44,497 bases of DNA from an uncultured Myxococcales bacterium (GTDB taxonomy: Bacteria; Myxococcota_A; UBA9042; DTJE01), in assembly GCA_903847405.1 (NCBI GenBank), contig CAINDP010000021.1, positions 1-44,497 of the forward strand, written 5' to 3'. The notes beneath the pieces were generated by a model that saw only the letters and a program-made list of their open reading frames with translations, was not told the DNA's origin and did no database searches. This document shows positions 1 to 44,497 of the stretch, piece after piece. Every line of letters starts with the position of its first letter. Position 1 is the stretch's first letter. The position numbers were made by a program, and so were the translations under genes.

Positions 1-1
1 C

Positions 2-436
2 GAAGGGGCGGCGCCGCACGTCCACGACATCGGCGACAACCCCTCCACATCGCACCATGCCGTCGCCGATGCCGTGGTGTCGGCCGTGGCGCCGGGCTTC
101 CTGGCGATCCTGGCCCCGTGGAAGGTCGGCGCGGCCGACGGATCCCGGGACGCGCCCCTGGTGCTGACGAACCTCGCATCCGGCGGCGGCAGCGCGGCCT
201 GGACCGTGGCGGGCGTACACGGAACCGACGTCGTATGGCTGCGGGCTCCCGACGGTCCGGCGACGCTGGACCTGCCCGGGGGCAGGCAGATCAGGACCGA
301 CGCCGCGCTGGTCATCGTCAACCTCGACGACGGCCTGCTGGTGTACCGGGGCGGGACCGGCGTGACCTGGGACGGCACGCTGCACACTGCCCCGACCGCC
401 GCCGACGGCCTCTGCATCGCGAGCCCCGGGCCCTAG
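2..436 (+). CDS. C-terminal part of an unidentified protein (5' end outside window)
   Basis: The reading frame is open from base 2 to the TAG at 434-436, so the gene starts upstream of the window and only its last 144 residues are seen. Early visible residues include EGAAPHVHDIGDNPSTSHH; the rest is Gly/Ala/Thr/Val-rich with alternating short hydrophobic stretches (LVLTNL, AAWTVAG, VVWLRAP, ALVIVNL, LLVYRGG). This pattern suggests an all-beta C-terminal domain, loosely like the beta-sandwich at the end of heparinase II/III-type proteins. That resemblance is weak and I do not assign a function. There is no transmembrane segment. A 104-base gap separates it from the histidine kinase gene downstream. 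Confidence 0.6.
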   Translation, partial: EGAAPHVHDIGDNPSTSHHAVADAVVSAVAPGFLAILAPWKVGAADGSRDAPLVLTNLASGGGSAAWTVAGVHGTDVVWLRAPDGPATLDLPGGRQIRTDAALVIVNLDDGLLVYRGGTGVTWDGTLHTAPTAADGLCIASPGP

Positions 437-540
437 GAACAGCCTCTGGGCACCAGGAACACTTCGCTTGCAACCGTCTGGGAACGTCCGATGATCTCCT
501 CTGAAGATGAACGCACTGCTGGGCTTCCCGGGGAGAAACC

Positions 541-1971
541 GTGGCAAAGGACGCATCCTCGCCTCCCGCCCCGACGACCGCGGCCCCGGCCGGCGCGGCA
601 TTGGAGTCCTTTTCCAAGCGACTCGCCTACACCGCCCCCAGTCGACTGGGAACGAAACTCGTCCAGGAATTGCAGGACCTGACACGCGCCGACACCGTTG
701 TCCTGCTGGCGGAAGAGTTGGACCCGAAGGGACGCAGGCTGATCGACGTTTCGGCCGACCAGACCGGAGCACCGCTTTCGCCCGGCGAACTGGAAGAAAT
801 CCGCCGAACCCTCACCAGCGAGCCCCTGCCCCGCCGACCCGAGGAGTTCCCGCCGGAACACCCCTTGCTGCCGGCGCTGTCACGCCTGGGCATCGCGGCC
901 CCGCTGTGCATCCCGCTGCGGGTGGAAGAGGACCTGCCGGACGCGGTCCTGCTGCTGAACCTCCCGGATCCGGACCGGGTCGATGACGCGGAACAGATCA
1001 TCGCTCCTCTTTCGCCCGTGATGGATCTGGCGTTGAAGCATGTGGTCGCCCACGTCCGAATCGAAAGGCAGGGGCGCGAACTGGAATCCTACTCGCGCGA
1101 CCAGGAACGCCTGATCGACGAACGCACCGCCGAACTGAAGACCGCGAACCAGTCGCTGGCCGCTTCCTATCGTGACGTCCTGGGCCTGAAGGAAGAGGCC
1201 GTCCAGGCCCGACACCGCGCCGAGCAGGACGCGGCCCTGCTGCTGCAGAGTTCCCGGGAACTGGCGGAAAAGAACGCGGAACTGGAACGCCTCCTGTACA
1301 CGGTTTCCCATGACCTGAAGGGGCCCGTGGTCACGATCCGGACCTTCCTGGGCTTTCTGGCGCGGGACACCGCGGCCGCCGACGTCGAGCAGATCGAACA
1401 GGACCTCGGCTTCATTTCCAGGGCCGCGGACACGCTGGCGCAACGCGTCCTGGCCGTGCTGGAACTGTCCCGGGTCGGCAGGGTGGTCCTCCCCCCGACC
1501 CGGGTCACCGTGCGGGAACTGGCGGAGGAAGCCCTCGCAGCAGTGGCCGGTATCGTCACAGCGCGCGGGATTCAGATCGACCTGTCCGTCCCCGATCTTA
1601 CGCTGACCGGCGACCGGGTCGTGCTGGCGGAAATCTGGCTGAACCTGGTCGAGAACGCCGTGAAGTTCATGGGCGAACAGAAGGCGCCGCGCATCCGGAT
1701 CGCCGCCGAGCCGCGGGACGGCGAGATCGTGTTCTTCGTGCACGACAACGGGATCGGCATCACGCCCAGTTTTCTGCCCAAGGTATTCGACCTGTTCCAC
1801 AAGTTCGACCCGAAGGCCGAGGGCACCGGCGCCGGACTGGCCATCGTCAAGCGGATCGTGGAGTCCTGCCGGGGCCGCATCTGGGTGGAGTCCCCGGGAC
1901 TGGAGCAGGGCTCACGTTTCTGCTTCACCCTGCCCGCATCGCTGGACGAACCCTCGGTGGATGCGGGGTAG
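541..1971 (+). CDS. Cytoplasmic GAF-like sensor histidine kinase
   Basis: This 476-residue protein reads as a soluble sensor kinase. Residues of about 20-180 form a GAF-like sensory region (PLCIPLRVEE, AVLLLNLPDP). About 180-250 is a charged coiled coil (ERQGRELESYSRDQERL). The dimerisation/phosphoacceptor helix follows with H257 in VSHDLKGP. The C-terminal HATPase domain shows the N box (NLVENAVKFM), G1 (DNGIGI) and G2 (GTGAGLAI). The FHKF segment resembles phytochrome-type kinases. No signal peptide or membrane helix is visible, so the signal is probably intracellular. The GTG start at 541 is preceded by GGGGAGA. No response regulator is adjacent, so the partner is unknown. The kinase family is clear; the signal is not. 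Confidence 0.9.
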   Translation: MAKDASSPPAPTTAAPAGAALESFSKRLAYTAPSRLGTKLVQELQDLTRADTVVLLAEELDPKGRRLIDVSADQTGAPLSPGELEEIRRTLTSEPLPRRPEEFPPEHPLLPALSRLGIAAPLCIPLRVEEDLPDAVLLLNLPDPDRVDDAEQIIAPLSPVMDLALKHVVAHVRIERQGRELESYSRDQERLIDERTAELKTANQSLAASYRDVLGLKEEAVQARHRAEQDAALLLQSSRELAEKNAELERLLYTVSHDLKGPVVTIRTFLGFLARDTAAADVEQIEQDLGFISRAADTLAQRVLAVLELSRVGRVVLPPTRVTVRELAEEALAAVAGIVTARGIQIDLSVPDLTLTGDRVVLAEIWLNLVENAVKFMGEQKAPRIRIAAEPRDGEIVFFVHDNGIGITPSFLPKVFDLFHKFDPKAEGTGAGLAIVKRIVESCRGRIWVESPGLEQGSRFCFTLPASLDEPSVDAG

Positions 1972-2037
1972 GCCCACCGGCCAAGGGTCCCAGGGCACCA
2001 CGCGCGGTGTGTGCTGGCTGCTGCATGTGGAAGGAAG

Positions 2038-2110
2038 TGCCCAGGGACGGAATTGAACCGCCGACACGCGGATTTTCAATCCGCTGCTCTACCAACTGAG
2101 CTACCTGGGC
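2038..2110 (-). tRNA. tRNA-Phe (anticodon GAA)
   Basis: The minus strand folds into a 73-base tRNA: acceptor GCCCAGG pairs with CCTGGGC, the D arm is AGCTCAGTTGGTAGAGC, the anticodon stem GCGGA/TCCGC encloses loop TTGAAAA (anticodon GAA), and the T arm carries GGTTCAATTCC. The discriminator base is A. The 3' CCA is not encoded. A sigma70-type promoter lies just upstream. Confidence 0.97.
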
Positions 2111-2128
2111 GTTGGTCAAAGGCGGGAT

Positions 2129-2158
2129 TTTTTACCCCAAGGAGCGCCCGGGTGTCAA
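2129..2158 (-). promoter_or_regulatory. sigma70-type promoter of tRNA-Phe
   Basis: On the minus strand a perfect -35 TTGACA (2158-2153) is followed by an 18-base spacer and -10 TAAAAA (2134-2129). The -10 ends 18 bases before the tRNA 5' end, which suits a short 5' leader. Confidence 0.7.
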
Positions 2159-2160
2159 GA

Positions 2161-2184
2161 ACGGAATTCCTGGGTCCCAGGAAT
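2161..2184. repeat. Short palindrome (ATTCCTGGG T CCCAGGAAT) with a partial copy at 24140
   Basis: Bases 2165-2183 form a perfect 9+1+9 palindrome lying between the tRNA-Phe and tRNA-Pro promoters. The 15 bases at 2161-2175 recur exactly at 24140-24154, upstream of vapBC, where the second arm of the palindrome is not kept. It may be a small dispersed repeat; function unknown. Confidence 0.4.
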
Positions 2185-2262
2185 CAGGGCCCGCGCGGCC
2201 CCCGAATTTCACGCCGACAGGCCCCGGATCGGCCCGCCCCGCACCTCCCGCCGGGTCCCTCC

Positions 2263-2291
2263 TTGTCCGCACCGCCCCGGGCAGGTAGAAT
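2263..2291 (+). promoter_or_regulatory. sigma70-type promoter of tRNA-Pro
   Basis: -35 TTGTCC (2263-2268), a 17-base spacer and -10 TAGAAT (2286-2291). The predicted transcription start near 2298 is about 12 bases before the tRNA-Pro 5' end. Confidence 0.7.
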
Positions 2292-2309
2292 CGCGGCGCT
2301 TTGAACCCC

Positions 2310-2383
2310 CGGGGAGTAGCGCAGCCTGGTAGCGCACCTGCTTTGGGAGCAGGACGTCGTCAGTTCGAATCTGATCTCCCCGA
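2310..2383 (+). tRNA. tRNA-Pro (anticodon TGG)
   Basis: 74-base cloverleaf: acceptor CGGGGAG pairs with CTCCCCG, D arm AGCGCAGCCTGGTAGCGC, anticodon stem CCTGC/GCAGG around loop TTTGGGA (anticodon TGG), and T arm with AGTTCGAATCT. The discriminator is A and the CCA end is not encoded. Confidence 0.97.
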
Positions 2384-2525
2384 CCTGTTCTTCCACGACT
2401 TCTGCGATAACAGCCGCCGCCGGATTGCCCCATGGCACCGTCCGTGTCCACAACCCCATCTTCGCCAGGTCCTGTGCTATTCTTTTCCAGGGTCAGGTCA
2501 TCAGAGGCAATCCGGGAGTCGGTCC

Positions 2526-2825
2526 ATGACGTTGCGGACGGACGAGGTTCTGGGCATTCTTGGGGCACACGGACCGGAACTGCGGCGATTGGGTGCCACG
2601 CGTCTGGGCCTGTTCGGATCCACCGTGCGCGGGGATGCCCGGGAGGACAGCGACCTCGACTTCCTGGTGGAACTGGACCGGAAGACGTTCGACTCGTACA
2701 TGGACCTGAAGGTGTTCCTGGAAGACCTGTTCCATCGACCGATCGACCTGGTGCTGTCCGACGCGCTGAAACCCCGTCTTCGAGCCTCCATCCTCTCCGA
2801 GGTCCGGTATGTCCCGGGACTGTAG
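2526..2825 (+). CDS. MNT-type minimal nucleotidyltransferase
   Basis: A 99-residue protein of the minimal nucleotidyltransferase (MNT) family. The pol-beta-like signature is intact: LGLFGSTVRG gives the GS-R-G motif and DSDLDFLVEL supplies the two metal-binding aspartates. Family members usually act as antitoxins that modify a HEPN toxin by AMP transfer, or remain uncharacterised. Here no HEPN partner is visible: upstream is tRNA-Pro and the next gene is a metal transporter about 160 bases downstream. The ATG at 2526 has only a weak ribosome binding site. It is either an orphan antitoxin-like gene, the remnant of a TA pair, or a stand-alone nucleotidyltransferase. Family is confident; role is not. 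Confidence 0.85.
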   Translation: MTLRTDEVLGILGAHGPELRRLGATRLGLFGSTVRGDAREDSDLDFLVELDRKTFDSYMDLKVFLEDLFHRPIDLVLSDALKPRLRASILSEVRYVPGL

Positions 2826-2983
2826 AGTCTGGCTGGACGATGCCCGCGGGCCAGGCTAGACATGGTTGTGTCGAGACTGCTTCTCCGACCGAAACCCGTC
2901 ACCTGCCACCCTTTCCGCACCTGCGAGGTGGGCGAACCCCCCATAACCGGCTAGAATCTGTCCGGGTCACGCGGGATTCGCCC

Positions 2984-3901
2984 TTGGGCCATGCGCACGA
3001 TCACCACGACCATCGGGAAGGCGGCCCCGGGCACGGGCGCGACTCCCACGCCGCACGCCGCCTGGGCGCGACCCTCGTCCTGATGCTGCTGTACATGGGT
3101 GTGGAGGTCGCGGGCGGGATCTGGACCGGGTCCCTGGCCCTGCTGTCCGACGCGGGCCACATGATGTCCGACGTGGCCGCCCTGGGGCTGTCGATGGTGG
3201 CACTGTGGGTCGCCCAGCGCCCACCGACGCCCCGGCGATCCTTCGGGTACTACCGGGCCGAAATCCTCGCCGCACTGGTGAACGCGGCCGCCCTGTTCGC
3301 CGTGGCGGCCCTGGTGCTGATCGAGGCGGTGGAGCGCCTGCAGGCGCCACCGGACGTCCGGGGCGGCCCGATGCTGATCATCGCCGCGGGCGGCCTGGTC
3401 ATCAACCTGGCGGGCCTGGCCCTGCTGCACGGCATCCGGACCCAGAACCTGAACGTCCGCGGCGCCTTTCTGCACATGGTGGGCGACACGCTGGGCAGCC
3501 TGGGAGCCATCGCCTCGGGCATCGCGATCCTGGGCCCCGGCTGGACCTGGGCCGACCCCGTGGCCTCGATCGTCATCGCCGTCCTGATCGTCGTGTCGGC
3601 ATGGCGTCTGCTGAAGGAAGCCCTGGCCGTCCTGATGGAGGGCGCCCCGGCGCACCTGGATCCGGACCGCCTGCAGTCCGCGGTCCTGGCGATACCCGGC
3701 GTCTGCAGCGTCCACGATCTGCACGTCTGGACGATCGGCAGCGGCCTGGAAAGCCTGTCCTGCCACGTCGTCGCCGACCCCGCCCGCCCCTACGGCGACC
3801 TGCTGCACGACATCCAGACGGTGGTCGCGACGTTCCACATCAGCCACGTCACCATCCAGGTCGAACCGGGCGATTGCGGCATCGATTGTCTGAAGGGTTG
3901 A
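2984..3901 (+). CDS. Cation diffusion facilitator (Zn/Co/Cd efflux, CzcD/ZitB type)
   Basis: An inner-membrane metal/proton antiporter of the CDF family, 305 residues from a TTG at 2984. A His-rich N-terminus (GHAHDHHDHREGGPGHGRD) is typical of zinc exporters. Six membrane helices follow. The transport-site pairs are present: H59 and D63 in TM2 (SDAGHMMSD) and H164 and D168 in TM5 (HMVGDTLGS). The C-terminal cytoplasmic domain contains HDLHVWTIGSGLESLSCH, as in ZitB/CzcD. The start is uncertain: no ATG lies in frame, but TTG immediately before the His-rich stretch gives the family's usual length. A TAGAAT -10-like box sits at 2952-2957. It converges with the activator gene of the next operon across 24 bases. 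Confidence 0.93.
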   Translation: MGHAHDHHDHREGGPGHGRDSHAARRLGATLVLMLLYMGVEVAGGIWTGSLALLSDAGHMMSDVAALGLSMVALWVAQRPPTPRRSFGYYRAEILAALVNAAALFAVAALVLIEAVERLQAPPDVRGGPMLIIAAGGLVINLAGLALLHGIRTQNLNVRGAFLHMVGDTLGSLGAIASGIAILGPGWTWADPVASIVIAVLIVVSAWRLLKEALAVLMEGAPAHLDPDRLQSAVLAIPGVCSVHDLHVWTIGSGLESLSCHVVADPARPYGDLLHDIQTVVATFHISHVTIQVEPGDCGIDCLKG

Positions 3902-3925
3902 AGCGAATCGGTTCGCGGAAGGGGA

Positions 3926-4702
3926 TCAGACCGCCGCGGCCGCGACGTCGGCCGCCACGCGCCGCGCGCACAGCAGGGCCGCGCCGGTGGCCGTGACGAA
4001 CTGGGGCGCGGCAGGCACGGCGACGGGGACGCCCAGGGCGTTGGACAGGGCACGAACGACCGCCTGGGAATACATGGTCCCGCCGGTGGCCACAACGGGG
4101 GCCTTCACCCCCACCTGGCGCCCCAGGGACGCCACCCGCCCGCACACCGACGTCAGGACGCCCTTCAGGATCCGCGCAGGCGGGTGACGCGCCGACAGCA
4201 GGCCGACGACCTCGGACTCGGCGAACACGGTGCAGGTGCTGGTCACCGGCAGGGGCTCGACCTCGTCGCATGCCACGGCGTCGAACTCCTCGAACGGAAT
4301 GTGCAGGACGCGGCTCATGACCTCCAGGAACCGTCCGGTTCCCGCGGCGCACCGATCGTTCATCGCGAAATCGACGACTTTTCCCGCCTCCACCCGCACG
4401 ACCTTGCTGTCCTGCCCGCCGATGTCCACCACGGTCGCCGCGACGGGCGCCACGAAACCCACGCCTGCCGCCAGGGCGGTGATCTCGCTGACCTGGGCCA
4501 GGCGGGCTTCGTACAGGGCGCGTCCGTAGCCGGTGGTCAGGACCGGGATCCCTTCCGCACCGCACTCCCGCAACGCACGCTCGGCCGCGACGCGCATGTC
4601 CGGCATGGACGGCACGACGACGCTGGCGATGACCCGCCCGTCTTCCATCATCACGCACTTGGTGGCGGTGGAGCCGATGTCCAGGCCGGCAACGCGGGTC
4701 AT
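3926..4702 (-). CDS. 2-hydroxyacyl-CoA dehydratase activator ATPase (BadF/BadG/BcrA/HgdC family)
   Basis: A 258-residue ASKHA-fold ATPase, the normal length for HgdC-type activators. These dimers hold one [4Fe-4S] cluster and use ATP hydrolysis to push an electron into the dehydratase. Visible motifs: GLDIGSTATK (phosphate 1), VDIGGQDSKV (phosphate 2), NDRCAAGTGRFLEVM and STCTVFAESE. The two cluster cysteines are C118 and C157; their 39-residue spacing equals that of C127/C166 in the Acidaminococcus protein. Its ATG overlaps the stop of the upstream dehydratase subunit (ATGA at 4699-4702), so the two are translationally coupled. There is only one activator gene, unlike BcrA/BcrD of benzoyl-CoA reductase, which favours a dehydratase-type function. 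Confidence 0.92.
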   Translation of the reverse strand: MTRVAGLDIGSTATKCVMMEDGRVIASVVVPSMPDMRVAAERALRECGAEGIPVLTTGYGRALYEARLAQVSEITALAAGVGFVAPVAATVVDIGGQDSKVVRVEAGKVVDFAMNDRCAAGTGRFLEVMSRVLHIPFEEFDAVACDEVEPLPVTSTCTVFAESEVVGLLSARHPPARILKGVLTSVCGRVASLGRQVGVKAPVVATGGTMYSQAVVRALSNALGVPVAVPAAPQFVTATGAALLCARRVAADVAAAAV

Positions 4703-5898
4703 CCGGATGCCCCCAGGGTTTCGAAGAACGGCACCAGGCGCTGCTGGAGGTGCTCGAACGACACCGACCGGGGATCGGCCATGTCCGCCTCCACCACGAC
4801 GCCCGTGGCGCCGGTGGCCGACGACACGGCCGTCTTGACGCCGAACTGGCCCAGCGAATAGCGCTTGCACGAACGGTTCGAGTGCAGGACGAAGCCGGTG
4901 GCGTCGAACTTCCGCACCATGTTCGACAGGACCTTCACCCGGTGGGCCGCGCCGTGGTTCAGGATGATGTCGGTGTACACCTTGGCCAGGCTGGTGAAGG
5001 GATCCTCCGGCTCCAGGTGCTCGACGGTCCAGGCGCTGGTGTACGTGTCGCCCACCAGGGACACGTGGTACTGCTCGAACAATTTCTTCAACTGCTTGTG
5101 CACGGGCCAGATCGCGATGTTGTCCCAGACCACCCGGGCGCGCTCGTCGGGAACGGAGGAAATGCCCGCCTTCATGCGCTCCCGCACCTCGTCCCGGAGG
5201 GCCCGGTAGTAGGAAATGCAGCGCCGCGTGCCGCGCATCGACACGATCGGGGCCATGTGGACGAAGGCGTCGAACGACGTGAAGGGCGCCGGGCGCTCGG
5301 CCGCCATCGCCAGGACCTCGGCCCACAACTCCAGCGCATCCCGGGACCGCAGCACCACCTTCGACAGGCGGTCTTCCGTCACGCGCCGGCCGCCCAGGCG
5401 GGCCACCTCGGCCGCGATGTGGACCAACTGCTCGCGGACGTAGGCCACGTCGGCCTCGGTCGGCGCGGCGTCGTTGAAGGGCGTGTCCAGGAACAGCAGC
5501 GGCACGTTGAACCGTTCGGCGGTGACCCGGAACCAGTTCTGGACGGTCCCGCAGATGTTGTTCGACACCAGGATGACGTCCGGCGGGACCAGGTGGCCCA
5601 GGGGCGTGCGGCCGCTGATCTGGCTGCCCACGTCCACGCGGAAGTAGCTGCACAGGTCGCGGGAATACCCTTCGGCCTCGGTCTGCTCGGCCAGGTCCTG
5701 GGACATGCCGCGCGCCGCGCAGATGGCCGCGTGGTTTTCGGGATAGAACGGAATGAAGCCCGCCGCCAGCACGATTTCGACCGGCGAGCCGGACGTCACC
5801 CAGGCGACCGGGCGCCCGATCTTCGACCCGAAACGGGTCCACAGCACCTGGTTGCGGATGGTGGTCTGCAGGCGCTTGTTCGCACGCAGTTTGATCAC
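4699..5898 (-). CDS. 2-hydroxyacyl-CoA dehydratase / benzoyl-CoA reductase-type subunit (HgdA/HgdB-like)
   Basis: 399 residues from a GTG at 5898. The sequence follows the 2-hydroxyacyl-CoA dehydratase family: AAGFIPFYPENHAAIC, GYSRDLCSYFR, SNNICGTVQNWF, LLFLDTPFND, and the C-terminal HSNRSCKRYSLGQ. The conserved cysteines in these blocks would bind a [4Fe-4S] cluster. Such enzymes remove water from (R)-2-hydroxyacyl-CoA through a ketyl radical, or reduce aromatic CoA thioesters, in anoxic amino-acid or aromatic catabolism. It overlaps both neighbours by 4 bases (GTGA upstream, ATGA downstream), so three genes form one coupled unit. The substrate cannot be read from the sequence. Confidence 0.9.
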   Translation of the reverse strand: MIKLRANKRLQTTIRNQVLWTRFGSKIGRPVAWVTSGSPVEIVLAAGFIPFYPENHAAICAARGMSQDLAEQTEAEGYSRDLCSYFRVDVGSQISGRTPLGHLVPPDVILVSNNICGTVQNWFRVTAERFNVPLLFLDTPFNDAAPTEADVAYVREQLVHIAAEVARLGGRRVTEDRLSKVVLRSRDALELWAEVLAMAAERPAPFTSFDAFVHMAPIVSMRGTRRCISYYRALRDEVRERMKAGISSVPDERARVVWDNIAIWPVHKQLKKLFEQYHVSLVGDTYTSAWTVEHLEPEDPFTSLAKVYTDIILNHGAAHRVKVLSNMVRKFDATGFVLHSNRSCKRYSLGQFGVKTAVSSATGATGVVVEADMADPRSVSFEHLQQRLVPFFETLGASG

Positions 5899-6998
5899 GG
5901 TAGCGCCTCCAGCAGGGTCTGGACCCGCGTCCGATCGCCCCCCGTCATCGTAATCTGGCGATCCACCTCCAGCACCAGGGAGGGGATGCCGACCTCCTTC
6001 AGGGCGGCCACCAGGGACGGCGCCTCGAAGGCGCTGGGATCGCAGAACTTGTAGTGCAGCAGGATCGCGGCCTTCACCCCGGCCTCCCGCGCCCGCGCCG
6101 CGACGCCCCGGGGACGTCCCGACACGAACCGCTCGGGGCTGTGGACCGGTCGGTGCATCAGGCTTTCGGCGATGGCCTTCAGCCGGTTCGGCGGGTCCCG
6201 GCGCACCCGGCGCCCCGCATCGCGCGTGCCGGTGTTCGTGTCGTCCGAAACGATGGCGGCGCCCAGGGATTCCAGGTCGCGAATCCACTGGACGGAGGGG
6301 ACCAGTTCACCCGACAGCAGGATCGGGATGCCGTCCGTGCCGGTCGGCGCGGCATCGGCAGGAAAGACCTCGTCGCACAGCGCCAGGAAGGCCCGGGGCG
6401 CCATCACCTGGGCGGCGATGGCCGCGGCGTAGGCCCGGGACGCCGGAATGTCGCGGGTCGGCAGGCGGCCGAACAGGTTGCCCACGCGGACGCGCACGGC
6501 CTCCCGGTCGACCACGGCCGTTTCCAGGACCCCCAGGTCCAGCGGACGCCCCAGGATCGCCTCGGTTTCCCGGCAGAGGTCCAGCAGGGCCAGCGTGGCG
6601 TGGCGATCCGCCGCCTCGGACTCCACCGCGATGGGAAGGCGCAACGACACGACCGGAAGGGACGGCATCGCGGCGTTCAGGATGCCCGGAACCGTCGTCA
6701 CCGCATCGCAACCGCTGGTCGAGCCCACCAGCCCGATCGGCAGGTCGGCCTGGAGCAGTGTCTCCAGCATCGACCGCACCGGCGCGCAGGCGAAGGCCTG
6801 CAGGACGCCGTCGGCCTGGGGATACCCGTCCATGGGTCGCGGGAGCATGCGCACGCCCGCCAGTCCGAAGGCGTCGAACACCTCCAGGGGGAAGTACGAG
6901 GACAGCCCCAGGCCGAGGGCTCGTCCCTCCAGCGCCGCCCGGGACCTTGCCTCGGCAATCGGGTCGTCCGCCACCGCATCCAGCCGATCTGCCACCAT
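5895..6998 (-). CDS. 2-hydroxyacyl-CoA dehydratase-type subunit, first gene of the operon
   Basis: 367 residues, the second dehydratase-family subunit and the promoter-proximal gene. Typical family blocks are present: AFACAPVRSML, VGSTSGCDAV, and the signature HYKFCDPSAFEAP near the C-terminus, each with a likely cluster-binding cysteine. The ATG at 6998 has a strong GGAGGAGG site 6 bases upstream. Two different subunits plus one activator match HgdAB/C-type systems rather than the one-subunit double-cubane proteins. No CoA-transferase, acyl-CoA dehydrogenase or electron-transfer flavoprotein is adjacent, so the pathway is not evident from context. Confidence 0.9.
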   Translation of the reverse strand: MVADRLDAVADDPIAEARSRAALEGRALGLGLSSYFPLEVFDAFGLAGVRMLPRPMDGYPQADGVLQAFACAPVRSMLETLLQADLPIGLVGSTSGCDAVTTVPGILNAAMPSLPVVSLRLPIAVESEAADRHATLALLDLCRETEAILGRPLDLGVLETAVVDREAVRVRVGNLFGRLPTRDIPASRAYAAAIAAQVMAPRAFLALCDEVFPADAAPTGTDGIPILLSGELVPSVQWIRDLESLGAAIVSDDTNTGTRDAGRRVRRDPPNRLKAIAESLMHRPVHSPERFVSGRPRGVAARAREAGVKAAILLHYKFCDPSAFEAPSLVAALKEVGIPSLVLEVDRQITMTGGDRTRVQTLLEALP

Positions 6999-7019
6999 CC
7001 GGGCCTCCTCCGTCCGGGT

Positions 7020-7047
7020 AGTATGACACCCGATCCGGCACGGTCAA
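7020..7047 (-). promoter_or_regulatory. Candidate promoter of the dehydratase operon
   Basis: Minus strand: -35 TTGACC (7047-7042), a 16-base spacer, -10 CATACT (7025-7020). It lies 21 bases upstream of the ATG at 6998, leaving room for the GGAGGAGG site. Confidence 0.55.
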
Positions 7048-7147
7048 GCCGCGTCCGACCGCACCGCATCGCCCGCCGGATGCGCCACGGGGCGGCGTCG
7101 GAAGGGCCCGGGGCCCGCGGGTTCCGTTGCCGGATCGTCGGCGGCGC

Positions 7148-7176
7148 TTGACTTGCCGCCTCCGGCATCAAATAAT
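7148..7176 (+). promoter_or_regulatory. sigma70-type promoter of the DksA-family gene
   Basis: -35 TTGACT (7148-7153), a 17-base spacer, -10 AATAAT (7171-7176). The predicted start near 7183 lies about 57 bases before the GTG at 7240. It also shows that an in-frame ATG at 7153 is inside the promoter and cannot be the start. Confidence 0.65.
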
Positions 7177-7239
7177 GTCTGCTACGGCATAGGTGGCCGG
7201 CCGGTGCCCGTCACCGACCGTTGGAACAGGAGTTTGGCC

Positions 7240-8046
7240 GTGGCAAAGAAGACCCCGACACCTCCGGCTCCCGTTGTGGAGAAGCCGAAGGCACCGCCCG
7301 CGAAGGTCGCGGCGAAGAAGAGCGCACCCCCGCCGCCCCCCGCCGTGGAGGAGCCGAAGCTGCCGCCGGCGAAGGTTGCCGCAAAGGCCGCGCCGAAGGC
7401 CGCCCCGAAGGCTGCCCCGAAGGCTGCCCCGACGGCCGCCCCGAAGAAGGTCGCCCCCCCACCGCCCCCGGTGGTGGAAGTTCCGAAGCCGCCGGTTGCG
7501 AAGGTCGTCGCGAAGAAAGTCGCGCCCCCGCCGCCCCCGGACGATCTCGAGGACGATTCCGATTCCGATTCCGAGTCCGAAGCCGATCTCCCGCCCGTGA
7601 AGGTTCAGGCCAAGAAGACGGCGGCGGCCGGCGTCGACGACGAACTGAAGCGTCTGTCGCCTGCGGAAATCAAAGAATTCTGCGACATGCTCCAGGAAAA
7701 GCGGAAGTCGCTGATCGAGTCGGCCCGGGACACCCTGCTGTCCCAGGAGGACCTCGAAGTCCGTGCGCCGGACGAGGTCGATCAGGCCACGACGGAATAC
7801 GATCAGTCCTTCGAGTACCGGATGCGCGACCGGGAAAAGTTCCTGCTGCGCAAGATCGAAAAGGCCCTCGCGCGCATCGACGAGGGCGAGTACGACCTGT
7901 GCGAGGGCTGCGGGAACCCGATCGGGCGCAAGCGCCTGATGGCGCGCCCCGAAACCACGTACTGCATCGTCTGCAAGGAAGAGCAGGAGCGCCAGGAAAA
8001 GATGTTCCAGAAGAAGCGCCAGATGCGCGCCACACTGGAATTCTGA
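7240..8046 (+). CDS. DksA/TraR-family zinc-finger regulator with long Lys/Ala/Pro-rich N-terminus
   Basis: 268 residues, about twice the usual DksA length. Residues of about 1-120 are low complexity: repeated AKKxAPPPPP and APKAAPKAAPKAAP blocks, then an acidic patch DDSDSDSESEAD. The DksA core starts near residue 130 (LSPAEIKEFCDML). It keeps the coiled-coil tip motif DxxDxA as DEVDQA and the zinc finger C221-C224/C242-C245 (LCEGCGNP, TYCIVCKEE). DksA inserts into the RNA polymerase secondary channel and works with ppGpp at rRNA and stress promoters; the core suggests this role is possible here. The GTG at 7240 is chosen because AGGAG lies 7 bases upstream and the promoter ends at 7176. The basic Lys/Ala/Pro tail could bind nucleic acid; that is inference. 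Confidence 0.9.
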   Translation: MAKKTPTPPAPVVEKPKAPPAKVAAKKSAPPPPPAVEEPKLPPAKVAAKAAPKAAPKAAPKAAPTAAPKKVAPPPPPVVEVPKPPVAKVVAKKVAPPPPPDDLEDDSDSDSESEADLPPVKVQAKKTAAAGVDDELKRLSPAEIKEFCDMLQEKRKSLIESARDTLLSQEDLEVRAPDEVDQATTEYDQSFEYRMRDREKFLLRKIEKALARIDEGEYDLCEGCGNPIGRKRLMARPETTYCIVCKEEQERQEKMFQKKRQMRATLEF

Positions 8047-8077
8047 CCGCCCCGCGTCCCTGCCCGACCGCCCCCGT

Positions 8078-8989
8078 TCACCCCAGCAGGAAGGCTCGCG
8101 ACGACGCCAGGGCGGCATCCCATCCCGCGGTCGCGTCCACGCGCACCCCGTCCTCCCGACGCAGCCACGTCAACTGGCGCTTGGCATAGTTGCGGTGCCC
8201 GCGCGCAACGCTTTCCCGCATGGCCGACTCGGTGCATCGCCCCAGGATGAAGTCCACGACGGGCGCGTAGCCCGAGGTCCGGAGGGGCCGGGCGTCCGGG
8301 GCGATGCCCCTGGCGAGGACCGCGCGAACCTCGTCCACCAGGCCTTCATCGAACATCCGGGCCGCCCGGGCATCGATGCGGGCGTACAGGGCAAGCCGGG
8401 GCAACTGGGGCACCAGGCGCAGGACCTCCGCCCGGACGACCGGCTGTGGAGCGATCGACTGAAAGTGCGACAGGGGCAGCCCCGTGGCCTCGAAGACCTC
8501 CAGCGCCCGGCCCACGCGCTGGGTGTCGCCCGGGGCCAGGCGGGCGGCCGTGGGCGGGTCCACCACCGCCAGTCGCCCGTGCGCCGCCACGACACCCTCC
8601 CGGACGATGCTGTCGACGACCGCGGCGCGCACCTCGGCGGGAACGGGCGGGATCGCCGACAGCCCCTCGAACAGGGCGCGCATCCAGAAGAACGTTCCGC
8701 CCACCAGGACGGGAATGCGGCCCCGGGCGTCCAGATCCGCCAGCACCTCCGCGGCGCGACGGGCCCAGTCCCCGGCGTCCGGTTCCTGGTCGGGCTCCAG
8801 GTAGGCGAACAGGTGATGCGGCGCCGCGGCGAACTGGTCGGGTGACGGCGCGGCGGTTCCGATGGGGAGGTGACGGAAGACCTGCATCGAGTCGGCGTTG
8901 ACGACCTCGCCGCCCAGGGTCCGAGCCAGGGCCACGGCGAGGTCCGATTTGCCCACGGCCGTGGGCCCCATGACGCAGATCGCACGCAT
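8078..8989 (-). CDS. miaA: tRNA dimethylallyltransferase
   Basis: 303 residues, full family length. MiaA transfers the dimethylallyl group from DMAPP to N6 of A37 in tRNAs that read UNN codons. Visible motifs are the P-loop GPTAVGKSDLA at the N-terminus, NADSMQVFRHLPIGTA, VLVGGTFFWMRAL, and the C-terminal RGHRNYAKRQLTWLRRE. It starts 6 bases after the mutL stop; mutL-miaA is a widely conserved order, so one transcript is likely. No hfq follows. The usual GGTGLY-type substrate motif appears here as GGTFFWM, a common variation in the region. Confidence 0.96.
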   Translation of the reverse strand: MRAICVMGPTAVGKSDLAVALARTLGGEVVNADSMQVFRHLPIGTAAPSPDQFAAAPHHLFAYLEPDQEPDAGDWARRAAEVLADLDARGRIPVLVGGTFFWMRALFEGLSAIPPVPAEVRAAVVDSIVREGVVAAHGRLAVVDPPTAARLAPGDTQRVGRALEVFEATGLPLSHFQSIAPQPVVRAEVLRLVPQLPRLALYARIDARAARMFDEGLVDEVRAVLARGIAPDARPLRTSGYAPVVDFILGRCTESAMRESVARGHRNYAKRQLTWLRREDGVRVDATAGWDAALASSRAFLLG

Positions 8990-8995
8990 CCGGGG

Positions 8996-10738
8996 CTACC
9001 TCCCGAACCACCGCAGGACCGATCCCATCGGGTGCACCACGACCGCCTGGCGACCGTGCGGGCAGTAGGCCGACAGGTCCGCCACACCGTCCATCGCGTG
9101 CAGCAGCGCCCGGACCTCGGATTCGGTCAGGGGATCCCCCGCCCGGACCGACGCATGGCAGGCCACCGTGGCGACCAGGCGGTGCAGGCGCTCGGTGCCG
9201 GTGGAGGAACCCTCCTCGGACGCCGCCGCCAGGCACTCCTTCACGACGTGGGCGATGGAGCGCCCCCGCAGGATCGCCGGTACCGCGCGAACGGCCACCG
9301 CATCCCCCGAGTACGCCTCCAGGTCGAAGCCCAGGCGCGCCAGCGTTTCCTGGGCCCCCTCCAGGCGGCCCGCCTCGGCCGGGTCCAGCGGGACGACCTC
9401 CGGGAACAGCAGCGGTTCCACGGCCACCCGGCCGCCCTGCAGCGCACCCCACAGGCGGTCGAAGTTCACGCGCTCGTGGGCCGCGTGCTGGTCCACCAGC
9501 ACCAGCGTCCCTTCGCCTTCGCAGACGAGGACGGTGTTCGCCACCTGGCCGACGTACCGCAAGCCGGACATACCCGTCGCGGGCGCCGGAGCACCGAAAA
9601 GCTCGGCAGGGTGCCCGGCAGAGGCATCGCGGATCCCCGGCGCCCCCCCCGGCTGGGCCCCGGACGGCAGCGCCCCGCCCCACTCCGGAAATGGGGACAG
9701 ACACCGATTTTCGGTCGACTGCGTTCCCGCCCCCACGTCGATCCAGGGCGTGCCGGCGAGGGCCGCGTGGACGGCCTCGAACACCGCGCCGGCGACCTCC
9801 CGGGGCTGCCGGAACCGGACCTCGGACTTCCGCGGGTGGACGTTCACGTCAACGTCGGCCGGCACCACGTCGATGCGGACGACGGCCACCGGGAACCTGC
9901 CGGCAGGCAGCAGGACCGAGTACGCCTGCAGGATCGCCCGGCGCAGCGCCAGGTCGGCCACCGGCCGATTGTTCACCAGGACCACGATGCGCGACGGATC
10001 GCCCCGGGCCGCGTCGGGCGGCGCCGCCACCCCGGTCACCCGGATGCCTTCCCGCGCCAGGTCCAGATCCAGCAGGCCGTTCGTCGCCTCCCGGCCGAAC
10101 GCCGACGCCACCCGGTCGGCGAACCGCGTACAGGGCGGCAGATCCAGCACGCGCCGGCCGCCCGACTGCAGCACGAAATGCACCTGGGGCCACGCCAGGG
10201 CCGCCTTGATCACCACGTCCGCCACGGCGGCCGACTGCGCCCGCTCGCCCTTCTGGAACTTGAGGCGCGCGGGAACGTTGAAGAACAGTTCGTCCACCGT
10301 CACGGCCGTGCCGCGGGGACAGGCCTCCGGACGGGTCTCCAGCCGGCCGTTCGTCGCGTCCACGCGGATGCCGACGTCCTCCTCGGACCGGCGGGTGACC
10401 AGGCTGAACCGGGAAACCGACGCGATGGACGGCAGGGCCTCGCCGCGGAATCCCATCGTGCGGATCGTGTCCAGATCCTCGGCCGTCGCGATCTTGCTGG
10501 TGGCGTGGCGCTGCAGGGCCAGGACCGCCTCCTCGGGACCCATGCCGCCGCCGTCGTCCACCACGCGGACCCGGCCCAGCCCGCCGCGTTCCGCCTCCAC
10601 GACGATTCGCGCGGCCCCCGCGTCGATGGCGTTTTCGACCAGTTCCTTGACCACCGAGGCCGGGTTTTCCACCACTTCGCCGGCGGCAATCTGGTTCACG
10701 AGGTCGTCCGGAAGGACGCGGATTCGGGGCGCGCTCAT
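8996..10738 (-). CDS. mutL: DNA mismatch repair protein MutL
   Basis: 580 residues. The N-terminal GHKL ATPase domain is complete: LVENAIDAGA, VVDDGGGM, ATSKI, TMGFRGEALPSI, RGTAVTVDELFFNVPAR. A Pro/Gly-rich linker runs from about residue 325 to 385. The C-terminal domain carries the endonuclease-type motif at D416 (VDQHAAHERVNFDRL), plus VACHASVRAGD and CPHGRQ. The last acidic position of DQHA(X)2E(X)4E is Asp427, not Glu. MutL links mismatch recognition by MutS to strand removal; these motifs suggest an incising MutL like that of bacteria without MutH. The start at 10738 is fixed by MSAPRIRVLPDDLVNQIAAGEVV, the family's usual beginning. No ribosome binding site precedes it. A repeat element lies in the linker. 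Confidence 0.96.
   Translation of the reverse strand: MSAPRIRVLPDDLVNQIAAGEVVENPASVVKELVENAIDAGAARIVVEAERGGLGRVRVVDDGGGMGPEEAVLALQRHATSKIATAEDLDTIRTMGFRGEALPSIASVSRFSLVTRRSEEDVGIRVDATNGRLETRPEACPRGTAVTVDELFFNVPARLKFQKGERAQSAAVADVVIKAALAWPQVHFVLQSGGRRVLDLPPCTRFADRVASAFGREATNGLLDLDLAREGIRVTGVAAPPDAARGDPSRIVVLVNNRPVADLALRRAILQAYSVLLPAGRFPVAVVRIDVVPADVDVNVHPRKSEVRFRQPREVAGAVFEAVHAALAGTPWIDVGAGTQSTENRCLSPFPEWGGALPSGAQPGGAPGIRDASAGHPAELFGAPAPATGMSGLRYVGQVANTVLVCEGEGTLVLVDQHAAHERVNFDRLWGALQGGRVAVEPLLFPEVVPLDPAEAGRLEGAQETLARLGFDLEAYSGDAVAVRAVPAILRGRSIAHVVKECLAAASEEGSSTGTERLHRLVATVACHASVRAGDPLTESEVRALLHAMDGVADLSAYCPHGRQAVVVHPMGSVLRWFGR
9692..9714. repeat. REP-like GGGGACAGACACCGATTTT element inside the mutL linker
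   Basis: Bases 9692-9714 contain TGGGGACAGACACCGATTTT followed by CGG. From memory, this resembles a short dispersed GGGGACAGACACC-type repeat frequent in some GC-rich bacterial genomes. It is read in frame within the MutL linker (about residues 342-349, encoding TENRCLSP). The GGGGACAG core recurs in the palindromes at the right end of the window. Confidence 0.5.
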
Positions 10739-10744
10739 GGGCCG

Positions 10745-10774
10745 AAGGTACAGGCCCGGACCCCATCCCGTCAA
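10745..10774 (-). promoter_or_regulatory. Promoter of mutL-miaA, immediately upstream of the ATG
   Basis: Minus strand: -35 TTGACG (10774-10769), an 18-base spacer, -10 TACCTT (10750-10745). Only six bases separate the -10 from the mutL ATG at 10738, so the transcript would start at or very near the A of the start codon. Confidence 0.6.
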
Positions 10775-10799
10775 CGAGGGAATCCCCCGCGGACCCGGC

Positions 10800-10828
10800 T
10801 TGACCGACGCGGACGCCCCCCGTATCCT
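10800..10828 (+). promoter_or_regulatory. Promoter of dnaB, immediately upstream of the ATG
   Basis: -35 TTGACC (10800-10805), a 17-base spacer, -10 TATCCT (10823-10828). Seven bases (CGCCCCC) separate it from the dnaB ATG at 10836 and there is no Shine-Dalgarno sequence, so a leaderless mRNA is likely. Confidence 0.65.
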
Positions 10829-10835
10829 CGCCCCC

Positions 10836-12239
10836 ATGAATCGCAAACGCTCCACCGGAAGCCCGGACACGCCGACCCTGAACGTCCGGCCGGGCGAGGT
10901 CCCGCCGCCCCACAGCCCCGAGGCCGAAACCTCGCTGCTGGGCACGATCCTCATCGACCAGACGGCGTTCCCCTCGGCGCTGGAGTTCCTGCGGGCCGAC
11001 GACTTCTTCATGCCGGCCCACCAGATGATCTTCGAGGCCATGACCCGGCTGTTCGAGGCCGGCCAGGGCATCGATCCGGTGACGGTGGCCGATGCCCTTC
11101 GGTCCCGGGGCCACCTGGAGTCGGCGGGCGGCATGGCGCGCCTGTCCAACCTGATCAGCGACGCCGCGCCGTCCACGTCCGCCGAGTTCCACGCGAAGAT
11201 CGTCAAGGACAAGGCCCTGGTGCGCCGGATGATCGCCACGGCCAGCACCATCGTGTCCGAAGGCTACGCGGCCGAACTGGAACCCAAGGAATTCATGGAT
11301 CGGGCCGAGGCAGCCTTCTTTGCGGCCGGCGAGGCGCGCCTGTCCGGGACCATCCAGCGCCTGGACGAAACCCTGGACCGCGCGATGCAGCGCATCGAGT
11401 TCCGGTACGAGAACCGGGTCCACACGACCGGCATCCCGACGGGCTACCAGCACCTCGACAACATGCTGATGGGGCTGCAGAAGTCCGACCTGGTCATCGT
11501 GGCCGCGCGGCCCTCCATGGGCAAGACGTCCTTCGCCCTGAACCTTGCGCTGAACGCATCCCGCCTGGGGACGCGCCATCACACCCTGTTCTGTTCGCTG
11601 GAAATGTCCGAGCCCCAGATCACGGACCGCCTGCTGACGATCCAGTCGATGGTCGAGTCCGGACGCATCCGCAAGGGCTACCTGGCCCCGTCGGAGCTGG
11701 ACCACCTGCGCCGCGTGCGGGAGGAAATGCGGGACATCCCCTTCTACATCGACGACAGCCCCAAGCTGGGCGTCCTGGAACTGCGGGCCAAGGCACGGCG
11801 CATGGCGTTCAAGGGCGAACTGGACCTGGTGATGGTGGACTACCTGCAGTTGATGGATCCGACCGACAAGCGGATCAGCCGCGAGCAGCAGATCAGCGAG
11901 ATTTCGCGGTCCCTGAAGGCGCTGGCCAAGGAACTGCAGGTTCCCGTCATCGCCCTGTCCCAGTTGTCCCGTGCGCCCGAGCAGCGCAAGGGCGACGACC
12001 GGCGCCCGATCCTGTCGGACCTTCGCGACTCGGGTGCCATCGAGCAGGACGCCGACGTGGTGATGTTCCTGTATCGACCGGAGTACTACGACCGGGAAAA
12101 GACGAAGGAAGAGGACCGCAACGTCCTGGAAATCATCATCGCCAAGCAGCGAAACGGCGCGACCGGCAAGGTCCGCCTGACGTTCCGCCCCGACACCATG
12201 ACCGTCGCCGACCGCGAGGAAGCCCCGACAGACGACTGA
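10836..12239 (+). CDS. dnaB: Replicative DNA helicase DnaB
   Basis: 467 residues, the normal DnaB size. The N-terminal domain (PHSPEAETSLLGTILID) contacts primase and the hexamer collar. The RecA-like domain begins with TGIPTGYQHLDNMLMG and has Walker A ARPSMGKTS, Walker B LVMVDYLQLM, the H4-like VIALSQLSRAPEQRK and SDLRDSGAIEQDADVVMFL. The hexamer unwinds DNA 5' to 3' at the fork. The ATG at 10836 gives the usual N-terminus, although the frame stays open far upstream. The gene is divergent from mutL and converges on the HAD-family gene; a hairpin region follows its stop. No split by an intein is visible. Confidence 0.97.
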   Translation: MNRKRSTGSPDTPTLNVRPGEVPPPHSPEAETSLLGTILIDQTAFPSALEFLRADDFFMPAHQMIFEAMTRLFEAGQGIDPVTVADALRSRGHLESAGGMARLSNLISDAAPSTSAEFHAKIVKDKALVRRMIATASTIVSEGYAAELEPKEFMDRAEAAFFAAGEARLSGTIQRLDETLDRAMQRIEFRYENRVHTTGIPTGYQHLDNMLMGLQKSDLVIVAARPSMGKTSFALNLALNASRLGTRHHTLFCSLEMSEPQITDRLLTIQSMVESGRIRKGYLAPSELDHLRRVREEMRDIPFYIDDSPKLGVLELRAKARRMAFKGELDLVMVDYLQLMDPTDKRISREQQISEISRSLKALAKELQVPVIALSQLSRAPEQRKGDDRRPILSDLRDSGAIEQDADVVMFLYRPEYYDREKTKEEDRNVLEIIIAKQRNGATGKVRLTFRPDTMTVADREEAPTDD

Positions 12240-12243
12240 CCCG

Positions 12244-12318
12244 CCCGAGCACGCAGGCGGAGGCGCGATCTCAATCGCGCCGGAGACGGAGTCGCCTCGG
12301 GCCTACTGAACGTCAGTA
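12244..12318. terminator. Hairpin cluster between convergent dnaB and HAD-family gene
   Basis: The 73-base convergent gap holds a perfect 8-bp hairpin (GGCGCGAT, loop CTCA, ATCGCGCC; 12262-12281) enclosed by CCCGAG (12244-12249) and CTCGGG (12296-12301). A second perfect hairpin TACTGA-ACG-TCAGTA (12304-12318) overlaps the HAD stop codon. No strong T-run follows, so it may be a bidirectional Rho-linked or non-canonical terminator, or a repeat element. Confidence 0.45.
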
Positions 12319-13425
12319 CATTCCGTGGTTGTCGGAACCGCGCATGCGGGGACGCTCGGACAGCACGCGGATCAACTGGGAGGGCTCGGCGATCACCAGG
12401 TCGGCGCCCTTTTCCTTCTGGGCCACCAGGATCTTCTTGTCCAGGCCGAACGCCACGCCGATCACGGTCATGCGATAGCGCTCCTTCAACTGCGTGAAGC
12501 TGCGGCCGTCCCGGGCCGTGTTGCCCACGTAGCCGATCCGGATCAACTGCTCGATGCCTTCCTGGGCCCGGACGCGCTCGATCGCCTCGGTGATCCGCGT
12601 GGTGTAGTCCGCCGATCCCGCGCCGCCGACGCCCAGGTTGCGGATCCAGGTCACCTCTTCCTGGTCGGCCATGCCCATGCCCATGGCGTCCTGGCCCACG
12701 ATGACGTCCACCAGGCCGCCCATGCCGATGTTGTGCAGGGCGAACTGGGCCTCGGCCTGGCTGCGGGCCGTCAGCACCGCGAAGGGGCAGCGCTTGCGCA
12801 TCTGCAGCAGGTCCTCGGGGTCCATCCAGCACGTTTCCAGCCGGATGGCGCCGTCCCCGGTCATGAACTGCCGGGCGCGGCCGTACTCCTTGGCGAACAG
12901 TTCCTCGCCCAGGTAGACCTCGGCCAGCACGCGCTTGACCAGATTGTCCATCATGATGTGGCCCTCGGAGAGGACCATCCAGCGGTTCGTCGTCTTCAGG
13001 CGCGGGAAGCCCCGCTTGCCGCCGCCCCGGCTGCGCAGCGTCTTGTTGAACTCGGGGATGTTCTTGCGCTCGGCCAGATCGCCCAGCGTGTCGGTGATCC
13101 GGCCGCTGGTCCGCATCGCGTCCAGCAGATCCCGGCCGTCGTACCCCCCGAAGTCGTCCTCGCTGAGCTCCTCGGACAGGTGCTGCACGGCGTTGGCCAG
13201 CAGCGCGTTCAGTACCTCGAAGTCGGACTCGAAGTCGTTGGCCTCGGTGAAGACCTTCACGTCCTCGACCGTGTAGACCGGCCCGCCCGTGGGCTTCACG
13301 CCCAGCAGGGAGGTCAGGTACGTGTCGACCCCCCGGCTGACCGCCATGCCCAGGCTGACCGACTGGTCAACGAGGGCATCTTCCATGTCGAAGATCAGAA
13401 TGTCGTAGTTCGAAGGAAGTGCCAT
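12313..13425 (-). CDS. HAD-superfamily protein with altered catalytic motifs
   Basis: 370 residues. The fold is HAD-like: motif I is ILIFDMEDALVD (D13, E15), motif II is AVLTARSQAEAQFAL, and motif IV is YVGNTARDGRS. The middle part (TVEDVKVFTEANDFESDFEVLNAL) resembles the TIGR01548 type of HAD hydrolases. Motif I normally reads DxD; here the second Asp is Glu. Motif IV normally has GD or DD; here it is GN. Phosphatase activity may therefore be reduced or changed. No function is assigned. It starts 6 bases after the stop of the upstream lipoprotein gene, so the two are probably co-transcribed. The ATG at 13425 gives MALPSNYDILIFD. Confidence 0.75.
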   Translation of the reverse strand: MALPSNYDILIFDMEDALVDQSVSLGMAVSRGVDTYLTSLLGVKPTGGPVYTVEDVKVFTEANDFESDFEVLNALLANAVQHLSEELSEDDFGGYDGRDLLDAMRTSGRITDTLGDLAERKNIPEFNKTLRSRGGGKRGFPRLKTTNRWMVLSEGHIMMDNLVKRVLAEVYLGEELFAKEYGRARQFMTGDGAIRLETCWMDPEDLLQMRKRCPFAVLTARSQAEAQFALHNIGMGGLVDVIVGQDAMGMGMADQEEVTWIRNLGVGGAGSADYTTRITEAIERVRAQEGIEQLIRIGYVGNTARDGRSFTQLKERYRMTVIGVAFGLDKKILVAQKEKGADLVIAEPSQLIRVLSERPRMRGSDNHGMY

Positions 13426-13431
13426 GCCTCG

Positions 13432-15468
13432 TCATCCTCCCGGCTGGAAGCGGAACGGCCAGCGGATGATACAGACCCCGCCGTCCGGCTTCGGAAACTT
13501 CAGTTGCGAAACCTGGCGTAGGACGCAGGCTTCGACGCTCGCATTCAACTCGTTGGTCGTGGACGAAACCCCGGACACGGACCCGTCCGGCTCGATGGTG
13601 AACCGCACTTCCAGGCGCCCCGAAAGGTTGCCGTATCGCTGCAACTCGGCCTCGTAGCACGCACGGTAGGCGCCCGATCGACCCGCCACGACACGCTGTA
13701 CGGCATTCTTCTCACAGAAGCCCGAGGGGCGCGCTTCCGCCATGACGACCTGGGGCTTCGCGGCCTTCGGCAGCGCCGCCTCCGAGAACAGGACCGGGAG
13801 GCTCGACGGACACGGCCCGCCCGGCAAGCATGCCACACCGGGGAAGAAGGCCGCCAGCGCACCGAACGGCGCCCCCGGCGCACCAAGGGTTTCCGCCGTC
13901 GCGTCGAGGATCTGGGTGGTCGTGACGTCCTTCGCCCGGATGACCACGTCCACCAGCGGCGCGACAGGAACCTTCCCCTGCAGGACACCGAGGGCCTGGG
14001 CCAGCCTGCCGCCGAAACCACGTTCCGCCACCCACGGCACGGTCAGCTTGAACAACTTCTTGCCGTCGGCCACGGCCTGCGTGCCTTCCGGCCACCCGGC
14101 CAGCGGCAGGACGGACTTCGCCGGCGGATACAGGTCCGCCCCCGACGGGGTCAGGGCCACCAGGACGCGCGGGCCCCGGGGAGCCTCCACGCCCGGCACG
14201 GCCGGAAGGTCCTTGAAGAACACGGGCATAACGCGCCCGATCGGTCCCGGGGGAAGCAGGCGCAGGTCGTTCACGCCCGCCGCCACGGCCAACTCGAAGG
14301 CGCCGTTCAGCACGGTCGCGGGCAGGTTCGCCGCGGCCAGCACCAGCGCGGGACGGCCCCGTTCCCCCCGGGAGGCGGACAGGACGCCCGGTGCGACGGT
14401 GGCGGGGAACGCACGCGACTCCAGGGACTCGGCGACGGCCCGGGCCTTCCCGATCGCCGGCGTGGCGGCTTCCCCGACCGGGGGCGTCACCGCGGCAAGG
14501 TCGACCGCCGATGCCGCCAGGGCGCCCGGGAAGCCCGCACCGACGGACAGGTCGGCGACCTTGCCGGCAGCCCATCCGAACGTCGGTCGGACGCCGGCCT
14601 TCAGGCCCTCGGCATCCAGGGACAGGACCAGCAGCGGGACGTAGGTCCCCTGAACCCCCGTGGCGGGCGTTCCGGAACGCGGTTCGGCCCCGGGCGACAC
14701 GGGAATCGGGAAGGCCCGTTCCCCCATCGCCGCAGCCACATCCTTGGACACGCGGGCGAACACGTCGGCCAGTCCCTTGTCCGTTCCGGCGCCGCGCCGC
14801 AGAAGGTCCTCCAGCGTTCGCAGGGTGGACGGGAACACGGTTTCGCGGGGATCCCGGGTCATGGCGGTGGGCAGCCCGGGGATGGACGCCTGCAACTGCC
14901 GTCCGCGCTCGGATTCGGGCGCCGCCAGTGCCAGGCGCAGCCCGTCCGCCAGTTTCCACGCCACCAGGGCGCGAACCGCGGGGGCCGCCTCGGCATCCGA
15001 CGCGGCATACGCCAGCGCCGCCGTCAGGTCGCCCGCGCCCTTGCCCCAGGCCAGGGCCAGCGATTCCAGGACCGCCGGCAGCGGGGCCGGAGCCCCCTTC
15101 GCGATCGTCACCACCGAGCCCAGGAACTGCCCGACGGTGCCGGGCTCGGAGCCCTCGCGGGCGACCAGGCGCGACAAGGCCGGATTCTGGGCGGACAGGC
15201 CCGCGGCCACGCCACCGAAGGCGAAGCGGGCATACGCGGCGGCAGCCACCGGGTCGGTCGCGGCGCGCTCCTTCAACGCGCCCAGACTGCCGACGAAGGC
15301 GTCGTCCAGCGAATACGTCGTCAGGACGGGCAGGGCCGATTCCAGCGAGAACGGGGGTGGCCCCTTCTTCCCGCACCCGGAAAAGGCCGCAACCAGCACC
15401 AGGGCCGCGACGAACCGCCACCCGGCACCCTGCACCAACCGAACACGGCGCTCGACGACTGCCATCAT
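13432..15468 (-). CDS. Lipoprotein with AgmX/PglI-type C-terminal domain
   Basis: 678 residues from a double ATG at 15468 with GGAGGAGG upstream. A signal peptide ends in a lipobox at C32 (LVAAFSGC). The long middle part (about 35-570) is Ala/Gly/Leu/Val-rich with no domain I recognise; it may be helical or repeat-like. The last 90 residues (SGAYRACYEAELQRYGNLSGR, VRFTIEPDGSVSG, VEACVLRQV, FPKPDGGVCIIRWPF) match the AgmX/PglI C-terminal domain, a TonB-C-like fold common in Myxococcota, where AgmX/PglI proteins were found in gliding motility screens. Paired cysteines probably form disulfides. The location is the envelope facing the periplasm. Function is unknown; the C-terminal assignment is firm. 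Confidence 0.8.
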   Translation of the reverse strand: MMAVVERRVRLVQGAGWRFVAALVLVAAFSGCGKKGPPPFSLESALPVLTTYSLDDAFVGSLGALKERAATDPVAAAAYARFAFGGVAAGLSAQNPALSRLVAREGSEPGTVGQFLGSVVTIAKGAPAPLPAVLESLALAWGKGAGDLTAALAYAASDAEAAPAVRALVAWKLADGLRLALAAPESERGRQLQASIPGLPTAMTRDPRETVFPSTLRTLEDLLRRGAGTDKGLADVFARVSKDVAAAMGERAFPIPVSPGAEPRSGTPATGVQGTYVPLLVLSLDAEGLKAGVRPTFGWAAGKVADLSVGAGFPGALAASAVDLAAVTPPVGEAATPAIGKARAVAESLESRAFPATVAPGVLSASRGERGRPALVLAAANLPATVLNGAFELAVAAGVNDLRLLPPGPIGRVMPVFFKDLPAVPGVEAPRGPRVLVALTPSGADLYPPAKSVLPLAGWPEGTQAVADGKKLFKLTVPWVAERGFGGRLAQALGVLQGKVPVAPLVDVVIRAKDVTTTQILDATAETLGAPGAPFGALAAFFPGVACLPGGPCPSSLPVLFSEAALPKAAKPQVVMAEARPSGFCEKNAVQRVVAGRSGAYRACYEAELQRYGNLSGRLEVRFTIEPDGSVSGVSSTTNELNASVEACVLRQVSQLKFPKPDGGVCIIRWPFRFQPGG

Positions 15469-15496
15469 TGATTCCTCCTCCTTGGCAACAGGTCGG

Positions 15497-15525
15497 AGTA
15501 TATCCCGCGCATGCGCGCACTTGGA
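15497..15525 (-). promoter_or_regulatory. Weak candidate promoter of the AgmX-type lipoprotein gene
   Basis: A good -10 TATACT (minus, 15502-15497) lies 28 bases before the start, but the -35 is poor. The palindrome GCGCATGCGC (15507-15516) falls in the spacer and could be an operator. Confidence 0.3.
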
Positions 15526-15565
15526 AACGGGCTGGGGTGACGATGAAGGCGATGGGGGTTGGAGC

Positions 15566-16114
15566 CTAGAACTCCATGATCTCCTTTTCCTTCTTCGAGG
15601 CCGTATCGTCCACCAGCTTGACGAAGCGGTCGGTTTCCTTGTCGATCTTCTCGAGGGCCTTCTTCTGATCGTCCTCGGGCAGCCCGTCGGCCTTTTCCAG
15701 CCTGCCGCGGCCATCGCGCCGCAGGTTGCGGATCGCGATCTTGGCGTCCTCGGACAGCCGCTTGATCTGCTTGACCAGATCCTTGCGGCGCTCGGTCGTC
15801 AGCGGCGGGATCGGCAGCCGGACGATGTCGCCGTCGTTCGAGGGCGTCAGGCCCAGGTCCGCGGCCGCCAGGGCCTTTTCGATGTGGATGATCAGCTTCT
15901 TGTCCCAGGGGCGGATCATGATCAGGCGGGCATCGGGCACCGTCAGGGCGGCCACCTGCGACAGCGCCGTGGGCACCCCGTAGTACTCGACCTTGATCCC
16001 TTCCAGGATGGCGAGGTTCGCCCGGCCCGTCCGCACGCGGGACAGGTCCTTTTCGAAGGCCTCGATGGCCTTCTTGAAACCGCCGTCCAGGTCCTTGATT
16101 GTCGTTTCGATCAT
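15566..16114 (-). CDS. frr: Ribosome recycling factor
   Basis: 182 residues, full length. RRF splits post-termination ribosomes together with EF-G. Typical sequence: DLSRVRTGRANLAILEGIKVEYYG, PLTTERRKDLVKQIK, and the C-terminal helix ending KEKEIMEF. The chosen ATG at 16114 has AGGAGGA upstream and overlaps the pyrH stop (ATGA at 16111-16114). It is the last gene of the rpsB-tsf-pyrH-frr order conserved across bacteria. Confidence 0.97.
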   Translation of the reverse strand: MIETTIKDLDGGFKKAIEAFEKDLSRVRTGRANLAILEGIKVEYYGVPTALSQVAALTVPDARLIMIRPWDKKLIIHIEKALAAADLGLTPSNDGDIVRLPIPPLTTERRKDLVKQIKRLSEDAKIAIRNLRRDGRGRLEKADGLPEDDQKKALEKIDKETDRFVKLVDDTASKKEKEIMEF

Positions 16115-16857
16115 CGTCCTTCCTCCTGAGTGACCCGCGTCCCGACTGGCTCGCCCATCAGGACGCGCGCCAGATTCCCGGGAGTCCGGATGCTGAAGAC
16201 CACCAGCGGCAGCTGATGCTCGCGGCACAGGGCGATGGCGGTTGCGTCCATCACCCCCAGGCCGCGCTCCAGGACCTCCGAGTACGTGACCGTATCATAG
16301 CGGGTTGCAGTGGGATCCGTCACCGGGTCCGCCGTATAGACCCCGTCCACCTTCGTCGCCTTCAGGATCGCGTCGGCCTTGATTTCCAGCGCCCGGAGCA
16401 CCGCGGCGGTGTCGGTCGAGAAATACGGGTGGCCGGTGCCTGCGGCCAGGATCACGACCCGCCCCTTTTCCAGGTGCCGCAGGCAGCGGCGCCGGATGAA
16501 GGGCTCGGCCACCTGCCGCATTTCCAGGGCGGTCATCACGCGGGTGGGAACCCCCTGCCGCTCCAGGACATCCTGGAACACCAGGGCGTTCATCACGGTG
16601 GCCAGCATGCCGACCGTGTCGGCCGTGGCCCGATCGAACTGGCGGCCCACCTCGGACACGCCGCGGAAATAGTTCCCGCCCCCGATGACGATGGCGACGT
16701 CCGCGCCCAGTTCCCGCGCGTCCTTCACCTCGCCGGCGAAGCGGGCCACCATGTCGGCGTCAACGCCGCCGCTCTTCGCGCCCTGGAGGGCCTCACCGGA
16801 CAGTTTCAGCACGATGCGCTTGTAGGCCAGCGTGCCGGTCCCGGAAGTCGGTTCCAT
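16111..16857 (-). CDS. pyrH: Uridylate kinase (UMP kinase)
   Basis: 248 residues, amino-acid kinase fold. PyrH phosphorylates UMP to UDP with ATP, and is a hexamer controlled by GTP and UTP. Visible motifs: KRIVLKLSGEALQG at the N-terminus, VIGGGNYFRG, AAGTGHPYFSTDTAAVLRA and KATKVDGVYTADP. Translational coupling to frr is expected from the 4-base overlap. A GC-rich hairpin lies between it and tsf, so its expression may be set apart from that of tsf. Confidence 0.97.
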   Translation of the reverse strand: MEPTSGTGTLAYKRIVLKLSGEALQGAKSGGVDADMVARFAGEVKDARELGADVAIVIGGGNYFRGVSEVGRQFDRATADTVGMLATVMNALVFQDVLERQGVPTRVMTALEMRQVAEPFIRRRCLRHLEKGRVVILAAGTGHPYFSTDTAAVLRALEIKADAILKATKVDGVYTADPVTDPTATRYDTVTYSEVLERGLGVMDATAIALCREHQLPLVVFSIRTPGNLARVLMGEPVGTRVTQEEGR

Positions 16858-16892
16858 TCAGCACCTCGCCGGCTGGAAAGTAGCGGGGGATG

Positions 16893-16923
16893 GCGCGGCC
16901 CCGGGACGTCCCCGAGGCCGCGC
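16893..16923 (-). other. Stable hairpin between tsf and pyrH
   Basis: GCGCGGCC (16893-16900) pairs perfectly with GGCCGCGC (16916-16923); the inner bases are also partly self-complementary. No T-run follows on the minus strand, so it is more likely an mRNA-processing or stability structure than an intrinsic terminator. Confidence 0.4.
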
Positions 16924-16943
16924 GTCGTTCCGTCAGCCCGGGA

Positions 16944-17543
16944 TCACAGCCCTTCGCCCAGGTTGAACCGGGCAAAGCGCCGAACCTTGATGTTTTCGCC
17001 GCAACGACCGATCACGTCGGTCAGCAGGTCCTTGACGGTCTTGCTGTCGTCGCGGATGTAGGTCATTTCCATCAGGCAGATCTCGCCGAACCACTTGTTC
17101 AGCTTGCCTTCCACGATGCGGGCCAGGACTTCCGCCGGCTTCTTGGATTCGCCGATCTGGGCCAGGGCGATTTCCTTCTGCTTTTCGACCAGCTCGACCG
17201 GGACTTCCTCGCGAACCACGTACAGCGGTCCCATCGCGGCGATCTGCAGGCAGATTTCCTTCGCGAAGGCGTTGAAGTTGTCCGAGCGGGCCACGAAGTC
17301 CGTCTCGCTGTTGATTTCGACCAGGACGCCCAGGCGGCCTTCGCCGTGGATGTAGGACGCGATCTTCCCGTCCTTCGCGTCGCGGCTGGTCTTCTTGACG
17401 GCCACTGCCGCGTTGCGCTTCTTCAGCCACTCGATGGCCTTGTCCATGTTCCCGTCGGAATCTTCCAACGCCTTCTTGCAGTCCAGGATGCCGGCGCCGG
17501 TCATGGTACGCAGTTCCTTCACCAGTTCGCTGCTGACGGCCAT
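16944..17543 (-). CDS. tsf: Elongation factor Ts
   Basis: 199 residues, the short form of EF-Ts rather than the 280-residue enterobacterial form. It recycles EF-Tu-GDP. The N-terminal UBA-like part (LVKELRTMTGAGILDCKKALEDS) and the core signature EINSETDFVARSDNF are present. The dimerisation domain is the reduced kind, ending VRRFARFNLGEGL. An intrinsic-terminator-like hairpin lies just upstream in the rpsB-tsf gap and may tune the S2 to EF-Ts ratio. The ATG at 17543 has AGGAGG upstream. Confidence 0.97.
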   Translation of the reverse strand: MAVSSELVKELRTMTGAGILDCKKALEDSDGNMDKAIEWLKKRNAAVAVKKTSRDAKDGKIASYIHGEGRLGVLVEINSETDFVARSDNFNAFAKEICLQIAAMGPLYVVREEVPVELVEKQKEIALAQIGESKKPAEVLARIVEGKLNKWFGEICLMEMTYIRDDSKTVKDLLTDVIGRCGENIKVRRFARFNLGEGL

Positions 17544-17570
17544 GGGGAACCTCCTCTGCTACTCGTTTGG

Positions 17571-17595
17571 AAAAGCCCCGGCGTCCTCTGCCGGG
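17571..17595 (-). terminator. Terminator-like attenuator between rpsB and tsf
   Basis: On the minus strand CCCGGC (17595-17590), a 7-base loop and GCCGGG (17582-17577) form a stem followed by GCTTTTCC. This looks like a weak intrinsic terminator that would let part of the rpsB transcription proceed into tsf. Confidence 0.5.
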
Positions 17596-17621
17596 ACCAT
17601 CGCTTCACACTTATTCGGCGA

Positions 17622-18410
<789 letters not shown>

Positions 18411-18522
18411 GGGTCAGGTTCCTCCGTTATCGCGGGAGCCCGTCGTTGCGGGCCCCGCCCTCCATCCCCCTTCCGGCGCCGCGAAGCGCCACGGATTTGC
18501 GGGGGATGTGTGAGCTCTTCCG

Positions 18523-18535
18523 CCGCACTGTGCGG
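18523..18535 (-). promoter_or_regulatory. Small hairpin in the rpsB leader
   Basis: CCGCAC-T-GTGCGG is a perfect 6-bp inverted repeat in the 5' leader of rpsB, downstream of the candidate promoter. It could be part of an S2-responsive leader. Evidence is limited to the stem. Confidence 0.3.
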
Positions 18536-18548
18536 TGAAAGGCGGGGT

Positions 18549-18577
18549 TGTTTACCACTTTTCGCGAATGGACGCAA
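18549..18577 (-). promoter_or_regulatory. Candidate promoter of rpsB-tsf-pyrH-frr
   Basis: Minus strand: -35 TTGCGT (18577-18572), a 17-base spacer, -10 TAAACA (18554-18549), in an otherwise AT-richer stretch. The match is moderate. It would give a leader of about 130 bases. Nothing else is recognised between 18411 and 18610. Confidence 0.4.
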
Positions 18578-18610
18578 GGGGTACGGCAGCCGGAGGGAGG
18601 GGCCGGGGGG

Positions 18611-19009
18611 CTACAGGAACTCCTGGATCTTCATCAGCACGCGGGGCGGATCGCTGTAGGTCCGCGCCAGCGTGTCCAGGCGTTCCCGCAACGCGCGGGT
18701 CTGATCCATCGCGCGGCGCTTGAAGGCTTCCTGGTCGGCGGGAGACATGCTGCGGATCAGGGCGCGCCCACTGGCCCGGGCCTCCAGGATCCGGTCGCGG
18801 TGATCGACCAGGTACTTGTCCAGTTCGGTGATCGCCGCCTGGGTGTTGCCCGCCGTCTGTTCCAGGATCTTCACCGCCTGGTCCAGGTGGTAGATCGACT
18901 CGCCCTGGAGGCGCTCGACCTCGCTCTGGCAACCGGCCGTCGCGATCAAGGCGGCGACGATCGAAAGGATCGGAACGGCCCATCGCATCGAATGTCGAGT
19001 CGTTTGCAT
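18611..19009 (-). CDS. Small helical lipoprotein
   Basis: 132 residues counted from the ATG at 19009; a GTG directly before it (19012) is an alternative start. A signal peptide (RWAVPILSIVAALIATAGC) ends in a clear lipobox. The mature part is charged and predicted helical (EVERLQGESIYHLDQAVKIL, RALRERLDTLARTY), like small periplasmic coiled-coil lipoproteins. I do not recognise a family. It has its own promoter and is divergent from the Cys-repeat lipoprotein. Its downstream neighbour is rpsB, about 200 bases away, so it is probably transcribed alone. Confidence 0.7.
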   Translation of the reverse strand: MQTTRHSMRWAVPILSIVAALIATAGCQSEVERLQGESIYHLDQAVKILEQTAGNTQAAITELDKYLVDHRDRILEARASGRALIRSMSPADQEAFKRRAMDQTRALRERLDTLARTYSDPPRVLMKIQEFL

Positions 19010-19051
19010 CACCTTCCGGCCTTCGGCACGACCGCCGAATCGAACGCGCAG

Positions 19052-19079
19052 ATCGTACTCCGGGGGCCCGGGCTGTCAA
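19052..19079 (-). promoter_or_regulatory. sigma70-type promoter of the small lipoprotein
   Basis: Minus strand: perfect -35 TTGACA (19079-19074), a 16-base spacer, -10 TACGAT (19057-19052), 42 bases upstream of the ATG at 19009. Confidence 0.6.
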
Positions 19080-19120
19080 CCGAGGGGCCGGGCGGGAAGG
19101 CGTCCCGGGAGGAGGGGTCA

Positions 19121-19149
19121 TTGAACAGGGTCCCTTCGGGCGATAGTAT
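19121..19149 (+). promoter_or_regulatory. sigma70-type promoter of the Cys-repeat lipoprotein
   Basis: -35 TTGAAC (19121-19126), a 17-base spacer, -10 TAGTAT (19144-19149). The leader contains a 6-bp hairpin CGGGGC-TCAG-GCCCCG (19157-19172), followed by the GGAGG site at 19184-19188. Confidence 0.65.
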
Positions 19150-19194
19150 CCCGGTGCGGGGCTCAGGCCCCGAACGTCGCCCCGGAGGCACTGC

Positions 19195-21627
19195 ATGGAT
19201 TCCCGCCTGACGTCGATCGTCCTTCCGTGCCTGCTGGCATTCGCCTTCCTGGCCTGCGGGGGCGGCGGCGCCGGCCCGGCCGACGTGGCGGAGGATGCCG
19301 CTGCCGAACTCCCGGGCGACATCGGCGCCGACGCTCCGGCCGACGGGACGGGGGAGGAAGGACGGGACGCGCTGCCGGCCGACCTGCCCGATGCCGACGG
19401 TTCCAGGGACGCGCAGGACGCGGACGTCGCCCCCGAGGTCCCCTGCGAGTGCACGACCAACGACGACTGCACGGGCAGCTTCCGGGGGCTGGGCGCCTGC
19501 GAGCGGGCGGTGTGCGACCCCGGTTCCTGCGCCTGCGTCCGCCAGAACGCCCCGGAAGACGTGGTCTGCGACGACGGAAACCCCTGCACGACCGGCGACC
19601 GGTGCGCGGGGGGCGCCTGCGTCGGGGGGACCAACGACTGCAGTTGCCAGGCGGACCAGGACTGCCTGCCCAGGGAGGACGGCAACCCCTGCAACGGCAC
19701 ACTGATCTGCAACAAGACCGTGTCGCCCTACACCTGCACGGTCGCCCCCGAAACGGTCGTCCTGTGCACCGACGACGACCCGGTCCCCTGCACCCAGAAG
19801 CAGTGCAACCCGGCGACCGGGCAGTGCGAGCCTGTGGCCGTGGACGAGGGCCTGGGCTGCACCGATCTGGATCCCTGCACCACGGGGGACACCTGCACGG
19901 GCGGGGTCTGCACGCCGGGCGGCACGATGACCTGCAACGACAACGAACCGTGTACCGGCGAAACCTGCGTCCCCGGGGAGGGCTGTGTCTACCGCCCGAT
20001 GGAGGGGGAATGCGATGACGGCAACCCCTGCACCCTGGCCGACGCCTGCTTCGAGGGGCGGTGCAAGCCCGGCGCGCTGGACCCATGCGACGACGGCAAC
20101 GCCTGCACCCTGGATTCCTGCGTCACCGGGGTCGGCTGCCGCAACGTCAACCGGGACGACGCCCCGTGCACCGACGGCGACGCCTGCACGGTGGGCGACT
20201 GGTGCGACGGTTCCGTCTGCACCGCCGGGGACCCCGCGGTCATCGACGACGACAATCCCTGCACCACCGATTCCTGCCTGCCCGTCGGCGGCGTGCGCCA
20301 CGTGGCGAACCAGGATCCGTGCGACGACGGCGATCCCTGCACCATCGGCGACCGGTGCGCGGACGACGCCTGCCAGGCCGGCGGCCCGGCGGACTGCGAC
20401 GACGACGACGCATGCACCGGGGATTCGTGCGCGCCGTTGACCGGGCTGTGCGTGTACGTCCCGGTGGACGTCGATGACGGGGACCCGTGCACGGTGGACG
20501 CCTGCATTCCGCCGACCGGGAACATCGTCCACACGCCGAAGGGGTGCTCCGACGGGAACACGTGCAACGGCCTGGAAGCCTGCGATCCGCTGACGGGCGC
20601 CTGCGTCCCGGGAACCCCCCTCGCCTGCGATGACGGCAACGCCTGCAACGGGCCCGAGGCCTGCAACGCGGCGGCCGGGTGCCAACCAGGTACCCCGCCC
20701 GCCTGCAATGACGGCGACCGGTGCAACGGCATCGAATCGTGCGACCCGACCTCGGGCGCCTGCGTCCCCGGCGAGGCACTGGTGTGCGACGACGCCGATC
20801 CCTGCAACGGCCAGGAGGCCTGCGACGCCACGGCAGGGTGCGTCCCGGGGACCCCGCCGGCATGCGACGACGGGCTGGCCTGCAACGGGGTGGAGAGCTG
20901 TCATGCGTTCGTCGGGTGCGTCGCCGGAACCCCCCGGACGTGCAGCGACAACAACGTTTGCACGACGGACAGGTGCACGGACCCCGTCGGGGACTGCACG
21001 AACCTGCCGGCCCCCACCCTTCCGTGCGACGACCTGAACGCCTGCACCGGCAGCGACACCTGCAGTCTCGTCGGGTCCTGCATCGGCGGCACCGAAACCT
21101 GCTGCACCGACGGCAACGACAACGACGGCGACGGCCTGACCGACTGCCGGGACCCGGATTGCGCGTCGAATCCGAACTGCGCGGTCGCGGTCACCTGGTG
21201 CCGGCTGCAGTACCCTGCCACCATCCTGTCCCTCGAAGCCGTGCCCACGACCGTCTATGGCCGGGTCTACATCGCCGGCCTCACCTCGTTGACGACCCGG
21301 ACCGACCCGTACCCGGCGCTGAAGGCGCAGGCGGGCTACGGCCCGAACGGCTCCGACCCGACCGCGGCCGGCTGGACGTGGTTCGACGCCGCGCCGAACA
21401 CGGCGTACGACGGCAATGATTTCGCCGAACCCAACAACGACGAGTACATGGCGGCGCTGCCGGCACCGGCGTCCGGCGGCTCCCCGTACGACTTCGCCTA
21501 CCGCTTTTCGGGTGACAACGGGACGACCTGGACGATGTGCGACCTGAACGCAGGCGACGGCAAGGACGGATCCCAGGACGGCTACCAGGCGTCCAGCGCC
21601 GGCGACCTGGTCGTCACCGCGCCCTGA
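19195..21627 (+). CDS. Large Cys-repeat surface lipoprotein
   Basis: 810 residues. A signal peptide with lipobox AFLAC leads into an acidic Ala/Asp/Pro stalk of about 65 residues. From about residue 85 to 635 the protein is built of some 17 Cys-rich units such as CDDGNPCTTGDRC, CDDGNACTLDSC and CDDGLACNGVESC, each about 25-35 residues. A DGNDNDGDGLTDC motif, typical of Myxococcota surface proteins and likely calcium-binding, follows. The last 150 residues form a beta-rich domain (TVYGRVYIAGLT, YDFAYRFSGDNG) that resembles carbohydrate-binding or Ig-like modules seen on secreted enzymes. It is probably an outer-surface, disulfide-rigid stalk that presents the C-terminal domain; the ligand is unknown. 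Its stop lies 8 bases from that of the convergent collagen-like gene. Confidence 0.85.
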   Translation: MDSRLTSIVLPCLLAFAFLACGGGGAGPADVAEDAAAELPGDIGADAPADGTGEEGRDALPADLPDADGSRDAQDADVAPEVPCECTTNDDCTGSFRGLGACERAVCDPGSCACVRQNAPEDVVCDDGNPCTTGDRCAGGACVGGTNDCSCQADQDCLPREDGNPCNGTLICNKTVSPYTCTVAPETVVLCTDDDPVPCTQKQCNPATGQCEPVAVDEGLGCTDLDPCTTGDTCTGGVCTPGGTMTCNDNEPCTGETCVPGEGCVYRPMEGECDDGNPCTLADACFEGRCKPGALDPCDDGNACTLDSCVTGVGCRNVNRDDAPCTDGDACTVGDWCDGSVCTAGDPAVIDDDNPCTTDSCLPVGGVRHVANQDPCDDGDPCTIGDRCADDACQAGGPADCDDDDACTGDSCAPLTGLCVYVPVDVDDGDPCTVDACIPPTGNIVHTPKGCSDGNTCNGLEACDPLTGACVPGTPLACDDGNACNGPEACNAAAGCQPGTPPACNDGDRCNGIESCDPTSGACVPGEALVCDDADPCNGQEACDATAGCVPGTPPACDDGLACNGVESCHAFVGCVAGTPRTCSDNNVCTTDRCTDPVGDCTNLPAPTLPCDDLNACTGSDTCSLVGSCIGGTETCCTDGNDNDGDGLTDCRDPDCASNPNCAVAVTWCRLQYPATILSLEAVPTTVYGRVYIAGLTSLTTRTDPYPALKAQAGYGPNGSDPTAAGWTWFDAAPNTAYDGNDFAEPNNDEYMAALPAPASGGSPYDFAYRFSGDNGTTWTMCDLNAGDGKDGSQDGYQASSAGDLVVTAP

Positions 21628-21635
21628 ACCCGGCC

Positions 21636-23843
21636 CTACGGGCAGGCGACCGCGTCGTCCACGAACTGGAAGTTCTTCAGATCCAGCGACATGGAGGTCC
21701 CCAGGCCGCACCCGCCGTGGCTGAACTGCATCTGCGTCGCGCTCCCCTGGGCGGATGCCGGCACGCACAGGGTGACGGCCTGCCAGGGCGCGCCCGACGT
21801 CCCGGCCCAGTAGAGGTCGCCGAGGTAGAGCTGCGGCGCCCAGCCCGTGGAGCGGTACGTGAACTTGAGGGTGGGATGGGCCATCGTGGCCTCCAGAGGC
21901 ACCGAGATCCAGTTCACCAGGGTGCCCGAGGTGCACACGCTGCTGCTGTCGTTGTACAGGTGGACGTACCGGGTGCCCGCATCGGTCAGGTAGGTGACCG
22001 AGGACTGGGGGCCGGTGCCGGTGGTGGTCCAGCCGAAGTTCCCCTGCAGGTCGCTGTTCAGCACGGTGCCGATGACCGGGCAGGTCTGCGCGTCCACCAC
22101 CTCCAGGACCGCGTTGTCGAATTCGAAGGCGCCGACGCCGTTCTGGACGGTGCCGCCCGGGTACGGGGACACCGCCGCAAGGGAGAACTCCACGGAATCG
22201 CCGTAGGCGGCCTCGCCCAGGCACGACGAGAACGTCTGCCAGTAGTCGGAGCCGTGGACCCAGCCACTCAGGATGGGTGTGGTCCCGACGACCAGGGCCG
22301 GGCTTCCCGGCTGTTCCATCTCGCACATCCAGGGGTCCTCGCCGCTGCAGCGCAGGACCACGTCGAAACTGGCGCGCAGGCTGAGGGTCCGCGGGTTGGC
22401 AAACACGGTCTGCGACAGCCTCGCCGTCGAAAGCGTGGCCGCCGGGAGCGTGCCGGACCCGGCGTTGCCGTGGCCCGTTGCGGCCGGGGACACCGAGGCC
22501 CCTCCGGTGGCGGTCCAGGCGGTCGAGGTCTGGAAGATGCCGTCCCGGAACTCCGGGAACATGTTCGCGGAGTCGATGGTGAACGAACCGACGGCCAGGC
22601 CGCAGCCGTCGGACACGGTGATCGCGAGGACGAAGGGGCCCCCGGCCATGCGGGGCGTCAAGGTGAACCGGCCCGCAAGAGCCCCGGGTTCGATGACGAA
22701 TCCCATGCCGGAAAGGACGATGGCGAGCGGGTCGCCGTCGACGTCCGAGGCGTTGACCGTGACGGTGAACGGCGTGTCCATCGACACCGCCGTCGGGGCA
22801 TCGACCAGGCCGATGACCGGGTTGTGGTTGTCGGCGCACGGGCTGTCCTTGCCGTCCGCGCCGGGGGCGCCGTTGCAGGCGTATGTGGCGATTCCGGTGC
22901 CGACCCGGGCCTTGACGCCTCCATACGTGCAGTTGTCGCCGGGAGGCTCCGTCGAGATCACGGCGCTCTCCCCGTCCTTCCCGTCCGTGCCGTCCTGGCC
23001 GTCGGTTCCGTCCTGGCCGTCAACCCCGTCCTGGCCGTTGACCCCGCTGCACACGTAGGTCGGCTGGCCCTCCCCGACCTGGACCATCACGCCGCCGTTC
23101 GTGCAGGTCGTACCCGCCGGCTCGGTGGCAACCCGGACGCTCAGGCCATCGCTTCCGTCGGTCCCGTCCTGGCCGTCGATCCCGTCCTGGCCGTCCTGGC
23201 CGTCGGCGCCGTTGGCACCGTTGCACACGTAGACCGCCGGATCGTTCCCGACCGCGATCCTCGCGCCTCCCTGCGGGCAGACGTCGCCGGACGGCTCGGC
23301 CACGACGGTCGCATTCTGCCCATCCTGTCCGGCGGCCCCGCTGCACAGGTAGGTCGGGGCACCCTCGCCGGCCTGGACCCTCACGCCGCCGTCAACGCAG
23401 TTCTCGCCGGGAGCCTCGGCGGTCACCACGGCGGACGCACCGGGAGCCCCGGCCTCGCCTGCCGTCCCGTTGGTCCCGTCGGTCCCGTTCGCACCCACCG
23501 CACCATCCAGGCCCGCAGCACCGCTGCAGACATAGGACTGGACCTTCGCGCCGTCCCCGACCCAGGTCTCGACCAGGACGCCACCGTCCGCGCAGTGCTC
23601 GCCCGCCGGCTCCGGCATCGTCTCCACGTGGGCCTCGGCAGGAACCGCACCGTCCTGCCCGTTGCACACGTAGGCAGCGGTCGCCGCGGAACCCGCGACC
23701 TCGATCTTCTGTCCACCCGCGGCACAGTGGTCGCCCGCGGCCTCGGGCGTGACCAGCACGGACAGGCCCTGCAGCGTCTCCTCGCAGGCCCCCGCCGCCA
23801 GCACCAGGACCGCCCCCGCACAAGCAACGAATCTCGCGCGCAT
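21636..23843 (-). CDS. Collagen-like, disulfide-module lipoprotein (DUF7151-like)
   Basis: 735 residues from the ATG at 23843, which has GGAGG upstream. The lipobox is LAAGAC (C20). Residues of about 25-350 hold six copies of a 35-45-residue unit of the form EPAG-x2-C-x2-GGV-x-V-x(8-14)-YVC-x-G-x2-GxDG; the first and last cysteine of each unit would pair. Between them are collagen-like Gly-X-Y tracts rich in GQDG and GTDG. The unit resembles DUF7151, known mainly from Myxococcota. An Ig-like domain follows (NPVIGLVDAPTAVSM, VTVNASDVDGDPLAI). The C-terminal 350 residues are two beta-sandwich-like parts with paired cysteines. It is probably a long surface fibre. Function is unknown. Confidence 0.82.
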   Translation of the reverse strand: MRARFVACAGAVLVLAAGACEETLQGLSVLVTPEAAGDHCAAGGQKIEVAGSAATAAYVCNGQDGAVPAEAHVETMPEPAGEHCADGGVLVETWVGDGAKVQSYVCSGAAGLDGAVGANGTDGTNGTAGEAGAPGASAVVTAEAPGENCVDGGVRVQAGEGAPTYLCSGAAGQDGQNATVVAEPSGDVCPQGGARIAVGNDPAVYVCNGANGADGQDGQDGIDGQDGTDGSDGLSVRVATEPAGTTCTNGGVMVQVGEGQPTYVCSGVNGQDGVDGQDGTDGQDGTDGKDGESAVISTEPPGDNCTYGGVKARVGTGIATYACNGAPGADGKDSPCADNHNPVIGLVDAPTAVSMDTPFTVTVNASDVDGDPLAIVLSGMGFVIEPGALAGRFTLTPRMAGGPFVLAITVSDGCGLAVGSFTIDSANMFPEFRDGIFQTSTAWTATGGASVSPAATGHGNAGSGTLPAATLSTARLSQTVFANPRTLSLRASFDVVLRCSGEDPWMCEMEQPGSPALVVGTTPILSGWVHGSDYWQTFSSCLGEAAYGDSVEFSLAAVSPYPGGTVQNGVGAFEFDNAVLEVVDAQTCPVIGTVLNSDLQGNFGWTTTGTGPQSSVTYLTDAGTRYVHLYNDSSSVCTSGTLVNWISVPLEATMAHPTLKFTYRSTGWAPQLYLGDLYWAGTSGAPWQAVTLCVPASAQGSATQMQFSHGGCGLGTSMSLDLKNFQFVDDAVACP

Positions 23844-24037
23844 CTTCTCCTCCCTGCACCGCTCGACTTTCGACACCATCGCCCCAAGGGTGGAGAAGCA
23901 ACAACGGTGCCAACCGGTGTGCGGCAAAACCCAGAGGCTGGAGATGCGCAAGTACCTGATATTAGAACGTCATATGACTCGCTCCAGCCGGCGACTCCGG
24001 GAGACGAACGAACGATGGGAATGGATTCCCGGAGCCG

Positions 24038-24073
24038 GAACCCGCACAACCTTGCGACCACCAAAACCTGAAT
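24038..24073 (-). pseudogene. Partial tRNA-Leu copy (anticodon loop to T arm)
   Basis: Bases 24038-24073 align without gaps to 25034-25069 of the intact tRNA-Leu, 31 of 36 identical, in the same orientation, exactly 996 bases apart. The matched part runs from the anticodon loop through the variable arm into the T loop. The 5' half of a tRNA is missing, so this is not a functional gene. It looks like an attachment-site copy. Confidence 0.7.
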
Positions 24074-24097
24074 TCCGCATCGGCCTTTTTTTCATTT

Positions 24098-24131
24098 AGG
24101 CATCACCGGTTTCGGCGCTGGTGAGATGCCT
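24098..24131. repeat. Inverted repeat beside the partial tRNA-Leu copy
   Basis: AGGCATC-ACC (24098-24107) pairs with GGT-GA-GATGCCT (24120-24131), with a 2-base bulge. A T7 run precedes it at 24086-24092. It may be a terminator relic or a recombinase arm site; the 23844-24192 interval has no other recognisable feature apart from the tRNA fragment and the 15-base repeat at 24140. Confidence 0.4.
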
Positions 24132-24192
24132 GTATGGCCACGGAATTCCTGGGTTCAACGATGTTCCAGCACCCTTTCCTGACGACCTTCCC

Positions 24193-24236
24193 TTGACCAG
24201 GTCATCATCGGTTTATAGAATTGACATTGGATTCTA
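24193..24236 (+). promoter_or_regulatory. vapBC promoter with overlapping operator-like inverted repeat
   Basis: -35 TTGACC (24193-24198), a 17-base spacer, -10 TAGAAT (24216-24221). The -10 is also the left arm of a perfect inverted repeat, TAGAAT (24216-24221) and ATTCTA (24231-24236). This fits the autorepression by VapB-VapC complexes that is usual for the family. Confidence 0.65.
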
Positions 24237-24251
24237 GAACGGAGAGCCGCG

Positions 24252-24506
24252 ATGCCCTTGAGCATCAAGCATGACGAGGCCGACCGATTGGCCCGTGACC
24301 TTGCCCGCCTGACCGGCGAGTCCTTGACCGAGGCCGTGCTCAACGCGCTCCGCGAGCGACTGCACCGCCAGCGTGCCCAGGGCCGCAAGGGTCGTCTTCG
24401 CGACGACCTGCTGGACATCGGCCGCCGGTGCGCCGCCCTGCCGGTGAAGGACAACCGCCCCATGGACGAGATCCTGGGCTACGACGAGCATGGCCTTCCT
24501 TCCTGA
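24252..24506 (+). CDS. vapB: VapB-family antitoxin (Rv0623-like)
   Basis: 84 residues. The N-terminal part ([27 protein letters not shown]) is the ribbon-helix-helix DNA-binding domain of the Rv0623-type antitoxins. The C-terminal tail ([17 protein letters not shown]) is the usual toxin-wrapping segment, in which the GYDxxGLP motif is conserved. The ATG at 24252 is preceded by GGAGA. It is followed by vapC after 11 bases, giving a standard co-transcribed TA pair. It probably binds the inverted repeat over its own -10. Confidence 0.92.
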
Positions 24507-24517
24507 CGAGGTGTCCC

Positions 24518-24913
24518 GTGGTCATCGAGACGTCCGCAGTGCTGGCGATCCTGCAAGCCGAACCGGAGGCCGCGGCCTTCGCGGAGGCCATCGAGCGGGA
24601 TCCCGTCCGGCTCGTGTCTGCTGCATCCGTTTTGGAGGCGTCCATCGTAATCGTGGCACGTCATGGGGACGCAGGGGCGAGGGAACTGGACCTCTTCCTC
24701 CTCAAGGCCCAGGCCGATATCGTCCCGGTCACCGCGGAGCATGCAGCCCTGGGGCGTGATGCATACGTCCGGTTCGGCAAGGGTCGCCATCCGGCCGGGT
24801 TGAACTTCGGAGACTGCTTCGCCTACGCCCTTGCGCGGGCGTCCGGCGAACCCCTGTTGTTCAAGGGTGAGGACTTCAGCCGAACGGACGTGGCCACGGT
24901 CGAACGGGTCTGA
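24518..24913 (+). CDS. vapC: VapC-family PIN-domain ribonuclease toxin
   Basis: 131 residues from the GTG at 24518, with GAGG upstream. PIN-domain toxins cut specific RNAs, often tRNA or rRNA, with a cluster of acidic residues and Mg. Visible: VIETSAVLAIL (E4 in the place of the usual first Asp), SVLEASIVI (E40), LNFGDCFAYALA (D99) and LLFKGEDF (D119 nearby). The sequence closely follows the Rv0624 type, including GKGRHPAGLNFGD. Asp to Glu at the first position is a conservative change, so activity cannot be excluded. The gene ends about 40 bases before a bidirectional terminator. Confidence 0.92.
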   Translation: MVIETSAVLAILQAEPEAAAFAEAIERDPVRLVSAASVLEASIVIVARHGDAGARELDLFLLKAQADIVPVTAEHAALGRDAYVRFGKGRHPAGLNFGDCFAYALARASGEPLLFKGEDFSRTDVATVERV

Positions 24914-24926
24914 GAACGACAAATAT

Positions 24927-24950
24927 CCTTGGTACAAACCTTGGTACAAA
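24927..24950. repeat. Tandem 12-base repeat after vapC
   Basis: CCTTGGTACAAA occurs twice in direct tandem (24927-24938 and 24939-24950), directly before an A6 run and the terminator. It sits on the element side of the tRNA-Leu 3' end, so it could be a recombinase-binding repeat. Confidence 0.5.
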
Positions 24951-24951
24951 C

Positions 24952-24983
24952 AAAAAACCCCGGACCTTTCGGCCGGGGCTTTT
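24952..24983. terminator. Bidirectional intrinsic terminator of vapBC and tRNA-Leu
   Basis: CCCCGG (from 24958) and CCGGGG (24973-24978) form a stable stem. On the plus strand it is followed by CTTTTCG; on the minus strand by GTTTTTTG. It can end both vapBC and the opposing tRNA-Leu transcript. Confidence 0.75.
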
Positions 24984-25013
24984 CGTGAAACCGGAACGAT
25001 TTCAAAAACTCTT

Positions 25014-25100
25014 TGGTGCGAAAGGGGGGACTTGAACCCCCACAGCCTTGCGACTACTAGAACCTGAATCTAGCGCGTCTGCCAATTCCGCCACTTTCGC
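25014..25100 (-). tRNA. tRNA-Leu (anticodon CAG) with encoded CCA
   Basis: The tRNA body is 25017-25100 (84 bases) plus an encoded CCA at 25016-25014. Acceptor GCGAAAG pairs with CTTTCGC; the anticodon stem CTAGA/TCTAG encloses TTCAGGT (anticodon CAG); there is a long class II variable arm around GTCGCAAGGC, and a T arm with GGTTCAAGTCC. The other two tRNAs in the window lack an encoded CCA, so this one differs. Confidence 0.96.
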
Positions 25101-25118
25101 AGCGCCAAAGCGACGGGG

Positions 25119-25147
25119 AATATAGCGACGGCTGCCGAGGGTGTCAA
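25119..25147 (-). promoter_or_regulatory. Strong sigma70-type promoter of tRNA-Leu
   Basis: Minus strand: perfect -35 TTGACA (25147-25142), a 17-base spacer, -10 TATATT (25124-25119), 18 bases before the tRNA 5' end. This is the best promoter match in the window. Confidence 0.75.
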
Positions 25148-25220
25148 GCGAATCGATCGGGGCGGGGTTCCGGCCGCGACCGACCGGAGGGGATTCGGGG
25201 CTGCTCCCCGCGACGGGACG

Positions 25221-26447
25221 TCACTTGGCGCGGATTTTCGCCGCGCGGGCCGGACCGCCGGGCAACCGCTCCAGGCGGGCCAGGAAGCCCTCCGCCTCCG
25301 TGGTGCGCCCCAGGGCGCCGGCCACCTCGGCCGCTTCGGCCAGGACATCGGACAGCAGCGCGCCGGAGGGTCCGGCGGCCAGGGCACGACGGTACGCCAC
25401 CAGAGCCTCGGGCAGTCGGCCGGCGGCACGCAGGTCCCGGGCCTGGGCAACGAACTCGGCGGGGTCCGACGGGGCCGCGTCCGGGGCCGGGCTGGATGCG
25501 ACCGCCGGCGGCATCGCGCTGGACGACGCCGCCTCCGCGAAGCGTCCTCGTTCTTTCTTTGCCGTGTCCGCGTCACGCGTCGCGACGTCCTTTCGGATCG
25601 CCTGCTCCTCGTCCTGCGGCGCCGCCTTGCGTTCGTCGCCATCCCCGAAGTCCGTGGGCGCGTTCACCATCCCCGAGGTCGCCCCTCCCCCGCTCCGTCC
25701 CTGAATGCCCTTCGCAACCGAGCCCAGGCTGTCGATGCCCGCCCCGCCCCCGCCGTACCCGACGCCGCCCAGGCCCATCTGCCGTCCCTGGGCATTCCCG
25801 AAGGCCTGCACCGGGGACGGCTTCGCCGGGGCCTGCGCCCGGGACGCCGCCTTCCCCGCCCCATCGGCCAGGCGGGCGCCGGCGGTGACGGGTGCCCCCG
25901 GCCCCCGGGCCTCCAGGGCCGCCGCAGGCCTGCCGGCCGCCACCTCGGCCATCTTCGCGCCCGTCGCATCCCCGATCGCTTCCTGGCGGAACGGCGTCAC
26001 CGGTTCGCCCGCGGGCGGCGGGGCGGCAGGCGCCGGTTCGACGGGGGACACCGCGGCCACCCGGGCTTCCCGATCGGCACGCGTCCACGAGTCGTCGGTC
26101 CCCTGGGTCAGGATCAGGTGCAGCCCGACGCCCACCGCAGCGATGACCGCCGACGCCCCCAGCAGGACGGGCGACAGGAACAGGTCCTGCAGGGCCGCCC
26201 ACCGACGCGCCATCATCCGGCGGTGGGACTCGCTGCGGGCCGCCTGCAGAATCCGGCCGCGCGCCGCCGGTGGAAGTTCCGGCCGGACCAGGCTGGACGC
26301 CGCCTGCTGAACCTCCGTGACCGCCTCCAGTTCCGCCTGCAACGCGGGGTCCTCCCGCAGGCAGGCCTCGAAGGCGGCGGCCTCGGACGGCGACATCTCG
26401 CCGTAGGCGTACTCCAGAACCCGCTCCCTGGCCTGATCGTGCGTCAT
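25221..26447 (-). CDS. Probable anti-sigma factor, membrane protein with Gly-rich and TPR-like regions
   Basis: 408 residues; its ATG overlaps the sigma gene stop (ATGA at 26444-26447). The N-terminal 50 residues (HDQARERVLEYAYGEMSPSEAAAFEACL) look like an anti-sigma domain, but the HxxxCxxC zinc motif is absent. One membrane helix (VLLGASAVIAAVGVGLHLIL) lies near residue 95. The outer part is long and low complexity: an Ala/Pro stretch, a Gly-rich block (LGGVGYGGGGAGIDS) and an acidic/Lys section. The last 75 residues (ARDLRAAGRLPEALVAYRRAL) are TPR-like. It probably holds the ECF sigma at the membrane and releases it upon an envelope signal. That role is inferred from position and topology. 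Confidence 0.75.
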   Translation of the reverse strand: MTHDQARERVLEYAYGEMSPSEAAAFEACLREDPALQAELEAVTEVQQAASSLVRPELPPAARGRILQAARSESHRRMMARRWAALQDLFLSPVLLGASAVIAAVGVGLHLILTQGTDDSWTRADREARVAAVSPVEPAPAAPPPAGEPVTPFRQEAIGDATGAKMAEVAAGRPAAALEARGPGAPVTAGARLADGAGKAASRAQAPAKPSPVQAFGNAQGRQMGLGGVGYGGGGAGIDSLGSVAKGIQGRSGGGATSGMVNAPTDFGDGDERKAAPQDEEQAIRKDVATRDADTAKKERGRFAEAASSSAMPPAVASSPAPDAAPSDPAEFVAQARDLRAAGRLPEALVAYRRALAAGPSGALLSDVLAEAAEVAGALGRTTEAEGFLARLERLPGGPARAAKIRAK

Positions 26448-27115
26448 GGCCGCTCCCGGAAATCGGCCAGGGACTGCCGCAGGCTCTTCACCGCGGCCAG
26501 CATCCGGCCCTTCACCGTGTTTTCGTTCACCCCCAGGATCCCGGCGATCTCGGGGAACCGCAACCCTTCCACCTGGCGCATCAGGAACACCTCGCGCTGA
26601 TCCGCCGGCAGCAGGGCCAGGCCCGACTCGATGGCGGCCGACAGTTCGCCGGTCAGGACCCGCTGGGCACCCGACATCCCGGTCCCGGGGACCAGGTCAC
26701 CGACCGTGGAACGACCGTCGCCATGGGGCCCCACGGGTCCGTCCAGGGACCTCGCCCCGGCATCGGGCCGACCCTTCCGCGACCGCAGGACGTCGAAGCA
26801 CAGGTTCCGCACGATGCGGAACAGGTAGGTGCGGAACAGGCTGTCGCCCCGGAATCCCTCGGCCCCTGCGATCACCTTGAGGAAGACGTCCTGGGTCAGG
26901 TCCGTGGCCATCTCGCGATCCCCGAAAAACCGCGTCAGGTACGCGAGGACGGCGCCTCCGTGCCGGTCCAGCAGCACGCGGAAGGCGCGATCGTCCCCCT
27001 CCGCGTACCGACGATACAGGTCCTCGTCGCTGCGCAGATCCCCGGAATAGACGGTCGTCGAACGATTCCGGTGAAGGAGGAGAAGAAAAAAAAGCAGGAG
27101 CACGGGCGGGCCCAT
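26444..27115 (-). CDS. ECF-family RNA polymerase sigma factor
   Basis: Region 2 (DEDLYRRYAEGDDRAFRVLLDRH, DLTQDVFLKVIAG, LFRTYLFRIVRNLCFDVLR) and region 4 (LLPADQREVFLMRQVEGLRFPEIAGI, NENTVKGRMLAAVKSLR) are clear. The linker between them is long and Gly/Asp-rich. Taking the ATG at 27115 gives 223 residues, but the first 17 (MGPPVLLLFFLLLLHRN) are hydrophobic and come from a run that includes A8 on the plus strand; normal ECF factors start near SDEDLYRRY. No other ATG, GTG or TTG is available there. The ATG is 2 bases from the ribE stop, so it is translated as part of the riboflavin operon or by coupling. Targets are unknown. Confidence 0.88.
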   Translation of the reverse strand: MGPPVLLLFFLLLLHRNRSTTVYSGDLRSDEDLYRRYAEGDDRAFRVLLDRHGGAVLAYLTRFFGDREMATDLTQDVFLKVIAGAEGFRGDSLFRTYLFRIVRNLCFDVLRSRKGRPDAGARSLDGPVGPHGDGRSTVGDLVPGTGMSGAQRVLTGELSAAIESGLALLPADQREVFLMRQVEGLRFPEIAGILGVNENTVKGRMLAAVKSLRQSLADFRERP

Positions 27116-27117
27116 GC

Positions 27118-27774
27118 CTATTCCTTGCCCGACCAGCCGAGGGACCGCAGGGCTTCCTCGGACAGGGAGCCCCGGACACCGCCCGCGTGGCCGGCAGCCA
27201 GCATCTGCACGTACCGTGCGATGACGTCCGCCTCGAGGTTCACTTCGACGCCCGGGCCCGCGTCGACCAGGGTGGTGGACGCCAGCGTGTGGGGGATGAT
27301 CATCAGGGTGAAGTCGGCGCCCCGGACCTCGTTCACGGTCAGGCTGATCCCGTCCACCGCGATCGATCCCTTGGCCGTCAGGAAGGGCACGACCGAATCG
27401 GGCGCCGTGATGGTGATTTCGCGGGCCTCCCCCGACGGGGCCACGCGCCGGATCCGACCGATGCCGTCCACGTGCCCGGAAACGAAATGCCCGCCCAGGC
27501 GGCCGCCGACCCGAAGGGCCCGTTCGCAGTTCACGGGGACGCCGGCCCGGGCCCGCCCCAGCGTGGTGCGCGCGACGGTTTCGGAGGAGGCGAACACGGT
27601 GAACCCGCCGGGCAGGACGCGTTCGACGGTCAGGCAGGTGCCGGAAACGGCAATACTTTCGCCGATCACGAGGGGCTCGCCGGGCAGGCGTGCGTCCACG
27701 GACAGGGACAGTCCGCCCCGCTCGCGACGGGCCTCCCGCAGGATGCCGAGGGCCTCGATGATGCCGGTGAACAT
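27118..27774 (-). CDS. ribE: Riboflavin synthase alpha chain
   Basis: 218 residues. Riboflavin synthase converts two 6,7-dimethyl-8-ribityllumazine molecules into riboflavin and a pyrimidinedione. The internal duplication is visible: MFTGIIEALG with SGTCLTV in the first barrel, and GHFVSGHVDGIG with SIAVDGISLTVNEV in the second. The C-terminal helix for trimerisation (NLEADVIARYVQML) is present. It follows ribD by 55 bases. Neither ribBA nor ribH is seen in this window, so the rest of the pathway is elsewhere. Confidence 0.96.
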   Translation of the reverse strand: MFTGIIEALGILREARRERGGLSLSVDARLPGEPLVIGESIAVSGTCLTVERVLPGGFTVFASSETVARTTLGRARAGVPVNCERALRVGGRLGGHFVSGHVDGIGRIRRVAPSGEAREITITAPDSVVPFLTAKGSIAVDGISLTVNEVRGADFTLMIIPHTLASTTLVDAGPGVEVNLEADVIARYVQMLAAGHAGGVRGSLSEEALRSLGWSGKE

Positions 27775-27804
27775 CGGTGATCCGACCTCGTGGGCACGGG
27801 GGCA

Positions 27805-27813
27805 AGTATAGCA
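27805..27813 (-). promoter_or_regulatory. Candidate extended -10 promoter before ribE
   Basis: Minus strand TGC-TATACT (27813-27805) matches the TGn extended -10 type; no -35 is seen. It could give extra expression of ribE and the sigma/anti-sigma pair independent of the long operon. Confidence 0.35.
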
Positions 27814-27829
27814 GGGCTGGGGGCGCGGG

Positions 27830-28930
27830 CTAGGGGCGCGGGGGCACCAGGTCGATCCGGACGTCGGGGCCGCAGCGCCGCAGCGACTGCACGGCCCAGG
27901 GCTGCGCGTTCGGCAGGTCCCGGATCCCGAGGTCGCCGACCAGCGGAAGGGCGGCCGGGTCGCCCAGAAGGCGCGGCGCGACGAACAGGACGATGCGGTC
28001 CACCAGGCCCCGGGTCAGGAGGCTGGCGGCCAGCGTGGGACCGCCCTCGACCAGCACGCACCCGACCTGCCGACGGCCCAGCTCGGCCAGCAGCGCCTCG
28101 GGATCCACACGCCCATCGATTGCAGGCAGGCGAACGACCTCGACACCCAGGCCGCGCAGCGCCGTCACCTGCGCCTCGTCGGCGGCGTCGGTCGCCGCGA
28201 TCAGGACCGGGGACTGGGACGTCGTCGTCGCCAGGCGGGATGTCGGGGACAGCGCCGCGGCCCCGTCCACCACGACCCGGATCGGCCGGCGGCGCGGACG
28301 GACCAGCACCGGCAACAGCAGCGGATCGTCCCGCAGGGCAGTCCCTGCACCGACCATCACCGCATCGGCCCGGGCGCGCATCCGGTGGACCTCGCGCCGG
28401 CTGGTGTCGGACGAAACCCACCGCGAATACCCCTCGCGATCGGCCGTCCGGCCGTCGAGGGTCATGGCCATCTTGAGGATGACGTAAGGGCGGCCGGTGG
28501 TGATCCACGTCAGGAAGGCGGCGTTCAGGTCCCGGGCCTCGGCCTCCAGCACGCCGACCTCGACCTCCACGCCGGCGGCACGGAGGGCGGCGACGCCCTG
28601 TCCGGCGACCAGGGGATTCGGATCGATGTGCGCGACGACCACGCGGCGGATTCCGGCGGCGATCAGGGCCCGGGTGCACGGCGGCGTGCGCCCGAAGTGG
28701 CAGCAGGGTTCGAGATTGACGTACAGGTCCGCGCCGCGGGCGGCGTCACCGGCCTTCTTCAGCGCGTCGATTTCGGCGTGATCGCCCCCGAGGGTGTGAT
28801 GCCATCCCTCGGCCACCACCACGCCGTCCTTGACCAGCACCGCACCCACGAGGGGATTCGGGCTGACGCACCCCGATCCACGGCCGGCCAGGCGCAGGAC
28901 CCTGCGCATGAAGCGGCGATCGGCGCTCAT
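27830..28930 (-). CDS. ribD: Bifunctional riboflavin biosynthesis deaminase/reductase
   Basis: 366 residues. The N-terminal deaminase has the zinc signature HAEIDAL and PCCHFGRTPPCTRALI; it deaminates the diamino-pyrimidinone. The C-terminal reductase (RPYVILKMAMTLDGRTA, RRPIRVVVDGAA, CVLVEGGPTLAASLL) reduces the ribosyl side chain with NADPH. Its ATG overlaps the nrdR stop (ATGA at 28927-28930). nrdR-ribD is a frequent bacterial gene order. Confidence 0.97.
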   Translation of the reverse strand: MSADRRFMRRVLRLAGRGSGCVSPNPLVGAVLVKDGVVVAEGWHHTLGGDHAEIDALKKAGDAARGADLYVNLEPCCHFGRTPPCTRALIAAGIRRVVVAHIDPNPLVAGQGVAALRAAGVEVEVGVLEAEARDLNAAFLTWITTGRPYVILKMAMTLDGRTADREGYSRWVSSDTSRREVHRMRARADAVMVGAGTALRDDPLLLPVLVRPRRRPIRVVVDGAAALSPTSRLATTTSQSPVLIAATDAADEAQVTALRGLGVEVVRLPAIDGRVDPEALLAELGRRQVGCVLVEGGPTLAASLLTRGLVDRIVLFVAPRLLGDPAALPLVGDLGIRDLPNAQPWAVQSLRRCGPDVRIDLVPPRP

Positions 28931-29436
28931 CCCTTGTCCCCTTCTGCCAGGACCTTCGCGCGGGCCTTGCGTGCCCCACGGGCCCCGGGCCGCAGCAGGG
29001 CGCGGATTTCTTCCTCGAAGGCCGTGATGTCGGTGAACTGCCGGTAGACGCTGGCGAACCGGACGTAGGCCACCGGGTCGCGCTCGCGCAGGAACGCCAT
29101 GATCTGCTCGCCGACCCAGCCGCTTTCGACCTCGGTCAGCATCTGGTCCTGGATCCGCTGCAGCAACTGGTCCACGAAGGTTTCCAGGTCCTTCTGCGAC
29201 ACGGGGCGCTTTTCGCAGGCCCGGGTCAGGCCCTCCAGGACCTTGCTGCGCTTGAATTCCTCGCGGCGCCCGTCCTTCTTGATGACGCGGGGGACGAACT
29301 CCTCGGGACGCTCGTAGGTGGTGAACCGGCGGTGGCAGCCCTCGCAGGCGCGACGGCGTCGGATGGAGGCGCCGTCCGCGACCTCGCGGGAGTCGACGAC
29401 CCGGCTATCGGGGTTGCCGCAGATGGGGCACTTCAT
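28927..29436 (-). CDS. nrdR: Transcriptional repressor NrdR
   Basis: 169 residues. The N-terminal zinc ribbon (MKCPICGNPDSRVVDSRE, CEGCHRRFTTYER) and the ATP-cone (VIKKDGRREEFKRSKVLEGL) identify NrdR, which senses dATP/ATP and represses ribonucleotide reductase genes. The ATG at 29436 gives the canonical start and overlaps rpiB by 4 bases. The C-terminal tail (LLRPGARGARKARAKV) is longer and more basic than usual. No ribonucleotide reductase gene or NrdR box was noticed here. Confidence 0.97.
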   Translation of the reverse strand: MKCPICGNPDSRVVDSREVADGASIRRRRACEGCHRRFTTYERPEEFVPRVIKKDGRREEFKRSKVLEGLTRACEKRPVSQKDLETFVDQLLQRIQDQMLTEVESGWVGEQIMAFLRERDPVAYVRFASVYRQFTDITAFEEEIRALLRPGARGARKARAKVLAEGDKG

Positions 29437-29882
29437 GAGGCCGAATCCTTTTCGATGGCGGCGATCTTGTCCAGACGCCGCTGGTGGCGCACCTCGAACG
29501 ATTCCGCCAGGAACCAGTCCAGGCACTCGATCGCCAGGGCCGGCGCCAGAAGGCGGGCGCCCATGCAAACGACGTTCGCGCCGTTGTGCAACCGGGCCAG
29601 CCGCGCGGTCGTGACGTCGTGGACCAGCGCGGCGCGGATGCCCGGAACCTTGTTGGCTGCGATGGACATTCCGATGCCGGTGCCGCAGACCAGGACGCCC
29701 AGGTCCACGGACCCGGAGGCCACGGCCAGGGAAACCGCACGCGCAAAGTCGGGATAATCTACGGACACGTCGGGATCAAAGGTGCCGTAGTCGACGACCT
29801 CATGTCCCTGCGAGGCAAGGTGCGCAGAAAGAGCGACCTTCAGCGCGCACCCGGCATGGTCCGCACCCAGGCCGATCCTCAT
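29433..29882 (-). CDS. rpiB: Ribose-5-phosphate isomerase B
   Basis: 149 residues. RpiB interconverts ribose 5-phosphate and ribulose 5-phosphate in the pentose phosphate pathway. Family motifs: MRIGLGADHAGCALK, SVDYPDFA, VLVCGTGIGMSIAANK with the active-site Cys, and HNGANVVCMGARLL. It sits 4 bases after rpmF and overlaps nrdR. The pairing of ribose-phosphate supply with nrdR and riboflavin genes makes metabolic sense. Confidence 0.96.
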   Translation of the reverse strand: MRIGLGADHAGCALKVALSAHLASQGHEVVDYGTFDPDVSVDYPDFARAVSLAVASGSVDLGVLVCGTGIGMSIAANKVPGIRAALVHDVTTARLARLHNGANVVCMGARLLAPALAIECLDWFLAESFEVRHQRRLDKIAAIEKDSAS

Positions 29883-29886
29883 GGGA

Positions 29887-30078
29887 TCATGCTCCGGTCG
29901 GCTCGGGGGCGATCACGATCCGGTCCTTGTAGAACCCGCACTTCGGGCACGCCCGGTGGGGGAGCCGAGGCTCGCCGCAGCGGGAGCAGGACCCGAGGGT
30001 CTTCAGGACGAGCTTGTCGTGGTTCGCCCGCCGCGAAGCGCAGCGCGTCTTGGATGTTTTCTTCTTCGGGACCGCCAT
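29887..30078 (-). CDS. rpmF: 50S ribosomal protein L32
   Basis: 63 residues. MAVPKKKTSKTRCASRRANH is the usual start, and the zinc ribbon is complete (CSRCGEPRLPHRACPKCG). It lies 10 bases downstream of the YceD/DUF177 gene, the order conserved in most bacteria. Having four cysteines, it is the zinc-binding C+ form; no C- paralog is seen here. Confidence 0.97.
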   Translation of the reverse strand: MAVPKKKTSKTRCASRRANHDKLVLKTLGSCSRCGEPRLPHRACPKCGFYKDRIVIAPEPTGA

Positions 30079-30088
30079 GGATTCCTCC

Positions 30089-30616
30089 CTAGATCTTGAT
30101 TTCCTTCAGACGAGCCCACCGCGAGTCCACGACGTCGGACGTGCACACACACGGGCCTTCGTTCAGGTTCTTGCCACAGGTCTGGCAGATGCCCTTGCAC
30201 CCTTCGGAGCACTTCGGCGCCACCGGCAGGGCCAGGACGATTTCCTCGGCGGCCAGCGGTTCCAGTTCCACGTGGTCGCCGTCGTAGTACGTTACTTCCA
30301 GATCGTCGTCGGCGTCCACTTCGCCCGGCACCTTGGTCGCCTTGGCGGCGGCCTCGATGAAGACGTGCGTGAACGAGTGGTCCACCTGGAACGCCGCCTC
30401 TTCCGCGCAGCGACTGCAGACGAAGGCGAGGTCGCCGGTCAGGCGGCCCCGGACGATGACGGTATGGCCGGCGCGGTTCAGGGCGAAGGCCGCCTTTACA
30501 TTAGTATCGCGCCCGTAGAACTGCGGACCGATGAGGGGCTCGACCCAGTCGCGGGCGAGATCGTGCTGGACGTCCAGCCCGTTCTCGGAAATCTCATCGA
30601 CGTTGATGCGCAACAC
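30089..30616 (-). CDS. YceD/DUF177 family protein
   Basis: 175 residues from a GTG at 30616 that has GGAGG 5 bases upstream. An earlier in-frame start at 30706 would lie inside the promoter and is rejected. The family, always linked with rpmF, takes part in 23S rRNA/50S maturation in bacteria and plastids. Visible: FVCSRCAEEAAF in the middle and a C-terminal cysteine cluster, APKCSEGCKGICQTCGKNL, followed by CVC; these may bind zinc. The last residues DSRWARLKEI match the conserved DPRWAxL end. Confidence 0.9.
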   Translation of the reverse strand: MLRINVDEISENGLDVQHDLARDWVEPLIGPQFYGRDTNVKAAFALNRAGHTVIVRGRLTGDLAFVCSRCAEEAAFQVDHSFTHVFIEAAAKATKVPGEVDADDDLEVTYYDGDHVELEPLAAEEIVLALPVAPKCSEGCKGICQTCGKNLNEGPCVCTSDVVDSRWARLKEIKI

Positions 30617-30677
30617 GGGCGCCTCCGAAGTGCCTCGGCGAGGGGTCAGCAGACTCCCCCGCCTTTTGGAGCGACGG

Positions 30678-30706
30678 AATGTAATGGAGACGACCCGTGA
30701 AGTCAA
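30678..30706 (-). promoter_or_regulatory. Promoter of the yceD-rpmF-rpiB-nrdR-ribD-ribE operon
   Basis: Minus strand: -35 TTGACT (30706-30701), a 17-base spacer, -10 TACATT (30683-30678). The transcript would start near 30671 with a leader of about 55 bases. Confidence 0.7.
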
Positions 30707-30737
30707 GCCTTCCGGAGGGCCTGCCGAACGAAAGCGC

Positions 30738-30765
30738 TTGCAAACTCCGGAGGCCGTGGTACCCT
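30738..30765 (+). promoter_or_regulatory. Candidate promoter of the rpsP-trmD-rplS operon
   Basis: -35 TTGCAA (30738-30743), a 16-base spacer, -10 TACCCT (30760-30765). It gives a leader of about 38 bases before rpsP. Confidence 0.5.
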
Positions 30766-30809
30766 ACGGCCGTTTCTGTGTCCCGATGGGACGGCTGAGG
30801 AGAGAATTC

Positions 30810-31061
30810 ATGGTGAAGTTGCGTTTGGCTCGGTTCGGCGCGAAGAAGCACCCGTTCTACCGGATTGTGGCGGTTGACTCCCGCGGCAAGCGGGATGGCC
30901 GGTACCTGGAACAAGTGGGCACCTACGACCCGATGCAGACCCCTGCCGCGATCACGCTGGTCGCGGAGCGCGTCCTGTACTGGCAGTCGGTTGGCGCCCA
31001 GCCCAGCGAGTCGGTCGCACAGGTGCTGAGGATGGCGGCGAAGGCCCCCGTCAGCAAGTGA
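30810..31061 (+). CDS. rpsP: 30S ribosomal protein S16
   Basis: 83 residues. [25 protein letters not shown], then LEQVGTYDP, are the family signature. The ATG at 30810 has GAGGAGAG upstream. First gene of the rpsP-khpA-rimM-trmD-rplS order that is conserved across bacteria. Confidence 0.97.
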
Positions 31062-31068
31062 GGGATCC

Positions 31069-31311
31069 ATGGCCGTCGAGATGAAGGAACTGGTTGCCTA
31101 CATCGCCAGGGCCTTGGTCGATCGCCCGGAAGACGTTTCCGTCAACGAGGTCCAGGCCGAGCAGACCTCGGTGCTGGAACTTCGCGTGGCGAAAGACGAC
31201 ATGGGCAAGGTGATCGGCAAGCAGGGCCGGACCGCAAAGGCCATCCGTACCGTGGTCAACGCCGCGGCCACCAAGATCAAGAAACGGGCCGTGCTGGAGA
31301 TCCTCGAGTGA
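31069..31311 (+). CDS. khpA: KH-domain RNA-binding protein KhpA (YlqC family)
   Basis: 80 residues, a single KH domain with the GxxG loop in [14 protein letters not shown]. KhpA, usually with KhpB, binds many RNAs and affects division and sRNA function in Gram-positive bacteria; in this operon position it is found very widely. It starts 7 bases after the rpsP stop, behind GAGGGAT. KhpB/Jag is not in the window. Confidence 0.93.
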
Positions 31312-31385
31312 CGGCCCCGGTCGCCTGCGATGGGCGGCTTTCGCGGACCTCCTGATTCCTTCACCTCCCCTACCCGGGAACGTCG

Positions 31386-31895
31386 ATGAAACTCGACCAC
31401 GATATCGAACTGGGCGTCGTCGGGATCGCCCACGGGCTGCGCGGCGAAGTCACGCTGCACCTGCACAACCCGTCGTCGGACGCGCTGGTTCCCGACCTGG
31501 AGGTCCGGCTGACGCTGCCCACGGGCGCGACGCGGACCCTCAAGGTGCTGGCGCAACGCGACACCGGCAAGGGTCGGATCGTGGCCTTCGAGGGCGTGAC
31601 GGACCGCACGGCGGCCGAGGCGCTGAAGGGCGCCCGGCTGGTCATGCTGCGCAGCGCGCTGCCGGCTCCGGGCCCGGGCGAGTTCTACTACGACGACATG
31701 CCGGGCGTGCCGGTGCGCCTGCCCGACGGGACCGAGGTCGGGACGGTCACGTACGCCTTCCGGGGCGCGACGGACATCCTGGCGATGAACGTGGACGGCC
31801 GCGAGGTGCTGGTGCCCTGCGTCGCGGGGTTCGTGGTGTCCGTCGGGTCGGACGTCGTCGTGATCGAGCCGTTGGCCCTGGAGGAACCTTTGTGA
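31386..31895 (+). CDS. rimM: 16S rRNA processing protein RimM
   Basis: 169 residues. The N-terminal part (ELGVVGIAHGLRGEVTLHLHN) and the PRC barrel (EFYYDDMPGVPVRLPDG, VLVPCVAGFV) are typical. RimM helps 3' domain assembly of the 30S subunit around S19. It lies 74 bases after khpA and overlaps trmD by 4 bases (GTGA). Confidence 0.95.
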   Translation: MKLDHDIELGVVGIAHGLRGEVTLHLHNPSSDALVPDLEVRLTLPTGATRTLKVLAQRDTGKGRIVAFEGVTDRTAAEALKGARLVMLRSALPAPGPGEFYYDDMPGVPVRLPDGTEVGTVTYAFRGATDILAMNVDGREVLVPCVAGFVVSVGSDVVVIEPLALEEPL

Positions 31896-32716
31896 GCGAC
31901 ACCGATGGCGAGGCTGTCCCCAAAGTCCCCGCTGTCCCCGCACATCCATACCCCTTCACCGTGCTGACGCTGTTCCCCGAGATGGTGCGCCAGGCCGTGG
32001 CCCATTCGATCGTCGGACGCGGGATCGCGGCGGGCCGACTGGACGTCCGGGCCGTGGACATCCGGGACTTCACGAAGGACCGGCACCGGACCGCGGACGA
32101 CGTGCCTTACGGGGGCGGCCCCGGCATGGTGATGAAGCCCGAACCCCTCGCCGGCGCCATCCGGTCCGCACGGGAGGCGCAGCCGGCGGCCCTGGTGGTG
32201 CTGATGTCGGCGTCCGGACGGCCCCTGGACCAGGCGACCGCCCGGCGATGGGCCGGCCACACGGGCGGGCTGGTCCTGGTGTGCGGGCACTACGAGGGCG
32301 TGGACGAGCGCATCGCCGAGCACTACGCCGACGAGGAAGTCTCGATCGGCGACTACGTCCTGAGCGGCGGCGAACTGGCCGCCCTGGTGGTCCTGGACGC
32401 CGTCGCGCGACTGGTGCCGGGCGTCGTGGGCAACGAGGCGTCGATCGCCGACGAATCCCACGAGGCCGGGCTGGTCGAGTACCCGCAGTACACGAGGCCG
32501 CCGGTCTTCGAGGGCCACGCGGTGCCGGACGTCCTGATGTCCGGGAATCATGCCGCGGTGGCCCGGTTCCGTCGCGAGTCCGCCCTGGCCAAGACGCGCC
32601 GCGTACGGCCCGATCTGGCCGCGCGGGTCGTGGAGGTCGTGGTCGATCGGCGGCGGCCCTCCACTCCTGCCAGGCCGGCGCGCCTGGGCCGCCCGCGGCC
32701 GGGGGATCCCGAATGA
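31892..32716 (+). CDS. trmD: tRNA (guanine-37-N1)-methyltransferase
   Basis: 274 residues, SPOUT family with a trefoil knot. TrmD methylates G37 of tRNAs to prevent +1 frameshifting. Visible: VLTLFPEMV, DDVPYGGGPGMVM, VCGHYEGVDERI, DYVLSGGELAALVVLDAVARL and EYPQYTRP. The GTG at 31892 overlaps rimM. The N-terminus carries about 20 extra residues (SDTDGEAVPKVPAVPAHPY) not usual in the family; the DNA there repeats GCTGTCCCC. The C-terminal tail (STPARPARLGRPRPG) is basic and variable. It overlaps the next gene by 4 bases. Confidence 0.97.
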   Translation: MSDTDGEAVPKVPAVPAHPYPFTVLTLFPEMVRQAVAHSIVGRGIAAGRLDVRAVDIRDFTKDRHRTADDVPYGGGPGMVMKPEPLAGAIRSAREAQPAALVVLMSASGRPLDQATARRWAGHTGGLVLVCGHYEGVDERIAEHYADEEVSIGDYVLSGGELAALVVLDAVARLVPGVVGNEASIADESHEAGLVEYPQYTRPPVFEGHAVPDVLMSGNHAAVARFRRESALAKTRRVRPDLAARVVEVVVDRRRPSTPARPARLGRPRPGDPE

Positions 32717-33297
32717 ACGAACCCGGAACGCCCCATGTCGCCATCGCACTGGTACACCACCCGGTGTACGACCGGCACCAGGATGTCGTGACCACCTCCG
32801 TGACGTCCGTGGACATCCACGACATCGCCCGCACGGCGCGCACCTACGGGTGCGAGCCCTATTACATGGTCACACCCATCGAGGCCCAGCAGGCCATGAT
32901 GCGGCGGGTCACCGAGCACTGGGTCGACGGCGAGGGGACCAAGGCCGACCATCCGCGGGTCGAGGCCATGAGCCGCATCCAGGTCATCGGCAGCCTGGCT
33001 GCCGCGTTGGCCGACCTCCAGGCACGTCATGGCGTGGCGCCCCGGGTCGTGGTGACAGGCGCCGGTTTCCAGGACGGGATCACCACCTTCCGGGACATGC
33101 GCCAGGAACTGGAACGCGGGGACCACCCGTCCTGGCTGATCGTCTTCGGCACGGGGTGGGGGCTGACGAAGGAACTGGTCGCGGGGGCAGACGAGCGCCT
33201 GGAGCCCATCCTGGGCCTCCAGGGCTTCAACCACCTCTCGGTCCGGGCCGCCGTCGCAATCGTGCTTGACCGACTACTGGGGGCGCGCGTATACTAA
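32713..33297 (+). CDS. SPOUT-type RNA methyltransferase (PF09936 family)
   Basis: 194 residues. The start HVAIALVHHPVYDR followed by VVTTSVTSVDIHDIARTARTYG is the signature of a SAM-dependent RNA methyltransferase family (Methyltrn_RNA_4) that is often encoded next to trmD. The substrate is not established. The SPOUT knot part is LIVFGTGWGLTKELV with LEPILG and NHLSVRAAVAIVLDRLLG. It overlaps trmD by 4 bases; its last 30 bases contain the rplS promoter. Confidence 0.9.
   Translation: MNEPGTPHVAIALVHHPVYDRHQDVVTTSVTSVDIHDIARTARTYGCEPYYMVTPIEAQQAMMRRVTEHWVDGEGTKADHPRVEAMSRIQVIGSLAAALADLQARHGVAPRVVVTGAGFQDGITTFRDMRQELERGDHPSWLIVFGTGWGLTKELVAGADERLEPILGLQGFNHLSVRAAVAIVLDRLLGARVY
33266..33295 (+). 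promoter_or_regulatory. Internal promoter for rplS within the upstream gene
   Basis: -35 TTGACC (33266-33271), an 18-base spacer, -10 TATACT (33290-33295). It overlaps the end of the SPOUT methyltransferase gene and would give a leader of about 80 bases before rplS. Confidence 0.65.
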
Positions 33298-33309
33298 CGT
33301 GCCTTTTTG

Positions 33310-33333
33310 CCAGGGGACCTTTTTGGCCCCTGG
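33310..33333 (+). promoter_or_regulatory. Hairpin in the rplS leader
   Basis: CCAGGGG (33310-33316) pairs with CCCCTGG (33327-33333), with inner CC/GG around TTTTT. No T-run follows, so it is not a terminator. It could be an L19-type leader structure; L19 leaders are known elsewhere, but this one has not been compared. Confidence 0.4.
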
Positions 33334-33383
33334 GAAGCGACCCGGGCGAGGGACGCGACTAGAACCGATTTGCGAGGCGCAGC

Positions 33384-33788
33384 ATGCACAAGACGATTCA
33401 GGCGCTCGGGAACATTTTCCTCCGTACGGACCTCCCGTTGTTCGCCGCAGGCGACACGGTCAAGGTGCACTTCCGCGTCCGCGAGGGCGACAAGGAGCGC
33501 ATCCAGATGTTCGAGGGCGTGGTGATCGGCCGTTCGGGCAGCGGGGCCCACGAGTCCATGACCATCCGGAAGATCTCCTACGGCGTCGGCGTCGAGCGAA
33601 TCTTCCCGGTCAACAGCCCGATGGTTGCGGCCCTGGAAATCATCCAGCGCGGTCGTGTCCGTCGCGCCAAGCTGAACTACCTCCGCGGCCTGAAGGGCAA
33701 GGCGGCCAAGATCCGCGAGAAGCGCGTCCGCCTGGTCGCCGCTCCGGTCGTCGGCACCGTCGAGTCCAGCGATGACGTCACCGCCTGA
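33384..33788 (+). CDS. rplS: 50S ribosomal protein L19
   Basis: 134 residues. Motifs: [53 protein letters not shown] and [22 protein letters not shown]19 sits at the 30S-50S interface. The C-terminal VESSDDVTA is a short variable tail. The next gene, rnhB, starts 17 bases before its stop, so the two are coupled. Confidence 0.97.
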
Positions 33789-34506
33789 CCTCTTCGACGA
33801 ACCGCCGCCCGGACCAGGCTTCATCGAACGATGGGCCGAAGGCCGTGGGCTGACCCCCGTCCTGGGGGTTGACGAGGCCGGTCGCGGGTGCCTGGCGGGT
33901 CCCGTGGTCGCAGCCGCCGTCCTGCTTCCCCCCAATCACGACATCGAAGGCATCGACGACTCGAAACGGTTGACGCACGCCACGCGCGAGCGCCTGGCCG
34001 ACCGCATCCATGCCACGTCGATCGTCGGGGTCGGCATGGTCAGCGCCAACCGGATCGACGCGACGAACATCCTGGCCGCGTCCCTGGAGGCGATGCGCCA
34101 GGCGGTCGAGATCGTCCGCGCCCGAAGCCCGGGACCCATCGGAATCGTCATCGTGGACGGGAACCAGGCCATCCCCGGCCTGGACATGCACCAGCGGCCC
34201 TGGCCCAAGGGGGACGGGCTGTCGCTGGCCTGCGGCGCCGCGTCCATCGTTGCCAAGGTGACCCGCGACCGGCTGATGGTCCTGCTGGATTCCGAGTTCC
34301 CGGGATACGGGTTCGCCCGGCACAAGGGCTACGGGACCGCCGTGCACCTGGAAGCCCTGGCCCGCCTGGGAGCCTGCCCGGCCCACCGCAAGACCTTCGC
34401 GCCGGTGACGGCCGTGCTGCTTCAGAACGCATCCTCGATCAACGTGATGTCCGGCCGTCCGTCGCGCCAGGCCACGGCCGCGACGAAGAAGCGCACCTCC
34501 TCGTAG
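33772..34506 (+). CDS. rnhB: Ribonuclease HII
   Basis: 244 residues. RNase HII removes ribonucleotides from RNA-DNA hybrids. Visible: [20 protein letters not shown] with the catalytic [53 protein letters not shown] and [13 protein letters not shown]. The family usually ends soon after HRKTFAPV; here about 30 more residues ([18 protein letters not shown]) follow. This tail is read over the 3' end of the convergent yraN gene, an 85-base overlap. Confidence 0.95.
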
Positions 34507-34775
34507 TCCTCGGGCCGCACGGCCAGCCACCGCTCCATGGCCCCGCGCACCTTGCCCCGCTTGCGGGCATCGACGCTGTCCGCCGCGGCATCCGGGTCGC
34601 CGGAACGCCGGGACCGGACTTCGACCGCCACGATTTCCGCCCCGCGCCGCACCACCAGGTCCAGTTCGGCGTGGCGATCCCGGGCGTTGCGGTCCACGAC
34701 AAAGTACCCCCGGCGCTCCAGTTCCTCGGCCACGGCCTGTTCGGCGGCTCGACCCACGACCATCCGATCGTCCAT
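34422..34775 (-). CDS. YraN family (UPF0102) endonuclease-like protein
   Basis: 117 residues. The Holliday-junction-resolvase-like core is intact: GYFVVDRNARDRHAELDLVV, VAVEVRSRRS and DARKRGKVRGAMERWL. Such genes are commonly next to rnhB, usually in the same direction; here the gene is inverted and overlaps rnhB tail to tail. The ATG at 34775 has GGGAGG upstream. Biological role of the family is not settled. Confidence 0.9.
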   Translation of the reverse strand: MDDRMVVGRAAEQAVAEELERRGYFVVDRNARDRHAELDLVVRRGAEIVAVEVRSRRSGDPDAAADSVDARKRGKVRGAMERWLAVRPEDYEEVRFFVAAVAWRDGRPDITLIEDAF

Positions 34776-34800
34776 CGCGACCTCCCGATGTCCCGACGGG

Positions 34801-34830
34801 TTATCGGGCGGACGGGTCGTGCGTTACACT
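34801..34830 (+). promoter_or_regulatory. Candidate promoter of meaB, next to the start codon
   Basis: A -10 TACACT (34825-34830) is six bases before the GTG at 34837, with a weak -35 TTATCG (34801-34806) at 18 bases. No ribosome binding site is seen, so the message may be leaderless as for mutL and dnaB. Confidence 0.4.
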
Positions 34831-34836
34831 ACCGCC

Positions 34837-35781
34837 GTGGAAACGAACACCCTCGCTGAACGCGTCGCCGCCGGAGACTTCCGGTCCGCCGCCCGACTGA
34901 TGCGCTGGCTGGACGACGGCGACCCGCGGGCCATGCCCGTGTATTCCCGCCTGTTCGCGCACATGGGCAAGGCCCGGCGCACCGGGATCACCGGTTCCGC
35001 CGGCGTGGGCAAGAGCACCCTCGTCGATGCCCTGGTCGCCGGCTGGCGCGCGTCCGGTCAGCGGGTGGGCGTGGTGGCGGTCGATCCCAGCAGCCCGTTC
35101 ACCGGCGGTGCGCTGCTGGGGGATCGTGTGCGCCTGGAACGCCACGCCGAGGACCCGGGCGTGTTCATCCGCTCGCTGGCCAGCCGCGGCCGGCTGGGGG
35201 GCCTGTCGGCGTCGACGGCCCTCGTGGCCGACGTCCTGGACGCCATGGGGTTCGACCAGGTGATCATCGAAACCGTCGGTGTCGGACAGGGGGAAGTCGA
35301 GATCCTGCGCCATGTCGATGCCACCGTCGTCGTCGTGGCCCCCGGACATGGCGACGAGGTGCAGGCCCAGAAGGCGGGCCTCCTGGAAATCGCCGACGTC
35401 CTGGTGGTGAACAAGGCCGACCTGCACGGTGCCGAGGACACGGCGGCCGACCTGGAGGCGGCGATCGCACTGTCGGAGCGGGAGGTTCCCGGGCCACGGG
35501 TCCTCCGGGTCTCGGCCCGGGAGGATCAGGGCATCGGGGAACTGCTGGCCGAAATCCAGCGTCTGCACGGGGAAGCGCGGACCCGACCGGGACGCCCGGG
35601 GGATCGGCGGGCGCGCGCCGAGGCGCTGCTGGCAGACCTGGTGGCCCGGGAGGCGGGGAACCGCCTGCGCCGGATGATGGAGCAGGACGGGGAGGCCCGG
35701 GCGATCGTGGACGCCCTGGTCGAGCACCGCATCGACCCGTTCGCCGCGACCTCGACCCTCTTGGAGCGACTGTTGAAGTGA
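34837..35781 (+). CDS. meaB: MeaB/ArgK-type G3E GTPase (mutase chaperone)
   Basis: 314 residues. P-loop GITGSAGVGKSTLVDAL, VAVDPSSPFTGGALLGDRVRL (MeaB signature), FIRSLASRGRLGGLSAST, IIETVGVGQGEVEIL and base motif VVNKADL are all present. MeaB protects and reloads adenosylcobalamin-dependent methylmalonyl-CoA mutase. The mutase is not in this window. The GTG at 34837 is taken as the start because it gives the usual N-terminus; another GTG lies 18 bases upstream. The downstream membrane gene overlaps its stop by 4 bases (GTGA). Confidence 0.94.
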   Translation: METNTLAERVAAGDFRSAARLMRWLDDGDPRAMPVYSRLFAHMGKARRTGITGSAGVGKSTLVDALVAGWRASGQRVGVVAVDPSSPFTGGALLGDRVRLERHAEDPGVFIRSLASRGRLGGLSASTALVADVLDAMGFDQVIIETVGVGQGEVEILRHVDATVVVVAPGHGDEVQAQKAGLLEIADVLVVNKADLHGAEDTAADLEAAIALSEREVPGPRVLRVSAREDQGIGELLAEIQRLHGEARTRPGRPGDRRARAEALLADLVAREAGNRLRRMMEQDGEARAIVDALVEHRIDPFAATSTLLERLLK

Positions 35782-37940
35782 AGGACGACGACCGACGAAA
35801 GGGCCGGAAGCGCGTGGACCCCGCACACCCGGCGCACGGCAACGAACGACCCGGCGGGCCCCCGGCCGTCGCGGTTCCGACGGGCGGCCTTGCGACCGGG
35901 GGCCGCTGGTGGGCGCGCATCCGGCCGATCCACGTGGCCCTGCCGATCGTGGGCATCCTCCTGGGCCTCCCCGGGGGGCCCTTCGCCGCCCTCCCGCTGG
36001 TCGTGGCGGCGCCGATCGTGCTGGCCGCGATCGTCCTCGCCGCGGCGGGATGGCCCGGCGCCGCGGGTGACGTTGCCCGCGGCCGCCCGGCCCTGCCCGC
36101 CTGGGCCGGGACCGCGATCGAGGCGGCGCTGGTGGCCTGGACCGTCGCGGCCTTCCTGCTGTTCAAGGTCGCGGGCCTGCACCCCTCCGGCACCGACGAC
36201 AACATCTACTTCTACCTGGCCCGCCGGCTGTCCGAGGGCGCGGTTCCCTACCGGGACTTCTTCTTCGCCCACCCGCCGGTCCACCTGCTGATCCCGGGCG
36301 CCGTCTTCGGTGTCGGGGGATTTTCCATCGGCCTGGCCAAGATGATCCCGGTGACCGCCCAGATGATCGCCGCCGTCTGCCTGTACCTGGCCGCCCGGCG
36401 CACCTCCCGGGGAATGGCGGTCCTGGCGGTCGCATTCCACCTGTTTGCGTACCAGGTCCTGATGGGTTCGACCGACATGAACGGCGAGAACCTGATGACC
36501 GCCTTCCTGGCGGCGGGACTGCTGGCGGCCTCGCGGGGACGGTACGGCCTGGCGGGAGGCCTGGCGGGCCTGGGCCTGGGGTGCGGCCTGTACGCCCTGG
36601 CCGGGGTGCTGGTCCTGGGCCTGGCGGCCGCGGCGGGAGGGCGACGGGCCCTGGGCCGGTTCGGGCTGGGAGTGCTGGCCACCTTCGGCGGCGTCTGCGG
36701 CCTGTTCTGGATCCTGGGCGGCGGCGCGTTCTGGGATGGCGTCGTCACCTACCACCTCGGCAAGGCCGTGCGGGATCCCGACAAGGTCCCGGTCTTCGCG
36801 TCGGCCAACCCGTTCGCATGGATCGGGGCGCTGGCCAGGAACCTGGGGGCGTTCCTGATCGATCACGAAACGGCCAAGTGGCTGTATTACCACCTGCCCA
36901 TCGTGGTGGCCGTGACCATCGCCGCAGCGGCCCTGGTCGGGCGGACGCTGGTCGCCTGGATGAGGGCGCCCGCCGAAGGCCCCGCGCGCCGCAGCCGACG
37001 CCGCGGCCCGGAAACGTCCCAGGCCCGGACCGCGGATGCGCCGGCCCGCGACCCGACCGTCGCCGTTCGCCGGGGGCTGCCGTCCGGCCGGCCCGAGGAC
37101 TTCGCCCTGCTGGGCCTGGCCGCGGGGGGCCTGTTCGTCCTGCAGTGGGCGGCACTGGCCGAAACCTACGACTTCTACCTGGTGCCCATGTGGTTCTTCC
37201 TGGCCCTGCCGGCCGCGTTCGCCGTGGACCGGTCGTGGACGCGCCTTCGGGACGCCGGGTGGGACCGCCACCTGGCCGCGCCCGCGATTGCCGGCGCCAT
37301 GCTGGCCCTGCACCCGCTGGCCGCAGGGCCCCTGTCGGATCGGCTGTGGCCCGAGGAACGGAAGGCGGCCGGCGAGACCGTTTCCTACGAATGGCGCGAG
37401 CCCTGGGCGCTGACCGCCCTGGGCCCGGTATCGAAGGCCCTGTATTTCCAGGACCACCGGACGCGCGGCGTCGACGAGCCGCCCTGGCGCCATGCCCTGT
37501 GGAACAAGCAGTTGACCTTCAGTTCGGTCGACGAAATCGCCGCGGTGATCCGGAACGATAGCGCCCCGGACCAGACCGTGACCGGCGCATCGACGCTGGC
37601 CCCCCTGGTGGCCCTGGAGGCCGGCAGGCGGATGGCCGGGGACGAGGCCGACACCAACGGCAAGCGCTTCAACACGGGCCAACTGTCCGACGCGGAGTTC
37701 GCCCGGCGGATCTGCGCGGACAAGGTGCGGTGGCTGGTGGCGTCGGCCCGATCGCACTTCGAGCCGTCCCGCCTGGAGGCGGACCCGCTGTGGTCGGGGC
37801 TGTTCCAGAAGCACCGGGAGTTCACCGACGCCCAACTGTTGCACCGCCGCGGATTCCCCATCACGCTGTACCGGTTGAAGGACGGGGCGACCCTGCCCGA
37901 CGGCACGCCGTGCACGGGCGGGGCCACCGTGACGCCATGA
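35778..37940 (+). CDS. Multi-span GT-C-like membrane glycosyltransferase
   Basis: 720 residues with roughly ten membrane helices. The first outer loop has the PMT_2/ArnT-like pattern: SGTDDNIYFYLARRL (acidic pair), then VPYRDFFFAHPPVHLL. These enzymes move a sugar from a polyprenyl phosphate carrier onto protein or lipid outside the inner membrane. A cytoplasmic basic loop (RRSRRRGPETSQ) lies near residue 410. The C-terminal 200 residues are soluble and periplasmic (FSSVDEIAAVIRNDS, GKRFNTGQL). The GTG start overlaps meaB; the next gene overlaps its stop by 4 bases. The exact donor and acceptor are unknown. Confidence 0.8.
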   Translation: MKDDDRRKGRKRVDPAHPAHGNERPGGPPAVAVPTGGLATGGRWWARIRPIHVALPIVGILLGLPGGPFAALPLVVAAPIVLAAIVLAAAGWPGAAGDVARGRPALPAWAGTAIEAALVAWTVAAFLLFKVAGLHPSGTDDNIYFYLARRLSEGAVPYRDFFFAHPPVHLLIPGAVFGVGGFSIGLAKMIPVTAQMIAAVCLYLAARRTSRGMAVLAVAFHLFAYQVLMGSTDMNGENLMTAFLAAGLLAASRGRYGLAGGLAGLGLGCGLYALAGVLVLGLAAAAGGRRALGRFGLGVLATFGGVCGLFWILGGGAFWDGVVTYHLGKAVRDPDKVPVFASANPFAWIGALARNLGAFLIDHETAKWLYYHLPIVVAVTIAAAALVGRTLVAWMRAPAEGPARRSRRRGPETSQARTADAPARDPTVAVRRGLPSGRPEDFALLGLAAGGLFVLQWAALAETYDFYLVPMWFFLALPAAFAVDRSWTRLRDAGWDRHLAAPAIAGAMLALHPLAAGPLSDRLWPEERKAAGETVSYEWREPWALTALGPVSKALYFQDHRTRGVDEPPWRHALWNKQLTFSSVDEIAAVIRNDSAPDQTVTGASTLAPLVALEAGRRMAGDEADTNGKRFNTGQLSDAEFARRICADKVRWLVASARSHFEPSRLEADPLWSGLFQKHREFTDAQLLHRRGFPITLYRLKDGATLPDGTPCTGGATVTP

Positions 37941-38815
37941 CCCGGCCGGCCGCACCCCGAAAGGGACGTGTCCCCGACCCGGCCGCGATGGCAGGCCTGC
38001 TGGAGTCCGCCTACACCCGCTGGCATCGCCCCGAGGAGATCCAGCGGGACCCCCTGCGCTTTCCCCGGAGGTACCCGGCCGTCCCCGACCAGGAGGCCGC
38101 CGGGTTCATCGCGGCGGCCTTCGCCTTCGGACGGGTCGCCGCCTTCCTCCCGGTGCTGGAGGCGCTGTTCGCCCGCCTGGGCCCGACACCGGCCGCCTTC
38201 CTTGCCGCCCTGGACCCCGACGGGGCCCGGATGGCCGCGGAAGGCCTGGGCCATCGCTTCGCCCGACCGCACCACGTCGCCGGCCTTCTGCTGGGCACGG
38301 GCGCGGTGCTGCGCCAGGACGGCACACTCCGGGGACCGGTGGTCCGGGCATCCCGCGACGGGCGGGGCGTCACCGCCGGCCTGCGGGACCTCGCCGTCGC
38401 CGTGCGCGCCGGTTCCGGCCCCCTGGACCCCGGCTTCCTGGTCCCCCTGGAGGGCCGCACGGGCCCCCTGAAGCGGCTGCATCTGTTCCTGCGGTGGATG
38501 GTCCGGAACGACGGCATCGATCTGGGTGCGTGGCCCGAAATCCCTGCGGCAGCCCTGGTCTTCCCGATGGACGTCCACGTCAGCCGGATCGCGCGCCTGC
38601 TGGGGTTGATCCCCGATCGGACCTCGGGGCCCAGCCTGGGCGACGCCCTCGCCCTGACGACCGCCCTGCGGGCCTTCGACCCGGACGATCCCGTGCGGTT
38701 CGACTTTGCCCTGTCGCACCTGGGCATTTCGGGCAAGTGCAGTGGCAAGGCCGGCAACGCCTGTCCCGACTGCCCGCTGGCGCCGGTGTGCAGCGTCCGG
38801 CAGGGCACGCCGTGA
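37937..38815 (+). CDS. TIGR02757/DUF2400 family protein
   Basis: 292 residues. The family signature is clear: KRLHLFLRWMVRNDGIDLGAW, then ALVFPMDVHVSRIARLLGL, ALALTTALRAFDPDDPVRFDFALSHLGISG. The C-terminus has a four-Cys cluster (GKCSGKAGNACPDCPLAPVC), reminiscent of the iron-sulfur loop of HhH-GPD DNA glycosylases, to which this family is distantly similar. Function is unproven. Its stop is 4 bases from that of the convergent lipoprotein gene. Confidence 0.88.
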   Translation: MTRPAAPRKGRVPDPAAMAGLLESAYTRWHRPEEIQRDPLRFPRRYPAVPDQEAAGFIAAAFAFGRVAAFLPVLEALFARLGPTPAAFLAALDPDGARMAAEGLGHRFARPHHVAGLLLGTGAVLRQDGTLRGPVVRASRDGRGVTAGLRDLAVAVRAGSGPLDPGFLVPLEGRTGPLKRLHLFLRWMVRNDGIDLGAWPEIPAAALVFPMDVHVSRIARLLGLIPDRTSGPSLGDALALTTALRAFDPDDPVRFDFALSHLGISGKCSGKAGNACPDCPLAPVCSVRQGTP

Positions 38816-38819
38816 TCGG

Positions 38820-41282
38820 TCAGCGGATTTCGATCGAATCCACCAGGACTGCCGTGTCGTAGATCGAATCGCCGCGGTCCCGGGCCTCCAGCACCAGGTC
38901 GACGGGGCCCCGGCCCGCGAACGCGGACACGTCCACCTCGACCTTCTGCCAGGCGGGAAGACGGAAGGCTGTCCCCTGATCGAACACGATCTCGCTGGCG
39001 ACCAGGCCGACGCACGCTTCCGCGGAGCAGCATCCGGAACAGTCGGACGCGTCGCACAGGTCGTCGATCGTCCTGCGGACCAGGGGTACCTCGACGCCGG
39101 CATCGTTGACCAGGCGCGCCACGAACGAGTCCTGGTACTTGCTGCCGCAGTACGTACGGAACTCCTCCGAGTAGAACTGCCACCAGAACGACAGGGTGCG
39201 CGTTCCCGTCGGCAGGCACAGGGGCTGGCGGATCGCGCCCGCCTCCGTCGTGTACCCGAGGCCCGTGGACAGGATCGCCATGAACTTCCCGGAAACGGGT
39301 TCGCTGATGCCCAGGCGCGCGATGGCCCGGCCGTCGCCTTCCACCTGCCAGGACGTCAGCGCGCCGCGTTCGAAATCGCCGTCCAGGAGGTCGCCTCCGG
39401 ACAGCGTCAGGGACTCGTCGCCCAGCAGCACCAGGCGGGCGTCGGGCGACCCGGGATCGGCGGGGGCCCCGGCGACCGCGACGCCCGCGGACGTTCCCGC
39501 GGCGATCCGCGCCAGCGCGTCCGAACCCCCGGCCACTGCACCCGCGGACGTCGGGTAGCCGGACCAGCCGATCACGGTGCGGGCCCCGGCCGCGATGAAC
39601 TCGGAGGCCAGCACGCCCGCGTCCAGGCTGCGGCAGGCGCCCAGGTAGACCAGGCTGTCGGGCAGCGGGACGCGCAGGTGGCGTTCCAGGAAGCCCGGCA
39701 GCATCGCCAGTCCACCGGGGGTGACGGCGAGGCGCCCCCGGCGCAGATCGGCCTGCACCGTGTCCACGCACACGCCCGAAAGGTCCTGGCCCGCGATGCC
39801 GACGGCGACACACGCGGTGCCTCCGGGGCAGGCGACGCGATCCGAGCACGCGACGGGGCCCGTCAGCAGGGCATCGCAGTCCAGGGCCGCGCCCAGGTCC
39901 AGGGCCTCGACGGGCGAGTCGTGGGTCCACCCGATGCCGTTCCGGAACGCGCGGGACAGCCCCTCGAAGCAGAGATCCCCGTGGGCGGCCAGGGCCAGGA
40001 CGCCGGTGTCCAGGGAACGGCCCAGGCGCTCCGGGCCGACCTCGGCACCGTGGAAGGGGCCGGACCGGACCCACCGCGGGCAGTCGTTGGCGCGCAGGGC
40101 GGTTTCGAAGACCGAAATCTCGTCCACCCCCGAGGGGCTGACCGTCACCGGGTCCAGCAGGGCGACGCGGCGGGCGGCAGGGTGCGAAACGGGGCCGGCC
40201 CTGAACCCGTCGGGAGCCAGCGACACCACGCCCAGGAGGCCGGATGCCATGCGCACCCATGCACCCTGCCCCGGGCCCATGCCGGATTCCGCGACGCCGG
40301 GGAGCGTGGGCAGGAGGTCCCGGGCCGCCGCGCGGGCGGCGACGGCATCCACGGCACGTCCGGCATCCCAGCGGGCGCGGGCGGCGTTCAGGGCGTCGAG
40401 GGCGGCCCTGCACTCCCCGGGCGTGACGCGCGGCACGCAGTCCACCTCGACGGGCGGCGACAGGGCGACGTACTTCACGATGCCGTCGTCCACCGGAACC
40501 TCGACCCGGAACCGCACCGGCCCGTCCGCCAGGCAGGTGACGGTGGCACGGACCGAAAACACGCCGTCCCCCGCGATCTCGTCCCCGCGCTCGCCCGCCT
40601 GCCCGCCGTCCCGGGGCCGGCCCACGAAATCGTCAATACCCGACGGCTGGAGGTCGGCTCCCACCCGGTACAGGGCCAGTCGCTGGGTGTCCACGGGCGC
40701 GGCCAGGCCCAGCGGGAACGTGACCCGCACCGTGACGGTTTCCCCCACGAAGGCCATGTCGGGCGCAGCCGCGGGCACGGGGCAGTCGAGTCCCGGGGTG
40801 AAGACGATGCGGATCGCGTCCGTGGCGACGAGGTCCCCCTGCCGCGCGGTGACCGTCAACAGGTTGTCGCCGGGCAGCAGGTCGATGGGGCCCGACGACC
40901 ACCAGATCTGGGGCGCGATGGAGCCCGACGTCCCGGCCCCCTCCCAGGACATGGAATCGGCCCGGCCCGTCAGCAGGCCGCCCAGCACGATGCGCGCGTC
41001 GGGGGTGCCGACCAGGGACCGGGACGACGGGGACAGCAACCGGACATGCGGGGGGAAGCCCGAGGGCGGGGCGGCGATGTCGCGACCGGGATCCGACGGA
41101 AGGTCCGGCGAGGGCGTGTCGTCGTCGAAGGCCCCGTCGGGGGAATCGGCAACATCCGGGGCATCGGCGGTCGCCACGTCGGAATCCGGGGTCCCGTCGG
41201 TTCCGCGCCCGGCACCGCCGCACGCCACGGCCAGCGCGGCCAGCACGGGCAGCAGGATCGCCGGGACCGCGCGCGGGGCCAT
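38820..41282 (-). CDS. Surface lipoprotein with clan CD cysteine peptidase-like domain
   Basis: 820 residues from the ATG at 41282 with GGGAGG 5 bases upstream. Lipobox ALAVAC (C21), then an acidic Asp/Pro stalk (DSPDGAFDDDTPSPDLPSD). Two Ig-like regions follow (about 80-290). The middle contains a His-Gly motif, VLALAAHGDL (H434), and a Cys motif, LVYLGACRSLDAG (C550), followed by FIAAGARTVIGW. This HG ... xACxS pattern is that of caspase/CHAT/gingipain-type peptidases. A Cys-rich insertion (CSDRVACPGGTACV) lies between the two. The last 190 residues form a choice-of-anchor-like beta domain (DGDFERGALTSWQVEG, LSFWWQFYSEEF). Peptidase function is inferred from the two motifs only; substrate unknown. 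Confidence 0.75.
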   Translation of the reverse strand: MAPRAVPAILLPVLAALAVACGGAGRGTDGTPDSDVATADAPDVADSPDGAFDDDTPSPDLPSDPGRDIAAPPSGFPPHVRLLSPSSRSLVGTPDARIVLGGLLTGRADSMSWEGAGTSGSIAPQIWWSSGPIDLLPGDNLLTVTARQGDLVATDAIRIVFTPGLDCPVPAAAPDMAFVGETVTVRVTFPLGLAAPVDTQRLALYRVGADLQPSGIDDFVGRPRDGGQAGERGDEIAGDGVFSVRATVTCLADGPVRFRVEVPVDDGIVKYVALSPPVEVDCVPRVTPGECRAALDALNAARARWDAGRAVDAVAARAAARDLLPTLPGVAESGMGPGQGAWVRMASGLLGVVSLAPDGFRAGPVSHPAARRVALLDPVTVSPSGVDEISVFETALRANDCPRWVRSGPFHGAEVGPERLGRSLDTGVLALAAHGDLCFEGLSRAFRNGIGWTHDSPVEALDLGAALDCDALLTGPVACSDRVACPGGTACVAVGIAGQDLSGVCVDTVQADLRRGRLAVTPGGLAMLPGFLERHLRVPLPDSLVYLGACRSLDAGVLASEFIAAGARTVIGWSGYPTSAGAVAGGSDALARIAAGTSAGVAVAGAPADPGSPDARLVLLGDESLTLSGGDLLDGDFERGALTSWQVEGDGRAIARLGISEPVSGKFMAILSTGLGYTTEAGAIRQPLCLPTGTRTLSFWWQFYSEEFRTYCGSKYQDSFVARLVNDAGVEVPLVRRTIDDLCDASDCSGCCSAEACVGLVASEIVFDQGTAFRLPAWQKVEVDVSAFAGRGPVDLVLEARDRGDSIYDTAVLVDSIEIR

Positions 41283-41339
41283 CACGACCTCCCTTCACAG
41301 GCTGGCTGCATCCGGAACGACCGGAGGATACCACGAGGC

Positions 41340-42773
41340 CTAGGACTGGCGCTCGGGGCGCGTTGCGGTGACGGTGGCATCCAGGGCGCCGGTTCCCAGC
41401 AGCACCCCGATCGAATCGCCGGGGCCCACCTGGTCGTGGCGCTGCACCAGGCTGCCATCGGGCCGGCGGACCAGGGCGTAGCCGCGCTCCAGGGGCCCGA
41501 AGGGTGAAAGGGGAACCAGGCGAAGGCGGCAGGCCTCCAGCGCCGCGGCGTGGGGATCCAGGAGGCGCTGCCCCACGACGCGCAGTCGCCCGGCCTCGAC
41601 GCCCAGGGCGACCCGGGACCGATCCAGCAGGCGGGGACCCAGGGCGCGGAGGCGATCGGCCAGGCCCACGGCGCGACGCCGCTCCTCGCCCAGGCGCCGG
41701 GCCGGGTGGGCGGCGGCCAGGCGGGCGGCCAGGACCTCGATTCCCTGGCGCGGATCCTTCAGCAACCGATCCCCGGCACGGGCCAGGCGCTGGCCGGCGT
41801 CGTCCACCCGGCGGCGCGGCTGCTCCAGGGTGCGAACGCCCGCGGCACGCAACCGGGCATCCAGGTCGTCCAGGCGCTGGCCGGCCACCTCCACCCGACG
41901 CGTCAACGCGGAGGCAAGACGGCTGCGAAGGTCGGCCAGGGAGGCGTCGATGTCCTCCAGGGACGGCACGACCAGGGTACCGGCCGCCGTGGGCGTCGGC
42001 GCCCGGACGTCGGCCGCGTCGTCGGTCAGGACGTGGTCCACCTCGTGCCCCACCGCGGACACGATCGGCACGCGGGAGGCCGCCACGGCCCGGACCAGGA
42101 CCTCCTCGTTGAAGGCCCACAGGTCCTCCAGGGACCCGCCGCCGCGCCCGATGATGATGACGTCCACGTCCGACACCAGGTTCAGGAAGTCGATCCCCCG
42201 CGCCACGCCCTGGGCCGCCCCGTCGCCCTGGACCACGCTGTCCACCAGCAGGATGCGGGCCGGGAAGCGCGCCAGGATCGTCCGCACGATGTCCCGCACC
42301 GCCGCGCCGCGCAGGGACGTCACGACACCGATCCGGCGGGGCAGGAACGGCAGCGGCCGCTTGCGGCCCGCGTCGAACAGGCCCTCGAGGGCCAGGCGGC
42401 GACGCAGTTCCTCCAGGCGACGCAGGAGGTCGCCGATTCCCGCCTCCTCGACGGCATCGACGGTCAACTGGTAGCGACTGGTCCCGCCGTAGGACGTCAT
42501 CCGGCCCGACGCCACGACACGCTGGCCGTCCCGCAGGTCCACCGACGCCGCGGCGCGGGCGAACCGGTAGATCACGCACTCCAGCTTCAGCGTGCCCCCC
42601 TCGGGATCCCGCTCGGTCAGCGCGAAGTAGGAGTGGCCGGACGCGGCGCGCTTGTAGCCGGTCACCTCGCCCTCGACGCGGATGCGCGCGAACGACGTTT
42701 CCAGGAGCGTCTTGACCAGTCGCGAAACCTGGGCGACCGAAAGGACATCGACGGTGCGGGGCTGGACTTCCAT
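41340..42773 (-). CDS. xseA: Exodeoxyribonuclease VII large subunit
   Basis: 477 residues. The N-terminal OB fold (ARIRVEGEVTGYKRAASGHSYF) and catalytic core (PRRIGVVTSLRGAAVRDI, VIIIGRGGGSLEDLWAFNEE, VSAVGHEVDHVLTDDAADVRAPTP) are complete, followed by a long helical arm and LERGYALVR near the C-terminus. With XseB it degrades single-stranded DNA. No xseB lies next to it. The ATG at 42773 has no ribosome binding site; a weak -10-like TAGGCT ends 7 bases upstream, so a leaderless start is possible. Confidence 0.96.
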   Translation of the reverse strand: MEVQPRTVDVLSVAQVSRLVKTLLETSFARIRVEGEVTGYKRAASGHSYFALTERDPEGGTLKLECVIYRFARAAASVDLRDGQRVVASGRMTSYGGTSRYQLTVDAVEEAGIGDLLRRLEELRRRLALEGLFDAGRKRPLPFLPRRIGVVTSLRGAAVRDIVRTILARFPARILLVDSVVQGDGAAQGVARGIDFLNLVSDVDVIIIGRGGGSLEDLWAFNEEVLVRAVAASRVPIVSAVGHEVDHVLTDDAADVRAPTPTAAGTLVVPSLEDIDASLADLRSRLASALTRRVEVAGQRLDDLDARLRAAGVRTLEQPRRRVDDAGQRLARAGDRLLKDPRQGIEVLAARLAAAHPARRLGEERRRAVGLADRLRALGPRLLDRSRVALGVEAGRLRVVGQRLLDPHAAALEACRLRLVPLSPFGPLERGYALVRRPDGSLVQRHDQVGPGDSIGVLLGTGALDATVTATRPERQS

Positions 42774-42803
42774 GCAGGGCAGCCTAGCAGCGGGGAATGC
42801 GAT

Positions 42804-44393
42804 TTACCAGCAGGAGGTGATGCCGCGGATATCGGGGACGAAGCCTGCCGGGATGGAGGGCCGTGTGGAAATCGCGAACGTTTCCGGCAGGATCAGGTCC
42901 TTCGTGGAGTACGTCACGTCAACGTAGTACGGGACGGTCGCCGGGTCGTTGGGCAGGAACTCGGTGCCCTTCGTTCCGTACAGGCCGCTGCCCTTCGACT
43001 CCAGTTCAAGGCTGAACCACAGCTTGGCGTCGACGCTGGCCCACAGGCGCACCTCGGCAACCTTCAGGTTGCCGCCCCCGCCGTCCACCACCACGCCGGC
43101 CACCCACGCCCCGGGGAGCGGCTGGCCGAAGGTCAGGTTGATCGGGGCCAGCGGCACGTAGGAATAATCGGCATCGGTCCCGAAGACGTGCCGGAACCAC
43201 ATGCGCTGGCCGCCCTTTGCCGAGGCGGTCGCCCGCAGTTCCACGTTGTCCTTGTCCTCGACGGACGTCACCTGGTAGCACCCGTGGTCGAAGTTGCCCG
43301 CGATGGCGGTCCGCTTGGCATCGCCCGGGATGGCGTCGAAGGTCGCGACGTGGGCCGTCAGCGGGAAGAACTCGTCGGCGGACCCGTTGACCATCAGGAT
43401 TTCCGCGGTCGTCGCCGTCAGCAGGCGCGCCGAGTCGAGGTTCGCGTTCAGGGTCGTCCACTCCGGGCTGGCGGTCGTCAGGCCCGCCTCTTCCAGCAGG
43501 GTGAGCTGCCAGGCCTTGGGCGACTGGACGGCCACGTCCCAGGCGCCGCAGGCCGACAGGGGCACCGCGGCCTTGATCCGATCGTCCACCGCCGCGTCGA
43601 TCAACGTGACCACGCCGCCCGCCGAGAAGCCCGTCATCCCCAGGCGGGCCGGGTCCACGTCCGGCCGGGCCGCCAGGCACGTCAGGCCGCGCAGGCCGGC
43701 CACGGCATGCCCCCAGAACCAGGAGCCCCGGGGATCGGGCAGCGTGTCGAACAGTCGGTAGCCGTTGCGGTCCCCCGCGGAAAGCCCCTCGGAGGTGTTG
43801 TCGACGACGTCCCCGCCCCCGGGGCCGGTGTAGGCCAGGACGAACATCCCCAGCAGCGCCGCCGTCCCCGTGGCGTGGGTCTCCTCGGACATGCCCCCCA
43901 GGCCGTGGGCCTGGACGACGCCGGGCAGCACGCCGGCCACGCCCTGGGGCCGCGCCGCGAAGCCCCGGATCCGGATCGGGCGCAGGTGGCCGTCGACGGA
44001 CTCCCAGGACAGGTAGGACACGTTCCACACGTCCAGCATCACGCCGTCCTTCAGGGCGGTGCGGGGGTTCGTGAACCGGCAGTCGGCCGTTGCGGGATCG
44101 CGGATCGGCGTGGGGTCGAACAGGGACGCCCATTCCTGGGCCGGGACGTCCGCGGGCGGCAGGTCCTGCGCGACGTCTTCCGGCGGGGAAACGTCGGTCG
44201 GCAGATCCACCGGGGCTTCGTCGGGCGTGGCGTCCGGGGACGGATCCGGCGGCAGATCCAGGGCCGGCACATCCGGGGCTGCCTCGTCAGCCGCACCGAC
44301 GTCGGGGACGTCGGCGGGGCCCGGGTCCGCGGCGGTTCCGGAGGCGCCGCCGCAGGCAAGCAGGAGCGACAGGAGCAGGGGCCATGCCTTGAT
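42804..44393 (-). CDS. Secreted alpha/beta-hydrolase lipoprotein (start codon unclear)
   Basis: The frame encodes a lipoprotein: signal sequence KAWPLLLSLLLACGGASG, an Asp/Pro-rich stalk of about 75 residues (DLPPDPSPDATPDEAPVDLP), then an alpha/beta hydrolase. Catalytic candidates are Ser in MTGFSAGGVV, Asp in NGSADEF and His in NFDHGCY, an acetylxylan-esterase/dienelactone-hydrolase-like layout. Before the signal sequence the frame has no ATG, GTG or TTG up to the window end; the first ordinary start (GTG 44270) lies after the lipobox and would remove it. An ATC at 44393 is where a start would be expected (IKAWPLLL), directly beside a palindromic repeat. The true start may be outside the window or altered by the repeat. 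Confidence 0.75.
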   Translation of the reverse strand: MKAWPLLLSLLLACGGASGTAADPGPADVPDVGAADEAAPDVPALDLPPDPSPDATPDEAPVDLPTDVSPPEDVAQDLPPADVPAQEWASLFDPTPIRDPATADCRFTNPRTALKDGVMLDVWNVSYLSWESVDGHLRPIRIRGFAARPQGVAGVLPGVVQAHGLGGMSEETHATGTAALLGMFVLAYTGPGGGDVVDNTSEGLSAGDRNGYRLFDTLPDPRGSWFWGHAVAGLRGLTCLAARPDVDPARLGMTGFSAGGVVTLIDAAVDDRIKAAVPLSACGAWDVAVQSPKAWQLTLLEEAGLTTASPEWTTLNANLDSARLLTATTAEILMVNGSADEFFPLTAHVATFDAIPGDAKRTAIAGNFDHGCYQVTSVEDKDNVELRATASAKGGQRMWFRHVFGTDADYSYVPLAPINLTFGQPLPGAWVAGVVVDGGGGNLKVAEVRLWASVDAKLWFSLELESKGSGLYGTKGTEFLPNDPATVPYYVDVTYSTKDLILPETFAISTRPSIPAGFVPDIRGITSCW

Positions 44394-44419
44394 GGGGGAC
44401 AGCCTGAAGGCTGTCCCCC
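44394..44419. repeat. Palindromic repeat, copy 1
   Basis: GGGGGACAGCC-TGAA-GGCTGTCCCCC is a perfect 11-bp stem with a 4-base loop. It ends immediately next to the expected start of the hydrolase lipoprotein. A second identical copy lies 50 bases away. Confidence 0.8.
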
Positions 44420-44443
44420 CGCCGAGATCAGCGCGCCTGCCGT

Positions 44444-44469
44444 GGGGGACAGCCTGAAGGCTGTCCCCC
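44444..44469. repeat. Palindromic repeat, copy 2
   Basis: Identical 26-base palindrome to copy 1, at a spacing of 50 bases. Its right arm runs into an 18-base tandem repeat. The GGGGACAG core is shared with the element in the mutL linker. Confidence 0.8.
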
Positions 44470-44497
44470 CGTCCCAGGCTGTCCCCCCGTCCCAGGC
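44459..44497. repeat. 18-base tandem repeat at the window edge
   Basis: GGCTGTCCCCCCGTCCCA occurs at 44459-44476 and 44477-44494, with a third unit starting at 44495. The unit is the right arm of the palindrome plus CGTCCCA, so it probably arose by slippage from it. The array may continue beyond the window. Confidence 0.75.

Follow-up and report, generated by a model that had tools for sequence, protein, structure and literature searches.

A predicted myxobacterial lipoprotein in which two-cysteine DUF7151 modules alternate with collagen-like Gly-X-Y tracts

Collagen-like proteins of bacteria usually carry one or two long Gly-X-Y tracts. The stretch of DNA analysed here (the window, 44,497 nucleotides from an uncultured Myxococcales bacterium) encodes a protein in which such tracts are short and separated by small two-cysteine modules, and which an earlier note had described as a collagen-like lipoprotein forming a segmented surface fibre. 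The locus raises the question of whether such tracts are better read as collagen or as flexible spacers, and of how the length of the chain changes.

Layout of the 735-residue protein

The gene is a minus-strand ORF at 21636-23843 which starts at the ATG at 23843, downstream of a Shine-Dalgarno-like GGGAGGAG, and encodes 735 amino acids. The protein begins with a lipoprotein-type signal, MRARFVACAGAVLVLAAGAC, whose lipobox AAGA/C ends at Cys20; the assignment comes from a sequence match and from the same feature in homologues. It therefore has the signal peptide, lipobox and cysteine by which bacterial lipoproteins are defined, and its lipidation is predicted. The signal is followed by six two-cysteine modules with Gly-X-Y tracts, an Ig-like domain and a Cys-rich C-terminal half. 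The mature chain contains 22 cysteines besides Cys20, an even number. Both the lipoprotein assignment and the segmented architecture proposed in the earlier note are thus upheld. The features are distributed as follows:

21636-23843, minus strand: gene of the 735-residue lipoprotein (DUF7151 modules, Gly-X-Y tracts, Ig-like domain, Cys-rich C-terminal half)
23784-23843, minus strand: lipoprotein signal peptide and putatively lipidated Cys20 (AAGA/C), from the sequence and recurring in homologues
23658-23765, minus strand: module 1 (Cys40-Cys60, 19 residues between)
23643-23660, minus strand: Gly-X-Y tract 1 (2 triplets; first Gly shared with module 1)
23520-23633, minus strand: module 2 (Cys84-Cys106, 21 residues between)
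23433-23522, minus strand: Gly-X-Y tract 2 (10 triplets)
23337-23438, minus strand: module 3 (Cys149/167, 17 residues between)
23313-23339, minus strand: Gly-X-Y tract 3 (3 triplets)
23217-23318, minus strand: module 4 (Cys189/207, 17 residues between)
23139-23219, minus strand: Gly-X-Y tract 4 (9 triplets, 7 of them with Asp at Y)
23043-23144, minus strand: module 5 (Cys247/265, 17 residues between)
22965-23045, minus strand: Gly-X-Y tract 5 (9 triplets, 7 of them with Asp at Y)
22869-22970, minus strand: module 6 (Cys305/323, 17 residues between)
22845-22871, minus strand: Gly-X-Y tract 6 (3 triplets)
22981-23299, minus strand: 174-bp direct repeat (1.8 copies, 74% matches), a module and tract unit, modules 4 and 5
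22593-22829, minus strand: Ig/cadherin-like domain (Big_9 at 21.6 bits, cut-off 23.6)
21639-22592, minus strand: Cys-rich C-terminal half, uncharacterised, conserved in the own-genome paralogue C12 and in the near relative G001

The triplets directly following the modules number 2, 10, 3, 9, 9 and 3. When the protein was shuffled 2000 times, no shuffle produced more than one module, against six observed, and successive Gly-X-Y triplets reached at most 8 (mean 3.2), against 10 observed; shuffling thus excludes chance as the source of the pattern. The motif PAG...GGV...YVC put forward for the modules is valid as a consensus and not literally, PAG being found in two of the six modules and GGV and YVC in four each.

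The whole protein matches Pfam DUF7151 (PF23657) with 89.3 bits over six stretches (cut-off 27.2, E=1.6e-25), so that the comparison with this profile suggested in the earlier note came out positive. No single module of the window reaches the cut-off over the full 46 positions of the profile, the best scoring 22.8 bits over positions 4-25. Pfam Collagen (PF01391) is matched with 37.7 bits (cut-off 27.2), and the uninterrupted Gly-X-Y repetition on which this family is based is present, with a longest run of 10 triplets. Two other candidates were rejected: an NCBIfam SclB match (32 bits against 325), which is compositional, and RTX-type calcium repeats, for which GGxGxD nonapeptides are absent.

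The Ig/cadherin-like domain covers residues 339-417 and its Big_9 score lies slightly below the Pfam cut-off. Together with the C-terminal half it matches paralogue C12 and the G001 protein at 42-47%. A profile search of the C-terminal head against the PDB gave no relative, and single-sequence AF2 modelling of the C-terminal 401 residues gave a pLDDT of 31, so no fold is claimed for the head.

Two forms of the DUF7151 module and the phase of the tracts

DUF7151 is already catalogued as a domain family but uncharacterised; our literature search found no paper naming it, and the closest named records with such modules are myxobacterial metagenome bins. A search of 237 genomes sampled from the phylum found it in 62; the 14 control genomes had none. 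In the genomes of the phylum it is often accompanied by Gly-X-Y tracts and, as the pairing with Collagen is common there, the architecture of the window protein is not unique. The suggestion that a segmented collagen is unusual did not survive either: many of the 44 DUF7151 proteins of the phylum are segmented, and so are long collagens of Pseudoalteromonas, by CBM_5_12-type modules.

Module forms were surveyed in 44 non-redundant DUF7151 proteins. By the spacing of their cysteines the modules fall into two groups: 67 have 16-21 intervening residues, most often 17, and 90 have 28-36, most often 30, a single outlier having 13. The proportions of short and long modules depend on the way in which loci were retrieved and do not reflect natural frequencies; what matters is the gap in the distribution. 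Short and canonical modules align by hhalign with a probability of 98.7 (E 2.8e-16) and one exact gap of 13 residues, which is also seen in alignment A1. Between their cysteines the canonical modules carry the motif D-x-[NDS]-x-[DNS]-G-x-L-xxx-E (100/100/100/83/100/98%). This loop scores 35.4 bits against EF-hand_1 (cut-off 25.4), and the EF-hand-type pattern is found in 55 of 66 canonical 30-gap modules versus 0 of 43 short ones. Judged from these alignments, DUF7151 modules comprise two homologous forms, one with the EF-hand-type loop and one without it; the latter, lacking a calcium-binding-type loop, is apparently undescribed so far. The six modules of the window, all of the short form (modules 1 and 2 being slightly longer, with 19 and 21 residues), would then be a DUF7151 variant set apart from canonical members. 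They share with the canonical module (46 positions) the two cysteines, the C-x2-GG and Y-x-C-N-G ends, the repetition and the Gly-X-Y sequence that follows, but all six lack the 13-residue EF-hand-type loop between the cysteines.

Short modules are not confined to one family: the class to which the window belongs has them in several, and they also occur in other classes of the phylum (genomes G058, G067, G075, G083 and G169). Both forms are mixed within some proteins (L071, L122). Wherever an anchor can be detected in a short-form protein, it is that of an N-terminal lipoprotein, and the first module cysteine lies 18-25 residues after the lipid cysteine. The family also occurs in other settings. 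A protein of 1165 residues in G002:C71 (L048:4355-7852) has nine DUF7151 stretches, mostly of the 36-residue-gap form (DDGLPSGTAGNGVLEVGE loop), with GTN/GTD tracts of up to 18 triplets between modules and a C-terminal sorting-type tail. Subtilisin-like proteases with a PA-like region carry two or five canonical modules (L051 in G000:C174, L053 in G002:C8) and end in a MYXO-CTERM-like tail, a hydrophobic stretch followed by RRRR; one of them contains a GTN-rich Gly-X-Y tract.

Measured from the second cysteine of a module to the first of the next, the distance is a multiple of three before 31 of 42 short modules (p 1e-7), and before 34 of 42 long ones it leaves a remainder of 2 on division by three (p 3e-10), both p values assuming independence of sequences that are in fact related. 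From the final triplet to the next cysteine there are mostly 11 residues (short) or 13 (long), and the phase deviates in about a quarter of the short-module cases. As phase and offset are both non-random, the tracts are precisely framed by modules on both sides; the strong maintenance of the Gly-X-Y phase between modules favours a structure of period three over a loose linker. In the relatives L015, L025 and L071 the same modules flank Pro-rich tracts of classical collagen type. Phase and Pro-rich relatives together provide the strongest argument for reading the window's Asp-rich tracts as collagen-type and not as a loose spacer. The loop-less module form and the strict phasing constitute the new content of this analysis. 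With a two-cysteine bead in fixed Gly-X-Y phase, in forms with and without a loop, an anonymous domain becomes a testable structural hypothesis.

Length variation and genomic setting

The best full-length homologue pair, G000:C12 (in the window's own genome) and G001:C61, is 64% identical over 697 amino acids. Both proteins resemble that of the window in being lipoproteins with short modules, an Ig-like domain and the same C-terminal half, but they have three modules and not six. Their tracts differ 2.5-fold, C12 having long GTN/GTD tracts of 15 and 20 triplets against 6 and 8 in G001. As module number is fixed in this pair while the tracts differ, length has changed by tract and not by module. 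The two genes have no shared flanking genes in the stretch compared and are therefore called homologues, orthology being unproven.

The idea that length changes by gain or loss of modules is thus right in part: paralogues differ in module number and duplications of modules are seen, yet both members of the C12/C61 pair have three. Duplication is documented by the 174-bp repeat spanning modules 4 and 5 of the window and by modules 3 and 4 of another own-genome paralogue, C93, which are 94% identical. In this short-form paralogue (L050:7527-8342) the contig stops within a fifth module, after four or more complete ones; such repeats probably cause breaks in assemblies. The only counterpart of the window gene's own modules 1 and 2 is a remnant in G002, which has lost its start codon and, through a deletion of about 1.65 kb reaching from module 3 to near the end, has its frame shifted. 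Its tract 2 has 9 triplets versus 10 in the window.

The gene converges, at a distance of 8 bases, with an ORF at 19195-21627 (plus strand) that is Cys-rich and lipoprotein-like with Dicty_CTDC repeats, in agreement with the large surface lipoprotein that had been proposed as its convergent neighbour. A VapBC-like antitoxin/PIN pair lies in the same interval, which is delimited as follows:

19013-25014: interval between tRNA-Leu and a small lipoprotein/rpsB
25014-25100: tRNA-Leu

Synteny with G001 and other genomes was compared by blastp and tblastn. The block around the interval is otherwise syntenic in the near relative G001, where the interval contains neither surface gene nor the toxin-antitoxin pair and is occupied instead by another large ORF, a segment of which is lipoprotein-like (L089:9025-11709). 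In the stretches compared from G002 and G009, rpsB is present and the collagen-like gene and its neighbours are absent. The tRNA-Leu/rpsB interval appears to be a site at which surface proteins vary, as fast turnover would lead one to expect. The module region gave no tblastn match to plasmids and phages, and plasmid megablast matches are short and fall at tRNA-Leu only. In G001:C61 a relative of the convergent Dicty_CTDC lipoprotein (L046:15507-16235) lies about 4.6 kb from the collagen-like homologue; although the loci are not syntenic, a functional link is possible, as is coincidence.

A collagen-type stalk, its rivals and known systems

The 36 triplets of the window have no Pro at X, Pro at Y in 2 and Asp at Y in 20 (56%). 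The usual triple-helix composition, Pro-rich at X with basic residues, Gln or Thr at Y, is thus not that of these tracts. Asp at Y is destabilising according to host-guest values. The collagen groups listed in Table 4 of PMC3368898 have 22-48% Pro at X and 0.1-7.8% Asp plus Glu at Y, and as the composition found here is unusual for collagen, the triple helix is one that we only infer. A tract of only 2-3 triplets is unable to form a helix on its own, and a trimeric helix of this composition would be intrinsically weak. Low Pro alone is not fatal, since Scl2.28, low in Pro and rich in Lys and Asp, melts at 35.6 C (PMC8968730). An AF2 model of module 5, its tract and module 6, built as a monomer from ten aligned rows, folds each module as a three-stranded beta unit (pLDDT about 80) and leaves the tract unstructured (pLDDT below 50); such predicted disorder would be expected equally if the chain belonged to a trimer and if the tract were a flexible linker. 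The module region has no solved relative in the PDB, and a Foldseek search of the PDB with the modelled module pair returned only chance chemokine-like matches (E above 2). A trimeric fibre is therefore plausible but unproven.

We favour, with a probability of about 0.58, a lipid-anchored, trimeric beaded stalk with short collagen-type helices that presents a head. Signal, modules, phase, homology and variation are read from the sequences themselves. Cys20, going by its sequence signal, would be lipidated and anchor the chain in the membrane; the next 310 residues or so would form the stalk, six small beta modules stabilised by disulfides within each module and alternating with tracts held in a fixed three-residue phase to their neighbours. 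Three chains would associate, the tracts would wind into short triple helices, and the modules would act as caps, keeping the three chains aligned and making up for tracts whose shortness and low proline content would leave them unstable alone. The stalk would present the Ig-like domain and the Cys-rich C-terminal head outwards from the surface. Its length would be set mostly by tract length, through changes of 9-bp units, and more slowly by duplication of module and tract units.

Another arrangement, which we regard as unlikely though still credible, is that of monomeric beads on a string, in which disulfide modules are joined by disordered hydrophilic Gly/Asp/Gln/Thr linkers into a flexible extended spacer without triple helix. 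The proline-poor, Asp-rich composition, the disordered tract of the AF2 monomer and the freedom of tract length (1 to 58 triplets among relatives) all suit it; however, a loose linker has no reason to keep a three-residue phase, which with its offset is strongly non-random in both module classes, and homologous modules flank clear Pro-rich collagen tracts. The phase could also be a by-product of growth by slippage, through tandem duplication of 9-bp units (GGN-NNN-NNN) with no structural selection on period or module number. Tandem arrays of 9, 18, 27 and 36 bp do occur in the tracts of the window and of C12, close homologues differ in tract length, and the G002 copy has decayed. This explanation is nevertheless improbable, as duplication alone would not preserve Gly against substitution: Gly is kept at every third position while X and Y vary, and, whatever the family or class, most offsets to the following module are 11 or 13. 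Gly-rich polyproline-II bundles are known from the snow flea antifreeze protein, and the Gly-X-X period with cysteines at segment ends would fit a bundle in which the tracts of one chain pack together, held by disulfides. Such a bundle needs similar, fixed segment lengths, whereas those of the window are uneven and vary freely among relatives, and the modules are separate beta units in the AF2 model; we consider it highly improbable.

A bolder version of the trimeric stalk, tentative and rather doubtful, would make the short DUF7151 module an autonomous trimeric cap that renders proline-poor, Asp-rich Gly-X-Y segments, by themselves too short to fold, triple-helical, its disulfide replacing the calcium ion of the canonical form. 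If true, there would be matched calcium-dependent and calcium-independent versions of one collagen-capping bead. More generally, if the beads do cap collagen segments, nature would here provide a compact trimerisation module for proline-poor collagens, which bears on how bacteria obtain stable collagen in the absence of hydroxyproline.

Among known systems, the mosaic adhesive trimers of Bdellovibrio (PMC10769870) are likewise stalked modular surface fibres with variable tips. The comparison concerns how they work only: they are intertwined trimeric beta-prisms, they gave no sequence match to P0001, and the word collagen is absent from that paper. Streptococcal Scl1/Scl2 and the E. coli prophage protein EPcl (PMC8968730, PMC3368898) similarly have a Gly-X-Y region beside non-collagen domains, which in EPcl include dedicated trimerisation modules; unlike the window protein, they usually have one or two long tracts without beading by Cys modules, more Pro at X and more charged residues. 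In the long collagen-like proteins of Pseudoalteromonas (L041, L043), several Gly-X-Y tracts are also split by repeated small modules. These modules are of CBM_5_12 type and have no Cys pairs, and the tracts are much longer; these proteins represent an independent beaded collagen architecture.
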